This document shows, in pieces, positions 1 to 64,000 of a DNA stretch of 64,000 nt. The notes under the pieces are model-generated. The model was not told the DNA's origin. It saw nothing but the letters and a program-made list of their open reading frames with translations, and did not search any database. Every line of letters starts with the position of its first letter. Within the stretch, counting starts at the first letter, position 1. The position numbers and the translations under genes were made by a program. The stretch comes from Kitasatospora gansuensis (lineage in GTDB: Bacteria; Actinomycetota; Actinomycetes; Streptomycetales; Streptomycetaceae), in contig NZ_JACHJR010000001.1 of NCBI RefSeq assembly GCF_014203705.1, positions 7,936,001 through 8,000,000 on the forward strand, read 5' to 3'.

Positions 1-21
1 ATGTCCGGCGCGGACTCTAGG

Positions 22-40
22 GGAGATTAGCCTTGCCTAA
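22..40 (-). promoter_or_regulatory. Candidate iron box (DmdR/IdeR-type operator)
   Basis: Read on the minus strand, the site is TTAGGCAAGGCTAATCTCC. It matches 14 of 19 positions of the actinobacterial iron box TTAGGTTAGGCTAACCTAA bound by DtxR-family repressors (DmdR1 in streptomycetes). The nearest gene to the right ends at 127 and is transcribed leftwards, so the controlled gene probably lies off the left edge. An overlapping imperfect repeat, CTAAC...GTTAG (37-58), could be part of the same control region. Confidence 0.45.
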
Positions 41-126
41 CAAGTTACTGAGCGTTAGATTTGCCCCCCGTTTGCCCAGGGCCCGGATCCGTCCCGCGCA
101 TCGCCTGTCGCCGCCGGTCCCGCCGG

Positions 127-1008
127 TCACCGGTCGTCGAAGCTGGCGAAGTACGCGGCGGCCATGTCCTCGTCGCCGTGCCCCTGGGCCGCGGCGCGGG
201 CGAAGCGTTCGGCGCCGGCGGCGGCCAGGTCGAGGCGGACGCCGTGCTGTTGGCCGGCCTGGACGATCAGCTGGGCGTCCTTCGCGGCCGTGGTCACCGC
301 GAAGCTCGCGGGCAACAGTCGGTCCTCCAGGACCAGGGCGGCCTTCGCGTGCAGGTAGCCCATGTCGAGCGGGCCGCCCGCGATGAGGTCGAAGAAGTCC
401 TGCGGGTCCACGCCGAGGCCCTTGGAGAGGGCCAGCACCTCGCCCGTCGCGTTGGTGGCGGCGAGGACCCAGCTGTTGGCGACCAGCTTGAGGCGGGTGG
501 CGCTGCCGGCCGCGCCGTCCTCGCCGGTCCACAGCGTGCGGGCGCCGACGGCGTCGAGAACCGGTGCCACGGCTGCCCGGCTCGCGGCCGGCCCGGCGGC
601 GAGCACGGTCAGCCGACCGGCCTCGGCGGGCTCGCGGGTGCCGAGGACGGGTGCGTCGAAGAAGACCAGCCGGTGCTGCCGGGCGAAGTCGGCCAGTTCG
701 CCAACTGCCGTCACCCCGACGGTGGTTGACTGCATCCATGCGGCACAGGGCCGCAGGGCGGGTGCGGCCTCCTGGATGACCTGGAGGGCGGCGGCGCCGT
801 CGTGCAGCATCGTGAGGACGACGTCCGCGTCCCGTACGGCTTCGGCCGGGGTGTCGGCGATCAGGGCGCCGTCGGCGGCCAGCGGTTCGGCCTTGGCCCG
901 GGTGCGGTTCCACGCGTGGACGGTGTGTCCGGCCCGGAGGAGGTTGCGGGCCATCGCGGCCCCCATGATGCCGGTACCGAGGACGCCGACGGTGATGGTG
1001 TCTGTCAT
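127..1008 (-). CDS. NAD(P)-binding beta-hydroxyacid dehydrogenase
   Basis: A 293-residue member of the 6-phosphogluconate/3-hydroxyisobutyrate dehydrogenase family, which oxidises beta-hydroxyacids or reduces semialdehydes in the cytoplasm with NAD(P). The N-terminal Rossmann motif GTGIMG is at residues 11-16. An all-helical C-terminal domain carries the Lys-containing segment LKLVANSW, matching the family's catalytic GxxxKxxxN motif. The ATG at 1008 is chosen over an upstream in-frame start because AAGGAG lies just before it and the glycine motif then sits at the usual distance. The substrate cannot be told from sequence; imine reductases share this fold. It is monocistronic and divergent from terD. 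Confidence 0.85.
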   Translation of the reverse strand: MTDTITVGVLGTGIMGAAMARNLLRAGHTVHAWNRTRAKAEPLAADGALIADTPAEAVRDADVVLTMLHDGAAALQVIQEAAPALRPCAAWMQSTTVGVTAVGELADFARQHRLVFFDAPVLGTREPAEAGRLTVLAAGPAASRAAVAPVLDAVGARTLWTGEDGAAGSATRLKLVANSWVLAATNATGEVLALSKGLGVDPQDFFDLIAGGPLDMGYLHAKAALVLEDRLLPASFAVTTAAKDAQLIVQAGQQHGVRLDLAAAGAERFARAAAQGHGDEDMAAAYFASFDDR

Positions 1009-1140
1009 GATCGACTCCTTCCCAGCGCTGCGCGGACCATGCCACCTGGCGGCCAGGCGGGCGGCAGGCGGGTCGGCGCGGGGGAAGCGTGGGTGATCAG
1101 GCAGACTCGGGTGCAGCACCCACGACCGAGAGGATCACGC

Positions 1141-1725
1141 ATGATCACGTTGAAGAAGGAAGACGGCCCGGCGGACCTCGACGGGGTGACCCACCTGTCC
1201 ATCGGCGTCTCCTGGGACCCGACGGTCGGGAGCAGCGGTGGGCTGATCGGCAAGCTCCGGCAGAAGGCCGGCACCGACCTCGACCTGATCGCCATCGCGA
1301 TGCAGGGCGCGGAACCCGTACGGCTGGCGGGGCTGGACTCCCTGGACCCGCTGGGCAACGGCGGGTTGATACACAGTGGGGACAACCAGACCGGGCACGG
1401 CGACGGTGACGACGAGACGGTGACCGTCGACTTCTCGCGGGTCCCGGAGAACATCACGTCCATCGTGTTCATCGCCGCCGCCTACAAGAAGCGCAGCGCC
1501 TTCCAGAACGCGCGGAACATCAGCTTCAAGGTGTACGACGCGACGGGCGGCAGCTCGCAGCAGGTCGCCGACATCTGGCCCAGCATGCTGACCAACGACA
1601 ACGGCTGCGCCGTGGCGAAGGCGATGCGGGTCGGCGGGAGCTGGAAGCTGCAGGTGATCAACGAGACGGGGAAGATCAAGCAGGGGGACGAGAAGGACCT
1701 GATGCGCTTCGCGGTGAGCAAGTAA
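1141..1725 (+). CDS. terD: TerD-family tellurium resistance/stress protein
   Basis: 194 residues with the TerD fold: an early LTHLSIGVSWDP-like strand, the acidic HSGDNQTG/GDGDDE segment that forms the Ca2+ sites in this family, and a later SFKVYDATGG strand. TerD proteins are small cytoplasmic Ca2+-binding proteins linked to tellurite and general envelope or oxidative stress, often in multi-gene ter clusters. Here it stands alone between a dehydrogenase and an S24-like gene. The ATG at 1141 follows GAGAGGA. Its stop lies 1 bp from the stop of the convergent downstream gene. Confidence 0.88.
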   Translation: MITLKKEDGPADLDGVTHLSIGVSWDPTVGSSGGLIGKLRQKAGTDLDLIAIAMQGAEPVRLAGLDSLDPLGNGGLIHSGDNQTGHGDGDDETVTVDFSRVPENITSIVFIAAAYKKRSAFQNARNISFKVYDATGGSSQQVADIWPSMLTNDNGCAVAKAMRVGGSWKLQVINETGKIKQGDEKDLMRFAVSK

Positions 1726-1726
1726 C

Positions 1727-2095
1727 CTACGCGCCCGGCGCGGGCCCCGGCGTCCCGACGGTCTTGCCGTCGGCGCCGGGCCGCGCGACACCGTCGACCG
1801 AGGTGCAGATGCCGAAGACGCGGTCGTGACCGGTCCAACCGTTGACGCGGCCACGGTTGTTGCTGATCTGCACCCGCCTCCTGGCCGGGTCCACGGCGGA
1901 CACCAGGTGCAGGTACACCGTCCCGGCGACCCGCGCGAGGACGATGTCCCCGGCCTGCAGCTTCGACGGGTCGGCGGGGGTGACGACCACCTGCTGTCGG
2001 CTGCGGATCAGCGGGACCATCGAGGAGCCGGTGGGCCGGAACTCGACGGTGGCGCCGTCTGCCAGTCTGCTTGCTATTGCGTCCAACATGCCCAT
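1727..2095 (-). CDS. S24/S26-type peptidase-like protein
   Basis: 122 residues with the LexA/signal-peptidase-like beta fold. The nucleophile motif PTGSSMVPLI is near residues 21-30, followed by QAGDIVLAR and a VYLHLVSAVD strand. In active members a Lys or Arg normally sits where this protein has His-Leu, so the general base is not evident. It may be a non-catalytic relative of phage-repressor C-terminal domains or a poorly conserved S26 enzyme. There is no N-terminal HTH and no membrane segment. The start ATG at 2095 has only a weak ribosome site; ATG 2089 is an alternative. It is convergent with terD. Confidence 0.65.
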   Translation of the reverse strand: MGMLDAIASRLADGATVEFRPTGSSMVPLIRSRQQVVVTPADPSKLQAGDIVLARVAGTVYLHLVSAVDPARRRVQISNNRGRVNGWTGHDRVFGICTSVDGVARPGADGKTVGTPGPAPGA

Positions 2096-2179
2096 CCGGG
2101 GATGGTGGCAGAGGCGACCCCGGCGCCGCTCGGAATTTTCCGAGCGCGCCCGCAGGCCGGCCCTGAACTCCCGTGTGCG

Positions 2180-2824
2180 CTACGCCGGTTCGAGCAGCAC
2201 GGCCGGCAGCACGCCGTTCACGATCAGCTCCTTCGGCAGCGAGAGCCCGAAGCGCCGTTCGACGACCCCCAGCGCGGTGCGGTGCACCTGTCGGCGGTCC
2301 AGATCGGGGGCCGGGAGACCGGCGGCGGTCAGCAGCTCCTGCAGGGGAGCGGCCGTCGCGGGGTCGCCGGTGACGCCGTCGTAGCCCCAGGAGGCGTCCA
2401 GGTGCAGATTGCAGGCAGCCAGCAGGCGGCCGTCGTGGAGGTAGGCGAAGTCGGGTGGGACCGGCTTGCCGTTCTCCTCGTCGTACTCCAGCAGGCAGAG
2501 GTGCACGCCACCCTGCGAGAGCGGTAGCAACGAGCCGAACTCGCCCGGCCAGCCGCCGTAGGCGACCGCGTACGTCCAGTCCCCGGCGCGGCCGAGGCGC
2601 AGCCCGATGCCCTCCCAGGAGCCGTCGAAGGCCTCGTCCATGAGCTCCAGCAGGTCCTCGCCGCTCTGGCGCCCGACGCCCACCGCGACGTGCTCCGGAC
2701 CGTGCACGGCCGCCGCGAGGCCATCGGCGAGCCCCTGCATGTCGAGCCCGCGGGCCAGCACCACGAGGTGGCCGCCGAAGGTGATGGATCGGGGCTCGGC
2801 GAGCCAGCTGATTCCGTCTGTCAT
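2180..2824 (-). CDS. Hypothetical protein, DUF6461-like
   Basis: 214 residues, soluble, no signal peptide. The text contains GISWLAEPRSITFGGH, GPEHVAVGVG, AYGGWPGEFG and a LLEYDEENGKPVPPDFAYLHDG core, then a C-terminal ALGVVERRFGLSLP segment. I associate this pattern with the streptomycete DUF6461 family, from memory and not from a search. Function is unknown. The ATG at 2824 is the first start that keeps the conserved beginning; longer in-frame starts run into non-coding sequence. It is divergent from the S66 peptidase with 114 bp between them. Confidence 0.65.
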   Translation of the reverse strand: MTDGISWLAEPRSITFGGHLVVLARGLDMQGLADGLAAAVHGPEHVAVGVGRQSGEDLLELMDEAFDGSWEGIGLRLGRAGDWTYAVAYGGWPGEFGSLLPLSQGGVHLCLLEYDEENGKPVPPDFAYLHDGRLLAACNLHLDASWGYDGVTGDPATAAPLQELLTAAGLPAPDLDRRQVHRTALGVVERRFGLSLPKELIVNGVLPAVLLEPA

Positions 2825-2938
2825 GGCAGCCATCCTGACCGGCGGCACTGACAACCGGGTGCGCGCCCGCTCGGCCAGGGTGTGCCGAGCCGGTAATGCG
2901 GTGTCGTTCCGGGGTGGCGCCCTGTCAGAATCCGGCGC

Positions 2939-3967
2939 ATGGCAGTTCGATACCCGCGCCCCTTGCGCCCCGGTGACCGTGTCGGCATCACCTCTCCCTC
3001 CAGTGGAGTGGCGATCGGGTTGCGCGAGCGCGTCGAGGTGGCGATCCGTCAGGTGGAGGCGCGCGGGTACGAGGTGGTGGTCGGCCGGTGCATGGACGGC
3101 AGCGGCCATGTGAGCGCACCTGCGGCGGCCCGGGCGGGTGAGCTGATGTCGATGCTGACGGAGCCCGGGACCGGGGCCGTGGTGCCGCCGTGGGGCGGGG
3201 AGACGGCGATCGATCTGCTGCCCCTGCTGGACTGGGACCGCCTGCGGGAGGCCGAGCCGACCTGGCTGGTGGGCTACTCCGACCTCTCCACCCTCATGAC
3301 GCCGCTGACCATCCTCACGGGTGTCGCGACCGTGCACGGCAACAACCTGATGGACACGCCCTACCGGGTGCCCGAAGGGCTGCTCTCCTGGCTCGACATC
3401 ACCGCCGCGCCGTCCGGGCACCGGTTCACCCAGACCCCGCCCGAACGTCACCGCACCTCCGGCTGGGACGACTTCCAGGCCCGGCCGGAGGTGAGCGAGT
3501 TGATCCTCGACACCCCCGGCCGGTGGACCCGGCTGGACGGTGACGGCGACGTGGACGTGACCGGACGCCTCATCGGGGGCTGCATCGAGACGCTGTGCAA
3601 CCTGGCCGGGACCCCCTACGGCGACACCACGGCCTTCGCCCGCGCGCACGCCCCGGAAGGGCTGCTGGTGTACGTCGAAGCAGCGGAGGACAACGCCTAC
3701 ACGATCTGCCGGAACCTGCACGGGATGCGGCTGGCGGGTTTCTTCGACCGGGCCAACGCGGTGATCGTCGGCCGGACCTCCGCGCCCGACGGCCGTTCGC
3801 TGACCCAGCATCAGGCCGTGCTGGACGCGCTCGGCCCGCTGGGCGTCCCGATCGTCGCCGACGTCGAGTGCGGGCACGTCCCGCCGTTCATGCCCATCGT
3901 CAACGGGGCGCGCGGCCGGCTCGTGCACACCTCGACCCGCAGCGAGCTCACCCAGACGCTGGACTGA
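2939..3967 (+). CDS. S66-family LD-carboxypeptidase/MccF-like peptidase
   Basis: 342 residues of the S66 serine peptidase family, which contains murein LD-carboxypeptidase LdcA and the microcin C7 self-immunity protein MccF. The N-terminal RPGDRVGITSPSSG strand is typical. The nucleophile is Ser114 in VGYSDLS. The Glu of YVEAAEDN and the His of VECGHVPPF complete the Ser-Glu-His triad. There is no signal peptide, so it acts in the cytoplasm on recycled muropeptides or on acyl-sulfamoyl/peptidyl-nucleotide toxins. Length and the WGGE loop resemble MccF-like members more than LdcA, but this is a judgement by eye. Confidence 0.85.
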   Translation: MAVRYPRPLRPGDRVGITSPSSGVAIGLRERVEVAIRQVEARGYEVVVGRCMDGSGHVSAPAAARAGELMSMLTEPGTGAVVPPWGGETAIDLLPLLDWDRLREAEPTWLVGYSDLSTLMTPLTILTGVATVHGNNLMDTPYRVPEGLLSWLDITAAPSGHRFTQTPPERHRTSGWDDFQARPEVSELILDTPGRWTRLDGDGDVDVTGRLIGGCIETLCNLAGTPYGDTTAFARAHAPEGLLVYVEAAEDNAYTICRNLHGMRLAGFFDRANAVIVGRTSAPDGRSLTQHQAVLDALGPLGVPIVADVECGHVPPFMPIVNGARGRLVHTSTRSELTQTLD

Positions 3968-3979
3968 CCCGACGGTGGG

Positions 3980-4348
3980 TCAGGCGTCCGCTGCGGGCGG
4001 CCGGGGCGGGCTGTTGTCCAGGCGCTGGACGAGCTCGCGCAGGGCGCGGAGTTCGCGTTCCAGGGCCTGGGCGCCCTGGGAGGTGAGCAGCACCCAGGTG
4101 CGGGGGCGGCGTCCGGCGTAGCCCTTCTCGACGCTGATGAGACCGGAGTCCTCGAGGACCTTCACGTGCCGCGACAGGTTGCCGTCGGTGACCGCGAGCT
4201 GGGCCTTGAGGAAACCGAAGTCGACCCGGTCGGCCTCGCGGGCGATGGTCAGGATCCCGAGCCGCACCCGCTGGTGGACGGTGTCGTCGAGGGTGTTGGT
4301 CGGATGCAGCTCGTCCTCGTGCTGCGGGTCTGCGTCCCCGGTGGTCAT
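3980..4348 (-). CDS. Winged-helix transcriptional regulator
   Basis: 122 residues: a winged helix at roughly 20-100 (VRLGILTIA, FLKAQLAVTDGNLSRHVKVLEDSGLI) with a basic wing, KGYAGRRPRTWV, and a C-terminal helix ALERELRALRELVQRLD likely for dimerisation. This is the ArsR/PadR-like type often paired with a small membrane protein. Its ATG overlaps the TGA of the upstream membrane-protein gene in an ATGA junction, so the two are translationally coupled. The strong inverted repeat in front of the operon (5192-5220) is its probable operator, which implies autorepression. Confidence 0.82.
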   Translation of the reverse strand: MTTGDADPQHEDELHPTNTLDDTVHQRVRLGILTIAREADRVDFGFLKAQLAVTDGNLSRHVKVLEDSGLISVEKGYAGRRPRTWVLLTSQGAQALERELRALRELVQRLDNSPPRPPAADA

Positions 4349-5160
4349 GGGGCGACCGTACTCGATGCGGCGGGCGCGTCGAGCCGTCGGTCGGCCGTCC
4401 GCCGGGCGAACGCGGCGGCCAGCAGGACCGCCGCCAGCAGCAGCGCCTTGACCTGCGGGCCGTCGGCCCAGCCGGGCTGCGGCTCGTGCACCCAGGGCAG
4501 CAAGCCGGTCCCCGGGTCCGCCGCCACGTACGCGGCGAGCAGTGCGCTGTGCGCGACGCCGGCCGCGGCGGTGATCCAGCTGCGTTCGACCAGCCCGAGT
4601 GCCAGGAGCCCGACGCCGACCAGGTACCAGGGCGAGGCGTAGCCGTTCTCCAGGATGTCCATGACGCGGTGCTGGTTGCGGACCAGCAGCAGCCCGGCGA
4701 GGGCGGCGAGGACCACGACGGTGGCGCCGCCGACGGCGAACAGCCAGGTGGTGCGGCGCGGCACGATCCCGCGGGACTCCCCGCGCAGGCGGTACCAGCG
4801 GGCCGCGGCGGCCCAGGCCAGCGGGAGGACGGCGAACCAGATCCCCCAGTAGACGAACTTGAGGACCGAGCCGTCGAACTCCTGGGAGCTGCACGGAGCT
4901 TCCGGCGCGTGCGTGACGCACAGTTCGGTCAACTCGGCGTAGGCGAAGACCGGGTAGACCGAGACGTCGCGTCCGTCGGCACCGAAGTTGAACGCGTGGC
5001 GGGCGATGGGCACCGCCGCGAGCGCGAGCAGTCCGAACCCGAGCAGGACCGCCCAGGCGCCGCCGGTCCGGGCGCGGACCCGGGTGCGGAGTTCGTCGGT
5101 CCTGGCCAGTAGCTGTTCGGCTGCCGCCCGGTCGTTGTCGGTCACTGCAGGTGCCCCCAT
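4345..5160 (-). CDS. Polytopic membrane protein coupled to winged-helix regulator
   Basis: 271 residues with about six hydrophobic helices: WAVLLGFGLLALAAV, FVYWGIWFAVLPLAWA, TTWLFAVGG through LAGLLL, WYLVGVGLLALGL, a GVAHSALLAAYVAA segment and a final VKALLLAAVLLAAAFA. The extracytoplasmic loop after helix 1 contains two Cys. No catalytic family is recognised. The ATG at 5160 is preceded by GGAGGGG; the extra upstream codons would overlap the operator. It is first in a two-gene operon ending with the regulator, so it may be a sensor partner or the regulated target. Confidence 0.75.
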   Translation of the reverse strand: MGAPAVTDNDRAAAEQLLARTDELRTRVRARTGGAWAVLLGFGLLALAAVPIARHAFNFGADGRDVSVYPVFAYAELTELCVTHAPEAPCSSQEFDGSVLKFVYWGIWFAVLPLAWAAAARWYRLRGESRGIVPRRTTWLFAVGGATVVVLAALAGLLLVRNQHRVMDILENGYASPWYLVGVGLLALGLVERSWITAAAGVAHSALLAAYVAADPGTGLLPWVHEPQPGWADGPQVKALLLAAVLLAAAFARRTADRRLDAPAASSTVAP

Positions 5161-5191
5161 GGTGTGCCCCTCCGTTGTGTGCTTCCTGATG

Positions 5192-5220
5192 CAATGTACT
5201 TTGCATCGCAAAGTTCATTG
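5192..5220. promoter_or_regulatory. Operator: 13-bp inverted repeat
   Basis: Left arm CAATGTACTTTGC and right arm GCAAAGTTCATTG are separated by ATC; 12 of 13 positions pair. The site is 32 bp upstream of the membrane-protein start and its AT-rich core stands out from the GC-rich surroundings. ACTTTGC...GCAAAGT cores are typical of small winged-helix repressors, so the regulator encoded at 3980-4348 is the likely ligand. The site lies between that operon and the decayed GlxA-type gene. Confidence 0.7.
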
Positions 5221-5329
5221 CCGTCAAGAGCTTCTGACGGACCGTGAGATCAGCCGTGCGTCGGCTACGTGGCGGACGGCCCGGCGGTCGCCGCCCGTGC
5301 GGCGGCCGCCGCCTCCAACAGGGACCTGT

Positions 5330-5679
5330 ACGGCCGAACTCGCCGCCCGCTACCCCGGCATCGGGGTGGAGACCGAGCCGATCTTCGTGCGGGACGGCCG
5401 GTTGCTCCCGACGCGGATCTCGGGGTCGAGGCGCTCGCCCGGCGGGCCGGGCGCTCCCCGCGCCACTTCACCCGCGCCCTCACCGCCGAGACCGGCACGC
5501 CGCCCGGCCGCTTCGTCGACCGGACCCGGCTGGAGACCGCGCGGCGGCTGCCGGAGGACACCCGGGACAGCGTCGAGCACGTCGCCGCCCGGTCCGGCTA
5601 CCCCTCCCAGGAGGCGATGCGCCGCGCGTTCCAGCGGGCGACGGGCCTGTCGCCGGTGCAGTACCGCAACCGGTTCTGA
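5330..5679 (+). pseudogene. Decayed GlxA-type (DJ-1/PfpI + AraC) regulator
   Basis: Two pieces of one gene are visible in different frames. About 5330-5412 encodes ELAARYPGIGVETEPIFVRDGRLL, the end of the DJ-1/PfpI-like domain of GlxA-family regulators. From about 5410 another frame encodes a complete AraC HTH (DLGVEALARRAGRS, FTRALTAETG, SVEHVAARSGYPSQEAMRRAF) ending at a TGA at 5679. The 70 or so residues that normally join them (the SAG/AGID region and linker) are missing, and upstream codons do not form the domain start. An intact paralogue-type gene at 13318-14307 shows the normal order. Confidence 0.75.
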
Positions 5680-5722
5680 ACTGCCTGCCTGCTGATGGAC
5701 CATCAGACAGAGCGCGCCGTAC

Positions 5723-6520
5723 TCACCGTTTGACGATCAGATCCAGCACCTCCGCAAGACGGCCCTTGACCGCCTCGCGGTGGGGGAGGGCCCGCGGGGC
5801 CGACGCGGCGCTCGGCCGTACGCCCCGGTCGGCGAGGACGTAGAGCAGGCGCAGCGTCCGCAGGCAGTTGGAGAGGTGGGCGGGCACCGGGACGCCGATC
5901 CGGCCGGTGCCGGTGCCGAAGCGGGTCCCGATCGCGGTCAGCCAGGCCGTCGCGTCGTGCTCGGACAGGTCGGGCCGGGTGAGGATCCGGGCGATCGCCC
6001 GGGCCAGCCGGTCGTCCTCCAGCTGGTCGAAGACGTGGTCGGTGGGCGCCGTCAGCCGCGCGGCGGCGAGGTCCAGCATGCGTACCGGTGACACCTTGCG
6101 GTGGCGGCCGAACCGGTCCAGCAGGTCCGCGCCGTGCGCGACCGCGTGGAGCCAGCCGAGCTGCTCGTCGTGGCCGCGCAGGTCCTGCTCGGTCGGGTAC
6201 CACCGCTCGAAGGAGTCCACCCAGCCGGGCCGGAAGTCACCCTTCTCCACCAGCATGTCGAGCACGAGGGGGGCGAACGTGCGGGCCTGGATCTCCGGGT
6301 CGAGGAAGCGGGCGGCCATCTCGTCACCCAGCGCCAGCCGCCGGGGTGCGTCGATCACCCCGCGGGCTATCCAGGTGGCGAGCACGGAGTAGGCCGCACC
6401 GTCCCGGACCAGCGGATCGGGGTCGGCCAAGGCGCGCGAGAGAGCCCGGGTCAGTTCTTCCAGGGGGCGGTCGGTGGGTACGGCACAGTCTGCGGCTTCG
6501 ATCCTGCTCCAGTCGATCAC
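5723..6520 (-). CDS. DUF2785 family protein
   Basis: 265 residues, cytoplasmic, largely helical, with the DUF2785-type core: a LVRDGAAYSVLATWIARG segment near the N-terminus, SFERWYPTEQDLRGHDEQLGWLHAVAHGADLL in the middle, and a C-terminal RTLRLLYVLADRG helix. The internal repeat-like helices suggest a HEAT-like scaffold, but no enzymatic residues are known for the family. The start is a GTG at 6520 with no clear ribosome site. It is a single gene, convergent with the decayed regulator. Confidence 0.8.
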   Translation of the reverse strand: MIDWSRIEAADCAVPTDRPLEELTRALSRALADPDPLVRDGAAYSVLATWIARGVIDAPRRLALGDEMAARFLDPEIQARTFAPLVLDMLVEKGDFRPGWVDSFERWYPTEQDLRGHDEQLGWLHAVAHGADLLDRFGRHRKVSPVRMLDLAAARLTAPTDHVFDQLEDDRLARAIARILTRPDLSEHDATAWLTAIGTRFGTGTGRIGVPVPAHLSNCLRTLRLLYVLADRGVRPSAASAPRALPHREAVKGRLAEVLDLIVKR

Positions 6521-6592
6521 GGCGGCAGGATAGACCGCCGGTGCGGCGGCACGCCGTGCATTTGGGTCCGGGGAACTGCGGCTGACCGTCCG

Positions 6593-6829
6593 TCAGCCCG
6601 GCCGGGCCACCGGACGCCGGGTCAGGTCCGGTAGCGGCCCGAGGATGTCGTCGAAGTCGGGCGAGTGGGTCTCCAGGCGCAGGAAGCGCGCGAAACGTTC
6701 GTGGGTCAGGTGCCGCAGCCGTTCGATGGCTTGGTGGCGGGTGCAGCCGTGCTGGTCCTCCAGGATGAGGAGGAGGTTGTTGGCCCGGTCGCCGCGGGCC
6801 GCTTCCTTGCGGAGGGCACAGGAACACAC
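6593..6829 (-). pseudogene. Terpene-synthase C-terminal fragment
   Basis: 78 codons encode LRKEAARGDRANNLLLILED, then GCTRHQAIERLRHLTHERFARFLRLE. This resembles the last third of bacterial class I terpene cyclases, from the Mg2+-binding NSE motif (NDxxSxxKE) to the C-terminal helices. The Asn and Ser of the NSE motif and the aspartate-rich motif are absent because nothing upstream of the fragment continues the domain. It is therefore a remnant rather than a small gene, unless it is a spurious reading frame; the KE-RGD-N pattern makes that less likely. Confidence 0.45.
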
Positions 6830-6988
6830 CGTGTGCCGACCTCTATCCTGACTGCCGACTCCGCGCGCGCCGGGCGTACGGTGGGCGGTTCACCCGCGCG
6901 GGTCGGCGTGGGTGGTGGTGCCGGGGACGGTACGGGTGGTCAACTCGGGTGCGGGCGAAGCGGAGTAGCCCCATCCGGAGGAGTACCT

Positions 6989-7228
6989 GTGATCCGTCGC
7001 GCGTCGACCCTCACGCTGGCCGTGGCCCTCAGCGGTGCCGCACTGTTCGCCGGGAGCGCTCCGGCCACGGCGGCAGGCGGCACCGTCACCTGTGACGTCG
7101 CCGCCATGGGCGCGCAAGCCGCCCACCTGCGGGCGCAGGGGCGGTACTCCGAGGCGCAGGCCGTCGAGCGGCGGATCCGGGCCTGCGAGGACGCGGAGAA
7201 CAACAACAGCGGTCCGCTCTGGCACTGA
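6989..7228 (+). CDS. Small secreted protein
   Basis: 79 residues: a Sec signal peptide (basic VIRR, hydrophobic LTLAVALSGAALFAG, cleavage near ATAA) and a mature part of about 50 residues with two Cys (TCDVAAMG, RIRACEDAE) likely to form a disulfide, and a polar GRYSEAQAVERRI helix. The GTG at 6989 follows CCGGAGGAG at ideal distance. Such small exported proteins are common in streptomycetes and have no known role; I do not recognise a family. Confidence 0.7.
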   Translation: MIRRASTLTLAVALSGAALFAGSAPATAAGGTVTCDVAAMGAQAAHLRAQGRYSEAQAVERRIRACEDAENNNSGPLWH

Positions 7229-7337
7229 GACGGCGGCCGGTGTTCAACTCGCCACCCGCCCACCGAGGTTGGTGCGAGAGCTCAACGGGTGACCCCGCCG
7301 ACGCGGACCGGCGTCGGCGGGGTCACCCTCGGGCGGG

Positions 7338-8072
7338 TCAGGCGGTCATGCCGCCGTCGACGGTCCAGTCGCTGCCGGTGACGTAGCGGGCAGCCGGGGA
7401 GGAAAGGAAGACGACGGTCGCGGCTATGTCGTCGGGGGTCCCGTAGTGGCCGAGGGCGGTCAGGGGGGTGACGACGTCGGCGAACTCGCCGTCGGCGGGG
7501 TTCATGTCGGTGTCGACGGGGCCGGGCAGGACGTTGTTGACGGTGATGCCGCGTGGGCCGAGCTCTCGGGCCAGGGCGCGGGTGAGCCCGGACACGGCGG
7601 CCTTGGAGGCCGCGTAGATCGACAGGCCCGGGAAAGGGGAGACGTCTCCGTTGACGCTGCCGATGTTGATGATCCGGGAGCCCTTGGTGAGGTGGGGTTC
7701 GGCGGCCTTGACGGCGGCGAAGATCCCCCGGACGTTGACCGAGAACATGTCGTCGAAGTCGTCGAGGGTCAATTCGGACAGCGGCGCGAAGCGGCCGACC
7801 CCGGCGTTGTTGACGAGGATGTCGAGCGAGCCGAAGGTCTCGACGGTGGCGGCCACGGCCGCCGCCAGGGCGTCGGCGTCGGAGCTGTCGGCGGGCAGTG
7901 CGACGACTTGCGGGCCGAGCTCACCGGCGAGGGCCTCCGCCTTCTCCTTCGAGGAGCTGTAGGTGAAGGCGACGGCCGCACCGGCCGCCGCCAGCTGACG
8001 GACGATCGCCGCTCCGATACCCCGAGAGCCGCCGGTGACCAGGGCCGTCTTCCCCGCGAGCTGCTGAGTCAT
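7338..8072 (-). CDS. Short-chain dehydrogenase/reductase (FabG-like)
   Basis: 244 residues with the full classical SDR set: TGGSRGIG cofactor motif near residues 14-21, NNAG, a Ser in NIGSVNG, catalytic YAASK, and a C-terminal DGGMTA end typical of FabG-like 3-oxoacyl reductases. The second beta-alpha unit ends in TYSSSKEKAE, which favours NADP. The ATG at 8072 has GAGGAG just upstream. A perfect palindrome lies 17 bp in front of the gene, so it is probably repressor-controlled; the physiological substrate is unknown. Confidence 0.88.
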   Translation of the reverse strand: MTQQLAGKTALVTGGSRGIGAAIVRQLAAAGAAVAFTYSSSKEKAEALAGELGPQVVALPADSSDADALAAAVAATVETFGSLDILVNNAGVGRFAPLSELTLDDFDDMFSVNVRGIFAAVKAAEPHLTKGSRIINIGSVNGDVSPFPGLSIYAASKAAVSGLTRALARELGPRGITVNNVLPGPVDTDMNPADGEFADVVTPLTALGHYGTPDDIAATVVFLSSPAARYVTGSDWTVDGGMTA

Positions 8073-8089
8073 GGTCTGCTCCTCAATCG

Positions 8090-8106
8090 AACCGAACTGT
8101 TCGGTT
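8090..8106. promoter_or_regulatory. Perfect palindromic operator (TetR-type)
   Basis: AACCGAAC-T-GTTCGGTT has 8-bp arms that pair perfectly around one base. It sits 17 bp upstream of the SDR start, overlapping where the promoter or 5' leader must be. The size and symmetry are those of TetR-family operators for SDR genes, but no TetR-family gene lies next to it in this window. Confidence 0.6.
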
Positions 8107-8201
8107 ACGTAGTCTGAGTGGCCACAACTCCGGCTGCTCGCGGCTCTATTCCGAGAGTCATCGAACAACATGTGACGACATACCGCCGTCACAAACCGAT
8201 G

Positions 8202-9737
8202 CTAACGGTCGGTCAGCGGGAGTGCCGGGAAGACGTGGTCCTGCCACAGCAGCCTGGAGGTCTCCTCCGGGTAGGCGGTGACCGTTGACGGTGTGTCGAG
8301 GAGCTGGACCAGGCGCCGTTCGAGGTCGTACGCGGGCCAGCCGGGGTCACCGTCGGCCGCGAACGCCGTCCACGCGGCGCGGATCCGCCCGGACAGCGCC
8401 TCCGCCTCCGGGAAGGGGGGTTCCCCGATCAGCATGGCAGGCTGACCGCTGGTCAGGTTGCCGAAGACGAGCGGCACGTCGAGGCCGTGGCAGGCGCCGA
8501 GCGCGCCGTCCATGGCCGGGGCGGGCCAGGTCAGCTCGTAGACGTGGGTCCGGCCGCCGGCGGCGGTGTGCGCGTGCGCGAGGTGGAGGGTCGGCATCCG
8601 GAACAGCCAGTCGGCGTTGACCAGTTCGTACAGCTGCTCCGGGCCCGCGGCCGGGAAGCCCGTACGGTACCGCTGCGCGCCGTCCGGGCCGGGGGCGAGT
8701 TCGCGCAGGGCGGTCTCGGCCTGATCCTGCGTCACCTGGCCGAGTACGCCGTCGATCAGGCTGAACAGCCGGTGCTCGTCGCGGACATGGCCGACCAGGA
8801 GCTCGGTGTCCCGGCCGGCGCCGTCGGCCAGCGCCCGCCAGGGCGTGGTCGGCAGGACCTCACCGTCGACGACGGGGGCGAACGGGATCGGGCGGTGGGT
8901 GATCCGCCCCCAGCGCTCCCGCCACCGGCTGATCTTCGCGGCGACCGCGTCACCGGCGGCGGGCAGCCGGGACGGGGCCACCGTGGACAGGTCGGCCACC
9001 GTGGGCCGCAGCCCCAGTTCGGCGGCGCAGGCGGCGGCGATGTCGGCGGCCAGCTCGGGCGAGAAGAAGGTACCCGGCATGCTCTGCACGACGGCCCGGC
9101 GGACGAGCCCGGCCGCGCTCGGCATGGCCAGCAGCGCGGCGACCGAACCGCCGCCCGCCGACTGGCCGAAGACCGTGACCCGGTCGGGATCGCCGCCGAA
9201 CGCCCGGATGTTGTCGCGCACCCACCGCAGGGCGGCGACCTGGTCGAGCAGGCCCCGGTTGGCGGGGGCGCCGTCGAGCTGCGCGAACCCCTCGATACCC
9301 AGCCGGTAGTTGAGCGTTACGACGACCGCGCCGCCCGCGGCCAGGCGGCCGCCGTCGAACTCCGGAAGGCTGGAAGTGCCGATCACGTAGGCGCCGCCGG
9401 GGATCCACACCAGGACGGGCAGACCCGCGCCCGGGGCCGGGTCGGGTGACCAGACGTTGACGGTCAGCCAGTCGTCACCGGCCGTCCCCGCCGCCGGCGC
9501 GTCCATGCCGAACACCCCGGCCTGCGGGGGCGGCGGGCCGTACGACACGGCCGCCCGTACCCCGTCCCAGCTGCGTACCGGCTGCGGTGCGGCGAACCGG
9601 AGCGCACCGACCGGCGGTTCGGCGAACGGGATGCCGCGGAAGACCGTCAGACCCGCCTCCCGGCTGCCCCGCAGGGCTCCGGCCGTCGTACGGACTTCGG
9701 GACCGGGCTCGGACGGCTTGGACGCGGTGACGGTCAC
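8202..9737 (-). CDS. Type B carboxylesterase
   Basis: 511 residues of the carboxylesterase/p-nitrobenzyl esterase family (alpha/beta hydrolase). It has the N-terminal RGIPFAEPPVGALRF signature, WIPGGAY as oxyanion-hole loop, the nucleophile elbow FGQSAGG, an acidic member and the C-terminal GACHGLDVPLVFG His. It hydrolyses carboxylic esters of undefined structure. No signal peptide is present, so it is cytoplasmic. The GTG at 9737 is used, with GAGAGGAAG upstream. It is transcribed in the same direction as the SDR, 95 bp or more apart and with the palindrome between, so probably a separate unit. Confidence 0.9.
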   Translation of the reverse strand: MTVTASKPSEPGPEVRTTAGALRGSREAGLTVFRGIPFAEPPVGALRFAAPQPVRSWDGVRAAVSYGPPPPQAGVFGMDAPAAGTAGDDWLTVNVWSPDPAPGAGLPVLVWIPGGAYVIGTSSLPEFDGGRLAAGGAVVVTLNYRLGIEGFAQLDGAPANRGLLDQVAALRWVRDNIRAFGGDPDRVTVFGQSAGGGSVAALLAMPSAAGLVRRAVVQSMPGTFFSPELAADIAAACAAELGLRPTVADLSTVAPSRLPAAGDAVAAKISRWRERWGRITHRPIPFAPVVDGEVLPTTPWRALADGAGRDTELLVGHVRDEHRLFSLIDGVLGQVTQDQAETALRELAPGPDGAQRYRTGFPAAGPEQLYELVNADWLFRMPTLHLAHAHTAAGGRTHVYELTWPAPAMDGALGACHGLDVPLVFGNLTSGQPAMLIGEPPFPEAEALSGRIRAAWTAFAADGDPGWPAYDLERRLVQLLDTPSTVTAYPEETSRLLWQDHVFPALPLTDR

Positions 9738-9919
9738 GGCGGCTTCCTCTCCAGCGGGTCGCGCGTGGTCGGACGACCACTCCGGCCGGGGCGCGGTACC
9801 GCTGCACGGGCACGGGTGGCCCCCGGCCCCGCGGATCCTTTCACCGCGTCGGGACGAGGGCCAACCGTTTTCACCGGGAGGGGTGACGGACCGTCAGATG
9901 TGCGTCCTGCAGGCGGAGA

Positions 9920-10795
9920 TCAGCCGATGGCGGCCAGGGTGGCGGTGGCCATGGACTGCTCGCCGGCGGCGTTGGGGTGGAAGGCGGCCGCGCCGCTGGC
10001 GAAGAGCGGCTCGAGCCAGCGGGTGCCGGTGGGCTTGCAGGCGTCGTGGCCGATGGAGGGTGTGTAGGTGTCGACGTAGCGGGCGCCGTGGCCGGCGGCC
10101 TGGGCGGCGATCACCGCGTTGAGGTGCTTCTCGGTGTCGCGCAGCCAGGGGGCGTCGCCCTTGGCGATGGAGACGGTGGAGAAGCAGTTGGTGCCGTTGT
10201 CGGGAAGGATCGCCGGGTAGCCGGTGACCAGGACGGTGGCCCGGGGCGAGCGTTGGCGGATGCCGTCCAGGGTGGCGGCGATCTTGCTGGCCGTCGCGTC
10301 GATCTTCGCGGACAGTTGGTCGACGCCGGACTTGGTGTAACTCGACTTGCAGGGCGCGCCGTTGGCGGAGAACAGCCCGAGGGTGGCGCAGCGCACGATG
10401 ATGTCGGCGAAGCCGATGTCGTTGCCGCCGATGGTGAGGGTGACCAGGTCGGTGTCGGCGTTGAGGGCGTCGAACTGCGGGCCGCCGGAGCCGCTTTGGG
10501 TGGTGGTCATGTGGGCGGTGGTGGCCCCGCCGCAGGTGACGTCGGCCCGGGCGGCCGGGGCCAGCGCGGCGTTCACCAACGACGGGTAGTTGCGGCTGGA
10601 GCGGGCGCACGCGGTGTCGATCTGGTCCGGCACGCCGGCGGCGGAGGCGTACGAGTCGCCGAGCGCGACGTAGCGCGCGTAGGAGGTCTGGGCGGCGGCC
10701 GGGCTCGCGGCGGTCACCGCGGCACCGGTGAGCGCGGCGGTCAGCGCGAGGGCGGTGAGGGTGGTGCGGGCAGGTGTGGTTCCGGTCGACGGCAT
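9920..10795 (-). CDS. Secreted SGNH/GDSL esterase or lipase
   Basis: 291 residues: a signal peptide to about residue 35 (PARTTLTALALTAALTGAAVTAASPAAAQ), then block I ALGDSYASA with the catalytic Ser, block III GGNDIGF, and block V HPNAAG with the catalytic His and the usual Asp three residues earlier replaced within AAAFHPN. Six Cys in CARSSRNY, TCGG, RCATL, PCKSS, NCFS and DACKP would form three disulfides, as in streptomycete SGNH lipases and phospholipases. It is an extracellular lipid- or ester-hydrolysing enzyme. Confidence 0.88.
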   Translation of the reverse strand: MPSTGTTPARTTLTALALTAALTGAAVTAASPAAAQTSYARYVALGDSYASAAGVPDQIDTACARSSRNYPSLVNAALAPAARADVTCGGATTAHMTTTQSGSGGPQFDALNADTDLVTLTIGGNDIGFADIIVRCATLGLFSANGAPCKSSYTKSGVDQLSAKIDATASKIAATLDGIRQRSPRATVLVTGYPAILPDNGTNCFSTVSIAKGDAPWLRDTEKHLNAVIAAQAAGHGARYVDTYTPSIGHDACKPTGTRWLEPLFASGAAAFHPNAAGEQSMATATLAAIG

Positions 10796-10902
10796 GGGGG
10801 TGCCTCCGGGAAGGGGTGGGTGGGGGAGAGGTGCTCGCCGGGTGGGCGTGGGGGCGCCGGCGGGAGGCGACTCGCTCTCCCGCCGTTGTTACCAGGCGGT
10901 TC

Positions 10903-10943
10903 TACCGTGCGGTAAGGATGTGGGCCGAGTGACGGGCTGTCAA
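10903..10943 (-). promoter_or_regulatory. Candidate promoter region of SGNH hydrolase gene
   Basis: On the minus strand a consensus TTGACA lies at 10943-10938, about 140 bp from the start codon. No good -10 hexamer is found at 17-18 bp (CATCCT or ATCCTT). A 12-bp palindrome TACCGTGCGGTA (10903-10914) follows immediately and could be an operator. The rest of the 244-bp gap to the next gene shows nothing clear. Confidence 0.3.
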
Positions 10944-11039
10944 TAAGTTCGACGGTGCGTGGTGGGGAAAGATCTTGCTCGGCGCCGGGGGCGGGCGTCA
11001 CTATGATCCAGATCTTCGACCGACCGACCGGGGGACACG

Positions 11040-11972
11040 ATGAACATCTTTCGCCGCAGAGAGCGCCGTGACGGCGCGGACGTCCCGCGTGACCAGGCGC
11101 TCACGCTGCTGTCCGAGGGGGAGGCCACCCGGCTGCGCGGCTACGTTCGGGAGGCTTTCGCGGCACGTGGCCTGGAGGTGACGGTCGAGGCGGGCCGGGT
11201 CACCACGACGCTGGGCTGGGGATGCGGCCTGGGCAATCTCGAGGCGAGGTGCCACGGCGACAACCGCGGCCCCCGGTCCTGGCGGGCGTTGGTGGACGAG
11301 CACGTCGATCTGATCGTCCGTTCGGTCGAGCGGCCGAAGGCGGTCCGGTCCCTGCCGCGTGACCAGGCGCTCGCTCAGCTGTACCCGCGCTTCATCCCGA
11401 GCGAGCCCGCGAGCCTGAAGGCCTTCGGGTACGGGCCCGCGTCGGTCCCGGAGCTGCTGGAGGTGCTGGCGCTCGACCTGCCGGAGAGCGTCGACATGCT
11501 GGGCGCCGACGACCTCGCCGAGCTGGGAGACCCGGCGGAGCTCCGCGAACACGCGCTGCGGAACCTGCGCGCCGTCCGGATCGACCGGCACGAGGTGGTC
11601 CGGGGCGACGACGGCAGTCACTTCGACGTCCTGATGGGCGAGTCGTACTTCATCCCGAGCCTCGCCCTGGTCCTGGACGAGGTCGTGGGCCGCTACCAGG
11701 ACGCCGCGTCACCGCACGGCGTCCTGGTCGCGCTGCCGCACCGGCACCAGCTCGCCTTCCATGTCGTCCGCGACCTGAGCGTGGTCACCTCGTTGCACGC
11801 GATGGCCCAGTTCGCCCGGGCCTGCTTCAGCACGGAGCCGGGCGCGGTGAGCCCGTCGGTGTACTGGTGGCACGAGGGCCGCTTCGTCCGGGTCGCCACG
11901 CAGGACGGCGCCGGGCTGCCCGTCAAGCTCACCGAGGAGGGCACGGCGGTGCTGGGGCTCGTGGGCGGGTAA
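11040..11972 (+). CDS. Hypothetical protein, DUF1444-like architecture
   Basis: 310 residues, soluble. The N-terminal part (LLSEGEATRLRGYVREAF, GWGCGLGNLEARC) is followed by a central LPRDQALAQLYPRFIP unit and a C-terminal segment with VLVALPHRHQLAFHVVRD and YWWHEGRFVRVATQD, a layout reminiscent of DUF1444 proteins. A short repeat, PRDQAL, occurs twice (about residues 16 and 106). The start ATG follows GGGGGACACG. No function can be given. Confidence 0.7.
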   Translation: MNIFRRRERRDGADVPRDQALTLLSEGEATRLRGYVREAFAARGLEVTVEAGRVTTTLGWGCGLGNLEARCHGDNRGPRSWRALVDEHVDLIVRSVERPKAVRSLPRDQALAQLYPRFIPSEPASLKAFGYGPASVPELLEVLALDLPESVDMLGADDLAELGDPAELREHALRNLRAVRIDRHEVVRGDDGSHFDVLMGESYFIPSLALVLDEVVGRYQDAASPHGVLVALPHRHQLAFHVVRDLSVVTSLHAMAQFARACFSTEPGAVSPSVYWWHEGRFVRVATQDGAGLPVKLTEEGTAVLGLVGG

Positions 11973-11989
11973 TGGCGGCGGGGGTCCGC

Positions 11990-13267
11990 TCATGGTCCGG
12001 TGGACCCCGGCGCGGCGCGGCGCAGGGTGCGGATCGCCGGGATCGCGAGCAGTGCCACGCAGCCCGTCAGGCAGGTGCCCGCCGAGACCAGCAGCAGTCG
12101 ATCGGGGGAGGCCAGCGTGGTGGCCGGTCCCGCCAGGATCTGGCCGAGCGCGATCCCGGACACCGAGCCGGCCAGCTCGTACGCGGTGACCCGGTTGAGC
12201 ACCGCGGGCGGGGTGTGGGTCTGCACGCTGGTCGCCCACATCACCGACCAGAACGCCCAGGCGCCGCCGCCGAGGACGTGGCACGCCAGCAGCACCGGCA
12301 GTCCGGCGCCGAGCGCCACGCAGAGCGGCAGCACGGTGAACAGCGCCATCGCCACCGCACCGGCGGCCAGCGGCCGGGCCGGGCGGAGGCGCAGTGCCAG
12401 CAGGCCGCCGAGCACCGTGCCGACGCCGAGGGAGGAGACCGCCAGGCCGTAGGCGTTCGGGCCGAGCCGGGCGCCGACCAGCGCCGAGCTGAGCGGCACC
12501 AGCGGGCCGAACAGCAGCACGCCGTAGCCCACCCAGATCAGGATCACCGCCCACATCCAGGTGCGGGAGCGGAACTCGTGCCAGCCCTGGCGCAGCTCGC
12601 GGCGGAGTGAACTCCCGTGGGTGCCAGGTGAGATGGGGTCCGCAGGGGCGGGGCGGACGAGTGCCAGGCAGAGGGCGCTGAGCACGAAGGTGGCGCCGTC
12701 GATCGCGTACACCGTCCCGGCGCCGGTCAGCGTGATCAGCAGTCCGGCCAGCGCCGGCCCGAGCAGTTGGGCGAGCGCGTCGGCCACCTTGAGGGTGGCG
12801 TTGGCCCGTTGGGGCTCGCGGGCGACCAGCGGGACCATCCCGTTCACGCCCGGCTGGAACATCGCGGCGGCCGCACCGGCCAGACCCGCCATGGTCACCA
12901 GCAGCCAGAACGGCGGCGGTCCGGCGAAGAACGCGGCCGCCAGCACACCCTGGGTGAGCACCCGGGCAAGGTCCGCGCCGACCATCATCCGGCGCGCGCC
13001 GAACCGGTCGGCGAACACCCCGCCGAACAGGACCAGGAGGACGAACGTCCCGGTCCAGGTGCCGAGGACGAAGCCGACCCCGGAGATCCCGTAAAGCGCG
13101 CCGACCGCGAGTGCGGCGGCCACCGGCATCATCGCGTCGCCGATCAGCGAGACCGTGCGGGCGGTGAAGTAGAGCGTGAAGTGTCGCTCCCACAAGGTGA
13201 GTTGGGTGGTCGGGGAGGTCTGGAGCTGAGTCTGTACGGTGGTCACAAGGTCGATAGTGGTCTGCAC
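11990..13267 (-). CDS. MFS transporter (drug-export type)
   Basis: 425 residues, 12 predicted hydrophobic segments. The loop after helix 2 carries GVFADRFGARRMMVG, the MFS signature, and a second copy-like RVTAYELAG lies in the C-half. The family (DHA3/MefA-like, short N-half loops) exports macrolides, other drugs or siderophores. The GTG at 13267 is chosen because it sits 50 bp from the divergent regulator; the ribosome site is weak, and a later GTG at 13246 is possible. Divergence from the GlxA-type gene suggests the regulator controls this pump. Confidence 0.82.
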   Translation of the reverse strand: MQTTIDLVTTVQTQLQTSPTTQLTLWERHFTLYFTARTVSLIGDAMMPVAAALAVGALYGISGVGFVLGTWTGTFVLLVLFGGVFADRFGARRMMVGADLARVLTQGVLAAAFFAGPPPFWLLVTMAGLAGAAAAMFQPGVNGMVPLVAREPQRANATLKVADALAQLLGPALAGLLITLTGAGTVYAIDGATFVLSALCLALVRPAPADPISPGTHGSSLRRELRQGWHEFRSRTWMWAVILIWVGYGVLLFGPLVPLSSALVGARLGPNAYGLAVSSLGVGTVLGGLLALRLRPARPLAAGAVAMALFTVLPLCVALGAGLPVLLACHVLGGGAWAFWSVMWATSVQTHTPPAVLNRVTAYELAGSVSGIALGQILAGPATTLASPDRLLLVSAGTCLTGCVALLAIPAIRTLRRAAPGSTGP

Positions 13268-13317
13268 CAATCGGTCATCCCAGTGTCCGGAACGACATGA
13301 TGGGGTACTTTCGCGCC

Positions 13318-14307
13318 ATGACGCCTCGTTCGCTCCCGAAGTCCCGTGCGCCGCACCGGGTCGTGGCACTGCTGCAGCCCCCGCAGTCCACCTTCCCGCT
13401 GGCCTGCGCGGCCGAGGTGTTCGGGGACCACAGCCCGGCGAACCCCGTCCGCTACGCCTTCGAGGTCTGCACCGAACACCCCGGCCCGGTGCGCACCCAG
13501 GCCGGTTACGACCTGCTGGTGACGGCGGGTCTGGACGCGTTGGAGCACGCGGACACCGTGCTGGTCCCCGGCTGGCAGCAGGCGGCCGGGACCGAGGTTC
13601 CGGCGGCGGTGCTCGCGGCGGTCGGCCGGGCGCACCGGCGCGGCGCGCGGATCGTCGGCATCTGCTCGGGCGCCTTCGTGCTCGCCGCCGCCGGGTTGCT
13701 GGACGGCCGGCGGGCCGCCACCCACTGGGCCCAGGCCGCCGAACTGGCCGCCCGGTTCCCGCAGGTCCGGGTCGACCCCGCGGTGCTCTACGTGGACCAC
13801 GGCGACGTCGCCACCAGTGCCGGTTCGGCGGCGGGCGTGGACCTCTGCCTGCACCTGGTGAGCGCCGACCAGGGCGCCGCGTACGCGATGCGGATCGCCC
13901 GGCAGATGGTGATGCCGCCGCACCGCGAGGGCTGCCAGCTGCAGTACGCCGAACTGCCCACCTCCGGACCGGTCCCCGACTCGCTGGCCCCGCTGCTGGA
14001 GTGGCTGGCCGGGCGGCTGGACCAGCCGGTCAGCGTCGCCGAGATGGCGGTCCGCTCCCAGGTCTCGGCCCGTACGCTGACCCGGCGCTTCACCGAGCAG
14101 CTGGGCATCAGCCCCGGCCGCTGGCTGCTGGACCGGCGGATCGCCGCCACCCGAGCCCTGCTGGAGGAGACCGACCTGCCCGTGGAGACCATCGCCCGCC
14201 GGGTCGGTCTCTCCTCGGCCGTCAACCTGCGCCGACGCTTCCACGAGGCCCTGCGCACCACGCCCGCCGCGTACCGGCGCGCCTTCCGCGTGAACGAGGC
14301 CGGGTAG
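13318..14307 (+). CDS. GlxA-type AraC-family regulator (DJ-1/PfpI + HTH)
   Basis: 329 residues. Residues about 15-180 form a DJ-1/PfpI glutamine-amidotransferase-like domain (VVALLQPPQSTFPLACAAEVF; nucleophile-elbow ICSGAFVLAAAG with Cys; ATSAGSAAGVD). Residues about 225-325 hold the AraC double HTH (SVAEMAVRSQVSARTLTRRF and ETIARRVGLSSAVNLRRRF). Such proteins activate or repress neighbouring catabolic or efflux genes. An in-frame ATG at 13297 is possible; neither has a clear ribosome site. It is divergent from the MFS gene, 50 bp away. Confidence 0.85.
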   Translation: MTPRSLPKSRAPHRVVALLQPPQSTFPLACAAEVFGDHSPANPVRYAFEVCTEHPGPVRTQAGYDLLVTAGLDALEHADTVLVPGWQQAAGTEVPAAVLAAVGRAHRRGARIVGICSGAFVLAAAGLLDGRRAATHWAQAAELAARFPQVRVDPAVLYVDHGDVATSAGSAAGVDLCLHLVSADQGAAYAMRIARQMVMPPHREGCQLQYAELPTSGPVPDSLAPLLEWLAGRLDQPVSVAEMAVRSQVSARTLTRRFTEQLGISPGRWLLDRRIAATRALLEETDLPVETIARRVGLSSAVNLRRRFHEALRTTPAAYRRAFRVNEAG

Positions 14308-14392
14308 GGAGCGTCGCGGGTATTCTCCTCCGTGAACGAACAGCCATGAGATTGTTCGTCATCAATCCCATTGTCGGAAAAGGGGTTTGACC

Positions 14393-16006
14393 ATGGCTCA
14401 GAAAGTGACCCGGCGGGGATTTCTGGGCAGCGCGGGAGCCGTGGCCTCCACCCTCGGCGGTCTGGCGACCGGCACGCCCGGTGCGGCGGCGGCCACCGAC
14501 CCGCCGCCCGCGCCGATCGTCCGCGGTGACGGACGGTACGAGACGCTGAGCCAGGGATTCAACCAGCGCTGGACGAGCGACCCGAGCTACATCCAGCTGA
14601 TCACCGGCGACACGGACGCACTGACCGCCGTCGGCGAGGCGCTGGAGCGCCGGCTGCGCCCCACCGTCCGCAGCGGCGGGCACTGTTACGAGGACTTCGT
14701 CGCCAACGACGGTGGCGCCATCCTCGACATCAGCCCGATGAACGGCGTCCGGAAGGGGACCGACAAGTACGGCAACACCGCCTACTGCGTCGAGGCGGGC
14801 GCCACCAACTGGGACATGTACACCACGCTGTTCCGCCGGTACGACGTCACCGTCCCCGGCGGCTCCTGCTACTCGGTGGGCGCGGGCGGCCACATCGTCG
14901 GCGGGGGCTACGGGCTGCTCTCCCGGCGGCACGGTCTGACGGTGGACCACCTGGTGCAGGTGGACGTCGTCACGCTCCGGAACGGCGGTCCCGAGGTGAC
15001 CTCGGCGCACCGCGACGATCCGGCGGGGTCGGACACCGCCGAGCTGTTCTGGGCGCACACGGGGGCGGGCGGCGGGAACTTCGGCGTCATCCTGCGCTAC
15101 TGGTTCGCCGCGGACCTGCCCAAGCCGCCGCCCCGGGTCTGGCTGAGCAGCGTCGCCTGGAAGTGGTCCGAGCTCCGGCAGCGACCCGAGGACCTGACCA
15201 GACTCCTGCGGAACTACGGCGAGTTCTTCGCCGCGCACAGTGCCGCCGACGAGCCGACGTACCAGGGCCTGTTCACCCTGCTGAAGCTCACCCACCACAG
15301 CAACGACAACGTCGTCCTGCTCGCGCAGTGGGACGGCGAGGAGGTCGGGCCGCTCGACCGCTTCCTCGGTGCGGTCGAGGCCGGGATGCGGACCCGGGCC
15401 ACCGTGCAGACCGGCAGCGTCGGCGGCCTGTTCCTGCCCTACCCCGACAAACGGCGCCAACTGCCGTGGTTCCAGGCCACCATGACGCTGAACGGATCCG
15501 GCGACAACCAGCGCGGCAAGTACAAGTCCGCGTACCACCGCAGGCCGTTCACCGAGCACCAGATCACCGCGATCTGTCACTGGCTGACCCACGACGTACC
15601 GGACGTGGACCTGTCGCAGACCCTGCTGCAGGTCGACTCGTACGGCTGCCGGATCAACGCCGTCGCCCCGGCCGACACCGCCGTCCCGCAGCGTGACTCG
15701 ATCCTCAAGCTCCAGTACCAGACGTACTGGACCAACCCGGCCGACGACCCGGCCCACCTGGGCTTTCTACAGGACTTCTACCGGGACGTGTACCGCGACG
15801 CCGGGGGCGTCCCGGGGCTCGACGGTGACACCGACGGCGCGTACGTCAACTACCCCGACACCGATCTCGGCGTCGCCACCGACCCCGACCCGGACTACCC
15901 GCGCCTCTACTACAAGGCCGGCTACCCGCGACTCCAGGCGGCCAAGAAGACCTGGGACCCGGAGAACGTCTTCCACCACAAGCAGTCGATCGTTCCGCCC
16001 GGGTAG
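14393..16006 (+). CDS. Tat-exported FAD-linked oxidase (BBE-like, bicovalent FAD)
   Basis: 537 residues. A Tat signal peptide (TRRGFLGS, residues 6-13; hydrophobic stretch to about 35) is followed by a PCMH-type FAD domain. His97 in RSGGHCYE and Cys159 in GGSCYSVGAGGH are positioned for bicovalent FAD attachment as in berberine-bridge-like oxidases and aclacinomycin oxidoreductase. The C-terminal YVNYPDTDL and NVFHHKQSI segments match the BBE domain. It likely oxidises a sugar, alcohol or secondary metabolite outside the cell. ATG 14393 with GGAAAAGGGG upstream is preferred to the TTG two codons earlier. Confidence 0.88.
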   Translation: MAQKVTRRGFLGSAGAVASTLGGLATGTPGAAAATDPPPAPIVRGDGRYETLSQGFNQRWTSDPSYIQLITGDTDALTAVGEALERRLRPTVRSGGHCYEDFVANDGGAILDISPMNGVRKGTDKYGNTAYCVEAGATNWDMYTTLFRRYDVTVPGGSCYSVGAGGHIVGGGYGLLSRRHGLTVDHLVQVDVVTLRNGGPEVTSAHRDDPAGSDTAELFWAHTGAGGGNFGVILRYWFAADLPKPPPRVWLSSVAWKWSELRQRPEDLTRLLRNYGEFFAAHSAADEPTYQGLFTLLKLTHHSNDNVVLLAQWDGEEVGPLDRFLGAVEAGMRTRATVQTGSVGGLFLPYPDKRRQLPWFQATMTLNGSGDNQRGKYKSAYHRRPFTEHQITAICHWLTHDVPDVDLSQTLLQVDSYGCRINAVAPADTAVPQRDSILKLQYQTYWTNPADDPAHLGFLQDFYRDVYRDAGGVPGLDGDTDGAYVNYPDTDLGVATDPDPDYPRLYYKAGYPRLQAAKKTWDPENVFHHKQSIVPPG

Positions 16007-16083
16007 TGGCCCGGCTGACGGTGTGTCGGTTCGCGGACGGGCCCGTATCGGAACCGTGACGTCCGGTTGGCAGCATGGGCCGG

Positions 16084-16251
16084 ATGACCGAGATCACGTT
16101 TCCCTGGGCGCGCCGACTGCTGCTGATGGCAGTGCTGGTGGGGGCCCGGTACGTGGCCGTCGACGGCGACCCGGCCGGGCGTCAGGTGGTCAAGCTGTCC
16201 ATGGCCCGGACCTACTACTACGAGGGGCCGCGCCGTTACCTGATGGACTGA
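16084..16251 (+). CDS. Small protein (55 aa), unrecognised
   Basis: A short ORF encodes MTEITFPWARRLLLMAVLVG, then ARYVAVDGD, VVKLSMARTYYYEG and a terminal PRRYLMD. Nearly all codons end in G or C, as in real genes here, and the amphipathic pattern looks protein-like. An in-frame ATG lies three codons upstream at 16075. No ribosome site is obvious. It overlaps the convergent kinase gene by 16 bp. Function unknown. Confidence 0.5.
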   Translation: MTEITFPWARRLLLMAVLVGARYVAVDGDPAGRQVVKLSMARTYYYEGPRRYLMD

Positions 16252-17201
16252 TCGCCCGTGGTCAGCCGGGTGTGCAACGCACCGTCGGTGGGGCCGAGTT
16301 GACGGGTGGCCAGCCAGGCGGCCGCGCCCGCGGTGTTGCCCGCGTGGGTGAGCGGGGCGTCGGGCCAGCGGCCGGCGATGCGGGCGCGCACTTCGGCGCT
16401 GAGCGGGGAGTCCGGTGCGAGCACACCGCCCGCCAGCACCACCGGGAGCTCGGAGTGCGGTGCGCGGACGGTGGCGAGCGAGTCGAGCAGGTGGTCGGCC
16501 GCGCGTTCGACCAGCCGGCGGGCCTGCGGGTCGCCTGCGGTGGCCGCCGTCAGGACGAGCGGGGCGAGCCGGGCCAGCCGGACGGGGGCGTCGGCGTGTG
16601 CGGCGGCGATGACGGCGGAGCGGGCCCGGGGGCCGGGCGGGTGCGGGCCGGCCAGGGTGCGGACCACCTGGGCGGCGAGGCCGTCGAGTTCGCCCCGGTC
16701 GTTGGCGGCGAGGGCGGTCTCGACGGCCGCGCGGCCGAGCCAGTAGCCGGAGCCCCGGTCGCCGAGCAGCCAGCCGTGGCCGTCGGCGGTCCGGACGGGC
16801 CGGAAGTCGCGGCAGTGGGCCGCCGCCGCGCCGGTGCCGCTGAGCAGGACCGACCCGGCCGGGCCGAAGGTGCCTGCGGCGTAGGCGAGTTCGAGATCGC
16901 TGACCAGGCGCGGGGTGATCAGGAGTCCGGCAGCCGACCAGACCCGGTCGAGGGCGGTGGCGACGATCAGCCCGCCGGCCAGGCCGATCACGCCGGCCGT
17001 GACCCTGGCCGGATCGACCTCGGCCAGGGCGGCCCGCAGGGTGTCCAGGATGCGCTGGGCGGCGGCGGTCTCGCCGTGCGCGACCGGGTTGCCGCCCGCA
17101 CCCTCCGCACCGGCGAGGACCCGGCCGTCCAGGTCGGCGAGCAGCACCCGGGTGGTGGAGCCGCCGACGTCCAGGCCGAGCACCAGCGGCGCGCCGGTCA
17201 C
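16236..17201 (-). CDS. N-acetylglucosamine kinase-like BadF/BadG ATPase
   Basis: 321 residues of the sugar-kinase/Hsp70/actin fold. The phosphate-1 motif GLDVGGSTTR is at residues 9-18, GLAGG gives the connect motif, LLSGTGAAA is the phosphate-2 loop, LGDRGSGYWLG the family signature, and VVLAGGVL the adenosine motif. This BadF/BadG-type subgroup includes GlcNAc kinases. The GTG overlaps the stop of the upstream SIS gene (GTGA), so the two are co-translated and probably act together on an amino sugar in cell-wall or chitin-derived sugar recycling. Confidence 0.82.
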   Translation of the reverse strand: MTGAPLVLGLDVGGSTTRVLLADLDGRVLAGAEGAGGNPVAHGETAAAQRILDTLRAALAEVDPARVTAGVIGLAGGLIVATALDRVWSAAGLLITPRLVSDLELAYAAGTFGPAGSVLLSGTGAAAAHCRDFRPVRTADGHGWLLGDRGSGYWLGRAAVETALAANDRGELDGLAAQVVRTLAGPHPPGPRARSAVIAAAHADAPVRLARLAPLVLTAATAGDPQARRLVERAADHLLDSLATVRAPHSELPVVLAGGVLAPDSPLSAEVRARIAGRWPDAPLTHAGNTAGAAAWLATRQLGPTDGALHTRLTTGDQSIR

Positions 17202-17953
17202 GCGGTACGGCGGATGCGGCCGGCGTAGCGTGCCTCCAGCACCCGGTTGTGTTCGTCACCGCCGGGAATGTTGGCCGACAGGTAGACGGGCGGGACGCCG
17301 CCGGCGGCCTCGATCCGCGCGATCACCTCGGCGACGATCTGCTGGGCGAGCAGGGCGGCGGTGATCGAGGAGATGCCGCAGGCCCGGCCGCCGCCGCTCA
17401 TCGGCAGCACGGCGTCGCCGTAGGGCGCCCCGTTGTCCAGCGCGACGTCGGCCAGGTCGCGCAGCCGCAGGCCGGACGGGTGCTTGGGCTCGACGCGGGC
17501 GGTGTGCTCGGCGGAGGTGATGGCGATCAGCGGGTGGCCGTTCTCCTTGGCCAGCCGGGCGAGTTCGACCACGCAGCCGTTCACGCCGGAGTTCGAGGCG
17601 AGCACGAAGACGTCGGCCGGGTGCGGCGCCGCGAGCTCGTACAGCAGGGCGGCGGAGTCGGTGCCGCGCTCCAACTCGGGCCCCGCCAGGGCCTCCAGCG
17701 GCCGCCCGCCGTAGAGCACCACGTCGCGCAGGGCGATCCGGTTGCTGGGGACCAGCCCGCCGGCCCGGCCCGCGATCTCCATGGCGAGCGCCTCGGAGTG
17801 ACCGGTGCCGAACGCCTGCACGATGCCGTCGGCGGCCAGCGCCGCGACGATCAACTCGGCGGCCCCGACCACCCCTTCGGCCTGTTCCTTGCTGACGCGG
17901 TCGATGGCGGCGTGGGCCGCGGCCGCGAACTCCGCCGCTGACGGTGTGGGCAC
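17198..17953 (-). CDS. SIS-domain phosphosugar-binding protein (UPF0309-like)
   Basis: 251 residues with one SIS domain: IVQAFGTGHSEALAMEIAGRAGG near residues 47-69, VFVLASNSGVNGCVVELA near 120, and LIAITSAEHTARVEPKHPSG. These bind phosphosugars; relatives include sugar isomerases and MurNAc-6-P etherases, and this length fits UPF0309. GTG 17953 is chosen because GAGGAGG ends 5 bp before it; an ATG 14 codons upstream has no ribosome site. It is first in a two-gene operon with the GlcNAc-kinase-like gene. Confidence 0.82.
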   Translation of the reverse strand: MPTPSAAEFAAAAHAAIDRVSKEQAEGVVGAAELIVAALAADGIVQAFGTGHSEALAMEIAGRAGGLVPSNRIALRDVVLYGGRPLEALAGPELERGTDSAALLYELAAPHPADVFVLASNSGVNGCVVELARLAKENGHPLIAITSAEHTARVEPKHPSGLRLRDLADVALDNGAPYGDAVLPMSGGGRACGISSITAALLAQQIVAEVIARIEAAGGVPPVYLSANIPGGDEHNRVLEARYAGRIRRTA

Positions 17954-18110
17954 CTGGACCTCCTCGTTGGGCGATGTGCTCGGTGTGCTGCCCAACTATG
18001 GGGCCGGGTACACCTGCTGCCAACGAGTGGACTAGACCATCCGGGGCTTCGTGGGAGTGGATCCGGTACCAGGAGTCGGGCCCGTCGGCGGACCTGTCAC
18101 ACTGATCGAC

Positions 18111-18335
18111 ATGACCCCCGACCGTCGCAGCCTCGGGCTGCCCGCATTCTCCGAGCCCGCCACCGACGCGCCCGTCCCGGCGCCGAGCAGTGGCCACCGG
18201 TTGCCCCCCGTCGAGCAGGGCGCCGACTTCCGGCAGCCGCCCGGCGAGGAGGCCGTCGTGCCACGTCCGGCCCGCCGACCGCTCGCCGTGGGCGGCCTGA
18301 CCTTCTCCGACCCGGACTCCGGTACCGCGAGCTGA
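18111..18335 (+). CDS. Short hypothetical protein, Pro-rich
   Basis: 74 residues, beginning MTPDRRSLGLPAFSEPATDA and ending AVGGLTFSDPDSGTAS, rich in Pro, Ala and Glu and probably disordered. There is no Shine-Dalgarno sequence, so if translated it may be leaderless. The high third-position GC supports coding but the composition makes this weak. It lies between the SIS gene and the convergent synthase gene. Confidence 0.4.
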   Translation: MTPDRRSLGLPAFSEPATDAPVPAPSSGHRLPPVEQGADFRQPPGEEAVVPRPARRPLAVGGLTFSDPDSGTAS

Positions 18336-18378
18336 CCGTACGGTCGCCCAGGGCCGCCGTAGGGCCGCCCTCGGGCCG

Positions 18379-19299
18379 TCAGCTGGGCGACCGCCGGGCC
18401 CGCAGGTACTCGCGGCCCAGCAGTCGGAGCGCGGCGAACTTGCCAGGACTCGCCGGCCGGCGCAGCAGAGCCGCGCCGGCGGAGCGCGCGGCGGCGCTGG
18501 TGAGCTCGTCCACGCGGACCAGGCACCGGACCATCGGCCGGTGGGCGGCCGGTACGAGGCCGATGACTGCCCGGCCCGCCGTCAGGGTGCGGTCCACCCG
18601 GTCCAGTTGGTCGGTCAACAGCGCCAGCACGGCCGGCCCGGTCCTGGCCTGCTCCAGATCGGTCCGGGTGACGCCGTGCTCGGCCAAGGTCTGCGCCGGG
18701 AGGGTCAGCCGGCCGTCCGCCAGGTCCTCGGCGAGGTCGTTGACGAAGTCCAGCCGCTGGCCGGCGTCGATGAACGTCCGGCAGGCCGCCCGGTAGGCGG
18801 TCTGGTCACCGTCCGGGCCGAGCAGGGTGGCCACGACCATGAAGGCGGGCAGCGAGTACCCGTCCACGTAGCGCTGGTAGTCGTCCTCGGTGGCGAACCC
18901 GGCGAACTCGAGATCCGCGGTCGCGGCGGCGAGGTAGTCCACGACACGGTCTCGCAGCCCGGGGTGCGCCTCGACGCTGTGCAGCAGCGGCCGGATCTCC
19001 GGGTTGTCGGAACGCCCGGCGGCGAGACTCTCGGAGACCTTCCGCTCCCAGCGGGCGGACGCCGCCCGGCGGTCGGCCGCGGGGCCGCTGTCGAGCAGGG
19101 TGTCGGTGCGGTGCATGAACGCCGCAGCCGCGATCACGTGCGGGACCAGCGCGGCGGGCAGCAGCAGGCCGGTGGCCACCGCGACCTCCCGCTTGTACGC
19201 GGCGACCTGCTGCCGCTGCCGTCCGTAGTCCGCCCGCAGTCCGGGGTCGTGCACCCCGGCCGCGTCCAGCGCCCGTTCCCACCTGCCCACTCGGTCCAC
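18379..19299 (-). CDS. Squalene/phytoene synthase-like prenyl transferase
   Basis: 306 residues of the trans-isoprenyl diphosphate head-to-head synthase family. The first aspartate-rich site is [10 protein letters not shown] (near residue 55) and the second is [15 protein letters not shown] (near 190), both binding diphosphate-Mg2+. [11 protein letters not shown] segment is also seen in the family. It would condense two prenyl diphosphates to squalene or phytoene, at the membrane face. GTG 19299 follows GAGAGGA; an ATG at 19401 lacks one. No other carotenoid or hopanoid gene is nearby, so the product is unclear. Confidence 0.82.
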
Positions 19300-19541
19300 C
19301 GATCCTCTCGCCCGAGGCACCGAGCCTAATCCGCGGCTGCTGGACGACCTGCTCCCGGGGGCATGCCGTCCGAGGACTGACGGTTCGTCGGAGGTGTTCA
19401 TTCGGACGGGTGAAACCGTGGGCGGGTCCCCCATCTCCCCTGACCGGAGCGGGAGATCATCGACTGCCGTGGCCCCGTCACCCGGGGCTCGGTCGGCGCG
19501 CCCACGCGTGCGCCGTGGCACGAGCCGGAGGACTGGCAACG

Positions 19542-19751
19542 ATGGCAACAGGCACTGTGAAGTGGTTCAACGCGGAGAAGGGCTACGGCTTCGCCAGCCA
19601 GGACGACGGAGGCCCGGACGTGTTCGTGCACTTCTCGGCGATCCAGAGCGGTGGATACCGGAGCCTGGAGGAGAACCAGCGGGTGGAGTTCGAGATCACC
19701 CAGGGCCCGAAGGGCCCGCAGGCGGAAATGCTCCGGGTCCTGGAGGACTGA
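19542..19751 (+). CDS. cspA: Cold-shock domain protein
   Basis: 69 residues, a single cold-shock domain with RNP1 [10 protein letters not shown] and RNP2 VFVHFSAI. It binds single-stranded RNA or DNA as an RNA chaperone. Start ATG 19542 has GGAGG 11 bp upstream. It is preceded by about 240 bp to the divergent synthase gene and followed by a strong hairpin, so it is monocistronic. Streptomycetes carry several such paralogues, so the symbol is generic. Confidence 0.93.
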
Positions 19752-19797
19752 ACCCTCCCCACGCGAGCGGCAGCCGGCCGCCCGCACCTCGTCGCGT

Positions 19798-19828
19798 GCC
19801 CCGCCCGGTGCGGGGCCCGGCCTTTCTC
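19798..19828 (+). terminator. Terminator of cold-shock gene
   Basis: GCCCCGC-CCGGT-GCGGGGC forms a perfect 7-bp stem 47 bp after the cspA stop, followed by CCGGCCTTTCTC with a short pyrimidine tail. This matches factor-independent terminators in high-GC actinomycetes. Confidence 0.7.
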
Positions 19829-19957
19829 AGCAGGTCGCGCGGGGACACGCTGTCGGCCTGTCTGGGCGACGGCGCCCGGCTGTTCGTCGTTCCGTCAACG
19901 GTGCTGATCCTGGTGTTCGCGATCCTCGACTACCCCACGGGTACAGGGGATAGTTGC

Positions 19958-20959
19958 TCAGCGGGTGCGACGACGCGCGAGGACGACTGTGCCGGTGCCG
20001 AGCAGTACCGCGCCGGTGCCGAGGGCCGTGAGCAGCGGGGTGTCGTCGGAGGAACCCGTGCTGGCCAACCGACCGGCGACCGGAAGCGAGACCCGGTCCG
20101 GTGCCGGGACGGGAGAAGCGGAGGCGCTGGGATGGGTTGCCGGCACCGGACGGGGCGAACTCCCGCCCGAGACCGGCGGGGTTCCTGCGGGTACGACCTT
20201 GAAGTCCCACCGGTAAGCGGCGCCGTGGCCGCACTTGCCCTCCACACCCAGCGAGTAGCCGACGGTGAAGAAATAGGCGCTCGCGGCGGGCGCCCCGTTC
20301 TCGACCCGGATCCGCATCCGGGCGTCCACGTACTCACCGGCCCGCAGATCCCTCGCCCCGGCGAACAGACCGTAGTTGGCGATCTCCTTGGGAGCCTTCT
20401 TCCACGTCTGGTCGGCGACGTCGAACCACTGGAGGGTCAGCAGGAGTTGGTCAACGTCTGTGACGCCGTCGCTGCGCACCACACCCAGATCGATGTTCAG
20501 GTCGACCTGAGCCAGCGTCCGGTCGGAGATGTTGGTGGCCCGGTAGCCGAACTCGTGCCAGCCCGAGCCCGCGACGATGGTGCCGGGAAGGCCGCGCAGC
20601 TCGGACCGGACGGAGTTCTCCCCGAACGGGTACTCCCGGCACTCCTTGCCCGGCGACGGCCGGGGCAGGTCGCCCACCGCGCCCGGAGTGTGCGACGGCT
20701 CCGGCGAAGCGCTCGGCGAAGTGGAAGTGCCAGCGGACGCGCTCGGCAGGGCAGAAGTACTCGCCGACGCGCTCGGGGCGGACGATGCGGCCGCCTCTCC
20801 TGCCGCGTCCGTACTCGCCGAGGCGGAGGCGCTCGCCGAGGCGCCCGTAGCACTGTCACCGTCCACGGCCTGGGCCTGCGTGCCGCCCACAAGGGCCACC
20901 GAGCCGAGCGCGGCCGCGACCACCGCGGTCGCCCTCATCCGACGAAGCTTCATCTGCAC
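19958..20959 (-). CDS. Cell-wall anchored protein with LASTG sorting signal
   Basis: 333 residues: signal peptide (MRATAVVAAALGSVALVGG) cleaved near QAQA; a Ser/Ala-rich stalk with repeated SAS motifs to about residue 85; a globular beta domain (CREYPFGENSV to CGHGAAYRWDFKVV) with two Cys probably bridged; a Pro/Ser linker; and a C-terminal sorting signal LASTG, hydrophobic TALGTGAVLLGTGTVVLA and RRRTR. LAxTG is the form used by streptomycete sortase E, so it should be covalently attached to peptidoglycan. The globular part is not recognised. Start could be ATG 20959 or 20953. Confidence 0.82.
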   Translation of the reverse strand: MQMKLRRMRATAVVAAALGSVALVGGTQAQAVDGDSATGASASASASASTDAAGEAAASSAPSASASTSALPSASAGTSTSPSASPEPSHTPGAVGDLPRPSPGKECREYPFGENSVRSELRGLPGTIVAGSGWHEFGYRATNISDRTLAQVDLNIDLGVVRSDGVTDVDQLLLTLQWFDVADQTWKKAPKEIANYGLFAGARDLRAGEYVDARMRIRVENGAPAASAYFFTVGYSLGVEGKCGHGAAYRWDFKVVPAGTPPVSGGSSPRPVPATHPSASASPVPAPDRVSLPVAGRLASTGSSDDTPLLTALGTGAVLLGTGTVVLARRRTR

Positions 20960-21221
20960 TGTTCCCCCAAGAGTTACAGGTTCCCAGGATGAGAGCCCAC
21001 GGCAGCCCGATCACCTCGCGACCGGGCTGTACCGAGGGAGAGTGTAGGCACCCGAACTGAACACTCCCGACACCGGGGCTCGGGTATCGTCCCTGGCCAG
21101 AGGTGGTGAGGCCGAGCCATCGCAGGACAACGCCGTCCAGCATCCGAGGAATCGCCAGCCTGGCGACCTCCGTACCTGAATTGGTTTGCAGCCGTCCCGC
21201 AGTCCGCGTTGATACTTCGGC

Positions 21222-21656
21222 ATGAGCAGAATCGCGCAGGTGATCGTGCTGGCCCAGTACGCGGACAAGGTGATGGACCCGCTGACCCGACCGGACGACT
21301 CACGCAGCTGGGAAGGTCAGTTCGAGCAGCTCGCCATGTTCGCGGACGGGTGGATGATCGAGTTCACCCGGGTTCGCCCGAGGTCGGGCTTGCTGCGGCA
21401 CTTGGAGTCCCTGGAGTGGCCGCATCCGGCGAGCGTGCAGGTGCTGATCCATGACGAGGAGGACGACTGCTTCGGATTGTGGATGATGCGGGACGGGGTG
21501 CTGGTCGAGGTGCCGCTCCCTGGCCACCGGCGTCTGCATCCTCCAGCGCCGGCAACGGATGAGTTCCCGCCCCAGCCCGGCCTGCTGTGGCGGACGGAAA
21601 CGACCGTGCCATCCGGATTCTCGACGGAGCGTCAGGACCAGCGCCCCGCCTGGTAG
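21222..21656 (+). CDS. Hypothetical protein
   Basis: 144 residues, soluble. Segments include AQVIVLAQYADKVMDPLT, EQLAMFADGWMIEFTRVRP, LLRHLESLEWPHPASVQVLIHDEEDD and FGLWMMRDGVLVEVPL, with a Pro-rich tail. No family is recognised. Its stop lies only a few bases before the IS relic at 21671, so the C-terminus may have been altered by that insertion. The start ATG has no strong ribosome site. Confidence 0.55.
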   Translation: MSRIAQVIVLAQYADKVMDPLTRPDDSRSWEGQFEQLAMFADGWMIEFTRVRPRSGLLRHLESLEWPHPASVQVLIHDEEDDCFGLWMMRDGVLVEVPLPGHRRLHPPAPATDEFPPQPGLLWRTETTVPSGFSTERQDQRPAW

Positions 21657-21670
21657 AGCTCGTTCAGCTA

Positions 21671-21800
21671 CTAAGAGGTCGCGCGGATAGGCGGCATGCA
21701 GGTCGGCCGACAGAGAGAGCAGGCACAGGTTCCGTGATCACAGAGTTGTGACGCTCTGTGACTCATCAAGGAGCCTTGTGCCTGCGCTGCCATGGTTCAT
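21671..21800 (+). mobile_element. IS5-family relic (5' end only)
   Basis: This stretch aligns with the right end of the intact IS at 22789-23762 read on the opposite strand. Shared blocks are the end (GCGCGGATAGGCGG versus GCGCAGATAGGCGG), GGCACAGG, GTGATCA, GAGTT, ACGCTCTGTGAC and the first transposase codons (GTGCCTGCGCTGCCA versus GTGCCCGTCCTGCCA). The alignment breaks off near 21800. It is a diverged cousin of the intact element, in inverted orientation, with only the methyltransferase gene between them. Confidence 0.6.
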
Positions 21801-21893
21801 GAGGCGCACAGGAATCGCGAGGTGATCCGCCCCGGATGGTGAACCGCCGAAACTCGGATGCGGGCGCCGCTCTTGCCTGCCATTCTCGGGCCC

Positions 21894-22676
21894 ATGCGTA
21901 CGTTCGAAGAGCTCGTGGAGGAAGGCGAGGCCGTCCCCACTGCGGGGTGGGACTTCTCCTGGTTCGCCGGTCGCGCCAGCGAGCAGCGGCCGTCCTGGGG
22001 GTACGCGAGGCTGCTTGCCGAGCGGATGGCGAAGGCCGCGGCCGGACTCGACATCCAGACGGGCGGCGGCGAGGTGCTGGCCTCGATCCCCATCGCCCCG
22101 CCGCTGCTGGCGGCGACGGAGTCCTGGCCCCCGAACGTCGAGATCGCCCGCCGCACCCTGGCGAAGTTCGACGCGACCGTCGTCGAGACCGAGGACGCGG
22201 CCGACCTGCCCTTCGCGGAGGAGTCGTTCGACCTGGTGGTCAGTCGGCATCCCGTGGTGACCCGCTGGGACGAGGTGCGAAGGGTGCTGCGTCCGAACGG
22301 CGTGTACCTGGCCCAACAGGTCGGCTCCGGCTCGGTGCGCGAACTGACCGAGTTTATGATGGGACCTCAGCCGCTAATGTCGCGGCCTATGCCGGTGACC
22401 ACCACCTACGCCGGTACGAGCCCGATCGCGGCGGTGGCCGCCGCGGAGGCGGTGGGTCTGGACGTCGTCGACGTGCGCCAGGAAGCCCTCCGGATGGAGT
22501 TCCATGACATCGCGGCGGTGGTCCACTTCCTACGCAAGGTGATCTGGATCGTCCCCGGCTTCACGGTGGACGCCTACCGTGACCGCCTGGCGGAGCTCCA
22601 CTCCTTCATTGAGCGCCATGGTCCGTTCGTGGCTTACTCGCAGCGCTTCCTTATCGAGGCGCACTGGCGGAGGTAG
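21894..22676 (+). CDS. SAM-dependent methyltransferase
   Basis: 260 residues of the class I, type 11 methyltransferase kind. Motif I GLDIQTGGGEVL is near residues 47-58, post-I VVETEDAADLPFAEESFDLVVSRH gives motifs II and III, and RRVLRPNGVYLAQQV is motif IV. The N-terminal GWDFSWFAGRASEQRPSWGY is shared with relatives of unknown substrate. ATG 21894 is preferred because motif I is then at the usual place. It is flanked by two inverted IS5-type sequences, which suggests past mobilisation. Confidence 0.82.
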   Translation: MRTFEELVEEGEAVPTAGWDFSWFAGRASEQRPSWGYARLLAERMAKAAAGLDIQTGGGEVLASIPIAPPLLAATESWPPNVEIARRTLAKFDATVVETEDAADLPFAEESFDLVVSRHPVVTRWDEVRRVLRPNGVYLAQQVGSGSVRELTEFMMGPQPLMSRPMPVTTTYAGTSPIAAVAAAEAVGLDVVDVRQEALRMEFHDIAAVVHFLRKVIWIVPGFTVDAYRDRLAELHSFIERHGPFVAYSQRFLIEAHWRR

Positions 22677-22788
22677 CGAGAGCGTCCGGACCGGTTGCTC
22701 GAGGTCCGCGGCTGTGCTGGTCGCCCGTACCCACACGGGAGGTCACGTCAAGAAGCGGTTTGCGATCCCTGACCGGCTGATTAGCCGT

Positions 22789-23762
22789 TAAGCAGCCACT
22801 CGGACAGGGGGCTGCTCATGGTCGGCGTCGGGGGCGTGTGTCCCAGCGGTGGGTGGTCCAGGCCCGGCGGATCAGGCTACGGACGGTGATGATCGTGTCG
22901 GCGAGGTCGAAGAAGGCTTCGATGACGCTGGTGCGGCGTTCGTAGCAGCGGGCGAGGCGGTGGAAGGCGTTCTGCCAGGCGTGGGTGCGCTCGACGTGCC
23001 ACCGCTGGCTTGCCTGGATGGGCGCCTTCTTGCCCTTGTGCGCGATGCGGCCGTGCAGGTGGCGGGCGGCGAGTTCGGTGCGGGTCTTGTCCGAGTCGTA
23101 ACCGGCGTCCAGGTGCACGGTGACGTCGTCGGGCAGCGGCCCGAGGTCGTCCAGCAGGTCCAGGGTCGGGGCGAGCAGTGGGGAGTCGTGTCGGTTCGTT
23201 CCGGCCAGGACCCTGCCCAGCGGAATGCCGTAACCATCCGTCATGCCCGAGCGTTTCAATCCCTGTTTGCCGCGGTCGACGGGTGAGCGCCCGGCGACCT
23301 CGCCGCCGCCGGGGGCCTTGGTGATGGAGCCGTCGACGGCGATCTGGTCGAGCACGAGTCCGACGATCCGGTCGTAGGACTCCAGCGCGATCTGCTTGAG
23401 CCGGGCGAAGATGCCGAGCCGGATCCACTCATCGCGGCGGTTGCGGATCGTGGTCGCGGAACAGGTGGTGTCGGCGATCGCCTGGTAGGAGCAGCCGAAG
23501 CGCAGCAGTTGCAGCAGCTTGTCGAAGACGATCCGGTTGCTGATGCGGGGGCGGTGGCAGCCCAGCGGATGGGCGGGATCGACCGTCGGGTGCTCGGGCA
23601 GCAGCGCCGCGAATTGGTCCCAGAGCGGGTCGGTCAGCCATGATGGCAGGACGGGCACAGGTCCCCCAGTGGTCACAGAGCGTCGTAACTCCATGATCAC
23701 CGGGGCCTGTGCCCGCCTTGCTGCCGGCGTCCAGGGCACCGCCTATCTGCGCGAGCTCTAAG
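22789..23762 (-). mobile_element. IS5-family insertion sequence
   Basis: The element holds one transposase gene and has imperfect terminal inverted repeats of about 25 bp: left TTAAGCAGCCACTCGGACAG and the complement of the right end, beginning TTAGAGCTCGCGCAG. They share about half their positions, mostly GGACAGGGGG/AGATAGGCGG. A target duplication is not clear: TTA on the left and TAA on the right. Boundaries are good to a few bases. Confidence 0.65.
22816..23694 (-). CDS. IS5-family DDE transposase
   Basis: 292 residues. An N-terminal helical region (LWDQFAALLPEH, KLLQLLRFGCSYQAIAD, TIRNRRDEWIRLGIF) binds the ends. The catalytic DDE residues are the Asp in IAVDGSITKAP, the Asp in VHLDAGYDSD and the Glu in WHVERTHAWQ. 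The frame is intact from start to stop, so it may be active. The exact start is uncertain: ATG 23694 is taken; an earlier GTG at 23739 and a later GTG before VLPSWL are possible. Confidence 0.85.
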   Translation of the reverse strand: MELRRSVTTGGPVPVLPSWLTDPLWDQFAALLPEHPTVDPAHPLGCHRPRISNRIVFDKLLQLLRFGCSYQAIADTTCSATTIRNRRDEWIRLGIFARLKQIALESYDRIVGLVLDQIAVDGSITKAPGGGEVAGRSPVDRGKQGLKRSGMTDGYGIPLGRVLAGTNRHDSPLLAPTLDLLDDLGPLPDDVTVHLDAGYDSDKTRTELAARHLHGRIAHKGKKAPIQASQRWHVERTHAWQNAFHRLARCYERRTSVIEAFFDLADTIITVRSLIRRAWTTHRWDTRPRRRP

Positions 23763-23812
23763 ACGCCAGTTCTTTTGGTCGGACGCCTCCGAGTCAGCGG
23801 TCGTTCGCGGGC

Positions 23813-24340
23813 TCAGTGCACTCTTTCAGGATGGCGGCGAAGGTGATGCTGGCGGACTCGGCTGGGAAGACCCGAGGGGCCATGGGCGCCGTCCGGTGAC
23901 GTGATCACGTAGTGGTGAGCGACGTAGGAGAGACCTCCCCAGCGTTCTCGGTTGTGGGCGCGCATCAGGACCTGGCTGCATCTCGTGCAGGCGATCCACG
24001 GGACGAGGACGACGCCGACCGGGTCCTGGCCGAACCCACCCGCCGGCTTCTCGATACCGCCGCCGTGTTCAAGTACCTTCAGATGGGCTGGCAGGTTATC
24101 TCCACAGCATTGGAGGATCCGGGGCGTAAGTGTCTCCCCCTCGCCCCATATTTCCGCGAGTACGGAGATCTGCGCCCTGACCGTCTCGCTGATCGGTACT
24201 TGATGGGCGAGGATCCCGGAGACGAGCAGGCCGAGCCCCGCCTCCTGCTCCCCGATGCTCCAGCAGTCCCGGACCTCTTGGGCCTCGGCCTCCGGTAGCA
24301 GGGCGGTGAGCTGGTTCCAGACAACGACGTCATCGGTCAC
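23813..24340 (-). CDS. Hypothetical protein with CxxC
   Basis: 175 residues, starting VTDDVVVWNQLTALLPEAEA, then WSIGEQEAGLGLLVSGILAHQVPISETVRAQISVLAEIWGE, all helical, and a C-terminal part with IACTRCSQVLMRAHNRERWG, where the CxxC and His could bind a metal. No family is recognised. The third-position GC is lower than in neighbouring genes, in line with acquired DNA. The GTG start has no good ribosome site. Confidence 0.5.
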   Translation of the reverse strand: MTDDVVVWNQLTALLPEAEAQEVRDCWSIGEQEAGLGLLVSGILAHQVPISETVRAQISVLAEIWGEGETLTPRILQCCGDNLPAHLKVLEHGGGIEKPAGGFGQDPVGVVLVPWIACTRCSQVLMRAHNRERWGGLSYVAHHYVITSPDGAHGPSGLPSRVRQHHLRRHPERVH

Positions 24341-24672
24341 CCGTCCGACGCTACCGGCTGATGCTGACGCCCAGACGCCGGAGGCAGATGAGCCATCAGG
24401 GAGACGGTCACCGCGACATCTGATGGGCTGACCATCAGCGCGGACGCAACGATCGACGACGACAAGCCAGAACTGGCCCAAGGCAACCAGGCGTACCTGC
24501 TGGAGCTGCCAGACGCCGTCGCTACGACCGTACCGGCATTTCGACGCTTGGCGACTACGTCCAACAGCTCGTGAAGGCCGCCCCCCGGGCTGGTGGCCGA
24601 CGCTGTCGCACAATCCCGCGCCGGACGTTAACGACACGCTGAGCACCGGGAGTTGGTGCGGGCCGCCGAGGC
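24341..24672. other. Intergenic stretch without an intact gene
   Basis: 332 bp between two leftward genes. A possible protein trace on the plus strand reads DDDKPELAQGNQAYLLELPDA (about 24455-24520), without start or continuation. Third-position GC is moderate. I see no RNA gene and no repeat here. Confidence 0.4.
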
Positions 24673-25887
24673 TCAGAAGAAGCGGCCGAGGGTGTCCTGC
24701 CAGAGAGCCAGGGTCTGGGCGAGCTGGGTGGAGGCGCCGGCCGCGCCGGTGATGGCGGCCATGGCCAGGCGGGCCCGGCTGAGTGCGCGGGGACGGTCCG
24801 GTTCGGCGGCTGCCTCGGCGACGTCGGCGACGTGGTCGAGGAGTTCGGCGCGCCGCTCCGCGAGTGCGGGGTCCTGCTGGATGGCCTGGGTGAGTTCCTG
24901 GATGGCGGTCGCGGTCTCGCCCTGTCCGTCACGGTCGAGGGTGCCGATGGTCACGCCGATGCTCCGGATCGTCTCGGCCACCGCGAAACTGCTGTTCGTC
25001 ACCTGACTGTTGATGGCGCCCACGTTGCCGTAGACGGTGACCGGTGCCCGTTGCGGGCCCTGGCCCGACGCTTCGATGTGGTCCGGCATCTGCTGCTCCA
25101 CTTTCTCGAGATACTCCAGGCCGAGCGTCAGACAGGCGTCGGCCAGCGCCGTCGGGTGGGGTACGACCCGCCCCTCGCAGAACCGGAGCCCCCCGGTCAC
25201 CAGTCGCAGGCGATCGCCTACCTCATCATTCGTCAGGCCGCGATCGAGGACCGCAGCAGTCGCCGCGACCCACGCCCGGATGGCGGGCACGACCTGCTCC
25301 CCGGCAGCCGCTGCGCTCCGGAGCGCCTGCCCGGCCGTGAGCTGTTCCGCGATCTCCTCGCACAGCGCGCGGCCGACTATGCCGTCCCTGAGACGTCCGT
25401 GCCGGGGCGGGTCCCGTTCCTCGGGCACGTCGATGAGCGGTCGCACGATCGTCAGCCCGGAGTACAACGCGGCCATCCACTGGGCACGCTGGAGAGCGGT
25501 GGTCAGCGCGGTGTCGAAGTACCGGCGGGAGGTGACGACACCGTCCTCCACCCACCGGAGGCGCTGCTGGTCCACGGCCGACAGGGCAAAGAGCCACGCC
25601 TCTGGCGGCGAGCCCTGGTACGTGTACGTGACCCCGGCGTTGGGGAGGGGTGACTGGCTGCCGAGCGCCCACCGGCAGGCTCGCCGGAGCGCGTTCAGGG
25701 CGTCCGGCTTCGGTCTGCCCAGCAGGTTGGTGCCGTTCTCACGCCACGGGCCGAGGTACTCGACGACTTCCCTGGCCTCACGCCCGAGGTCCGCCAGCTG
25801 CTCGTACGACCGCCGACAGGCCAGCTCGTCGTTCTGCTCGATGACCCGCCTGGCCGCTTCCCTCGCCCCCGCCTCCATGCCCGCCAT
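24673..25887 (-). CDS. Large hypothetical protein of the variable region
   Basis: 404 residues, soluble and helical, no signal peptide. The first 260 residues include YLGPWRENGTNLLGRPKPDALNALRRACRWAL and VVPAIRAWVAATAAVLDRGLTNDEV. A short polar beta stretch follows (VTVYGNVGAINSQVTNSSFA, near residue 290), then a helical C-terminus (AIQELTQAIQQDPALAERRAELLDHV) ending in TLGRFF. The GNVG...S/N-rich segment before coiled helices is a pattern I associate with stress or defence-associated effector modules, but I cannot name a family. ATG 25887 or 25878 may be the start. Confidence 0.6.
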   Translation of the reverse strand: MAGMEAGAREAARRVIEQNDELACRRSYEQLADLGREAREVVEYLGPWRENGTNLLGRPKPDALNALRRACRWALGSQSPLPNAGVTYTYQGSPPEAWLFALSAVDQQRLRWVEDGVVTSRRYFDTALTTALQRAQWMAALYSGLTIVRPLIDVPEERDPPRHGRLRDGIVGRALCEEIAEQLTAGQALRSAAAAGEQVVPAIRAWVAATAAVLDRGLTNDEVGDRLRLVTGGLRFCEGRVVPHPTALADACLTLGLEYLEKVEQQMPDHIEASGQGPQRAPVTVYGNVGAINSQVTNSSFAVAETIRSIGVTIGTLDRDGQGETATAIQELTQAIQQDPALAERRAELLDHVADVAEAAAEPDRPRALSRARLAMAAITGAAGASTQLAQTLALWQDTLGRFF

Positions 25888-25993
25888 GGTCCACTGCTTC
25901 GCCTGCGGCTGACAATAGCGCCGCGCTGATTCGGAGCTGAACTCGTGGTCGGTAGGCGAGACTTCGCTCTCCCCACGACTGACTGACGTCCCG

Positions 25994-26057
25994 TCAGCGG
26001 CGGAGCACCGTGAACCCCTCGGCGGTGTAGGCCAGGTGGAAGTCGGTCGCCGTGGCC
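25994..26057 (-). pseudogene. C-terminal remnant of an unknown gene
   Basis: About 20 codons read VLATATDFHLAYTAEGFTVLRR and end in TGA at 25994, with strong GC third positions. Upstream the frame enters the antisense of the histidine-kinase fragment, so only a gene tail remains. Confidence 0.35.
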
Positions 26058-26315
26058 AGTACGGCCGCCGGGGCCCGGCCGGACGAGATGGTCGACCTGG
26101 CGGGGCTGGCGTTCGACCTGGTCGAGGAGTACCGCCACCTGCCCCGGACGGCTGGGCTGCGGATCACCTCGGAGGGTGAGGGTCGGGTCGAAGTTGCGGG
26201 CAGCGCCCTACAGTTGGAGCGACTGCTGCGGAACCTGCTGGACAACACCTGCCGCCACGCGCACGGCGCGGTGCTGGTTCGGGTGACGGCGGGGAGCGGG
26301 AGCGGGTCTTCGAGC
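26052..26315 (+). pseudogene. Histidine kinase, central fragment (interrupted)
   Basis: The frame encodes PDEMVDLAGLAFDLVEEY, GRVEVAGSALQLERLLRNLLDN (N-box) and THGAVLVRVTA-like text, i.e. the ATPase half of a two-component sensor kinase. Further on, another frame reads ERERVFER, so a few residues around the DxGxG box are already deleted. The N-terminal sensor and H-box are absent. At 26316 the gene is cut by a mobile element; its tail resumes at 27937. Confidence 0.75.
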
Positions 26316-26386
26316 GTTATCTGGACAACTTTGAGTTGCGTGGCAGTCAGTTCCTTCGATCAGGTGTCACCCTTCCGAGGACGGTC

Positions 26387-27013
26387 TCATCGGCGCTTTG
26401 CCGTGCAATGCTCGGTGCTCTCATCGGCGAAGACACAGAACTGGCCGATGCTCTCCCGGTAGCTGTCCGGCGTGTGGTGGTGCTCCTTGCGGGGTGGCCC
26501 GTCAATCCACTGGTGCCACAGGCCGTCTGGAGCCAGGAACCGAGCTGCTCGATCGGCACCGAGCCTGGTGTCGAGGTGCAGGAGTGCGCCGATGGCGGCT
26601 GTCTGGTCGTAGTAGAGGTCGGGGCGTCGCAGGTAGCGATCGAGGTAGGCGGCCAACAGGTCTGCGTCGGCAGAAGTTCCGAAGGTAGCGAGGGCGACGG
26701 AGTAGGCCGAGCCTGCGAAGCAGACCTCGCTGGCAAGCAGCAGTTCGCCGAGGCGTTCGCGGAACTCGGTTCTGCGGGCGACGGCGATGAACCAGGCTGC
26801 GGTCTTACGCTCGCGCCACCCGCCCTCAAGCAGGACGGTCAGCTCACGTGGGGTGATGTCGGCGGCAGCCTCGCCGAGCGCCCGTGCGAACTTGGCACGT
26901 TCAGGCCCGGTCATGCGACCGAGGCTGCCGCCGAGTTTGAGGTAGCGCCGGTCGGGCGTGACGTAGCGGTGGACGAGAGCTTGCAGCTCAGGATCCTCGT
27001 GGACGTAGCGCAT
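26387..27013 (-). CDS. DUF6000-like protein (element cargo)
   Basis: 208 residues, soluble, helical, with PELQALVHRYVTPDRRYLKLGG, REFRERLGELLLASEVCFAG, YLDRYLRRPDLYYDQTAAIGALLHLD and ARFLAPDGLWHQWI. I recognise this pattern as the DUF6000 family of streptomycetes; no biochemical role is known. The gene lies wholly inside the 1.6-kb element, between its left end and the recombinase remnant. The reading frame is intact. Confidence 0.7.
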   Translation of the reverse strand: MRYVHEDPELQALVHRYVTPDRRYLKLGGSLGRMTGPERAKFARALGEAAADITPRELTVLLEGGWRERKTAAWFIAVARRTEFRERLGELLLASEVCFAGSAYSVALATFGTSADADLLAAYLDRYLRRPDLYYDQTAAIGALLHLDTRLGADRAARFLAPDGLWHQWIDGPPRKEHHHTPDSYRESIGQFCVFADESTEHCTAKRR

Positions 27014-27070
27014 GGCCGCATCCTGCCCTGTGCAAAGCTCTCTGACCAGTGCATTTCTCGGCTGCCCCGT

Positions 27071-27882
27071 TCACTCGGCGGGCTCGTCGTGCGGTTCGCC
27101 GAGGTGGTCGATCTGTGGGAGGGGCGGGCACTGGCGGCACTGAACGCCTACGTGATGACCGTCTCGTTTGCAGACCGCCACCCGGCGCTGTCCATAAGAG
27201 ATGTCCTCCAGTTGCAGCCCCAGCACTTCGCCTGGACGAAGCCCGCCCTCCCACATCAACTCCAGCAATGCCAGGTCTCGACGGGTCCGCAGCTCGTCGA
27301 CGAGCGCTCGGTAGACGCCTGCCGGCATCGGCCGCGGGACCGGTTCCACCGTCTTGACTCGCAGGACACGGCGTACCGGCTGCTGTCGTCGCGCATTCGC
27401 CAGCGGCGGCCGGTACCGGTCCGGTACTCGTGCCGCGGCCTGGTCGACCTTCTTGACGACCGGGTTGTCCCGGCCGGTGTACCGCTCACTGGCGATCAGG
27501 AACTCGTAGAACGGCGACACCGCGGCGAGTACCCGGTTGACGTCTTCGGCGACAGCAGCCGGCCCCCGCTCCTCGCGACGCCAAGCTCGAGGCGCTGCGC
27601 GCGCCGAGACGACGACACCAGCCGCAGCCACTCCAGAAACTCCATCGCCCTCGCCGGCGTGAACTCGGCTGCTGTGATACCGCGTTCCTCGCAGAACAGG
27701 TACAGCTTCAGGAGGTCGTACGCGTAGGCGCGGACAGTGTCCCTCGAGTACGCCCGCACGGCCAATAACCGCAGGAAGTCATCGACTTCGACCACCGGCT
27801 CACCAGCTGTATCCATCAGCCGCACCTGCGGCTGACCGGCCGCAGCGTCGGGCACCTTCATTACTCGCACGGCCGGAACCAT
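27071..27882 (-). pseudogene. Tyrosine recombinase/integrase, frameshifted and truncated
   Basis: The N-terminal SAM-like core-binding domain is in one frame (DDFLRLLAVRAYSRDTVRAYAYDLLKLYLFCEERG, from ATG 27882). The sequence then shifts frame near 27600 and continues with VNRVLAAVSPFYEFLIAS and the start of the catalytic domain, LALLELMWEGGLRPGEVLGL, which holds the first catalytic Arg. The HxxR box and the Tyr nucleophile are missing. It is the mobility gene of the surrounding element, now inactive. Confidence 0.7.
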
Positions 27883-27936
27883 ACGCACCCCGTGCGGCCG
27901 GCACCGTCGCTGAATCAGGTGATCTGTCCAGATAAC

Positions 27937-28101
27937 TTCGTGTTCACCCGCCTCGACGACGCCCGCACCCGCGCGGTCGGCGGCTCCGGGCTTGGCCTGG
28001 CCATAGCGCGGGAGATCGCCACCGCCCACGGCGGAGCCCTGGCGGTCGAGCCGAGCGATGCCAGTGCGCTGCTCACCGCCCGTATTCCGTCCGGGAGTTG
28101 A
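27937..28101 (+). pseudogene. Histidine kinase, C-terminal fragment
   Basis: From 27937 the frame reads FTRLDDARTRAVGGSGLGLA, then IAREIATAHGGALAVEPSDASALLTARIPSGS and TGA. GGSGLGLAI is the G2 ATP-lid motif. It fits directly to the end of the fragment at 26052-26315 once the element is removed. It has no start of its own. Confidence 0.8.
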
Positions 28102-28102
28102 G
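28057..28102 (+). repeat. 46-bp repeat, copy 1 (kinase tail)
   Basis: The stretch from GATGCCAGTGCGCTG to CCGGGAGTTGAG matches 32531-32576 at about 39 of 46 positions in direct orientation. It is the last 15 codons of the kinase gene. Confidence 0.65.
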
Positions 28103-28133
28103 CAGCGCACCGGCATCGCCCTGGTGGACGGGG

Positions 28134-29483
28134 TCAGATCTTGCCGGCTTCGTGGACCTGGTGGAGGTGGATGAGCATGTCGTACGCCTGGCCGATGGCC
28201 AGCGTGGGGAGCGGGTCGTTCTTGAAGGAGGAACCGGCCTCGTAGACGGGGCGGGGCGTGTCGAGCCACGTACGCCCGGCGGCCGGCAGCGTGCGCAGGT
28301 CGAGGTAGTAGTCGCGGTGGCGGACCCGGTCGAGGGTGTACTCCTGCATGCCGGGGGCGGCCGGGGAAACGGTGACCTTGCCCCAGGGCCCGCCGAGGGT
28401 GGTGGCGGTCAGGAACGATCCCCCGTTGAAGGTGAAGCCGATGGCGGCGTAGCTGCGGCCGAGGGCGTTGCGCAGGAACGTGCCTTGCGTCGTGGGGTAC
28501 ATCACGGGGTTGGTGGAGAGGTAGCCCACATGCCCGTTGTGCGCCGACAGCAGCATCTTGTCGCCGGTACGGCGGTGCCACCAGGTGGTGTTGTCGGCCA
28601 TGACCCGGTCACGCAGGTGCTCCGCGGCGGACACCGACTCCGGGTCGGACAGGTCGAGTGAGGCGAACGCGAAGGTGTCGGCGATGCTGCGGGCGTGTTG
28701 CTCCGCCCATTCGTAGGCTTCGCCGCCGGTGCCCTTGTGCGCGGTGACCAGGTCGAGTGCGAGCTGGGCGGTGGTGGCGTTGCGGCGTCGCTCGACAAGG
28801 GGCCTGCCCAGGTAGGAGAAGACGTCGTCGAGGGGGCGCAGACCCGCATACAGTTCCTCGAGCCGTGTGAGATCCCGGGGATGGCTCGCGCGGACATGGG
28901 AGGTGACCCGTTCGAAGACGGCGTCGCCGAGCTTGGGCGCGCCGACGTCGTTGCCCATGAGGTGGACCTTCCGCCCGGGGTGCCGGTCGTTGTGCCGCCG
29001 CATCCAGGCGATGAGGCTGACGAACTCCTCGCGTTCCCAAGGGGATCCGGCGAGGGTCTCCTTGGCGATCTGCCGGGCGTCGCCGCTGCCGCCCTGGAGG
29101 TACTCGTCGATCCGCAGTCCGGCCGTCCAGCTCATCTCCAGCGCGAAGGTGGTGAAGCCCTTCTCCTCGACGAGGTGGCGGAAGACGCGTTCCTTCATGG
29201 CGAAGAACTCGTGCGAGCCGTGGGTGGCTTCGCCCAGCCCGACCACCTTGGCGTCACCGATCATGGTGCCCAGCGCCCGGAGGTCGGTGGTGCGGCCGCC
29301 GGGTTCCGTCGATCGCAGGGGGTGGGCGGCCCGCTCGATCGCGCGGAGCGCGGCGGCTTGCCGGTCGTTGGTCGTGGTGGCGGATGTCGCGGAGGCCGCC
29401 GGGGCGAGCAGGGCGGTGGCCACCAGACCGGCCGTCGCGGCGAGCAGTCCCCGGCGGCCGAATGAATGCTTGTACGTCGTCAT
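28134..29483 (-). CDS. Secreted erythromycin esterase-like protein
   Basis: 449 residues. A Tat-type signal peptide (SFGRRGLLAATAGLVATALLAP) precedes a domain with GLGEATHGSHEFFAMKERVFRHL, the His/Glu motif of the EreA/succinoglycan-biosynthesis family, and a later SAHNGHVGYLS that supplies the second active-site His. Ere enzymes open macrolide lactones, but many actinobacterial secreted homologues have unknown substrates. ATG 29483 gives the full signal peptide. Export makes simple macrolide resistance less certain. Its stop is 32 bp from the kinase remnant's. Confidence 0.85.
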   Translation of the reverse strand: MTTYKHSFGRRGLLAATAGLVATALLAPAASATSATTTNDRQAAALRAIERAAHPLRSTEPGGRTTDLRALGTMIGDAKVVGLGEATHGSHEFFAMKERVFRHLVEEKGFTTFALEMSWTAGLRIDEYLQGGSGDARQIAKETLAGSPWEREEFVSLIAWMRRHNDRHPGRKVHLMGNDVGAPKLGDAVFERVTSHVRASHPRDLTRLEELYAGLRPLDDVFSYLGRPLVERRRNATTAQLALDLVTAHKGTGGEAYEWAEQHARSIADTFAFASLDLSDPESVSAAEHLRDRVMADNTTWWHRRTGDKMLLSAHNGHVGYLSTNPVMYPTTQGTFLRNALGRSYAAIGFTFNGGSFLTATTLGGPWGKVTVSPAAPGMQEYTLDRVRHRDYYLDLRTLPAAGRTWLDTPRPVYEAGSSFKNDPLPTLAIGQAYDMLIHLHQVHEAGKI

Positions 29484-29529
29484 GCTGATCGTTCCTCGGT
29501 TCGGTGTCCCATGGAAGGACGACTACGGA

Positions 29530-30354
29530 TCAGACGCCGGCGCTGATGGTCCGTCGGATCCAGTCCGCGTACGCGGGCACGTTGCTGTACAGGCCCGGTC
29601 CGGCCGAGCAGGCCAGGCCCGGGGCGCCCGGGCCGGACGTGGTGCCGACCAACTCCCAGCGCCCGCCCCGGCCGCGCTGGATCTGCGGTCCGCCGGAGTC
29701 GCCGAAGCACGCCATCGCATCCGGCACGCGGCTGACCGTGCAGAGCCGGGTCGGGCCGGCCCAGCCGGGGGCGCACTCGGCGTCGGCGCCCCGTCGGGCG
29801 TCGAGTTCCTGCAGCCGGTCGGCGAACCGCGCGTCACCGAGCTCGGTGATGTCGACGACGGTGCCGAAGCCCAGCAGACGGGTCGGGGTGCCGGGTCGTC
29901 CGGGCCGTTCCGCGATCCTGACGGGCTGCTGGGCGACCGGCCGGTCCAGGCGGATCAGGGCGATGTCGTCCCGGTTGGCGGCCCGGCCCTCGCCGTTCAG
30001 GTAGCCCGGGTGGACCACCGTCCGGTCGATGGTCCGGACGGTGCCGCCGGAATGCCGCTGTGTGCTGCCGATCCGGACGGTGCCGTCCAGCACGGCCGCC
30101 TTCTCCGCCACGCAGTGAGCCGCCGTCAGCACCCACTGCCGATCGATCAGTGACGCCCCGCAGACCCCGTCGTCCAGGACACCCGGGACGGTCATCGGGA
30201 TCGACGCCATGAACGGGTAACGCCCGCTGGAGTCCGCCCCGTTGACGATCGCTTCGGCGCTGCCGGTCAGCAGGGTGGCGCACGACGCGGCGGCGAGAGC
30301 GGCGACGGCGGTGGCGCGCACGGCACGACGGTGCATCAAGTTCAAGCTGAACAA
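29530..30354 (-). CDS. Secreted trypsin-like serine protease (S1)
   Basis: 274 residues. Signal peptide to about residue 35, then the mature start IVNGADSSGRYPF typical of chymotrypsin-fold proteases. The triad is His in LTAAHCV, Asp in RDDIALIRL and Ser in CFGDSGGPQ. Six Cys can pair as in trypsins. The residue six before the Ser is Ala-Met-Ala-Cys rather than Asp, so trypsin-like specificity for Arg/Lys is not assured. ATG 30354 or 30336 may be the start. It is separate from the upstream esterase by 46 bp and could be cotranscribed. Confidence 0.88.
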   Translation of the reverse strand: MFSLNLMHRRAVRATAVAALAAASCATLLTGSAEAIVNGADSSGRYPFMASIPMTVPGVLDDGVCGASLIDRQWVLTAAHCVAEKAAVLDGTVRIGSTQRHSGGTVRTIDRTVVHPGYLNGEGRAANRDDIALIRLDRPVAQQPVRIAERPGRPGTPTRLLGFGTVVDITELGDARFADRLQELDARRGADAECAPGWAGPTRLCTVSRVPDAMACFGDSGGPQIQRGRGGRWELVGTTSGPGAPGLACSAGPGLYSNVPAYADWIRRTISAGV

Positions 30355-30464
30355 GGGGAGTTCCTTTCCTCGAACATCCGGACGTGTTCAGCCTGCTGGC
30401 TCAAGATCCACCGATCCACCCGGCTGACTGTCTCCTGGAGAGTGGGGACAGCCCCCGGCGGGTG

Positions 30465-30480
30465 GTGTAGCCCGCTACAC
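30465..30480. promoter_or_regulatory. Small inverted repeat upstream of protease gene
   Basis: GTGTAGC-CC-GCTACAC, perfect 7-bp arms, in the 259-bp gap between the protease and the maleylpyruvate isomerase-like gene. It overlaps the end of a transposase-like remnant, so it may be an operator or a leftover of that element. Confidence 0.3.
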
Positions 30481-30545
30481 CTCGAAGTCGCCGTTGGCGA
30501 GCAGGGCGTGGAAGTTCAGGACGGCTTCGGCGCCGACGCTCCGCC
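30475..30545 (-). pseudogene. Possible transposase tail remnant
   Basis: About 20 codons read VGAEAVLNFHALLANGDFEV and stop with TAG at 30475. GAEAVL....NGDF is reminiscent of the end of ISKra4-type transposases, from memory. Strong GC third positions support former coding. There is no upstream continuation. Confidence 0.3.
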
Positions 30546-30613
30546 CGGCCGTCGACGCGTTCGTCCGACAAATTCGCTACCGGGCGGCTGCAGCGCCGTG
30601 ATACACAACCGAC

Positions 30614-31387
30614 GTGAAAAAAGTCTTGGAGTTCCCCGAGGTCCTGCGGCTGATCGAAGACCGCTCGGCCGCGTTCCGCGCCGCGATCGCGTCCGCCCCC
30701 GACCTTGACGTCCAGGTCCCGACCTGCCCGGACTGGACGCTGCGCGAACTGGCGCAGCACCTCGGCGACGGCCGCCGCCGCCAGGCCGCCATCGTCGCGG
30801 CGGGCCCGGGCGCCGAGCCCCCGGCGAGGACGGACCCGAAGGGCGCCCCGACCGCACCCCGCGACCGCGAAGCCCTGGACGCCTGGCTCGCCGAGGCGAC
30901 CGAGCTCATGCTCGACGCGATGCGCGAGGCCGGCCCGGACCGCGGCTGCTGGACCTGGTGGGGCCGCTCGCAGGCCCCGGAGACCAGCGGAGCCGTGGCC
31001 CGGCACCAGATCCAGGAGTTCGCCGTCCACACCTACGACGCCCTGCTCACCCAGGGGGCCGCGCAGCCGCTGCCGACGGACGTCGCGGTCGAGGGCGTCG
31101 ACGAGTTCCTGACGACCGTCTCGGCGACGAACGTCCCCTGGCCGTTCAAGCCCGCGACCATCGACCTGCACGCGACCGAGGGCGGCTCCTGGCGCCTGAC
31201 CCTCAACGCCGACGGCGTCCGCTGCGACGACCTCGCCGCCGACGCGGAGCCGGGCGACCTGACGGTGCGAGGCACAGCGAGCGAACTGGTCCTCTACTTC
31301 TACGCGCGCATCCCGTTCGACGGCCTGGAGACCACCGGCGACACCGAGTCGATGGAGCAGCTCGCGGAGTGGGACCCGAACGAGTAA
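30614..31387 (+). CDS. Maleylpyruvate isomerase/DinB-like mycothiol-dependent family protein
   Basis: 257 residues with the TIGR03083-type layout. The N-terminal four-helix bundle has VPTCPDWTLRELAQHLGDG, and a GAVARHQIQEFAVHTYDALL segment holds the Glu and His that, with the first His, bind the metal in this fold. A C-terminal SCP2-like beta domain includes LTVRGTASELVLYFYAR. Such proteins use mycothiol and a divalent metal for isomerisation or thiol transfer in actinobacteria. The start is GTG 30614 (VKKVLEFPEV). Confidence 0.82.
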   Translation: MKKVLEFPEVLRLIEDRSAAFRAAIASAPDLDVQVPTCPDWTLRELAQHLGDGRRRQAAIVAAGPGAEPPARTDPKGAPTAPRDREALDAWLAEATELMLDAMREAGPDRGCWTWWGRSQAPETSGAVARHQIQEFAVHTYDALLTQGAAQPLPTDVAVEGVDEFLTTVSATNVPWPFKPATIDLHATEGGSWRLTLNADGVRCDDLAADAEPGDLTVRGTASELVLYFYARIPFDGLETTGDTESMEQLAEWDPNE

Positions 31388-31490
31388 CAAGAGGGTCGAC
31401 GCCGGCTGTCGGACGATGACCTGATCCCCCATGCGCGGGCCCGGGAGGACGCCGCCCAGGCGGCATGCCAAGGTTCGGAAACGATGAAAT

Positions 31491-31553
31491 GGCCCCCGCA
31501 TCAACCCCGAGAAGGGGAGGGTATGGGGGCCGTTGCCCCCGCCTGGGCGGGGC
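31491..31553 (+). terminator. Competing hairpins (terminator or attenuator-like)
   Basis: Segment A GGCCCCC (31491-31497) can pair with B GGGGGCC (31525-31531) around an inner CCCC-GAGAA-GGGG hairpin. Alternatively B pairs with C, GGGGGC-CGTT-GCCCCC (31525-31540), and C can pair with D, GCCCCCGCC-TG-GGCGGGGC (31535-31553). About 100 bp after the isomerase stop, it may simply end that transcript. Confidence 0.45.
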
Positions 31554-31832
31554 AGTCCCAGATATCGGATTCGCCGTCCGGTCGGGTACGGTGATGGCGA
31601 TCCGCGCGCACGGCGAGAGCCCTAACTCCCGGATGTAGGACGCCAGTTGGGATCGCTAGTGCGCAGCGATGGTAGCGGTGCCACTCTTCACGGTGGAGTA
31701 ATTGTCAAGAGTTGTGGGTTGAGTGACGTGCGATCAGCTGCAGTGGTCGTGGGACGCTCGATCAAGCGGCGGTTATCCGACCTGGCGGCGGGGCGGACGG
31801 GCGACCAGCAGTGATGTGAAGCGGTTCGCTTG

Positions 31833-31854
31833 GGGTCCCCCGCGCGGGGGACCC
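31833..31854. repeat. 22-bp perfect palindrome
   Basis: GGGTCCCCCGC followed directly by GCGGGGGACCC: 11-bp arms with no spacer. It lies about 80 bp upstream of the membrane-protein start at 31933, with no T run after it. It could act as a hairpin in the leader or a protein-binding site. Confidence 0.5.
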
Positions 31855-31932
31855 GATGCCCATCGTGGAGATGACCACCGAATCCGTCTTGAGCCGGATC
31901 CCGGGCGTTCACCGGGCAACGAAGCTCGACTC

Positions 31933-32484
31933 ATGAGAATCAAGACGCTTCATCCTTCCCCACCGGTCGGTGACACCGCGCGGCCCGGCCCAAGGTGGGC
32001 CATCCACTGCGCCCAGCTCATACCCCTCGTCGTCCTCCCGTCGTGCCTGTGGCGTCTACCGTTCGCATTCGACTACGAGATGGGCCAGGTCTACGCGGTC
32101 CACCAGACCTGGCACTGGTGGGTGATCCTGTATGTCTTCGGACTCAGCCTTCTCTCCGAGGGACTGGCCTATCTCTCCTTCGGCCTGGTGGCCCGGTGGG
32201 GCGAAGTGGCACCCTCATGGCTCCCGGTCATCGGCGGCAAGCGCATTCCACCGTTCGCTGCGATCGTCCCGGCCGCTCTGGGCGGTCTGGCGCTGATCGC
32301 GCTGTGGGATCCCCTGCCTCTCGCCTTCCTCCACATCGGCGGGGTGCCCCTTGTCGAGTACTCCAGCGGATGGTGGAAGGCGCTTGCAGCAGTGGCCACT
32401 CTCCCGCTGACTCTGTGGGGTCCACTTCTCCTGGCCGTGACGTACGCGTACTACACGCGCCGTCGCGGAGAAGCAGTCGCTTGA
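31933..32484 (+). CDS. Hypothetical membrane protein
   Basis: 183 residues with about four membrane helices: IHCAQLIPLVVLPSCLWRLP, WVILYVFGLSLLSEGLAYLSF, FAAIVPAALGGLALIAL and ALAAVATLPLTLWGPLLLAV, ending in a basic YYTRRRG tail. No family recognised. ATG 31933 is the first plausible start; no ribosome site is evident. It lies in the disturbed region with slightly lower third-position GC. Confidence 0.65.
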   Translation: MRIKTLHPSPPVGDTARPGPRWAIHCAQLIPLVVLPSCLWRLPFAFDYEMGQVYAVHQTWHWWVILYVFGLSLLSEGLAYLSFGLVARWGEVAPSWLPVIGGKRIPPFAAIVPAALGGLALIALWDPLPLAFLHIGGVPLVEYSSGWWKALAAVATLPLTLWGPLLLAVTYAYYTRRRGEAVA

Positions 32485-32530
32485 TACGCGCCGATGCCCA
32501 AGCGCGCCCGCGAGGCGCTGACCGTCGCGC

Positions 32531-32576
32531 GATACCGGTGCGCTGCTCACCGCCCGGCTGCCAGCCGGGAGTTGAG
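32531..32576 (+). repeat. 46-bp repeat, copy 2 (second kinase-tail remnant)
   Basis: The stretch encodes DTGALLTARLPAGS and TGA, the final residues of a histidine kinase like that ending at 28101, and matches 28057-28102 at about 39 of 46 bases. No other kinase sequence precedes it. Confidence 0.6.
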
Positions 32577-32660
32577 ACGTGCGTAAGGCCTGGAGGGGGA
32601 AGTCCGGCAGGGATCCGAACGGGTGAAGACCGACCGGACGGGCTGCGCCGCTGTTGTCGG

Positions 32661-32675
32661 CTGATCGATGATCAG
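32661..32675. promoter_or_regulatory. Short inverted repeat
   Basis: CTGATC-GAT-GATCAG, 46 bp before the start of the 103-aa gene. It may be an operator; such short repeats also occur by chance. Confidence 0.25.
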
Positions 32676-32720
32676 TCCGTCCCGTGCGCGGCCCGCGCGC
32701 ACCCGGAGGAAGGCACTGCC

Positions 32721-33032
32721 ATGACCGACGTCGAGTTCGTCTATGAGGCACCGGACATCTCCGAGGACGGCGGAGCCGTCACCTGGCGCTGGAGCGTGGT
32801 CAACAACACCGGCTCTCCCGTGACGCAGGTCGTGCTGACCCACCGGATGAGTCCGCCACTGCCGATCACCCGCGTGAGCGGACCGTCCGAGGTTCTGGGT
32901 GAAGCGGTCAAGAGCCGGTGGGAGACGCTGGCAGCCGATGAGCAGGCCGAGGGCGAGATCGTGGCCACCATGCCCGACGACCTGGACGGTACCGTGCAGA
33001 TCAGCGGCCGGGTCACCTGGCAGCGGACCTGA
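32721..33032 (+). CDS. Small hypothetical protein, beta-rich
   Basis: 103 residues: VEFVYEAPDISEDGGAVTWR, VVNNTGSPVTQVVLTHRM, SRWETLAADEQAEGEIVAT, GTVQISGRVTW. The alternation of beta strands and NNTGSPV resemble DUF11/CARDB-type immunoglobulin folds, but no signal peptide is present. ATG 32721 follows CGGAGGAAGG, a strong ribosome site. Function unknown. Confidence 0.65.
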   Translation: MTDVEFVYEAPDISEDGGAVTWRWSVVNNTGSPVTQVVLTHRMSPPLPITRVSGPSEVLGEAVKSRWETLAADEQAEGEIVATMPDDLDGTVQISGRVTWQRT

Positions 33033-33112
33033 GATCGCTGCCTCCACCCGACACCCAACCTTTTCCGGCTCCTGCCGCGTCGGGAGAGGGACAGGGGGAG
33101 GTGGCGTGCGTG

Positions 33113-33481
33113 GTGGACCAGGAGCGTCCGGGGTTTGCCGATGGACGGAGGCCCGACAGCACCGGTTGCTGCGGGTGGCCTTTCTGCTCACCGGTGACCT
33201 GCGGCTGGCCGGGGACCTGCTCCAGGAGGCGCTGATCAAGGTGTGCCTCAACTGCGCGATCTGGCGGGGGGGGGTGTGCGCTCTGGTTCGGCATCGACGA
33301 CGGGCGGTACAAGGGCTGCTGCCAGGTGCTCGGTCGGCTGGACCGCAGCACCGTACTGGTCGGCACCAACGGCACCGCCCGCCGCATCCTGGCCTGGGAC
33401 GTCGACCTGGGCACCCTGCACCGGGTGACCGAGCTCCCCGAGTCCATGTCGCTCTCCCTCGGCCCGGTCGGCCGGGCCTGA
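33113..33481 (+). pseudogene. Chimeric pseudogene: ECF sigma start fused to unrelated tail
   Basis: A GTG at 33113 with GGGGGAGG upstream begins VDQERPGFAD. After about ten codons the frame shifts and continues EARQHRLLRVAFLLTGDLRLAGDLLQEALIKV, region 2.1 of a SigE-like ECF sigma factor. After about 33260 the sequence switches to WFGIDDGRYKGCCQVLGRLD and TARRILAWDVDLGTLHRVTE, the end of another protein, perhaps the secreted beta-propeller-like protein often encoded after such sigma genes, and stops at 33481. Most of the sigma gene is deleted. Confidence 0.65.
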
Positions 33482-33514
33482 CGGTGGGTCAGTCCCGGCC
33501 CCCGAAGCACGTGG

Positions 33515-33898
33515 TCAGAGGGGCTGGATCCGGGTGTGCAGGAGGCAGAATTCGTTGCCTTCCGGGTCGGCCAGGACGTGCCAGCTCTCGGTGCCGGTCT
33601 GGCCCACATCGGCGGGCTTGGCACCGAGGGCGAGCAGCCGCTCCAGCTCGGCGTCCTGGTCGCGGTCGGTGGCGCTGACGTCGATGTGCAGACGGAGCCT
33701 CGCGGGGCGCGGATTGCTGCTGAGGCTGAGGAGGAGGATGGGTTGCGGGCCGCCGAAACCAGTGTCGGGCGGCCCGATCGCGATGCTTCCGTCCTCCTCC
33801 CGGTCGAGTTCGACGTAGCCGAGGACCTCGCTCCAGAACGCGGCCAGCTGCTCGGGGTCGGTGCAGTCGAGGATCAGCTCACTGATGCGGCATGCCAT
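33515..33898 (-). CDS. VOC-superfamily (glyoxalase-like) protein
   Basis: 127 residues with two beta-alpha-beta-beta-beta units: CRISELILDCTDPEQLAAFWSEVLGY and LHIDVSATDRDQDAELERLLALGAKP, ending ADPEGNEFCLLHTR. The VOC fold binds metals or antibiotics; the usual metal ligands here are His and Glu in LHID and GNEFC positions. Function is unknown; glyoxalase, dioxygenase or bleomycin-binding roles are possible. The gene at 33975-34439 is related and in the same orientation, 76 bp upstream. Confidence 0.82.
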   Translation of the reverse strand: MACRISELILDCTDPEQLAAFWSEVLGYVELDREEDGSIAIGPPDTGFGGPQPILLLSLSSNPRPARLRLHIDVSATDRDQDAELERLLALGAKPADVGQTGTESWHVLADPEGNEFCLLHTRIQPL

Positions 33899-33974
33899 GC
33901 CGATCAGTGTAGGCAGCGGCGACGGCGGGGCGACAGGCCCGCACCGTCGACGTACCGGTGCCCCGGCTCGGTCG

Positions 33975-34439
33975 CTAGTGGACGCAGAACTCGTTGCCCT
34001 CCGGGTCCGTCATGACCACCCACTCGCCGGCCGGTTCCTTGACGTGGCGGAAGATGTTGGCACCGAGGGCGGTGAGGCGCTCAACTTCCTTGTCCCGCTG
34101 GCCCGCAGGGCCGTGCAGGTCGATGTGCAGGCGGTTCTTGACGATCTTCTTCTCGGACTCCGGCACGCGGTTGAAGAGGATCCGGCGCCCCAGCCCGGTG
34201 CCGCTTTCCGGGTCGAACGGTTCGTCGGGGTGGCGTACCGCCGCCGCATCCCGCCAGGCGCGGCGGCCGTGGTGGTCGATCACGAGCTCGGGCGGGATGG
34301 CGCCCAGGTCGAGGAGCTTGCCGATGAGGGGGCTGTGGTCCTCGACCTGGTAGTGGAGTGCGGCGGCCCAGAAGTCGGCCTGGGTGTGGGGGTCGTGGGT
34401 GTCGACAACGAGCTTCCAGTGCATCGGGGTTGAGGTCAT
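33975..34439 (-). CDS. VOC-superfamily protein
   Basis: 154 residues. MHWKLVVDTHDPHTQADFWAAALHY forms the first VOC unit and RLHIDLHGPAGQRDKEVERLTALGANIFRHV the second, ending TDPEGNEFCVH, very similar to the end of the neighbour at 33515-33898. ATG 34439 is preferred to an ATG ten codons upstream as it gives the normal fold start. A paralogous tandem pair, probably cotranscribed. Substrate unknown. Confidence 0.82.
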   Translation of the reverse strand: MTSTPMHWKLVVDTHDPHTQADFWAAALHYQVEDHSPLIGKLLDLGAIPPELVIDHHGRRAWRDAAAVRHPDEPFDPESGTGLGRRILFNRVPESEKKIVKNRLHIDLHGPAGQRDKEVERLTALGANIFRHVKEPAGEWVVMTDPEGNEFCVH

Positions 34440-34611
34440 GATCGGCATCCTAGGGACGCATGCCGACAACGGGGGTTCCGCCGCGCCCAGCGGGTTCAGG
34501 GGTCGACCGACGCTGCGTCAGGCCTTTGGGCTTCGGAGCATCTGGGTAGGCTCCGAGCGCGAGTAGTTCGGGCTGATGGTCCGTCGCTCGTCCGACGCTT
34601 GCGGGGGGACC

Positions 34612-35298
34612 ATGAAGCGGCGATCACTCGGAGGAAGACTCGGCCGTCTCGCTGTGGCCGGGGTGGCGATGGCGTGCCTGGGGTCATGTACCAGTACTGC
34701 TCCCGGGCCGGAGACCGGCACCGCTTCGGCGTCGAGCTCCGGCGTAGCCCAGGTCGACATCCAGCAGCAGCTGATGCGCTCCGCCGCCGCGGACGGTCAC
34801 GCCCCGCGCGGCAGCCTGACCGTCATCTACCGACGCGATGAAATGACGAACTACTTCTGGCAGACGACCGATCCGGGCTTCTGCCAGGGAGACGGCACCA
34901 CGCGGGGCCATAGCTGGGCCTGCGTCTGGGGGCCGTCGCTGTTGCCGGCCGGACCGACGCCCACTCTGAAGACGGTGATGGGCCCCGACAACATGGAGGG
35001 AGACGACTGGCTCACCGTGCTGGTCGCGCTCGGTGAGGAGGCCCGCAGCCTGACCTGCGGTGGCGTCCGCATCGAGCTGACGCTGGTGGGAACGGTCAGC
35101 GCCGCCGACGGCGAACGCCTCGCCGTCTACACCTATCTGGCGCCCTGGCACGCGAAAGGGCTGCTGGAAGCAGAGGTGGTACGGGCGGACGGAGCGACCA
35201 CGGAGCGGATCACTCTGAACGGGCCGGTGCACAGGGGCAGCCTCTGGGGTCCGGAGAAGGACTGCGACCAGGTGGGCACCGCCCGCAGGAGAGAATGA
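34612..35298 (+). CDS. Putative lipoprotein
   Basis: 228 residues. Signal peptide (MKRRSLGGRLGRLAVAGVAM) with lipobox CLGSC, where the Cys at about residue 26 would be lipidated. A Ser-rich linker follows, then a globular domain with TVIYRRDEMTNYFWQTTDPGF, GHSWACVWGPSLLP and AEVVRADGATTERITLNGPV. No family is recognised. ATG 34612 is used with GCGGGGGGACC upstream. Its stop is 7 bp from the remnant FtsX tail on the other strand. Confidence 0.72.
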   Translation: MKRRSLGGRLGRLAVAGVAMACLGSCTSTAPGPETGTASASSSGVAQVDIQQQLMRSAAADGHAPRGSLTVIYRRDEMTNYFWQTTDPGFCQGDGTTRGHSWACVWGPSLLPAGPTPTLKTVMGPDNMEGDDWLTVLVALGEEARSLTCGGVRIELTLVGTVSAADGERLAVYTYLAPWHAKGLLEAEVVRADGATTERITLNGPVHRGSLWGPEKDCDQVGTARRRE

Positions 35299-35304
35299 CG
35301 GTGC

Positions 35305-35420
35305 CTCAGGGGGAGGCGAGCGCGTCCGCCGGGGACAGGCGGGCGGCTCGCACGGCCGGGTACAGCCCCGCGACCGCGCCGATCACGAGCGTCGCCCCCA
35401 CGCCGCCGGCCGCCGCCCTG
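35305..35420 (-). pseudogene. FtsX/MacB-type ABC permease tail
   Basis: The minus strand reads VGATLVIGAVAGLYPAVRAA, then RLSPADALASP and TGA at 35305. This is the last helix and conserved end of FtsX-like permeases (GxYPAxRAARLxPxxAL). The rest of the gene is missing: the frame ends before 35425. Confidence 0.65.
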
Positions 35421-35423
35421 CCC

Positions 35424-35490
35424 GCCCTCTTCGAACCGTTCCGCCGGCGGCCTCGACATGACCGTCACCCTGCCGGCTGCGGGGCAGCCG
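35424..35490 (+). pseudogene. Histidine-kinase tail scraps
   Basis: Plus strand reads ALFEPFRR and, after a frame change, GLDMTVTLPAAG. These are the F-box and last strand of a sensor kinase with the G2 region between them deleted. Kinase genes next to FtsX-type permease genes are common, so both scraps may come from one lost module. Confidence 0.45.
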
Positions 35491-35504
35491 GCAGGGTGAC
35501 GGTC
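35460..35504. terminator. 21-bp-arm hairpin, probably bidirectional terminator
   Basis: Arms beginning GACCGTCACCCTGCCGGCTG and their exact complement are separated by a 3-base loop GGG (35481-35483). It lies between rightward kinase scraps and the leftward VWA gene, whose stop is 17 bp away. It is the longest perfect hairpin I found in the window. Confidence 0.65.
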
Positions 35505-35520
35505 GTTCAGCAGCGCTCGG

Positions 35521-36612
35521 CTACAGGACCACGAGCAGCTTGGTGCCGGGCACCAACTTCCGGTTGACGGAGGTCGATTGGACGAAGACGGTGTACGCCG
35601 GATTGTCGCCCGGCTTCACCGTGGCCTCGGCCTGCGGCAGGCCGAGGAGCCGCCGGGCCGCCGGGCCGGAGAAGACCCGGCCCGTCATCCGGCCGGTGGC
35701 CGGGTCCTTCTCCGCCACGGCGAGCTGCTTGCTGCCCTGGATCTTCTCGCGCTTGGACAGCTCGTAGAAGGCGCAGCCGGTCTTGTACGGGTGCCCGGCG
35801 GTGGTGACGAACTCGCGGATCGGCGTCGGCTGGTCGACCGGCACAAGGATGTACGTGCCGGCGTCCAGGGCGTCGAGGCTCGCCTTCACGTCGGCGGTGC
35901 TCAGATCCTGGCCCATCGCGAACAGGTTCTTGGTGCCGCGCACACCCTGCTCGCGGCCACGCAGGAAGCTCGTGGCAGCCGTCCGGACGGTGCCGATGGC
36001 CTCCTCGACACCCTTGCTGGAGTCCGCGTCCCAGATCGCGATGTTGCCCGCCGGGAAGCCGTACTCCTGGGCGGTGCGCTTGGCCAGCGAATTCGGCACC
36101 AGGATTGCCGACGTCCAGTGGTCGGGCAGGTCGTCCATGGCGCTCTGAATGCGGCCGCGCCACTTGCTCAGAACGCCGGCGCCCTTTCCGCCGCCCATCC
36201 GGATGTGCATCTGGCCGGTCTCCGAGAAACCCGAGGCATTCTCCTCGCCGTCGGTGACGACGACCTGGAGGAAGGAGTGCTCGCCGTACCCTTCCCAGAT
36301 GTTCTTCAGGTCGTCGACGGATTTCACGGCCGCCTCGATCAGCGCCGTCGCGCCGTTGTTCACCTGGTAGAGGCCCCGCAGGGACGGAAGGTGCTTGACG
36401 TCCATGTCCCACACGAGGTTTTCCACCTCGTGGTCGAAAGCGTAGAGGCTGATACGGGTTTCGTGACCGAGCCGGTCGGACTCCTCCTGAAGGCCCTTCA
36501 CGAACTCGTCCACCACGCGAACAAGCTGCGCCTCGTGCTTGCGCATCGAGCCGGAATTGTCGACCACGAGGGAGACGTGGTTGACCTTGTGCTTGATCCT
36601 GTTAGCAGACAC
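35521..36612 (-). CDS. VWA-domain protein
   Basis: 363 residues. A von Willebrand A domain occupies about residues 8-215: MIDAS motif VVDNSGSM (Asp18, Ser20, Ser22), a Thr in NNGATAL and the Asp of VVVTDGEEN complete the metal site. The rest includes FFAMGQDL-like text, ILVPVDQPTPIREFV and a C-terminal beta part VFVQSTSVNRKLVPGTKLLVVL. No signal peptide or membrane helix. VWA proteins bind partners through the metal; partners here are unknown. GC is lower in its first third and in the 90-bp upstream region. Confidence 0.82.
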   Translation of the reverse strand: MSANRIKHKVNHVSLVVDNSGSMRKHEAQLVRVVDEFVKGLQEESDRLGHETRISLYAFDHEVENLVWDMDVKHLPSLRGLYQVNNGATALIEAAVKSVDDLKNIWEGYGEHSFLQVVVTDGEENASGFSETGQMHIRMGGGKGAGVLSKWRGRIQSAMDDLPDHWTSAILVPNSLAKRTAQEYGFPAGNIAIWDADSSKGVEEAIGTVRTAATSFLRGREQGVRGTKNLFAMGQDLSTADVKASLDALDAGTYILVPVDQPTPIREFVTTAGHPYKTGCAFYELSKREKIQGSKQLAVAEKDPATGRMTGRVFSGPAARRLLGLPQAEATVKPGDNPAYTVFVQSTSVNRKLVPGTKLLVVL

Positions 36613-36704
36613 GGTGATACCCCTTTTTCAACGCTCTTCCGACGCCTTTCCGGCGTCCCCTCCGACGTTGATTACAGACTACGGTGGGGCACTGACAATT
36701 CCCG

Positions 36705-37529
36705 TTAGCGGGAGAGCCAGGCGCCGGTGAAGGCGAGGACGGCGGAGCCGTCGAGGTCGGCGAGCTTGGTGGCGGTGAACTGGCGGGCCGCGTCGGAGGT
36801 CTGCACGCGGAAGGCCGGGCGGTCCGTGGTGAGGGCCGCGACGATCGCGGCGGCGGCCTGGTCGGAGGTCTGGGCGTTGTCGAAGGCCTTCGTGGTGCGC
36901 TCGATGTAGGCGTGCAGAGCCGGTGCGTACGGACCCGCCTGGGCCACCAGAGTGTCGCGGCCACCGAGGTTGCTGACGAACTCGCTGGCCACCGCGCCCG
37001 GTTCGACCACGGTGACGGTCACGCCGGTGGTCGCCGCGACCGGGGCGAGCGACTCCATGAAGCCTTCGACCGCGAACTTGGCCGCGCAGTACGCCTCGTT
37101 GAACGGCTGGCCGATCACGCCGCCGACGCTGGTCACCGTCAGCACGCGTCCCTTGCTTGCGCGAAGCATCGGCAGGGCCGCCTTGGTGACATGCAGGACG
37201 CCGAAGAAGTTGACCTCCATGACGGCGCGTACGTCCTCGACGCTCACCTGCTCCAGCGTGCCGACGTGGCCGGCGCCGGCGTTGTTGACGAGCGCGTCGA
37301 GTCGGTCGAGACCGGCCAGGCAGGCCGCGACGGAGGCCGGGTCGGTCACGTCCAGCGCGCGGACGTCGACGCTCACCCCGGCTGCCTGGGCCGCCGCCAG
37401 CAGAGCCCCCGCCTTGGTGGTGTCGCGCATGGTGGCGACGACGTGCCAGCCGCTCTGCGCGGCGGCGACGGCGGTGGCCAGGCCGATGCCGGAGGAGGTG
37501 CCGGTGATCAGGACGGTCTTGGTGCTCAT
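36705..37529 (-). CDS. Short-chain dehydrogenase/reductase
   Basis: 274 residues: TGTSSGIG cofactor motif near residues 9-16, LDVTD, NNAG, Ser in TVTSVGG, catalytic YCAAK, and an extended C-terminus (RPAFRVQTSDAARQFTATKL) typical of classical oxidoreductase-type SDRs. Arg after the second strand (MRDTTKA) favours NADP. It is divergent from a MarR-type gene with shared operator sites, so expression is likely induced by a small molecule. Substrate unknown. Confidence 0.87.
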   Translation of the reverse strand: MSTKTVLITGTSSGIGLATAVAAAQSGWHVVATMRDTTKAGALLAAAQAAGVSVDVRALDVTDPASVAACLAGLDRLDALVNNAGAGHVGTLEQVSVEDVRAVMEVNFFGVLHVTKAALPMLRASKGRVLTVTSVGGVIGQPFNEAYCAAKFAVEGFMESLAPVAATTGVTVTVVEPGAVASEFVSNLGGRDTLVAQAGPYAPALHAYIERTTKAFDNAQTSDQAAAAIVAALTTDRPAFRVQTSDAARQFTATKLADLDGSAVLAFTGAWLSR

Positions 37530-37546
37530 CTCGCGATGCCCCTTAC

Positions 37547-37578
37547 TTATGGATCATAACTACTATCGCTCATAACTA
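37547..37578. promoter_or_regulatory. MarR-type operator region
   Basis: TTATG-GAT-CATAA is a perfect 5-bp inverted repeat (37547-37559). CATAACTA occurs twice in direct orientation (37555-37562 and 37571-37578), 16 bp apart, about 1.5 helical turns. The AT-rich sites lie between the divergent SDR and MarR genes and cover both likely promoters. Confidence 0.6.
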
Positions 37579-37625
37579 TGGGGCGGAACATTTCACTCTG
37601 TCAAGCACCTCGCTAGACTGACCCC

Positions 37626-38045
37626 ATGCCCACACCACCGGACGAGCTGACCAGAGAGGTCGTCGGCCTCTTCGCGGCCATCAACCGCCGCTACCTCCAG
37701 GAGTCCGAGACCGCCGCCGCCGCCCACGAGCTGACCCCGCTCCAGGCCAAGGCACTGCTCGCCACCGAGACCCCGGTCCCGATGCGCCGGATCGCCGACC
37801 GCCTGCACGCGGAGCCCTCCAACGTCACCGCGATCATCGACCGCCTGGCCGCCCGCGGCCTGGTCGAGCGACAGGCCGACCCGGCAGACCGCCGCGTCAA
37901 ACTCGTCGCCGCCACCGAGGCCGGCCGCACCGTCGCCGCCGACCTCCGCACCCGGATGCCGTTCGCCGACGCGCCTCTGGACCGGCTCAGCACCGAGCAG
38001 CGCGAGTCCCTGCGCGAGCTGCTACAACTGATCGTCGAGACCTGA
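37626..38045 (+). CDS. MarR-family regulator
   Basis: 139 residues. A winged helix ([58 protein letters not shown]) is flanked by N- and C-terminal dimerisation helices ([25 protein letters not shown]). The DxRxxxV wing is conserved. It probably represses itself and the divergent SDR gene through the operator at 37547-37578. Its end overlaps the convergent RNA ligase-like gene by 24 bp. Confidence 0.87.
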
Positions 38046-38660
38046 CGGCGGCCACCGCGCTTCGCCCGTACCGAGCGTGATGACGACCCGTACCCGCATC
38101 GGCCGGTCTCCCCGGCGGGACAGGACGACGAGCTCCGTGACCCGGGCGGGCATGCTGCCCAGGAGGGCGGCCAATTCGGGGGCAAGGGTGCGCGGATGCT
38201 TGCTCCGGCCCAGTGAGAGGTGCGGGGTGAACCCGTCGGCCCGGCTCCGGCAACGGGGGAAACGCTCCTGCAGCGCGTCGTGAAGTCTCTGCCAGGGGGC
38301 CGGGTCGGCCGCTGCCGGGTCGAGCCACAGCGTGGCGTCGTGACGGTGGCTGAAACTGCGTACCCCGCTGAGCCGAGCGGTGAACGGCTCGACCTCGGCC
38401 GCCGCGTCGGACAGCAGCGGGACCGCTCGGCCGAAGTCCGTCTCCGGTACGAAGCCGAAGAGCAGGTTCACGTGTGGCGGCCAGCGGCGGATCTGCCGGT
38501 CGTGCACCTCGCGGATGCGCTGGACGGCGGGCCACAGCTCCACCGGCGGGAGCCACGCCACCGCCGTGCGAGGCGTCGGCGGGCTGCCGAGCACACCCGG
38601 AGACTCGGCACCGTCGTTGGGTGAGAAGTCCGCGTCCACCTCACCATCGTCCGGCACCAC
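38022..38660 (-). CDS. 2'-5' RNA ligase/phosphodiesterase family protein
   Basis: 212 residues with the two HxT/S-like motifs of the 2H phosphoesterase fold: [11 protein letters not shown] (near residue 62) and TPHLSLGRS (near 147). In active enzymes these read HxT/Sx; the first here is HVN, a substitution. Members act on 2',5'- or cyclic phosphates in RNA or nucleotides. GTG 38660 (or 38657) starts the frame; the first 30 residues look disordered. It overlaps the MarR gene by 24 bp at the 3' end. Confidence 0.8.
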
Positions 38661-38693
38661 CGGTGCCGGGCGCTCGCGGACGGGTGGCGCGGC

Positions 38694-39509
38694 TCAGCCG
38701 CAGTGCGTCCAGCCGCTGGTCCAGGTGGAGTCCTGGTAGGAACCGCCCCACTGCACACAGGTGTTGGCGGCGCGCTTGGTAACCGGGCCCGCGTAGGAGG
38801 CGAAGCTGCCGGGGTTGCTCGCCGAGCCGCCGTCCTTGACCGCGAGGGTGGCGTTCATCGGGACCGGGCCGGCCGGGTTGTTCACGATCGTGGTGACGCA
38901 GTTGTCGCCGGTGGCGCCCTTGTAGAGCAAGTACACGGTGGCGCCGCCGAGGCTGTGCGAGTCGATGACGTTGAATCCGCTGCCGCACACCTGGACCGGC
39001 GTGTACGACTTGCCGACGGGCGGCGGCGAGGTCTGCGCGTTGCCCGGGGTGGGCGTGGCGGCGGGCTGGGAGACGGGCGGCCGCGCGGGCGCCGAGGTAC
39101 CGGCCGGCGGCGGTGCGTTCGTCACGGGGGTGGCCGGGCGGGAGACACCGGCGGAAGGAAGCGCGGAGGCGGAAGCGGAGGGGGAGGCCGAAGCAGTGGC
39201 GGAGGCCGAAGGGGCGGCCGACTCCCCGGCGGAGGACGATGGGCTGTCGTCGGGCTGGGCGGAGGCGCTGTTGTCGGGTGCGGCCGCGGCGCGGGCGGGA
39301 TCGCGTCCCGAGTCGCCGGGGAGGACCGCGACCACCATGCCGGTGATGGCGGCGGTCGCCGCGACACCGGCGGCCACGGCGCGGATGTGCTTCCGGCGCC
39401 GCTGCTGCTCCCCGTGACGCTCCGCCAGGGCCGCCCAGTCGGGCTCCTGACCCCTGGTCACCAGCGGTCCGTCGCCCCAGGCCGGCCCTGATCCGCGTAT
39501 CTCCGTCAT
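38694..39509 (-). CDS. Membrane-anchored SapA-like protein
   Basis: 271 residues. A cytoplasmic N-terminus (about 40 residues, QEPDWAALAERHGEQQRRRKH) is followed by a single membrane helix (IRAVAAGVAATAAITGMVVAV), a long Ser/Ala/Pro-rich outer stalk, and a C-terminal domain of about 95 residues. That domain, VCGSGFNVIDSHSLGGATVYLLYKG through SYAGPVTKRAANTCVQWGGS to WTHCG, closely resembles spore-associated protein A (SapA) of streptomycetes, with its four Cys. SapA itself is a secreted spore-coat protein; here it is tethered. ATG 39509 assumed. Confidence 0.78.
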   Translation of the reverse strand: MTEIRGSGPAWGDGPLVTRGQEPDWAALAERHGEQQRRRKHIRAVAAGVAATAAITGMVVAVLPGDSGRDPARAAAAPDNSASAQPDDSPSSSAGESAAPSASATASASPSASASALPSAGVSRPATPVTNAPPPAGTSAPARPPVSQPAATPTPGNAQTSPPPVGKSYTPVQVCGSGFNVIDSHSLGGATVYLLYKGATGDNCVTTIVNNPAGPVPMNATLAVKDGGSASNPGSFASYAGPVTKRAANTCVQWGGSYQDSTWTSGWTHCG

Positions 39510-39756
39510 GGCCCGTGATCATAGATCACCCGTCAGTTCGTCCTGGTCCCGGGCTGATGGGAAGCCTCGGCCGTGCGCTCGCAGCGAGCCGGTAGCGTGG
39601 TCGGCGGCTGTCGCGAGTCTCCCGCTGCCACACGTGTGGGTGAACCTGGCAGCAGCGGCAGCTCGGGACGGCCGCCCGATGGGCCGTCAGTGATATCCAG
39701 GAAACGGCAGTGCCCACCGCGCGGCCCCTGAACTGTGCGTCCGTGGAGGAGAGATC

Positions 39757-41148
39757 GTGCGCCCCAGTGCCGAGAAGAGTCGGCCCGAACCGACGGCGGC
39801 GGCCGGTCCGGACGCCGAACTCCTGGTGCGGGCCTCGGTCCTGCTCGCCGAGGCCGCGCTGGAAGTGCGCCGGGCCGGGGCCGGACTGACCGCGGGGGTC
39901 ACCGGGTGGCGGTTCGCGCTGGACGCGCTGCGTGAGCCGGTGCCCGCCGCGGTGGCGGCCGCCTCGGTGGCGCGGGCTCTGTTCAACCCGGCCGGGCTCG
40001 GGTTCGGGCCGGTCGGCGGGCCGGTGGGCGAGGCCATGCGCTGGGCCGGGGCGGTGACCCGCCGGAGGTCGGCCGCGGTGGGGATGGCGGCGGACGCGTT
40101 CGACCTGCGGGTCCGGGCGGCGGCGGCCGGGCATCCCAACCTGGAGTCGCCAATGGTGGCCCGGCTGGTCGAGGCGGTGGCGGCGGGGGAGCGGTTGGAG
40201 ACCGCGCGGGCCTGGTGCGCACTGGTCGAACGGCTGGGCGTGACAAGGGCGTTGACCACGATCGGCCCGGTGGCGCAGGAACTGCTGGCCTGGGCCGGGC
40301 TGTTCGACGAGAACCCGTTCAACGACGATGCCGCCTGGGCGATTCTGCACGGCGAACTGCCGCCGACAGACCCGGTGTTGGGCCTGCCGTCCGGCTGGAT
40401 CTCCTACCTGGAGCGCGGCCCGGGGAACGCCGAGGCGGTCGACCCCGACCCGCTGCTGGCCCGGACGATGGCCCACTCGGCCAACGACATCACCAGCTAC
40501 CTGGACAACATGGCCGCGCTGGGCAACCACGGCGCCGCCCTGCTCCGCCGGATCCACTGCACCGACGGCGAGACCCGCTACGTCCTGCTGCTGCCCGGAC
40601 TCTCCTTCGCCAAGCTCAGCAACAACACCCCCGCGGACCTGGCCGGCGGGATCGACAACACGGTGAACACCGACACCACGTACACCCGGGCGGCCCGGCG
40701 GGCCCTGGAGTCCGCGGGCGTTCCGGTCGGCGCCGAGCTGATGATCATCGGACACAGCCTCGGCGGGATGGCCGCGATGAACCTGGCCGCCGACCTGGAG
40801 TTCGTCACCACCTACCGGCTCACCCACGTCATCCCGACCGGCTCCGCGATCGACGACAAGCGCCCGGCCGACCCGGACACCAAGGTGATCAGCCTGGTCA
40901 ACGGCTACGACCTGATCACCGGCATGGACGGCCGCGGCCCGGCCGCCCCGCACGACCTGCCGCCCGGCTGGACCGAACTGGCCTGGCTGGACGCGACGTT
41001 CGACTACCCGCTCAGCCACTCACCGCAGGCGTACGCGATCTCGCTGCGCGGCCTCGCCGCACCGCAGCGGGACACCGCCAACGAGCTGCTGAGCCGCTAC
41101 GACGGCGAAATCGTCGGCAACCAGCTCTACCTGCTGCGCGACCGCTGA
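39757..41148 (+). CDS. Alpha/beta hydrolase, lipase-like, with helical N-domain
   Basis: 463 residues. The first 170 are Ala-rich helices (LLVRASVLLAEAALEVRRAG, MAADAFDLRVRAAAAGHP). The rest is an alpha/beta hydrolase: YVLLLPGLSFAKL, nucleophile elbow ELMIIGHSLGGMAAMN with Ser334, IPTGSAID, and a His in PLSHSPQAY. No signal peptide. The class-3-lipase-like elbow with an N-terminal helical bundle recalls hydrolases linked to actinobacterial type VII secretion, but there is no clear WXG motif here. GTG 39757 has GGAGGAGAG upstream. It is followed by the P450-like gene 20 bp later, so they form an operon. Confidence 0.8.
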   Translation: MRPSAEKSRPEPTAAAGPDAELLVRASVLLAEAALEVRRAGAGLTAGVTGWRFALDALREPVPAAVAAASVARALFNPAGLGFGPVGGPVGEAMRWAGAVTRRRSAAVGMAADAFDLRVRAAAAGHPNLESPMVARLVEAVAAGERLETARAWCALVERLGVTRALTTIGPVAQELLAWAGLFDENPFNDDAAWAILHGELPPTDPVLGLPSGWISYLERGPGNAEAVDPDPLLARTMAHSANDITSYLDNMAALGNHGAALLRRIHCTDGETRYVLLLPGLSFAKLSNNTPADLAGGIDNTVNTDTTYTRAARRALESAGVPVGAELMIIGHSLGGMAAMNLAADLEFVTTYRLTHVIPTGSAIDDKRPADPDTKVISLVNGYDLITGMDGRGPAAPHDLPPGWTELAWLDATFDYPLSHSPQAYAISLRGLAAPQRDTANELLSRYDGEIVGNQLYLLRDR

Positions 41149-41168
41149 CCCCCGGAAGGCTCAACCAA

Positions 41169-42671
41169 GTGACCACCGAAGCCGAGAAGCCCGTCCGCCC
41201 GCCGAGGCCGCCGGCCCTCTGGTCCTACGAGGGCGCCGTGCTCGGCGCCCTGCTGACCGCACGTCAACTCCCGTGGCTGGACGCACCGGCCCGCGCCCTC
41301 GGCGTCCGGTCGCTCACCCTGGACGGCCTCACCGAGCTGCTCGCCGGGCACCTGAACCGGATCCACGCCGGGCACCCGCTCCGACTGCCGACACCGCTCG
41401 GCACCTACCTGGTACCGGTCACCCGGCCGGACGCGAGCGACCTGCTCGAGGCCGCCCGGGCCGCGGGCGCGATCGGCCCGGGCGACGGGCTGGACCACGC
41501 GGGCCGCCCCCGGCGGCAACTCGCCTGCGCGGCCGTGCCCTACCCCGCCCGGGCGCTGGGCCGGACCGCCGCCGCGGTCGCCGCCCAGGAGATCGGCCGA
41601 CTGCCGGCGCACCGGGACACCGACGACCTGATCACCCCTCAGCAGTGGACCGAGGCGGCCAGGCGGATCGCCCGGCGGCTGGTGGCGGGGGACGCGGCGG
41701 CGGACGACACCGTACTGAGCCGAGTCCTCGCGGCCGCCGTGGACGCGGCCGGGACCCGCCGGGAGGCGGACTGGGCCGACGCGTTGCGCCGCCGTCTCGA
41801 CCCCTACCTGCGCGGCCCGGCCCGGGGCGGTCTGGCCGGGTACCTGGCACGGCGGGCCGAGCACCCGGACCCGGCACCCGCCCTCGAACACACCCTGGCC
41901 GTGGTCACCGACGCGCTCTGCCACACCGTCCCGCAGGCGATCGCGCTGACGAGTACCGATGGCGGTCCGGACAGCGCCGAGGACGCCGTCCGGACCGCGC
42001 TCGACCTGTGGCCGCCGATCGCCGCCACCACGTACCGGACCGGGGCGGCCTTCGCCTGGCACGGCGACCGGATCCCGGCCGGATCCAGGATCCTGTGCGC
42101 CTCCGCCGTGCTGAACGCGCTGGCCCGGCAGGACTCGGACCAGCCCACTTCCTCGGACGGGCTGCCCTCGCCGCTGTGCAGCTCACCCGAGCCGTGCCCG
42201 GCCACCCGGCTGGCCGTCCTGGTGGCCGAGACCGTGGTCCGGGCCGCTCTCGAGGCCACCCGCCCCGCGCTGCTCTCCCCGGCGCTCGACCCGCACCGGC
42301 TGCCGGGAGTCCTCGACCCCGGCGCGCTGCGGCTGGCGTTCCACGACCGGGCCGACGCGCCGCCCCGCAGCCGGGTGTCGCCGAACCGGGCCGGCACCTC
42401 CCGCGACCTCACCCCGCAGGGTGAACCGACCACCCACTACGCCCAGTTGGCGACGGCCGGGGCGACCCGGCTGACCCGGCACGCCGAGAGCCTGGCCAAC
42501 TGCGCCGAGGACGCCCGGTGGACCGGGCCGGTCGGCGAACGGTTCCGGATGGCCCTGCTGCGCCACGCCCGCCGCTGCGCGGTCACGGCGGCGGACCTCC
42601 GGCACGCCGCCGACCGGCTCGGCCGACTGCCCGGCGGGCCGGGCGGGTTGGGCGGCCCGGGCCGGTCGTGA
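41169..42671 (+). CDS. Degenerate P450-fold protein with WXG100-like C-terminus
   Basis: 500 residues. The middle matches the second half of cytochrome P450: LAVVTDALCHTVPQAIAL (I-helix region), LDLWPPIAATTYRTG (K helix end, 278-292), then SRILCASAVLN, and PEPCPATRLAVLVAETVVRAAL, where Cys343 matches the heme-thiolate position. The ExxR pair is replaced (TALD) and the FxxGxxxC frame is lost, so heme binding is doubtful. The last 90 residues are two helices around Trp451-Thr-Gly (ARWTGPVGERFR), as in WXG100 proteins. The start is GTG 41169. It is cotranscribed with the hydrolase. Confidence 0.72.
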   Translation: MTTEAEKPVRPPRPPALWSYEGAVLGALLTARQLPWLDAPARALGVRSLTLDGLTELLAGHLNRIHAGHPLRLPTPLGTYLVPVTRPDASDLLEAARAAGAIGPGDGLDHAGRPRRQLACAAVPYPARALGRTAAAVAAQEIGRLPAHRDTDDLITPQQWTEAARRIARRLVAGDAAADDTVLSRVLAAAVDAAGTRREADWADALRRRLDPYLRGPARGGLAGYLARRAEHPDPAPALEHTLAVVTDALCHTVPQAIALTSTDGGPDSAEDAVRTALDLWPPIAATTYRTGAAFAWHGDRIPAGSRILCASAVLNALARQDSDQPTSSDGLPSPLCSSPEPCPATRLAVLVAETVVRAALEATRPALLSPALDPHRLPGVLDPGALRLAFHDRADAPPRSRVSPNRAGTSRDLTPQGEPTTHYAQLATAGATRLTRHAESLANCAEDARWTGPVGERFRMALLRHARRCAVTAADLRHAADRLGRLPGGPGGLGGPGRS

Positions 42672-42674
42672 CCG

Positions 42675-43442
42675 TCAGGCGAAGCCGCCGTTGCGGCGGC
42701 GGCCGACCCACGCGTCCAGCGTGGTCTGGATCTCGGAGCGGACCTGCTCGGCGAGGGCCCCGGCCTGCGCCCGCAGGGTCGCCGCGTCGGCCGTCGGCCC
42801 GGTCGGGATCGGTGCGCCGAAGACCAGCGTCACCTTGGCCGGCAGCGGCAGCAGCCCGGCGAGACCGAACAGCGGCAGGGTGGGCGTGACGGGCGCGTAC
42901 GGCAGGTCGAGGAGGCGGGCCAGCGGCTTGCAGTTGGCCAGCACCGGGTACGCCTCCTCGGTGCCGATCACCGCGACCGGGACGATCGGCACGCCGGTGG
43001 CCATCGCCACGGCGGCGAACCCGCCACGGCCGAAGTCCCGCAGCCGGTACCGCTCGGCATAGCCCTTCCCCAGCCCCCGGGCCCCTTCGGGGTACGTCAG
43101 CACCAGCTGACCCTCGTTCAGCAGGCGTCTGGTGCAGGCCGGATCGGTGGCCCAGACCTGGCCGGAGCGGCGGGCCTGCTCGCCCAACACCGGTACCTTG
43201 AACAGAAGTTCGTCGGCGATCGCGTGCGCGGTCCGGGCCGCCGGGTGCTCGTGCCGGAGGGCGGAGACGATCAGCACCGAGTCGAGCGGGATCATCCCGG
43301 CGTGGTTGGCGGCCAGCAGCGCTCCGCCCTGGTCCGGCACGTTCTCCAGTCCGACCAGCTCGACCCGGAAGTAGTGCCGGGAGAGGAACCGGACCGCGGC
43401 GTCGATCAGTTGCCACGTGGAGTGCTGGGTGGTGCTGTGCAT
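42675..43442 (-). CDS. Lysophospholipid/1-acylglycerol-phosphate acyltransferase
   Basis: 255 residues of the PlsC-like acyltransferase superfamily. Block I is LLAANHAGMIPLD (His and Asp catalytic pair, near 45-52), block II RSGQVWATD, block III TYPEGARGLGK, and block IV VPIVPVAVIG. This spacing is typical of actinobacterial LPLAT paralogues. It transfers an acyl chain from ACP or CoA to a glycerol or other hydroxyl acceptor, at the inner membrane. ATG 43442 with AGGAG upstream. It is the last of a four-gene operon P450-ACP-KS-LPLAT and ends 3 bp from the convergent P450-like gene. Confidence 0.85.
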   Translation of the reverse strand: MHSTTQHSTWQLIDAAVRFLSRHYFRVELVGLENVPDQGGALLAANHAGMIPLDSVLIVSALRHEHPAARTAHAIADELLFKVPVLGEQARRSGQVWATDPACTRRLLNEGQLVLTYPEGARGLGKGYAERYRLRDFGRGGFAAVAMATGVPIVPVAVIGTEEAYPVLANCKPLARLLDLPYAPVTPTLPLFGLAGLLPLPAKVTLVFGAPIPTGPTADAATLRAQAGALAEQVRSEIQTTLDAWVGRRRNGGFA

Positions 43443-43465
43443 GTGCGGGAACTCCTGGTGCGGCG

Positions 43466-44683
43466 TCAGGGCGAGGTGAAGGCGAGGACCGCGTTGTGCC
43501 CGGCGAAGCCCAGCGACTGACTGAGCGCCAGGCCGATCCGCTGCGGCCGGGCCGTACCGGCCACCACGTCGAGATCGATCTCGGGGTCCAGCCGCCGGAG
43601 GTTGGCCGTGGGCGGGACCAGGCCGTCGCGGATGCTCAGGACGGTGCAGGCGGCCTCGATCGCCCCGGCCGCGCCGAGCGGGTGTCCGGTGACGCCCTTG
43701 ACCGAGGTGACGCTCGGTCCTGACCCGAGGGCGGCCCGGATCGCCCGGGCCTCGGTGACGTCGTTCAGCCGGGTGCCGGTGCCGTGCGCGTTGACGTGGT
43801 CGACCTCGTGCGCCGACGCCCCGGCATCGGCCAGCGCCCGCCGGATCGCGGCGGCCGCCATCGCCCCGGTCGGCTCCGGCGCGGCCGCGTGGTACGCGTC
43901 GTTGGTCGCGCCGTACCCGGCGACGCCGGCCAGCGGCCGCGCGCCCCGGCTCCGCGCGAACCCGGCGGACTCCAGCACCAGGACGGCGGCCCCCTCGCCC
44001 AGCACGAAGCCGTCGCGGTCGGCGTCGAACGGGCGGGACGCCCCGGCCGGGTCGTCGGTCCGTCGGGAGAGCGCCTTCATCCGGGCGAAACCGGTGCTGA
44101 TCAACGGGGTGAGCGAGGCTTCGCAGCCACCGGCCAGCACCACGTCGCAGGCGCCGGTGGCGATCAGCTGCCGGGCCTGGCCGATCGCGCTGGTGCCCGA
44201 GGCGCAGGCCGTGCAGACCACATGGGTCGGCCCGTGCACACCGAACTCGATGGCGATCGGCGCGACCGGCCCGGTCGGCAGCGCCATCGGCAGGAAGTAC
44301 GGGCTGACCTTGGCCTGCCCCTGCTCCAGCAGCCGATGGTGCTGCGTCTCCAGGGTGGTCGCCCCCCAGCCGCCGATGCCCAGCACCAGGCCGACCCGGG
44401 TGCCGTCCCAGCCGCGGTGGTCCAGCCCGGCCTGGGCGACCGCCTCGCGGACCGCGGTGAGGGCGAACTGCGAGACCCGGTCCAGCCGGTGGGCCGGCCC
44501 GGCGCCGAGCCGGGCCACCGGGTCGAAGTCCGGCACCCGGCAGGAGATGCCGACGGGGGAGTCTCCCAGCCCCGGATCGGCTGCCGCGACCGGGCGGCCC
44601 GCGCAGATCGCGGCCCAGCTGGGTTCCGTCCCCACCCCGGCGGGCGTCACCATGCCGATGCCGGTCACGACGGTGCGGATCAA
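43466..44683 (-). CDS. Beta-ketoacyl-ACP synthase (FabF/KASII-like)
   Basis: 405 residues of the thiolase fold. Cys160 in VCTACASGTSAIG is the acyl acceptor; His in NAHGTGTRLND and His in TGHPLGAAGA complete the Cys-His-His set. It condenses malonyl-ACP with an acyl chain. TTG 44683 overlaps the TGA of the ACP gene (TTGA), giving tight coupling; a GTG five codons later is the alternative. Sequence is FabF-like overall but the IGGWGATTLETQHHRLLE segment differs from housekeeping enzymes, and the genes around it are specialised. Confidence 0.87.
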   Translation of the reverse strand: MIRTVVTGIGMVTPAGVGTEPSWAAICAGRPVAAADPGLGDSPVGISCRVPDFDPVARLGAGPAHRLDRVSQFALTAVREAVAQAGLDHRGWDGTRVGLVLGIGGWGATTLETQHHRLLEQGQAKVSPYFLPMALPTGPVAPIAIEFGVHGPTHVVCTACASGTSAIGQARQLIATGACDVVLAGGCEASLTPLISTGFARMKALSRRTDDPAGASRPFDADRDGFVLGEGAAVLVLESAGFARSRGARPLAGVAGYGATNDAYHAAAPEPTGAMAAAAIRRALADAGASAHEVDHVNAHGTGTRLNDVTEARAIRAALGSGPSVTSVKGVTGHPLGAAGAIEAACTVLSIRDGLVPPTANLRRLDPEIDLDVVAGTARPQRIGLALSQSLGFAGHNAVLAFTSP

Positions 44684-44946
44684 CCGGACACCCGCAGGCC
44701 GGCCGCGGAACCGGTACCGTCCAGCCGCGCGGCGAGCTCCGCCAGCGGCACCCCGGACAGCTCGTACGGTGCGGAGCCGTCGGTGCCGAACTCCTCGGCG
44801 GCCAGCAGGACGAACTCCTCGGCCGCCAGCGAGTCCAACTGCAGCTCGGCGAGGGTGGCTTCGGGCGAGATCAGCGCGAAGTCGACCTCCAGCGGGCCGA
44901 TCAGGATGCGGACCAGCCGGGTGTAGGGGTCGTTCGGGTCGGTCAT
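44680..44946 (-). CDS. Acyl carrier protein
   Basis: 88 residues. The phosphopantetheine Ser39 lies in ELQLDSLAAEEF; the surrounding helices are acidic (ISPEATLAEL, FVLLAAEEFGTD). ATG 44946 has GGAGGA upstream, 30 bp after the P450 stop. The C-terminal extension (LAARLDGTGSAAGLRVSG) is longer than in fatty-acid ACPs. As neighbour of a P450 and a KS it probably carries the substrate of both. Confidence 0.88.
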   Translation of the reverse strand: MTDPNDPYTRLVRILIGPLEVDFALISPEATLAELQLDSLAAEEFVLLAAEEFGTDGSAPYELSGVPLAELAARLDGTGSAAGLRVSG

Positions 44947-44976
44947 CGGAGTCCTCCGTGCGGGGTTGAGTGGACG

Positions 44977-46206
44977 TCAGAAACCATGGGTGGCGGGCCG
45001 CGCGGCCGAGACCGGCAGGCCGACCGGCTCGGTGAAGCTCGGCCCGGCGCGGCGGACCAGCCGCCCGCTGCGCCGGACGGCCGGGAGGTGTGGGGCGAAG
45101 CTCTCCAGGAACGCCGCCGCCTGGGCCCGGGCCAACGCCGCGCCGGGGCAGAAGTGGCCGCCCTGGCCGAACGGGAAGCCGGGCCGGTGGTCGCGTCCCG
45201 GATCGAAGTGGTCCGGGTCCGGGTAGCGGGCCGGGTCGCGGTGCGCGGCGCCGATCATGAGGTGCAGCACGGTCCCCGCCGGGACCGGCCGGCCGCCGAC
45301 CACCGTGGGGCGGTCGGCCCGACGGGTCGCCAGTTTCACCGGTGGGTCCCAGCGCAGCGTCTCCTCGATCAGCCCCGCCCGGTGCTCCGGGGCGGTGACC
45401 GACCGCTGCTGCTCCGGGGGCATCCGGAGCAGCCGGTCGCCCAGGTTGCCGAGCAGGTGCGTGGTGGTGATCAGCCCCGCCACCACCAGGGCGAACAGCT
45501 GGTCGACGGAGAACGTCACGTCGCCCAGGGCCGGTCCGTTCGCGGAGCGGTCCCGTTGGTGGGTGAACTGCTCCAGGTAGCACAGCAGTTGACCGGCCAC
45601 CTGGTCGGCGGCCAGCAGCTCGTCGAGCGGCCGCCGGATCTCGCCCCCGGTCGAGATCACGGAGGCCAGCCCGGCCAGCAGACCGGCATCACGCCCGGGG
45701 AACCCGACCAGCCGGCACAGCACCGCGGCGGGCAGCGGCTTGCACAGGTCATCGATCAGGTCCGCCGCCCGGTCCTGACGCAGGGTCAGGACGAACTGCT
45801 CGACCGCGACCCGGACCTGAGCCCGGATCATCCCGTCCAGGGCCGTCACCGAGCGGAGGGTGAGCGCCGCCACCACGGGGCGCCGGTTGACCGGGTGCTC
45901 CGGTGGGTTCTGCATCAGCAGCGAATCGCACAGCGCGGACGTGGCCGGACTGGCGCGCCAACCGGGCGTCCGCTCGTCCCGCCAGGCCGCGTCCAGCATC
46001 ACCAGCGCCGGATCGACCAGCGCCCGCCGCACGTCCTGGTAGCCCGGCACCAGGAACGCGCCCCACGGCGCGCGGACCAGTGGCCCCGCCGCCCGCAGCT
46101 CGGCGTACACCGCGCCGAGGTCCTCCGGATCCGGGGTCCGCAGCCAGCTCCGGACCAACTCCCGGGCCGGGGCAGGGGGCATCGTTTCTTCGGTCAGCGT
46201 GCTCAT
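44977..46206 (-). CDS. Cytochrome P450, non-canonical I-helix
   Basis: 409 residues. The heme-binding motif FPFGQGGHFCPGA ends with Cys353; the K-helix pair is Glu282-Arg285 in EETLRWD; PERF-like DPDHFDPGRD is present. The I-helix reads VVAGLITTTHLLG (242-254): the acid that normally precedes the Thr pair (AGxE/DTT) is Ile. This suggests unusual oxygen activation or acid supplied by the substrate, as seen for some ACP-bound or peroxygenase-type P450s. ATG 46206 follows GGGGAG. First gene of the operon with ACP, KS and acyltransferase. Confidence 0.87.
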   Translation of the reverse strand: MSTLTEETMPPAPARELVRSWLRTPDPEDLGAVYAELRAAGPLVRAPWGAFLVPGYQDVRRALVDPALVMLDAAWRDERTPGWRASPATSALCDSLLMQNPPEHPVNRRPVVAALTLRSVTALDGMIRAQVRVAVEQFVLTLRQDRAADLIDDLCKPLPAAVLCRLVGFPGRDAGLLAGLASVISTGGEIRRPLDELLAADQVAGQLLCYLEQFTHQRDRSANGPALGDVTFSVDQLFALVVAGLITTTHLLGNLGDRLLRMPPEQQRSVTAPEHRAGLIEETLRWDPPVKLATRRADRPTVVGGRPVPAGTVLHLMIGAAHRDPARYPDPDHFDPGRDHRPGFPFGQGGHFCPGAALARAQAAAFLESFAPHLPAVRRSGRLVRRAGPSFTEPVGLPVSAARPATHGF

Positions 46207-46446
46207 CGCGCCGTCGGCTCCCCTTCCGGTCTGGTATCCGCCCACAGCTCTTCCCCAACGAGGGGAGACGCTGCCCGGCACCGCACCGAAAGTCCAAATC
46301 ACCCTCACCGGATCCGACTGGTCGTTGGAATCCTGGCGAATGGGTGACCGATTGGAGTCGGCGGTCACCTGATCGGCCCTGCCGTGTTGCCCGTGCCGGG
46401 GTGACAGGGAAGCGTGGGCCGAATCGCCTGAAGTCGGAGGAACCTG

Positions 46447-48102
46447 ATGCTGGGTAAGCCCACGCCGTCGGACGTGTCGTCAGGTCTGGTGACCGGGCTG
46501 TTCTCCATCCCCGAAGGCATGGCGTACGCGGCGATCGCCGGGTTCAACCCGGTCGCCGGTCTGTTCTCGGGTGTCGTCCCCGCGATCGTCGGCTCGGTCA
46601 CCGCCCGCACGGTGCTGATGGTCACCACCCTCACCAGCGCCATCTCGCTCACCGCGCAGAGCGTGCTGGCCGACGCCGGGCTGGACGCTTCGAGCGCGGG
46701 CAACATCGCGATGCTCGCCGTGATGACCGGCCTGGTGATGCTGCTGATGAGCGTCCTGCGGCTCGGGGTGGTGCTCTCCTTCGTCTCCAACGCGGTGATG
46801 ACCGGCTTCTCCGTCGGCATCGCGGTGCAGATCATCACCGGTGTCCTGAAGGACGCCACCGGCTACCAGCCGCACGGCCACAACAAGCTGGTGCAGCTGG
46901 GCGACTGGGCGGTCCACCTCGGCTCGTGGCAGCTCGCCGCCACCCTGGTCGCCGCTGCGACCGTCGGGGTCTGGGCGCTCGCGCACGCGGTGAAGCGGCT
47001 TCGTACGGTGGCGCTGCTGATCGCGATGGTGGTCGTCAGCGTCGCCGTCGCCGCGCTCGGCACGGACGTGGAGCTGGTCAAGGGCATCGCCGACATCCCG
47101 TCCGCGCTGCCGCACTTCACCGCCCCGGACTGGTCCGCCTTCCCGCACCTGCTCGGCGGGGCGGTCTCGATCGCGCTGGTCGGCCTCGCCCAGGCGGCCG
47201 GCATCGCGCCGACCGTCCCCAACCCCGACGGCACCCGCTCCTCCGTCAACGGCGACTTCGCCGCCCAGGGCCTGGCCAACGTGGCCGGCGGGCTGTTCCA
47301 GTCGCTGCCGGTCGGCGGCTCGCTGTCCCGTACCGGCGTCGCCGTCTCCGCCGGTGCCCGGACCCGCTGGGCCGGGATCTTCTCCGGGCTGTGGCTCGCC
47401 GCGATCGTCCTCACCCTCGCGCCGCTCGCCGAGCACATCCCGATGCCGGTCATCGGCGGCCTGATCATCGTCGTCGGCGCCGAGCTCGTCACTGGGAAGA
47501 TCCCCGACATCCGGCTGGTCCTGAAGACCTCGCCGCTGTCGGCGGCCGCGATGGCGCTGACCTTCCTCGGCACCACCCAGCTCCCGCTCCAGCAGGCGAT
47601 CATCCTGGGCGCGGTGCTGTCCCTGCTGCTGTACTGCGCGCAGGCCGCCCGCCAGTCCCGCCTGCTGGCCCTGGAGCCCGCGGGCGACGGGCACTGGCGA
47701 TCGGCCGCTGCACCCGCCGCACTGAATCCCGGTCAGGTCACCGTCCTGGACTACAACGGCGTCAGCCTGTTCGCCGAACTGCCCCGGATCGAGCAGGACT
47801 GGCCCGCCCCCGCCCGGGACGCCGTCCTGATCCTGGTGGTCCGCAACCTCCCTGACGTGCCGTCGTCGGCCATGGTCAAGCTCCTGCGCCGGAAGGCCGA
47901 CGAACTCCACCGGGCCGGTGGCCGGCTGGTCCTCGCCGGAGTCCAGTCCCCGCTGGCGAAGATCGCCACCGACACCGGACTGGCCGACCACCTCGGCCCC
48001 GGCGGCATCGTGCCCGCCACCGGCGTCCTCTTCGGGCCGCTGGAGACCGCCCTCGACGAGGCCGAGAGCTGGATCGCCGCCCGGGTGCCGACCGCGCCGT
48101 GA
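46447..48102 (+). CDS. SulP-family anion transporter
   Basis: 551 residues, about 10-12 membrane helices. SulP marks include GLVTGLFSIPEGMAYAAIAG, GSLSRTGVAVSAGARTRWAGIFSG and the repeated motifs in helices 3 and 10. A C-terminal cytoplasmic STAS domain (VTVLDYNGVSLFAELPRIEQDW, LAGVQSPLAKIATDTGLADHL) is present. The family moves sulfate, bicarbonate or dicarboxylates. ATG 46447 with CGGAGGAACCTG upstream. It is divergent from the P450 operon with 240 bp between. Confidence 0.88.
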   Translation: MLGKPTPSDVSSGLVTGLFSIPEGMAYAAIAGFNPVAGLFSGVVPAIVGSVTARTVLMVTTLTSAISLTAQSVLADAGLDASSAGNIAMLAVMTGLVMLLMSVLRLGVVLSFVSNAVMTGFSVGIAVQIITGVLKDATGYQPHGHNKLVQLGDWAVHLGSWQLAATLVAAATVGVWALAHAVKRLRTVALLIAMVVVSVAVAALGTDVELVKGIADIPSALPHFTAPDWSAFPHLLGGAVSIALVGLAQAAGIAPTVPNPDGTRSSVNGDFAAQGLANVAGGLFQSLPVGGSLSRTGVAVSAGARTRWAGIFSGLWLAAIVLTLAPLAEHIPMPVIGGLIIVVGAELVTGKIPDIRLVLKTSPLSAAAMALTFLGTTQLPLQQAIILGAVLSLLLYCAQAARQSRLLALEPAGDGHWRSAAAPAALNPGQVTVLDYNGVSLFAELPRIEQDWPAPARDAVLILVVRNLPDVPSSAMVKLLRRKADELHRAGGRLVLAGVQSPLAKIATDTGLADHLGPGGIVPATGVLFGPLETALDEAESWIAARVPTAP

Positions 48103-48189
48103 CGAACCCGGCAGCCCGCTGACGGCGGGTCAGTCCGCCTGCTGAGCGGTCGAGTTCGTGGCCGTACGGAGTGGACGCGGGGCAGGATC

Positions 48190-48219
48190 TTGACTACGTT
48201 CTGGTGACAAACCTAATTT
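48190..48219 (+). promoter_or_regulatory. Promoter of NlpC/P60 gene
   Basis: -35 TTGACT (48190-48195), 18-bp spacer, -10 TAATTT (48214-48219), about 50 bp before the TTG start. This is a good housekeeping (sigma-HrdB type) promoter. The 5' leader is too short for a c-di-AMP riboswitch, which precedes some related genes. Confidence 0.5.
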
Positions 48220-48269
48220 CCGGACAATCGCCACAACGGGTGAGTCCACCAGGAAGAAGGAGCACCCCC

Positions 48270-49307
48270 TTGGCCTCCCACCGCCGTCCCAAGCAGCCGA
48301 GCCGCGCACGGGCTTCCGTGCTCACCGCTGCCGCCGCGACCGCGGTCGCCCTGTCGGCCCAGGTGAGCGCGCACGCAGCGCCCGCCCAGCCGAGCAAGGA
48401 CGAGGTGAAGGTGCAGGTCGACAAGCTGGCCGAGGAGCAGGAGCAGGCGGCCGAGCGGTACAACGGCGCCAAGGAGCGGGCCGAGCAGCTGCGTAAGCAG
48501 GCCGGCCAGTTGCAGGACCAGCTCGCCCGCGGCCAGGAGCAGATGACCAGGCTGACCGCCGGGCTGGCCGCCGCGGCGGGCGAGCAGTACCGCCAGGGTG
48601 GTGTGGACCCGTCGGTGCAGCTGATGCTCTCCGCCGACCCGGAGGGGTACCTGTCGCAGGCCGCCGCCGTCGACCAGGCCACCAGTACCCAGGCCGACGC
48701 CCTGAAGTCGCTGCACGACCAGCAGCGCCGCCTGGACCAGCAGAAGGAGGAGGCGGCGGCCGTCCTGGCCGAACTCGACCGCTCCACCCAGACGCTGAAC
48801 ACGGCCAAGAACGAGGTGCAGCAGAAGCTCCAGGAGGCGCAGAAGCTGCTCAACAAACTCAGCGCCGCGGACCGCGCCGCGATCCTGACCGGCTCCGAGG
48901 GCACCGCCTCGCGCGGTTCCGCCCGGATCGACCCCGCCACCCTGCCCCCGGCCAGCGGCAACGCCGCGATCGCGGTGCGGGTCGCGCTCGAGCAGCAGGG
49001 CGACCCGTACAAGTGGGGCGCCACCGGACCGGACACCTTCGACTGCTCCGGCCTGATGGTCTACGCGTACGGGAAGGCGGGCGTCTCCCTGCCGCGCACC
49101 TCGCAGTCGCAGGGCGACGTGGGCACCAACGTGGGGACCGACTGGCACAACGCCCAGCCGGGCGACCTGGTGATCTACCACGGCGACCGGCGGCACGTCG
49201 GCATGTACATCGGCAACGGCCTGGTGGTGCACGCCCCGCGCGCCGGTGACGTGGTGAAGACGATGAAGGCCGACGCGATGCAGATCTCCACCATCCGCCG
49301 GGTCTGA
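48270..49307 (+). CDS. Secreted NlpC/P60 cell-wall hydrolase
   Basis: 345 residues. Signal peptide with a basic start (RRPKQPSRARASVLTAAAATAVALSAQVSAHA). A long coiled coil follows at about 40-210 (DKLAEEQEQAAERYNGAKERA, LKSLHDQQRRLDQQKEEAAAVL). The C-terminal NlpC/P60 domain has Cys in DTFDCSGLMVYAYG, His in DRRHVGMYIG and His in VVHAPRAG. It cleaves peptidoglycan stem peptides (D-Glu-DAP endopeptidase), like RpfB-associated or RipA-type enzymes. TTG 48270 has AGAAGGAG upstream. Confidence 0.9.
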   Translation: MASHRRPKQPSRARASVLTAAAATAVALSAQVSAHAAPAQPSKDEVKVQVDKLAEEQEQAAERYNGAKERAEQLRKQAGQLQDQLARGQEQMTRLTAGLAAAAGEQYRQGGVDPSVQLMLSADPEGYLSQAAAVDQATSTQADALKSLHDQQRRLDQQKEEAAAVLAELDRSTQTLNTAKNEVQQKLQEAQKLLNKLSAADRAAILTGSEGTASRGSARIDPATLPPASGNAAIAVRVALEQQGDPYKWGATGPDTFDCSGLMVYAYGKAGVSLPRTSQSQGDVGTNVGTDWHNAQPGDLVIYHGDRRHVGMYIGNGLVVHAPRAGDVVKTMKADAMQISTIRRV

Positions 49308-49464
49308 GGCAGGCCGTCTTCACAGGCCGTCTTCACCGGTACGGCGTAGTCCGGTCGGTAGGCGGTGGCCGAGTCGAGGTCGGCAGGGTGCGATGGCAGC
49401 AGCCCCGTGCCCGGCCGATGCGAGGGCACGCTCCTCGCCCGGCCACCCGAGGAAGGACCGACGG

Positions 49465-50013
49465 ATGTTCGACGAACGACGGGCCCGCCGCCAGGCCAAC
49501 AACGCCTTCGACGACGGCGACGGCGTCACCCGCTACCGCATGCAGCAGAAGATGTTCTCCATCGGCGACGACTACTGGATCGACAACGAAGCGGGCGACC
49601 ACGTCTACAAGGTCAACGGCAAGGCCCTGCGCCTGCGCCGGACCTACGCCATCGAGGACCCGGACGGACACCGGGTCGCGAGCGTGCAGAGCCGGCCGAT
49701 GCGGATCAAGGACTCGATGGAGATCGAGGACGCCGACGGCCACCGGCTCGCGCTGGTCAAGAAGGCCCTGATCGGGCCGGTCCGGGACCGCTGGCGGATC
49801 AAGCAGGAGGACGGCGCGGACCTGACCGTCCACGGCAACATCGTCGACCACGAGTACACCATCGAGCGGGACGGCTACAAGGTCGCCGAAGTCTCCAAGA
49901 AGTGGTTCCGGCTGCGCGACACCTACGGCCTCGACATCGGGCCCGACACCGACCACGCCACCGTCCTGGCCGCCGCGATCGCCATCGACGCGATGGCCCA
50001 CCCCGGCGACTGA
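49465..50013 (+). CDS. LURP-one-related (tubby-like) protein
   Basis: 182 residues: RYRMQQKMFSIGDDYWIDNEAGDHVYKVNGKALRLRRTYAIED, followed by repeated beta strands and DGYKVAEVSKKWFRLRDTYGLDI. This is the twelve-stranded barrel of LURP-one/phospholipid scramblase-like proteins (PF04525). It is cytoplasmic or membrane-peripheral; role unknown. ATG 49465 is preceded by GAGGAAGGA. Single gene, 157 bp after the wall hydrolase. Confidence 0.85.
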   Translation: MFDERRARRQANNAFDDGDGVTRYRMQQKMFSIGDDYWIDNEAGDHVYKVNGKALRLRRTYAIEDPDGHRVASVQSRPMRIKDSMEIEDADGHRLALVKKALIGPVRDRWRIKQEDGADLTVHGNIVDHEYTIERDGYKVAEVSKKWFRLRDTYGLDIGPDTDHATVLAAAIAIDAMAHPGD

Positions 50014-50024
50014 CGCAGACCGAC

Positions 50025-50879
50025 TCAGGCCGGTACGGCCCGCAGGGCGCCGGGGTGACGGCCGGTCAGGCGGTCGAGTGCGGCGGCGGTGGCCGGGTCG
50101 GCGGGCAGCTGGACGATCAGGCGCTGGTCGTCGTCGGCGGGCAGGTGGAGGGTCTCGTACGACAGCCGCAGCTCGCCGGCCTCCGGGTGCAGCAGCCGGT
50201 CGGTCCCGGTGGCGTCCGGCAGCCCGGGCAGGGTGTCCAGCCGGGTGCTGAACTCGGCTCCCGCGGCGACCGTCAGTTCGTCCATCAGCGCCGCCACTTG
50301 CCGGTCCGCCCGGCCCGGCCCCTGCTTGAGGGCGGCCACCTGCTGGTCGGCCACCCGCTCCCAGTCGGGGTAGGCGGTCCGGGCCCGGGGATCGGTGAAG
50401 ACGTAGCGGACCAGGCTCGGCTGCGCGCCGTCCAGCAGGCCGACCGGCTCGGCCAACCGCCGGTAGGCGGTGGTGCAGGCCAGGATCTCGCCGAGGCGGT
50501 TGAGCAGCAGGGCGGGGGCGGGTTCGAGGTGATCGAGCAGGGCCTGCACGGTGGGCCGGACGATCCGGTTAGGCGCCGCGCCGCCCATGCAGCTGAACGC
50601 GCCGCCCGCCGCCTTGCTCAGCCGGTGCAGGTGGACGAGTTCGCTCGCGGTCAGCCGCAGCGCCTCGGCCAGGGCGGAGAGCACCTGCACGGACGGGTGG
50701 CGGTCGCGCCCCTGCTCCAGCCGGGTCACGTACTCGACGCTGACCCCGGCGAGGGTCGCCAGTTCGGCCCGGCGCAGGCCGGGGGTCCGGCGGCGCGGGC
50801 CGACGGCCAGCCCCGCCTCGGCCGGGGTGACGGCCTCACGGCGGGTACGCAGGAACAGTCCCAACTCGTTGTCGCTCAC
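50025..50879 (-). CDS. XRE-type regulator with MmyB-like domain
   Basis: 284 residues. The HTH (ELATLAGVSVEYVTRLEQGRDRHPSVQVLSALAEAL) is at about 38-80. The C-terminal domain (LLNRLGEILACTTAYRRLAEPVG, WERVADQQVAALKQ, LRLSYETLHLPADDDQRLIVQLP) is the MmyB ligand-binding type found in many actinobacterial regulators, which binds hydrophobic ligands such as fatty acids. It is divergent from the FMN reductase gene with 145 bp between, so it probably regulates that gene. Confidence 0.87.
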   Translation of the reverse strand: MSDNELGLFLRTRREAVTPAEAGLAVGPRRRTPGLRRAELATLAGVSVEYVTRLEQGRDRHPSVQVLSALAEALRLTASELVHLHRLSKAAGGAFSCMGGAAPNRIVRPTVQALLDHLEPAPALLLNRLGEILACTTAYRRLAEPVGLLDGAQPSLVRYVFTDPRARTAYPDWERVADQQVAALKQGPGRADRQVAALMDELTVAAGAEFSTRLDTLPGLPDATGTDRLLHPEAGELRLSYETLHLPADDDQRLIVQLPADPATAAALDRLTGRHPGALRAVPA

Positions 50880-51024
50880 CCGTCGAACCTAACAGCCGGG
50901 CCCGCACCGGATCGTGGCCCCGCCACTACCAGTCTCCGCTCGGCCTCCCTCGTTCCGGCCACACCCGGCAGGTTGGAGCCGTGACCCGCTCGGGGTCACC
51001 CTCCCGACCCCCAGGAGCACGGCC

Positions 51025-51639
51025 ATGACCAGTCAGCCGCTCAACCAGCCGCTCAACCTCGCAGTGATCATCGGCAGCGTCCGCGAAGGCCGGTTCGGAC
51101 CGGTGGTGGCCCGCTGGTTCGCCCGCCAGGCCGAGCTGCACGGCCGCTTCACGGTGGACGTGATCGACCTCGCCGACACCCCCGTCCCGCTCGAACTCCC
51201 GGCCGTGCCACCGGCCTTGCAGCCCGACCTGCCCCGCCCCGCCGCGATGACCGATCTCACCCGCCGCCTCGCGGCAGCCGACGCCATCGTGGTCGTGACA
51301 CCCGACTACAACCACAGCTTCCCCGCCTCCCTGAAGTCCGCCATCGACTGGCACTACACCGAGTGGCGCGCCAAGCCGATCGGCTTCGTCGGCTACAGCG
51401 GCGCCAGCGGCGGCCTGCTCGCCATCGAACAACTCCGCCAGGTCTTCAACGAGTTGCAGGCGCACACCGTGCGGGAGTACGTCTCCTTCCCCCGCTACTA
51501 CCTGCTGTTCGGCCAGGACGGGACCCTGCTGGAGCCCGAAGGCCCGGACGCCGCAGCCAAGGTGATGCTCGACCAGCTGGACTGGTGGGGCTCGGTCCTG
51601 CACGACGCCCGCCGCGACCGCCCGTACGCTGCCGCCTGA
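51025..51639 (+). CDS. NADPH-dependent FMN reductase
   Basis: 204 residues, flavodoxin-like. IIGSVREGRFGPVVARWF is the FMN phosphate loop (near 15-30), VVVTPDYNHSFPASLKSAIDW the family's PxYNxxxPxxLKxAID motif, and GFVGYSGASGG binds FMN. It reduces quinones, azo dyes or chromate via FMN. ATG 51025 follows CAGGAGCAC. It is followed by a strong terminator, and is the probable target of the MmyB-type regulator. Confidence 0.9.
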   Translation: MTSQPLNQPLNLAVIIGSVREGRFGPVVARWFARQAELHGRFTVDVIDLADTPVPLELPAVPPALQPDLPRPAAMTDLTRRLAAADAIVVVTPDYNHSFPASLKSAIDWHYTEWRAKPIGFVGYSGASGGLLAIEQLRQVFNELQAHTVREYVSFPRYYLLFGQDGTLLEPEGPDAAAKVMLDQLDWWGSVLHDARRDRPYAAA

Positions 51640-51649
51640 CACCCCCTCA

Positions 51650-51691
51650 CCGGGCCGGCCGGCCGGGCGAACCGCCCGGCGGCCGGCCCGG
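51650..51691 (+). terminator. Strong GC hairpin after FMN reductase gene
   Basis: CCGGGCCGGCC...GGCCGGGCG pairs with CGCCCGGC...GGCCGGCCCGG, about 19 bp with a single bulged G and a loop AAC. It begins 10 bp after the stop codon. No T run follows. Confidence 0.7.
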
Positions 51692-51910
51692 GGCCGGGAT
51701 TCTCCCAACTCCGCTGCGCAGGACGTTCCGTGCTGCGAGCACCGGTGTCACGCAGACCCCGTCGGCACCCGTCCCGGACCGCCCCTGGCGCGAGTTGCTC
51801 CAGGAGGGCACCGGTCCCGTCCAGCAGGGTTTCCTCGACCTGGCCGCCCGTACGCACGGATACGCCGGGTGAGCAGGTCTGTCCCACGACAGCGCTGCCG
51901 GCTTGCGTCC

Positions 51911-52447
51911 TCACACGGCGGATAGACCGTCGCGGCGGAGGACCCGCTGGAGCACCTGGTCGACGTCCTCGGTGATCGCGTCCAGGAGCTCGCTGCCGAA
52001 GACGCAGAGGGAGTGTTCCCAGGGGTGTCCGAAGGTGCCGAAGCGGAGGTCGTCGGCGAGGAAGATGTAGTAGTCGCCGTCCGGGTAGGGGCTGCGCGGC
52101 CAGCCCTCCCGCGAACGGCCTTCGAGGACCCGGGGAAGGAACATGTCGGTCGGTGGAAGATCCGGGCGGAGCCGGTAGCAGGTGTGCTGCCAGTCCAGGA
52201 TCCAGAGCGACTCCCCCGGGTTGCTGCACTTGGCGAGCCCGTCCTGCACCAGGTCGACCAGGTGGTCGAGCTTCCGGTCCCCTGGGTCGTCGTTCAGTGC
52301 GTCAAGGCTCCACGTGATCGATGGCACGGGCTCCGTGATACCGGGGAAGTCGTGCATGCTGGCTCGGAAGTCGAACTTCGCGTCGAAGCGGTCCCAGATT
52401 TCGGTGTACTCGATGCTGGTCAATCGGTGCAGGGCTTCGGCCGTCAT
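51911..52447 (-). CDS. DUF2716 family protein
   Basis: 178 residues. EYTEIWDRFDAKFDFRASMHDFPGITEP is the DUF2716-type N-terminus; LWILDWQHTCYRLRPDLPP and SPYPDGDYYIFLADDLRFGTFGHPWEHSLCVFG are the conserved centre, ending VDQVLQRVLRRDG. It is a small cytoplasmic protein of unknown function; relatives are near toxin or immunity genes in some genomes but nothing of the kind is visible here. The ATG at 52447 is chosen. Confidence 0.82.
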   Translation of the reverse strand: MTAEALHRLTSIEYTEIWDRFDAKFDFRASMHDFPGITEPVPSITWSLDALNDDPGDRKLDHLVDLVQDGLAKCSNPGESLWILDWQHTCYRLRPDLPPTDMFLPRVLEGRSREGWPRSPYPDGDYYIFLADDLRFGTFGHPWEHSLCVFGSELLDAITEDVDQVLQRVLRRDGLSAV

Positions 52448-52476
52448 GAGACGAACCTATCGTCGCCGACGTCGCG

Positions 52477-53817
52477 TCAGATGCCGGGGGTGGCCGTGAT
52501 GTCGCCGGTGGTGATGGCTGTGGTGAGGGTGGCGTGGTCGGCGGTGGTGCGGTCGGCGTAGTGGAGGGCGAAGTCGGCGATCGCGTGGTCGAAGGTGTCG
52601 GCGTTGCCGAGGTAAGCCGCGATGGCGAGGCGGTCGCCGGAGCGGGCGTGGGCGCGGGCCAGGGCGGTGCCGCACAGGTGGGCGTACTGGCGGAGGGCGA
52701 CCGGGGGCATGGTGTCGACGGCGGCCGAGCCCTTCATGTCGCGGAGTTGGCGGCCGTAGAAGTGGCGTCCGTTCGGGCCGGTCATCCAGCCGAGGAAGAT
52801 GTCGCTCGCGGCCTGCGTCAGCCGTTGCCCCGCGACCACCCGGTGGCCGTGGTGGTCGTGGGTGTCGGCGGGCAGGTGGTCCTCCAGGACGGATCGGCCG
52901 GCTTCCTTGATCTGGAGGAAGAGCGGGTCCTGCTCGTCGCGGCCGGTCAGCAGGAGGATGAAGCAGCGGGTGCCGACGCTGCCCACGCCGACCACCTTCC
53001 GGGCCGCGTCGACGAGGCGGTAGCGGTCCAGCAGGAGGCGGCGTTCCTCGGGGAGCGTGCTGCGGTACTCGCTGAAGATCTTGCCGACGGACCGCAGTTC
53101 GGTGCCGCTGACGGCTTCCAGCAGCGGCGGGTCGTGCAGGATGCGGCGTCGGCCGTCCCGGACCTCGGTGAGCTTGTCGAGCGCCTGCAGGCTGGTACGC
53201 CGTCGGGCGTGCCCGAGGTTGGCCTCGGCCCGGCGCCGCCGCTCGGGGTCACGGATCAGGGCGAGCACCGCGTCGGCGTCGATCCGCTCGTACCAGACGG
53301 TGAGTTCGCCCAGTCCGGCCAGCCGCCGGACCGAGAGCCGGTAGGCCCGGGCGGCGGCTCGTGCGGCCCGCCGGGCGCGCTCGTCGCCGTGCCCGTTCTC
53401 GCGGGCGGCCACCGCGACGCTGGCGGCGAGCCGCTTGACGTCCCATTCGAACGGCCCCGGCAGGGTCTCGTCGAAGTCGTTGAGGTCGAACAGCAGCGCC
53501 CGTTCGGGGGAGGCGAAGACACCGAAGTTCAGCAGGTGCGCGTCACCGCAGAGCTGGACGGTCAGCCCGGTGTTCGGCACGGCGGCCAGGTCGGCGGTCA
53601 TCACCGAAGCCGCGCCGCGCAGGAACGCGAACGGGGAGGCCGCCATCCGGCCGTAGCGGATCGGCAGCAGCTCGGCCACCCGGTCGACGGCCTGCCGCTC
53701 CAGCACGCCGAGCGGGTCGGGCCGGTCCGCGGCGACGATCCACCGGCCGTGGGCAGCCCGGCTGACGGTCTTTCGGGCCGCGCGGCCGCGGCGTGCTCGC
53801 TCGGCTGGACTGGTCAT
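52477..53817 (-). CDS. DUF2252 family protein (kinase-like fold)
   Basis: 446 residues. The core includes ELLPIRYGRMAASPFAFLRGAASVM, VQLCGDAHLLNFGVFASPERALLFDLNDFDETLPGPFEWDVKRLAAS, which contains a GDAHLxNF and DFDE as in aminoglycoside-phosphotransferase-like folds (HxDxxxxN-like and DFG-like positions). Activity is uncharacterised. ATG 53817 is used with AGGGAACGG upstream; a longer reading frame is unsupported. It is divergent from the DHA2 transporter. Confidence 0.85.
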   Translation of the reverse strand: MTSPAERARRGRAARKTVSRAAHGRWIVAADRPDPLGVLERQAVDRVAELLPIRYGRMAASPFAFLRGAASVMTADLAAVPNTGLTVQLCGDAHLLNFGVFASPERALLFDLNDFDETLPGPFEWDVKRLAASVAVAARENGHGDERARRAARAAARAYRLSVRRLAGLGELTVWYERIDADAVLALIRDPERRRRAEANLGHARRRTSLQALDKLTEVRDGRRRILHDPPLLEAVSGTELRSVGKIFSEYRSTLPEERRLLLDRYRLVDAARKVVGVGSVGTRCFILLLTGRDEQDPLFLQIKEAGRSVLEDHLPADTHDHHGHRVVAGQRLTQAASDIFLGWMTGPNGRHFYGRQLRDMKGSAAVDTMPPVALRQYAHLCGTALARAHARSGDRLAIAAYLGNADTFDHAIADFALHYADRTTADHATLTTAITTGDITATPGI

Positions 53818-54007
53818 GGCCCGTTCCCTGTCGTCCGTCGCTCCCGGTGCGCTCCTGGTTCGCTCCCCAAGCCTGAGTGTGCCCGGGCCGCCGCGCACGT
53901 CGGCCGACCGTGCCGGGTGGGCGTGTTGCGGGCACTGTGCCGCCAACCGGCTGACACCGGTGGTGGGTCGAAGGGCCAACCCCCGGGGCGGTTGGGACGA
54001 TGCCTGC

Positions 54008-55636
54008 ATGGCACCCGGGCGCGGCACCTCCGAAGGCGCGACGTCGGCGGGACTCGTCCTGTCGACGCTGGCGGCCGGACAGTTCCTGATGGCGCTCGAC
54101 AGCTCGGTCATGAACGTCTCGATCGCGACGGTGGCCGACGACGTGGGCACGGCCGTGACCGGCATTCAGGGCGCGATCACCGCCTACACGCTGGTCATGG
54201 CGATGTTCATGATCCCCGGTGGCAAGGTCGGGGTGCTGATCGGCCGCAAGCGGGCGTTCATGATCGGCTGCGGCATCTACGGCTGCGGCTCCCTGACGAC
54301 CGCGCTGGCCCCGAACCTGCCCGTGCTCCTGTTCGGCTGGTCCTTCCTCGAAGGCATCGGGGCGGCGCTGATCCTGCCCGCGATCGTGGCGCTCGTCGCC
54401 GGGAACTTCGCCGCCGAACGCCGGCCCGCCGCCTACGGACTCGTCGCGGCCGCGGGCGCCGCGGCGATCGCGGTCGGACCGCTCATCGGCGGCGTGGCGA
54501 CGACGTACTTCTCCTGGCGCTGGGTCTTCGCCGGCGAGGTCGTCGGCGTGCTTGCCATCCTCGTGCTCGCCCGCCGTATCGCCGACGCCCCGACCGGCGA
54601 CCGCCCCCGGATCGATCTCGTCGGCGCCCTGCTCTCCGCCCTCGGCCTCGGCACCTTCGTCTACGGCATCCTGCGCTCGAGCGAATGGGGCTGGTTCCTG
54701 CCCAAACCCGGCGCGCCGGGCTGGCTCGGGATCTCGCTGGTGGTGTGGCTGATGCTGGGCGGCCTGCTGCTGATCCGGCTCTTCCTCCGTTGGGAGACCC
54801 ACCTCGTGGAGCGGGGCGGGGAGCCGCTGGTGGACCCGTCCCTGCTGCGGAACCCGCAGCTCGTCGGCGGCCTGACGATGCTCTTCTTCCAGTACCTCGT
54901 GCAGATGGGCGTGTTCTTCGTCGTACCGCTCTACCTGTCGGTCGCGCTCGGCCAGTCCGCGCTCGCGACCGGCGCGCACATCCTGCCGCTCTCGCTGACG
55001 CTGCTGGCCGCCGCGGTCCTGATCCCGCGGTTCCTGCCGGAGGTCTCGCCACGACGAGTGGTCCGGCTCGGTGTCCTCGCGCTGCTCGCGGGCGCCGTGG
55101 CCCTGCTGGCCGCCCTCGACGCGCACGCCGGTGCCGAGATCGTCACCGTCCCGCTGCTGCTGATCGGGCTCGGGATGGGGGCGCTGGCGTCCCAGCTCGG
55201 CGCGGTCACCGTGTCCGCCGTGCCGGACCGGCAGAGCGCGGAGGTCGGTGGTGTCCAGAACGCCGTCACCAACCTCGGCGCCTCGATCGGGACGGCGCTG
55301 GCCGGGTCGATCCTGATCGCCACCATGACGGCTTCGTTCCTGACCGGCATCGAGCAGAATCCGGCGATCCCGCCGGAGGTCACGGCCCAGGCCACCGTCC
55401 AACTCGAAAGCGGCGTACCTTTTCTGTCGGATCATCAGCTCAAGGACGCTTTCGCGCAGGCCGGCACGAGCCCGGAGGTGGCCGACGCCGCCCTCGAGGC
55501 GAACAGCGCGGCGCGGCTCGACGGCCTGCGCGGCGCGCTCGCCGTGCTTGCCGTCACCGCCCTGCTCGCACTGTTCTTCACCCGCCGGATCCCGGCCACA
55601 CAGCCCGGAAGCGGAAGCGGCGAGGCGGCGGCGTAG
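54008..55636 (+). CDS. DHA2-family (14-helix) MFS exporter
   Basis: 542 residues, about 14 membrane helices. SSVMNVSIATVADDVG matches helix 1 of DHA2 (LDxTIVNVALP-type), IGRKRAFMIGCG the MFS loop motif, and RPAAYGLVAAAGAAAIAVGPLIGG motif C of drug exporters. Mid-protein YFSWRWVFAGE is also typical. It probably exports drugs or a metabolite by proton antiport. ATG 54008 lies at the normal start; a longer frame upstream overlaps the divergent DUF2252 gene. Confidence 0.88.
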   Translation: MAPGRGTSEGATSAGLVLSTLAAGQFLMALDSSVMNVSIATVADDVGTAVTGIQGAITAYTLVMAMFMIPGGKVGVLIGRKRAFMIGCGIYGCGSLTTALAPNLPVLLFGWSFLEGIGAALILPAIVALVAGNFAAERRPAAYGLVAAAGAAAIAVGPLIGGVATTYFSWRWVFAGEVVGVLAILVLARRIADAPTGDRPRIDLVGALLSALGLGTFVYGILRSSEWGWFLPKPGAPGWLGISLVVWLMLGGLLLIRLFLRWETHLVERGGEPLVDPSLLRNPQLVGGLTMLFFQYLVQMGVFFVVPLYLSVALGQSALATGAHILPLSLTLLAAAVLIPRFLPEVSPRRVVRLGVLALLAGAVALLAALDAHAGAEIVTVPLLLIGLGMGALASQLGAVTVSAVPDRQSAEVGGVQNAVTNLGASIGTALAGSILIATMTASFLTGIEQNPAIPPEVTAQATVQLESGVPFLSDHQLKDAFAQAGTSPEVADAALEANSAARLDGLRGALAVLAVTALLALFFTRRIPATQPGSGSGEAAA

Positions 55637-55646
55637 ACCTGCCGGT

Positions 55647-56621
55647 TCACTGCTCCAGTCGGGACCGGTCGGGTGCACGATCGCCCGCGGGCTCCGGCAG
55701 GACGTCGGTGATCGACCGCACCTGCTCGGCGGAGAGCGGGACGGTCAGGGCGCCGGCGTTCTCCTCGAGGTGGCGGCGCCTGCGGACGCCGGGGATCGGG
55801 ATCACCGTCTCGCCCTGGGCCAGCACCCAGGCGAGCGCCAACTGTGCCGGTGTGCAGCCGAGTTCGGCAGCCTTGGCCCGGAGGCGGTCGACCAGGGCGA
55901 GGTTGGTCCCGAGGTTGTCGGCTCGGAAGCGCGGGTACCGGCGTCGGATGTCGTCGGCGTCCAGCGCGTCGGTTGAGGACATGGTGCCGGTGAGGAGGCC
56001 CCGGCCGAGCGGCGCGTACGGGACCAGTGCGACGCCGAACTCCCTTGCCACGGGCAGGATGTGGCGCTCCAGACCGCGGGTGAACAGCGAGTACTCGCTC
56101 TGCAGCGCCGCGATCGGTGCGGTCACGCACGCCCTGCGCAGCGTTTCGGCGCCCACCTCCGACAGACCGAGGCTGCGGACCTTGCCCTCGGTCACCAACT
56201 CGGCCATGGCGCCGACGGTTTCCTCGATCGGGACGTCGGGGTCACGGCGGTGGAGGTAGTACAGGTCGACGTGGTCCACCCCCAGGCGCCGCAGCGACGC
56301 CTCGCAGGCCCGCTTGGCGTGCTCCGGGGTGGAGTCGATCCGCCGCTCCCTCGGGTCCGCGGTGCGGACGACGCCGAACTTGGTGGCGAGGAAGACCTCT
56401 TCGCGCCGGTGCGCGACGGCCCGTCCCACCAACTGCTCGTTGGTGTAAGGGCCGTACATGTCCGCGGTGTCGAGGAAGGTGATCCCCAGGTCGAGCGCGC
56501 GCTCGATCGTCGCGACGCACTCCGCCTCGTCCGAGGCGCCGTAGAACTCGGACATCCCCATGCAGCCGAGGCCCATCGCCGACACCAGCGGGCCACCCCT
56601 GCCCAGCCTCCTGCGCTCCAC
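55647..56621 (-). CDS. Aldo/keto reductase
   Basis: 324 residues, TIM barrel. The tetrad is Asp in FLDTADMYG, Tyr in DMYGPYTNEQLVG, Lys in LATKFGVV and His in LYYLHRRDPD. The C-terminal IPIPGVRRRRHLEENAGAL binds NADPH phosphate as in AKR11/13-like enzymes. It reduces aldehydes or ketones. GTG 56621 follows GGGAGGG; earlier in-frame codons are unsupported. It is convergent with the transporter, 10 bp between stops. Confidence 0.88.
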   Translation of the reverse strand: MERRRLGRGGPLVSAMGLGCMGMSEFYGASDEAECVATIERALDLGITFLDTADMYGPYTNEQLVGRAVAHRREEVFLATKFGVVRTADPRERRIDSTPEHAKRACEASLRRLGVDHVDLYYLHRRDPDVPIEETVGAMAELVTEGKVRSLGLSEVGAETLRRACVTAPIAALQSEYSLFTRGLERHILPVAREFGVALVPYAPLGRGLLTGTMSSTDALDADDIRRRYPRFRADNLGTNLALVDRLRAKAAELGCTPAQLALAWVLAQGETVIPIPGVRRRRHLEENAGALTVPLSAEQVRSITDVLPEPAGDRAPDRSRLEQ

Positions 56622-56786
56622 CGGCCCTCCCGTTCCGACGAGGACGTCAGCGTACGGCGTGGGGTCCTTGCAGTAGAAGAAGGCGGTCTTCCCCGGCCCA
56701 CGGTCCGCCCCTATGGTCGGCCCGGGAGCGTCTTCGGACCCGGGCGGGCCGGTGCGGCCGCCCCGTGACGGAAAGGCAGGCTGCTC

Positions 56787-57749
56787 GTGCGCTTTGACGA
56801 TGCGTCCAGTGGCTGGACCAGGGCATCCTTCGCCTCGCCCAGGGACTGGCAGCTGCCCTACACGGAGGATCACGACGCCCTCGCGGCCCGCACGCTGGAG
56901 CGGCTGGCCGACGGCCCCGGCTTCGCGGTCGTGACCGGGGCTCCGGTGGCCGCGATGACCACCGACGAGGTCCGGAGCTTCAGCGAGTCGATGCTCGGCC
57001 ATCTCGGCCGCCCGCTCCCGCAGGGCCGCGGCCGGGAGACGGCGCTGGCCTGGCTGGTCCGCGACGAAGGCGCGTCGGCCCACACGGACGAGCGACGGTT
57101 CCACGAGGTGGCCTACACCTCGAAGTCGCGGGGCTCGCTGCACTTGCACAACGACCAGGCCGTCCAACCCTTCGGCCACGCACCGGACTACCTCGCCCTG
57201 CTCACCCACCGCAAGGCCAGGATCGGCGGCGAGTCCCTGCTACTGGACGCCTGGACCGCGTACCGGGTGCTGCGGCGCGAGTTCCCCCGCGAACTCGACC
57301 GGTTGCGGCGGCCGTTCGCCATCGACCGGCGTCATGTGACGCCCGACGGGCAGAACCCGGTGGTGCGGTCGCCGGTGTTCGAGCCGAGCGAGGACGGCCT
57401 GCGCGTACGGTGCAACGTCAAGCGGATCGAGACCGCCTACCCGCTGACCGGCCGCACCCCGCCCCCGGCGGACCTGGCGGCGCTCGACGCCCTGCGGCGG
57501 GTGCTCGGGCGCACCGACCTACGCCTGACCCTGGCTCTGGAGGAAGGCGACTGTCTGGTCGTCGACGACCGCCGGATCCTGCACGGACGCACCGGTTACC
57601 AGGATCACGACGAGCCGGACCGGCGCCGCTGCCTGGTCCGCGTGATGCTCGGGCGGCACCCCGTCGGACCACCCACGCTGCCTCAGGCGTCGGTGTCCAG
57701 CACCTCCGAGACCGGCAGCCGGGGTGTCGGAGTGCCCTCCGGTCCGTAG
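56787..57749 (+). CDS. TauD/TfdA-like Fe(II)/2-oxoglutarate dioxygenase
   Basis: 320 residues. HLHNDQ (His-x-Asp, near 117-121) and ILHGRTGY (distal His, near 265) with the following RRRC Arg form the iron and 2-oxoglutarate sites of the TauD-like double-stranded helix. SYPLTGRT-like text and a PDYLALL segment fit the asparagine-hydroxylase subgroup. It could hydroxylate an amino acid or small acid. GTG 56787 start. Its end overlaps the convergent nitroreductase by 67 bp, and the last 25 residues look poorly conserved. Confidence 0.82.
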   Translation: MRFDDASSGWTRASFASPRDWQLPYTEDHDALAARTLERLADGPGFAVVTGAPVAAMTTDEVRSFSESMLGHLGRPLPQGRGRETALAWLVRDEGASAHTDERRFHEVAYTSKSRGSLHLHNDQAVQPFGHAPDYLALLTHRKARIGGESLLLDAWTAYRVLRREFPRELDRLRRPFAIDRRHVTPDGQNPVVRSPVFEPSEDGLRVRCNVKRIETAYPLTGRTPPPADLAALDALRRVLGRTDLRLTLALEEGDCLVVDDRRILHGRTGYQDHDEPDRRRCLVRVMLGRHPVGPPTLPQASVSSTSETGSRGVGVPSGP

Positions 57750-58669
57750 CCGAGCCGGATCAGCATCTGTACGTGCTCGGGGCCCTGCGCGGGATCCCGG
57801 GCTTCCCAGCGCAGTTGGGGCCATTCCATGGCCTGGTGCAGCATCGAGGCGCGGACCTGGTGCACGGTCGCGGCGAGCAGGACGTGCTCCAGGGCCAGCC
57901 CGGCGCGCAGCCAGTCGGCGGGCCGGTCGTGCGCGGTGGTCAGGACGGCGATGCACGGCTCGGCCTCGAACCCGGCGGGCGGCAGGTGCTCGGCGGGGCG
58001 GATCGCCGCGAAGTCCCGCATCGGGAGATGGCCGGACGCGTCCTGCGGCCCGAGCGCGGTGACCGGGATGCCGTAGGGCGGGGAGCCCGGCCCCTGGATC
58101 CAGGCGCGGCTCTCGTCACGGTGCGCGGGATCGGTGGTGTTGCGGCGCTCGGCCTCGGCCGTGAGCGCGAGCAGCCGCTCGGTCTCCTGCCGGTCCGGCA
58201 GGTGGAGCAGCGCGCCCTCGGCCTGGGCGGCCAGCACCAGCTCGTCGAGGACGGCGTGCGGCACGGTCTCCCCGGTGAACGGTGTGCGGATGGTGTGCCG
58301 GTGCCGGATCGCCTCGAACAGCTCGGCGGTCCGCAGGGGTTCGGGCCGGGCGGACCGTGACAGTGCGACGGTGGCCAGCAGGTCGGGCGCGGCGGGATCG
58401 GGCAGCAGCCGCACCTCGGCGGCCCAGCCGTGGTGGCGGGCGGCGGTCCGGAGGTTGAGCACGGCGGCGCCGACGGAGATGTGCAGGGCCCGCCCCTCCG
58501 GGTCGGCGGCCGGCAGCGCGCGCTCGGACCTGGCCCGTACCTCCAGCGTCGAGGTCTCCGGCCGCAGGCGGAACCGCCAGGGCTGGCTGTTGTGGACGGA
58601 CGGCGCGGCGACGGCTGCCGAGAGCAGCTGCTCCAGCGCCGCCGCGTCGAGCGTGTGGGTGACGTCCAT
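57683..58669 (-). CDS. Acg-family FMN-binding nitroreductase-like protein
   Basis: 328 residues. AAVAAPSVHNSQPWRFRL is the family's FMN-binding start; EAIRHRHTIRTPFTGETVP and GYGPEGTPTPRLP are conserved in actinobacterial Acg-like proteins, which sequester FMN without clear reductase activity in mycobacteria under dormancy control. ATG 58669 follows AGGAG. Next to it are a DUF1876 and a universal stress gene, a set also found near dormancy regulons. Confidence 0.83.
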   Translation of the reverse strand: MDVTHTLDAAALEQLLSAAVAAPSVHNSQPWRFRLRPETSTLEVRARSERALPAADPEGRALHISVGAAVLNLRTAARHHGWAAEVRLLPDPAAPDLLATVALSRSARPEPLRTAELFEAIRHRHTIRTPFTGETVPHAVLDELVLAAQAEGALLHLPDRQETERLLALTAEAERRNTTDPAHRDESRAWIQGPGSPPYGIPVTALGPQDASGHLPMRDFAAIRPAEHLPPAGFEAEPCIAVLTTAHDRPADWLRAGLALEHVLLAATVHQVRASMLHQAMEWPQLRWEARDPAQGPEHVQMLIRLGYGPEGTPTPRLPVSEVLDTDA

Positions 58670-58870
58670 CGCTGCACTCCTGAAACCGGTGCTCCTTGCC
58701 TCGATTCTCCGCGCGGCGGACGCCCGCCGCAGGCGGGGCGGCGGTGCCCGCCCCGCGAGCCGGTCCGCCCTGGCCCGAGGCCGCGGGCGGGACCAGAATT
58801 GAGGTCCGTACGGTCGCGACCCCGGACCGCAGCGCACTCCGGGCGAGCTTCGGAAAGGACCGGTCCCGCC

Positions 58871-59149
58871 ATGACCACCCAAGCCGATCAGGCCCGCACC
58901 ACCAAGCGGTGGGCCCTGCGCCTCGACCTCTTCGAGGAGGGCGATGTCACCAAGGTGCACGCCGTCCTCGACACCGGCGACAAAACCCTGGAGAGCCGCA
59001 CCACCGCCCAGCGCAGCCCGCACGACGCACCGGTACCGGAGATCGGTGACGAGTTCGCCGCAGGGCGGGCCCTGATCGATCTCGGACACCGGCTGCTCCG
59101 CGCGGGGACGACCGACGCGGCCGCCAACGACCCGTCCGTGCACGGCTGA
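58871..59149 (+). CDS. DUF1876 protein (dsRBD-like fold)
   Basis: 92 residues: KRWALRLDLFEEGDVTKVHAVLDTGDKTLESRTTAQRSPHD and PEIGDEFAAGRALIDLGHRLL. The family has a dsRNA-binding-like alpha-beta fold of unknown role, often near stress genes in actinobacteria. ATG 58871 with GGAAAGGACCGG upstream. The universal stress gene starts 34 bp later, so both may share a transcript. Confidence 0.85.
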   Translation: MTTQADQARTTKRWALRLDLFEEGDVTKVHAVLDTGDKTLESRTTAQRSPHDAPVPEIGDEFAAGRALIDLGHRLLRAGTTDAAANDPSVHG

Positions 59150-59183
59150 CCGTCGGCCGGGGCGCCTCGAGGAGGAGGATCCC

Positions 59184-60209
59184 GTGGACGCACCGATCGT
59201 GGTCGGGTTCGACGGATCGCCCGAGAGCGTGGCCGCCGCCGACTGGGCCGCCGGTGAGGCGCTGCGTCGGCGGTGGCGGGTGGAGCTGGTCCAGGCCTGG
59301 CCGTGGTCCGGTGACCACGTGCTGGGCAGCGAGGAGGCGATGCGGTGGGCCAGGCAGCGGCTGGCCGAGGAGGCCGCCGAGCTGGGAGATCGGCTCGGCG
59401 GGGTCGAGGTGACCGCCACGCACGTCCAGGGCGACCCGGTCGGCGTCCTGTGGGCGGCAGGTCGGGGCGCCGCGCTGCTGGTGCTCGGTTCGCGGGCGAT
59501 GGGTGCGCTGCGGGGCTTCCTGACCGGCTCGGTGAGCCGGCAGGTGCTCGGCCGGGCGGACTGCCCCGTGGTCCTGGTCCGGACGGACGACGGAGCCCCC
59601 GCCGGGCGGGACGTGGTGGTCGGCCTGAGCATGCGTCACACCTCGGACCGGCCGATGGAGTTCGCCTGCGAGGCCGCCGCCGCGCGGTCGGCCCCGTTGC
59701 GGGCGGTCCATGCCTGGAGCCCGCCGAGCGGGAACGACTACCTCGCGTTCGCGGCCATCGGCAACCCGGAGAAGAAGCTCGCGAAGGTCGAGCAGCAGCT
59801 GGTCGAGGACGCCCTGGACCCTTGGCGGAGCAGGTACCCGCAGCTCGCGATCACCGCACAGGCACTGCTGGGCACCGCCGCGCTGACCCTGCTGGACGCC
59901 GCCGCCGGGGCGGACCTGCTCGTGATCGGCCGCCACGGCCGACGACTCCCCGTCGGCACCCAGCTCGGCTCGGTCGCCCAGGCCGCCGTCCACCACGCGC
60001 CCTGCCCCGTCGCGGTCGTTCCGGCGGATCAGCCGCGCAGCCCGTCGAACCAGCGCACCACCTGGGGCGCGGACCGCTTCGCCGTACCGAAGTGGTCGAC
60101 GCCGGGGCCCTGGTCCACCAGCTCGGCGTGCACCCCGTGCCGGGCCAGGCTCGCGGCGCAGGCCGTGGCGTTGCCGATCGGTACGTCACGGTCGCCCGCG
60201 GCCGCGTAG
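59184..60209 (+). CDS. Universal stress protein, tandem UspA, with read-through tail
   Basis: 341 residues. Two Usp domains (about 1-133 and 145-283) each with a Gx2Gx9GS/T ATP motif: VLGSRAMGALRGFLTGSVS and VIGRHGRRLPVGTQLGSVA. The first strand is IVVGFDGSPES. After VAVVPADQP the usual end is reached, but no stop occurs until 60209, giving about 55 extra residues (TWGADRFAVPKWSTPGPWS...) read antisense to the lipase gene. GTG 59184 follows GAGGAGGAT. Confidence 0.83.
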   Translation: MDAPIVVGFDGSPESVAAADWAAGEALRRRWRVELVQAWPWSGDHVLGSEEAMRWARQRLAEEAAELGDRLGGVEVTATHVQGDPVGVLWAAGRGAALLVLGSRAMGALRGFLTGSVSRQVLGRADCPVVLVRTDDGAPAGRDVVVGLSMRHTSDRPMEFACEAAAARSAPLRAVHAWSPPSGNDYLAFAAIGNPEKKLAKVEQQLVEDALDPWRSRYPQLAITAQALLGTAALTLLDAAAGADLLVIGRHGRRLPVGTQLGSVAQAAVHHAPCPVAVVPADQPRSPSNQRTTWGADRFAVPKWSTPGPWSTSSACTPCRARLAAQAVALPIGTSRSPAAA

Positions 60210-61264
60210 ATGCGCACGGGTACGGCGGGCTGCCACTCGCAGGTGTCACTGTTGGCCAGGGCGGCCGTGTAGAGGGCTCCGCTCGGGTGGCGGACGTTCT
60301 CCAGCCACTCCGGGGTGAGCGCTTCCTGTGGCGAGGCCGGGAGCGAGAGCGCGATCTCGCCCTCCTGGTGGGTGCCGTCGAAAAGCCCTTCGACGAGCTG
60401 GGCATAGGGCTGGCTGAACACCTCGGCCGGGTCCCGGTAGAGCGGGCGCAGCCGGTTCTGGGCGGTCAGGAAGTACGAGAGGTAGAAGACGGCGGTGTGC
60501 GGTTCGATCCGGCCGTCCGTGACCCCGGGCAGCTCGGAGCCGAGCAGGTCGTACGGGCCTGCCATCGGAGCCAGTGCGCGCAGCCTGAACCCGTCGTGGC
60601 CGCGGGAGAGTTCACGGCCCAGCGCCATCGCGACCTGGCCGCCCTGGGAGAAGCCGGTGGCGTAGACGTCCCGGGTGACGGACCGGCCCAGCCGGGCCCC
60701 GGCCGTCCGGGCGGCCCGGAGCATGTCGACGGTGGCGGTGACCGCGGAGGGGGTGTCCATGTACGGGTGCGAGCCGGGGCCGGCGCCGAGGCCGAGGTAG
60801 TCGGGGGCCGCCACCGCGCGGCCTGCGGCGGCGTGCAGATAGGGCGTCAGACGGTTGTCGCCCGGGGCGCCGCTCGGCGCGCTGTCCCGGTGGGCGACGG
60901 TGCCGTGCGTGTCGGAGACCAGGTCGAGGCGGGGCGCGCCGCCGCGCGGCAGGACGAGCAGCCCGGTCGCGGTGGTGGGGCGGCCCCGGGGATCGACGGT
61001 GGCGTACACGAGCCGGTGGGCGGTGACGCCGTGGCGGACGGTCCCGGTGTCGATCCCGGCCGCGGCGAGCGTGGCGGCGACCTCGCTCCGGCTGAGGACG
61101 TCGAGCGGGATGATCGAGATCAGGGTGCCCCGGGCGGTGGCCTGCTGCGTCCCGGTGACGGGCGCGGCGAGGGCCACCGGCGCGGCGGCGGCGCCGAGCA
61201 CGGCGGTGAGGACCATCGCGGCTGCCCCGCGCCGCAACCACTGCTTGTTCTGGTTCTTCGTCAT
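60029..61264 (-). CDS. Secreted lipase/esterase (LIP family)
   Basis: 411 residues. Signal peptide (LRRGAAAMVLTAVLGAAAAPVALA) then a LIP-type alpha/beta hydrolase: VYATVDPRGRPTTATGLLVLP, YLGLGAGPGSHPYMD, nucleophile elbow YATGFSQGGQVAMALG, Asp in AAAGDRDVPIG and His in VDHFGTAK. Two Cys (DTCEW, TACAA) may bridge. It hydrolyses extracellular esters or triglycerides. Its 3' end is overlapped for 181 bp by the convergent stress gene. Confidence 0.88.
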   Translation of the reverse strand: MTKNQNKQWLRRGAAAMVLTAVLGAAAAPVALAAPVTGTQQATARGTLISIIPLDVLSRSEVAATLAAAGIDTGTVRHGVTAHRLVYATVDPRGRPTTATGLLVLPRGGAPRLDLVSDTHGTVAHRDSAPSGAPGDNRLTPYLHAAAGRAVAAPDYLGLGAGPGSHPYMDTPSAVTATVDMLRAARTAGARLGRSVTRDVYATGFSQGGQVAMALGRELSRGHDGFRLRALAPMAGPYDLLGSELPGVTDGRIEPHTAVFYLSYFLTAQNRLRPLYRDPAEVFSQPYAQLVEGLFDGTHQEGEIALSLPASPQEALTPEWLENVRHPSGALYTAALANSDTCEWQPAVPVRIYAAAGDRDVPIGNATACAASLARHGVHAELVDQGPGVDHFGTAKRSAPQVVRWFDGLRG

Positions 61265-61349
61265 GAGCCAGACGCTATTTCGCCGTTCGGCGCGCCGATA
61301 TCCCGCTGGCCACCGTGCCGTACGGGGGCTGTCCCCAGCTGACCTGCCG

Positions 61350-62765
61350 TCAGTCCTGCGGGCAGACGGCCCGCAGGTCCGCCGCCCGGACGAGGGACAT
61401 GGCCCGGCCGTCCCGCAGGACCACCGCGAACTGCCTTTCCTGCACGGTGAGTTCGGCGAGCGCGGTGGCGGCGGACTCGCCGTGGCCGAAGTGTGGCAAT
61501 GGCGGGCCGGGGTGGCTGCCGAGCGGGTCGGACGGTGCGGCCCGGCCGTCCAGGAGGGCGGATTCCAGGTCGGGCAGGGTCACCGATCCGGTGAGCTCGG
61601 GGGCGGTGGGGCGGCGGCCGTCGGGGCAGGGGCCGGTGGGCAGTTCGGCCGGGGCGCCGGCGTCCGCCCGGGCGCGCAGGGCGGTGAGGGCGTCCCCGAC
61701 GGTGCAGTGCGAGTTGAGGTAGGGCAGCGGGGGAGCGTCATCGCCGGTGGGGGCGGCGTCCGCGACCCGGGAGCGGTCGGGGTCGCCGTCGAGGAAGCCC
61801 AGCCGGAGCATCCAGGTGTCGTCGAAGTACTTGGAGAGGTACTGCCGTCCGGAGTCCGGCAGGATCACCACGACGAGGGCGCCCGGTCCGGCCTCGGCGG
61901 CGACCCGGCGGGCTGCGGCCAGCGCCGTACCGGAGGAGCCGCCGACCAACAGACCTTGCTCACGGGCAACTTGGCGGAGAGTCAGCAGGGCGTCGCGGTC
62001 GGTGACGGGCAGCACGCGGTCGACGACGTCCTGGTGGTAGGACTTGGGCCAGGTGTCCGCCAGGGTGTCCGGGTGGCGGAAGTGCCCGGCGGCCTCGATG
62101 AAGTACGGGCTGCCGTCGCCGCCCCCGTACACCGAGGAGGCCGGGTCCGCGCCGATCACCTGGACGCTGCCGCCGCTGGCCTCCTTGAGGTAGCGGCCGG
62201 TGCCGCTGATGGTGCCGCCGGTGCCGATGCAGGAGACCAGGTGGGTGACCCGGCCGTCGGTCTGCCGCCAGATCTCGGGGCCGGTGCTCAGGTAGTGCGC
62301 CTCGGGGTTGGCGGGATTGTCGTACTGATCGGCCAGCCAGGCGCCCGGTGTCGTGGCGGCGAGGCGGGCCGCCGTGTTCACCGGATGGTCCGGGTGCTCG
62401 CGGGGGAGTCCGGCGGGCCGGATCACCACCTCCGCGCCCAGTGCCCGCAGGGTGGCGGTCTTCTCGCCGCTCACCCGGTCGGAGACCACGACGACGGAGC
62501 GGTACCCCTGCTCGGCCGCCACCAGGGCCAGCCCGATCCCGGTGTTGCCCGAGGTGGCCTCGACGATCGTCCCGCCGGGGCGCAGCAGCCCGTCGGCCTC
62601 CGCCCGCCGCACCATGTGCGCGGCGATCCGGTCCTTCACGCTGCCGCCCACGCTCAGGTACTCGAGCTTGGCGTAGACGGCCGCACCCGCGTCGCCGTCG
62701 GGCATCCGCACGCGCACCAGCGGGGTACGGCCGATCAGGTCGAGCACAGACTCGTGAGCATCCAT
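61350..62765 (-). CDS. Cystathionine beta-synthase-like PLP enzyme
   Basis: 471 residues. PLP Lys44 lies in LSVGGSVKDRIA; SGNTGIGLA is the substrate loop, GTGGTISGTGRY the phosphate loop, and SYHQDVVDRVLPVTDRD is conserved in CBS. The C-terminal part after residue 340 carries two poorly conserved CBS domains. It condenses Ser and homocysteine (transsulfuration) or forms Cys. ATG 62765 is used; the frame extends upstream without support. No cysteine or methionine genes adjoin. Confidence 0.87.
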   Translation of the reverse strand: MDAHESVLDLIGRTPLVRVRMPDGDAGAAVYAKLEYLSVGGSVKDRIAAHMVRRAEADGLLRPGGTIVEATSGNTGIGLALVAAEQGYRSVVVVSDRVSGEKTATLRALGAEVVIRPAGLPREHPDHPVNTAARLAATTPGAWLADQYDNPANPEAHYLSTGPEIWRQTDGRVTHLVSCIGTGGTISGTGRYLKEASGGSVQVIGADPASSVYGGGDGSPYFIEAAGHFRHPDTLADTWPKSYHQDVVDRVLPVTDRDALLTLRQVAREQGLLVGGSSGTALAAARRVAAEAGPGALVVVILPDSGRQYLSKYFDDTWMLRLGFLDGDPDRSRVADAAPTGDDAPPLPYLNSHCTVGDALTALRARADAGAPAELPTGPCPDGRRPTAPELTGSVTLPDLESALLDGRAAPSDPLGSHPGPPLPHFGHGESAATALAELTVQERQFAVVLRDGRAMSLVRAADLRAVCPQD

Positions 62766-62880
62766 GCCGGCAACCTTGCCAGCCGGTGATCGGGACAAAC
62801 CCGCCGGCTGCCTGGTGGCGGTGAGGTGACGGGCGGATCACAAGGTGATCAATGTGATGATTTGGTGATAGCCATAGGCG

Positions 62881-64000
62881 GTGAACGTGAACATCGCCCG
62901 GCTCTCCGGCCGTCTCCTCCCCGCTGCCCTGGCGGCCGCCCTGCTCGCCGGGTGCTCCGGCACCACCGCCTCTCCCGAGGCGGCCGCGCCGAGCGTGCCG
63001 TCCGCGAGTCCGAGCCCGACCGCCACGCCCACCGGTGAGGCGGACCCGGCGCTGAAGCCGTTCTACGGTCAGCAACTCGCCTGGGCCGCCTGCCCGGACG
63101 ACCCGAAGACCAAGAAGCAGGACGAGTCCGCCCTCCAGTGCGCCCGCCTGCGCGTCCCGCTGGACTACACCGCCCCGGGCGGCGAGACCGTCGAACTCGC
63201 GCTGGCCCGGCGGCAGAGCGCCAAGGCCGACCAGCGGCTCGGTTCGCTGCTGCTCAACCCGGGCGGCCCCGGCGGCTCCGGCGTCGAGTTCGTCCAGGGC
63301 GCCGCCGAGCTGGGCAAGAACGGGCTGCGCGACCGCTACGACCTGGTCGGCTTCGACCCGCGCGGGGTCGGCGCGAGCACCGCCGTGCACTGCCTGGACG
63401 ACAAGGCCCGGGACGCCTGGGACACCACCGACACCCGCGACGGCAGCCGGGGCACCACCCTGGCCCAAGCCTGCGCGGCCAACTCCGGCAAGCTGCTGGC
63501 CCACGTCGGCACCCGGGACGCCGCCCGCGACCTGGACGTGCTGCGCGGCGCCCTCGGCGACCCGAAGCTCAACTACCTCGGCTTCTCCTACGGCACCTAC
63601 CTTGGCACCCGCTACGCCGAGCAGTTCCCGGCCAAGGTCGGCCGGGTGGTGCTCGACGGCGCCGTGGACCCGACGCTCAGTCAGCTCGACCACTCGGTGC
63701 AGCAGAACATCAGCTTCGAGAAGTCGCTGCGCGCCTTCGCGGCCGACTGCGTGCAGCAGGCGCAGTGCAGCCTCGGCAAGGACCCGGAGAAGGCGGCCGA
63801 GAAGCTGGCCAAGTTCCTGGACGGCCTCAAGGCCGAACCGCTCGACGTGCCCGGCGGCCGGAAGCTGACCGCCTCCGCCGCCTGGACCGGCACCCTGAGC
63901 ATGCTCTACGCCGACAAGTCGGGCTGGGAGTACCTGCGCAACGCGCTCGGCTGGGCGATGGTCCGCGAAAAGGGCGACTACCTGATGGCGCTGGCCGACG
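62881..64000 (+). CDS. Lipoprotein alpha/beta hydrolase, tripeptidyl aminopeptidase-like (partial)
   Basis: Incomplete at the window end (373 codons seen). Signal peptide with lipobox LLAGC at about residue 26, Ser/Pro linker, then a fold with LLLNPGGPGGSGVEFV, FDPRGVGAS and nucleophile elbow YLGFSYGTYLG. These are features of streptomycete Slp/Tap-type aminopeptidases (S33). The enzyme releases N-terminal di- or tripeptides at the cell surface. GTG 62881 or 62887 starts it; AGGCGG precedes. Confidence 0.83.
   Translation, partial: MNVNIARLSGRLLPAALAAALLAGCSGTTASPEAAAPSVPSASPSPTATPTGEADPALKPFYGQQLAWAACPDDPKTKKQDESALQCARLRVPLDYTAPGGETVELALARRQSAKADQRLGSLLLNPGGPGGSGVEFVQGAAELGKNGLRDRYDLVGFDPRGVGASTAVHCLDDKARDAWDTTDTRDGSRGTTLAQACAANSGKLLAHVGTRDAARDLDVLRGALGDPKLNYLGFSYGTYLGTRYAEQFPAKVGRVVLDGAVDPTLSQLDHSVQQNISFEKSLRAFAADCVQQAQCSLGKDPEKAAEKLAKFLDGLKAEPLDVPGGRKLTASAAWTGTLSMLYADKSGWEYLRNALGWAMVREKGDYLMALAD

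Follow-up and report, generated by a model that had tools for sequence, protein, structure and literature searches.

We identified a conserved pair of adjacent genes in Kitasatospora gansuensis, one coding for a lipase-like hydrolase (A) and the other for a cytochrome P450-derived protein that ends in a WXG-like helical hairpin (B). As far as the literature searched shows, this pair is undescribed: the search, confined mostly to sources outside subscription journals, returned neither a P450–WXG protein nor an operon of this type. The descent of B from P450s and its WXG-like tail are established by computation. As to function, we give an even chance to the reading that the two proteins act as a unit within a lipid-type biosynthetic cluster, in which A would be an active acyl hydrolase and B mainly an adaptor.

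Organization and conservation of the gene pair

The window (that is, the whole stretch of 64,000 nucleotides analyzed) carries A and B on the same strand, with 20 nt between the stop codon of A and the start codon of B, and the two genes fill the interval under study (Table 1). A preliminary description of this interval had the P450-like protein "joined" to a hydrolase, which is accurate for the adjacency of the two genes and not in the sense of one fused protein; the residues that it listed for B (LWPPIAATTYR, Cys343, and Trp451-Thr-Gly) are all found in the B sequence. Just upstream of the pair, a gene of the 2′-5′ RNA ligase family (38022–38660) lies on the opposite strand.

Table 1 Features of the A+B pair and its downstream neighbors (positions in the window)
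Feature	Position	Strand	Basis
Gene A, lipase-like alpha/beta hydrolase, 463 aa	39757..41148	+	GHSLGG, Asp385, and His421 invariant in 25 homologs
Gene A nucleophile elbow GHSLGG (Ser334)	40750..40767	+	sequence; invariant in 25-member alignment
GGAAGG, ribosome-binding-like, 9 nt 5′ of the gene B GTG	41154..41159	+	sequence
Gene B, P450-derived, with C-terminal WXG-like hairpin, 500 aa, GTG start	41169..42671	+	
B P450-derived domain, about residues 1–395	41169..42353	+	hhalign against canonical P450s; Foldseek
B K-helix ExxR position, here TALD (276–279)	41994..42005	+	sequence
B haem-loop position LCSSPEPC (336–343)	42174..42197	+	Cys337 and Cys343 invariant in family
B C-terminal WXG-like helical hairpin, about residues 421–486	42429..42626	+	model; hhalign to standalone proteins
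B Trp451-Thr-Gly, hairpin turn	42519..42527	+	sequence
PlsC-type acyltransferase	42675..43442	-	Pfam Acyltransferase E 1.8e-17
FabF-type beta-ketoacyl-ACP synthase	43466..44692	-	
Acyl carrier protein-like gene	44680..44946	-	Pfam PP-binding E 0.01, below cut-off
Canonical cytochrome P450 with FGQGGHFC and ETLR	44977..46368	-	Pfam p450 E 1.4e-18

Whole-genome searches recovered 26 full-length B proteins, drawn from the family to which the window belongs and, in a single genome, from another family within that order; a contig search of genomes with a single B sequence as the probe gave no match. The layout is the same among these 26 homologs, and hence not a product of chance: A lies directly upstream of B on the same strand at 25 of the 26 loci, mostly at a distance of 17–130 nt, the exception (L101) being a B with a scrambled N-terminus and no A. 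When named GTDB genomes were probed with hydrolase A, 32 close loci were found—from Streptomyces, a Catenulispora MAG, Nocardia wallacei, and N. mexicana—and B followed directly downstream in every one of them (32/32; this set overlaps with that of the 26 B loci). The preliminary description had proposed a search for conserved hydrolase/P450-like pairs; this pair is real and is conserved in dozens of species, S. xanthophaeus and S. cirratus being examples of Streptomyces that have it. Both genes are under purifying selection, with dN/dS ratios of 0.26–0.53 for B (0.38 for the window pair; below 1 in both domains) and of 0.16–0.29 for A, which is the more strongly constrained. One Streptomyces-like genome (G881) harbors the pair twice, once in the window type (L102; B 77% identical) and once in the common type (L108), suggesting horizontal transfer.

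The setting of the pair is lipid or fatty-acyl synthesis. A PlsC acyltransferase is encoded nearby at 24 of the 26 loci, together with acyl carrier protein (ACP) genes at 15, FabF-type ketosynthases at 12, and a FabH-type synthase at six. In the window, the pair is accompanied by PlsC, FabF, a canonical P450, and a weak match to ACP; the P450 occupies the same place only in the nearest relative, L102.

Gene A encodes a lipase-like hydrolase

The A protein consists of an N-terminal all-helical domain (about residues 19–220) and a C-terminal catalytic domain. In an alignment of 25 homologs, Ser334 (within GHSLGG), Asp385, and His421 are invariant, and the topology of the model predicts the latter two to complete a Ser-Asp-His triad. 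The GxSxG elbow and these invariant residues bear out the earlier label "lipase-like hydrolase". Lipase_3 (PF01764) matched 23 of 25 A family members at E-values up to 0.01; A of the window is not among them and scores under the Pfam cut-offs, and Foldseek with the model of the hydrolase gave no significant match.

Related hydrolases occur in other arrangements. Two loci (L016 and L017) encode an A-type hydrolase with a C-terminal extension of 263–268 aa and, nearby, an animal-type haem peroxidase; at L017, which is part of a PKS region, a P450-like gene adjoins the peroxidase. Elsewhere in the window's own genome (L015:4204–13151; about 801–810 kb of contig C1), an A-paralogous hydrolase is fused to an acetoacetate-decarboxylase-like domain. 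Genes for a canonical P450, animal-type haem peroxidase, ketosynthase, and fatty acid desaturase adjoin it, as does one for a hairpin-like protein of 87 aa that lacks the Trp; together, they make up an oxylipin-like set.

Gene B descends from cytochrome P450s and has an altered haem site

B has no credible match in Pfam or NCBIfam, and Pfam matched none of its 26 homologs (0/26). Its likeness to P450s is visible to profiles only, with pairwise BLAST of B against the neighboring canonical P450 giving no match. A profile of the B family retrieved canonical P450s at E-values of 1e-20 to 1e-9, a canonical-P450 profile retrieved B of the window at 4.5e-15, and hhalign aligned the B family profile with canonical P450s over residues 1–394 (probability 99.8, E 3.2e-28). 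An AlphaFold model of B (mean pLDDT 82.3, pTM 0.73) was compared to the PDB using Foldseek: the 50 matches listed were P450s only (best E 2.3e-6), with TM-scores of about 0.35–0.55, indicating that B has a reduced version of the P450 fold. In a tree, B formed one clade (100/99) beside the canonical P450s compared, its branches being long and its exact placement unsure. Profiles, hhalign, Foldseek, and tree agree with the previous suggestion of a protein "built from a P450", and structure prediction, proposed alongside it, yielded this reduced fold followed by a C-terminal helical hairpin. Neither Pfam nor NCBIfam includes a model of the B family, which motif-based P450 surveys would overlook.

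At the haem site, B of the window has TxxD (TALD, 276–279) for ExxR and LCSSPEPCPA (336–345) for FxxGxxxCxG. Loss of the FxxGxxxC frame, already pointed out in the preliminary description, extends to all 26 homologs, in which Phe is replaced by Leu and the Gly residues at −4 and +2 are missing. The loss of ExxR that it also reported is correct for the window and not family-wide, the complete motif being kept in nine of the 26 relatives and in Nocardia. The Nocardia members, with ESGR, a PDRYAP meander, and C-x5-C, look by their sequences like possible intermediates. The meander of B is shortened, and in the 26 homologs 28–47 residues lead up to the Cys from the strand before it. Cys343, at the axial position, is retained in 26/26 homologs as well as in further Streptomyces and Nocardia members, and an added Cys at −6 (Cys337) is present in all 26. 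These two cysteines are under the strongest constraint at the haem site of B, the rest of which is less constrained.

The hairpin recurs as a standalone protein beside hydrolase paralogs

In the model of B, helices 421–446 and 454–486 form the hairpin (block pLDDT about 90), with Trp451 at the turn, in accordance with the WXG100-like hairpin with Trp451-Thr-Gly noted before. The Trp is present in 25 of the 26 homologs and the Gly of W-x-G in nine. The hairpin has no WXG100 family match above cut-off, and a test for homology to the genome's own EsxA/EsxB was negative.

Standalone genes, about 85 codons long and encoding W-[KDTQ]-G, were retrieved with a profile of the B hairpin; their products are homologous to the hairpin (hhalign E 6.5e-11) and have weak, sub-threshold Pfam matches to WXG100_2, T7SS_signal, and PPE. 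These genes adjoin paralogs of hydrolase A in two kinds of operon. The first kind runs from a TPP enzyme (benzoylformate decarboxylase family) through a GlcD-like FAD oxidase, a canonical P450, the hydrolase, and an animal-type haem peroxidase to the hairpin (for example, L121:1938–10080, L122, and L120); guessing from the enzyme types, this suggests fatty acid alpha-oxidation. The second kind comprises a canonical P450, a hydrolase remnant, and the hairpin. In this second kind, either the Ser or the entire catalytic domain of the hydrolase is gone, whereas both its N-terminal helical domain and the hairpin gene have been retained. At L147:4186–5247, an A-type N-terminal helical domain and a WXG-like hairpin even form one ORF from which the catalytic domain is missing—a single case, with sequencing error possible. 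This persistence and fusion suggest that the hairpin partners with the N-terminal domain of A.

The first seven loci with standalone hairpins had been found via the hairpin profile itself; 11 more were picked by hydrolase similarity alone, and in all of these (11/11) the hydrolase is followed by a same-strand hairpin gene, three of the hairpins being devoid of the Trp. At L142 and L146, the hairpin gene accompanies a hydrolase paralog with no P450 match adjacent. Hydrolase paralogs without the nucleophile Ser (e.g., GHGPGA and GHRLGA) occur at L116–L118, L146, and L152, mostly beside canonical P450s, a mirror image of the window pair.

Proposed role and alternative explanations

For the window pair, we infer docking between A and B, catalysis by A, a loss of P450 chemistry in B, and the kind of substrate. 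A would be an acyl hydrolase (lipase, thioesterase, or transacylase), whose substrate could be an acyl lipid or an acyl-ACP from the neighboring ketosynthase, ACP, and PlsC enzymes. Gene linkage and the one fused ORF suggest contact between A and B; by analogy with Esx and Lap hairpins, which dock on helical domains of their partners, the WXG-like hairpin of B may dock on the N-terminal helical domain of A. The P450-derived body would then present, gate, or stabilize the acyl substrate or the enzyme complex, and not perform ordinary mono-oxygenation. The P450 origin of B, its hairpin, and its tight link to the hydrolase all favor the scaffold protein envisaged in the preliminary description, and a scaffold role is its best-supported interpretation. 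Against B as an adaptor speak Cys343, kept in all members checked, and ExxR, kept in some relatives, both of which leave room for haem binding or catalysis, as well as the lack of any detectable homology between the hairpin and true Esx proteins. With confidence somewhat short of even, we extend the adaptor reading to a module that would recur in actinobacteria outside type VII secretion, composed of a hydrolase, a haem enzyme, and a WXG-like hairpin serving as assembly adaptor: in one lineage, fusion of P450 and hairpin may have led to a (pseudo)enzyme adaptor, and in another, the hydrolase is dead and the P450 canonical.

The type VII secretion link put forward in the preliminary description is unlikely. 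The architecture of a lipase with a helical domain and a WXG-like hairpin resembles that of TslA and its partners from Staphylococcus aureus (PMC10730906); alone, it could fit secretion, as could the sub-threshold Pfam matches of the standalone hairpins, and we therefore retain an effector pair of secreted lipase and WXG-like partner, like TslA/TlaA, as an alternative of very low probability. However, neither EccC nor an Esx homolog is encoded in 46 related loci (795 kb), and the neighbors of the pair are FAS-type enzymes. The F/YxxxD/E motif, which EsxA/EsxB of the window's own genome do carry (YSQTE/YQATE), is absent from the tails of all 26 B proteins and the C-termini of 13 standalone hairpins. 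The single EccC above the family cut-off in that genome lies at 2.45 Mb with EsxA/EsxB adjacent, about 5.5 Mb away from the pair at 7.98 Mb. Among the genomes surveyed for EccC co-occurrence, as likewise proposed beforehand, 24 of the 25 that have the pair and all 18 that lack it carry EccC (E up to 1e-60); G618 (100% complete, two contigs) has the pair and, with all candidates scored, no EccC above cut-off.

A more serious rival, though in our judgment a less likely one than the adaptor, is that B still works as a haem-thiolate enzyme. It would be a P450 or peroxygenase of an unusual sort, binding haem via Cys343 without ExxR and receiving fatty acyl substrates from A. The invariance of Cys343, the retention of ExxR in nine of 26 relatives and of both ExxR and the meander in Nocardia, and the paralogous operons that combine a hydrolase with canonical P450s would all fit this view, as would CYP157, a P450 described without ExxR according to a title cited in PMC3990721 (Rupasinghe 2006). 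It is countered by the joint absence from B of the window of Phe, both Gly, ExxR, and much of the meander, by the extra invariant Cys at −6, which suggests an altered role, and by the failure of Pfam to recognize a P450 in any of the 26 B members. That the hairpin is a tail which just helps B to oligomerize or keeps it stable, and has nothing to do with A, is improbable: hairpins commonly dimerize and the single-chain AlphaFold model has no partner contact, but standalone hairpins track A paralogs whether or not a P450 match is adjacent (none at L142 and L146), and one hairpin is fused to an A-type N-terminal domain (L147). Finally, most P450 motifs have been lost and L101 has B without A, as in a decaying pseudogene that is open by chance. 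This explanation was rejected, and is the least credible of all, since dN/dS is well below 1 in both domains; moreover, open frames and invariant residues persist across Streptomyces, Catenulispora, and Nocardia.

Comparison with known systems

Among P450s proper, CYP184A1 (7wzl/7wzm, with oleic acid) is the PDB entry that the B-related canonical P450s match best in sequence, and it is among the top structural matches of the B model; unlike B, both CYP184A1 and the P450s of the paralogous operons have a canonical fold and an intact haem site. CYP157 and other ExxR-less P450s resemble B of the window in that ExxR is missing and the cysteine kept. CYP157 is otherwise a recognizable P450, whereas B has lost the FxxGxxxCxG frame as well, has a shortened meander, and is invisible to Pfam. 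A survey of 48 Streptomyces genomes classed proteins without EXXR or CXG as fragments or pseudo-P450s (PMC6408508).

The tail of B shares with WXG100/ESX proteins (PF06013) a helical hairpin of about 65 residues with a Trp near the turn. Unlike those, B-type hairpins are fused or encoded in lipase operons, lack a secretion motif, and have no detectable homology to EsxA/EsxB. TslA is a type VII secreted lipase with the WXG-like partners TlaA1 and TlaA2 (PMC10730906), and A+B likewise combine a lipase with helical domain and small WXG-like hairpins; here, however, the hairpin sits on a P450 relic, F/YxxxD/E and a link to EccC are missing, and the cluster is one for lipid synthesis. Should the adaptor reading hold, a WXG-type hairpin would serve as an enzyme adaptor instead of a secretion signal.

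The closest precedents for B are EryCII and DesVIII, P450 homologs that activate glycosyltransferases; EryCII has a P450 fold without the haem cysteine, binds its glycosyltransferase via an added helix, and has been described as a scaffold (PMC3391682). The claim that no such case had been described was therefore too strong, even though these auxiliary proteins of P450 descent have neither a lipase partner nor a WXG-like domain. Like them, B is P450-derived, belongs to an actinobacterial biosynthetic cluster, and has an altered haem site, an extra helical element, and one enzyme partner encoded nearby. The partner is a glycosyltransferase for EryCII/DesVIII and, by gene linkage, hydrolase A for B. 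With the Nocardia members, which keep ExxR and meander, and the canonical P450s of the sister operons at hand, a route leading from enzyme to pseudoenzyme is open to testing. If our reading is true, B would be a second P450, independent of EryCII, to have become an auxiliary protein. In EryCII, the haem cysteine has been lost and an extra N-terminal helix is present, whereas B kept this cysteine in all members and has a C-terminal WXG-like hairpin.
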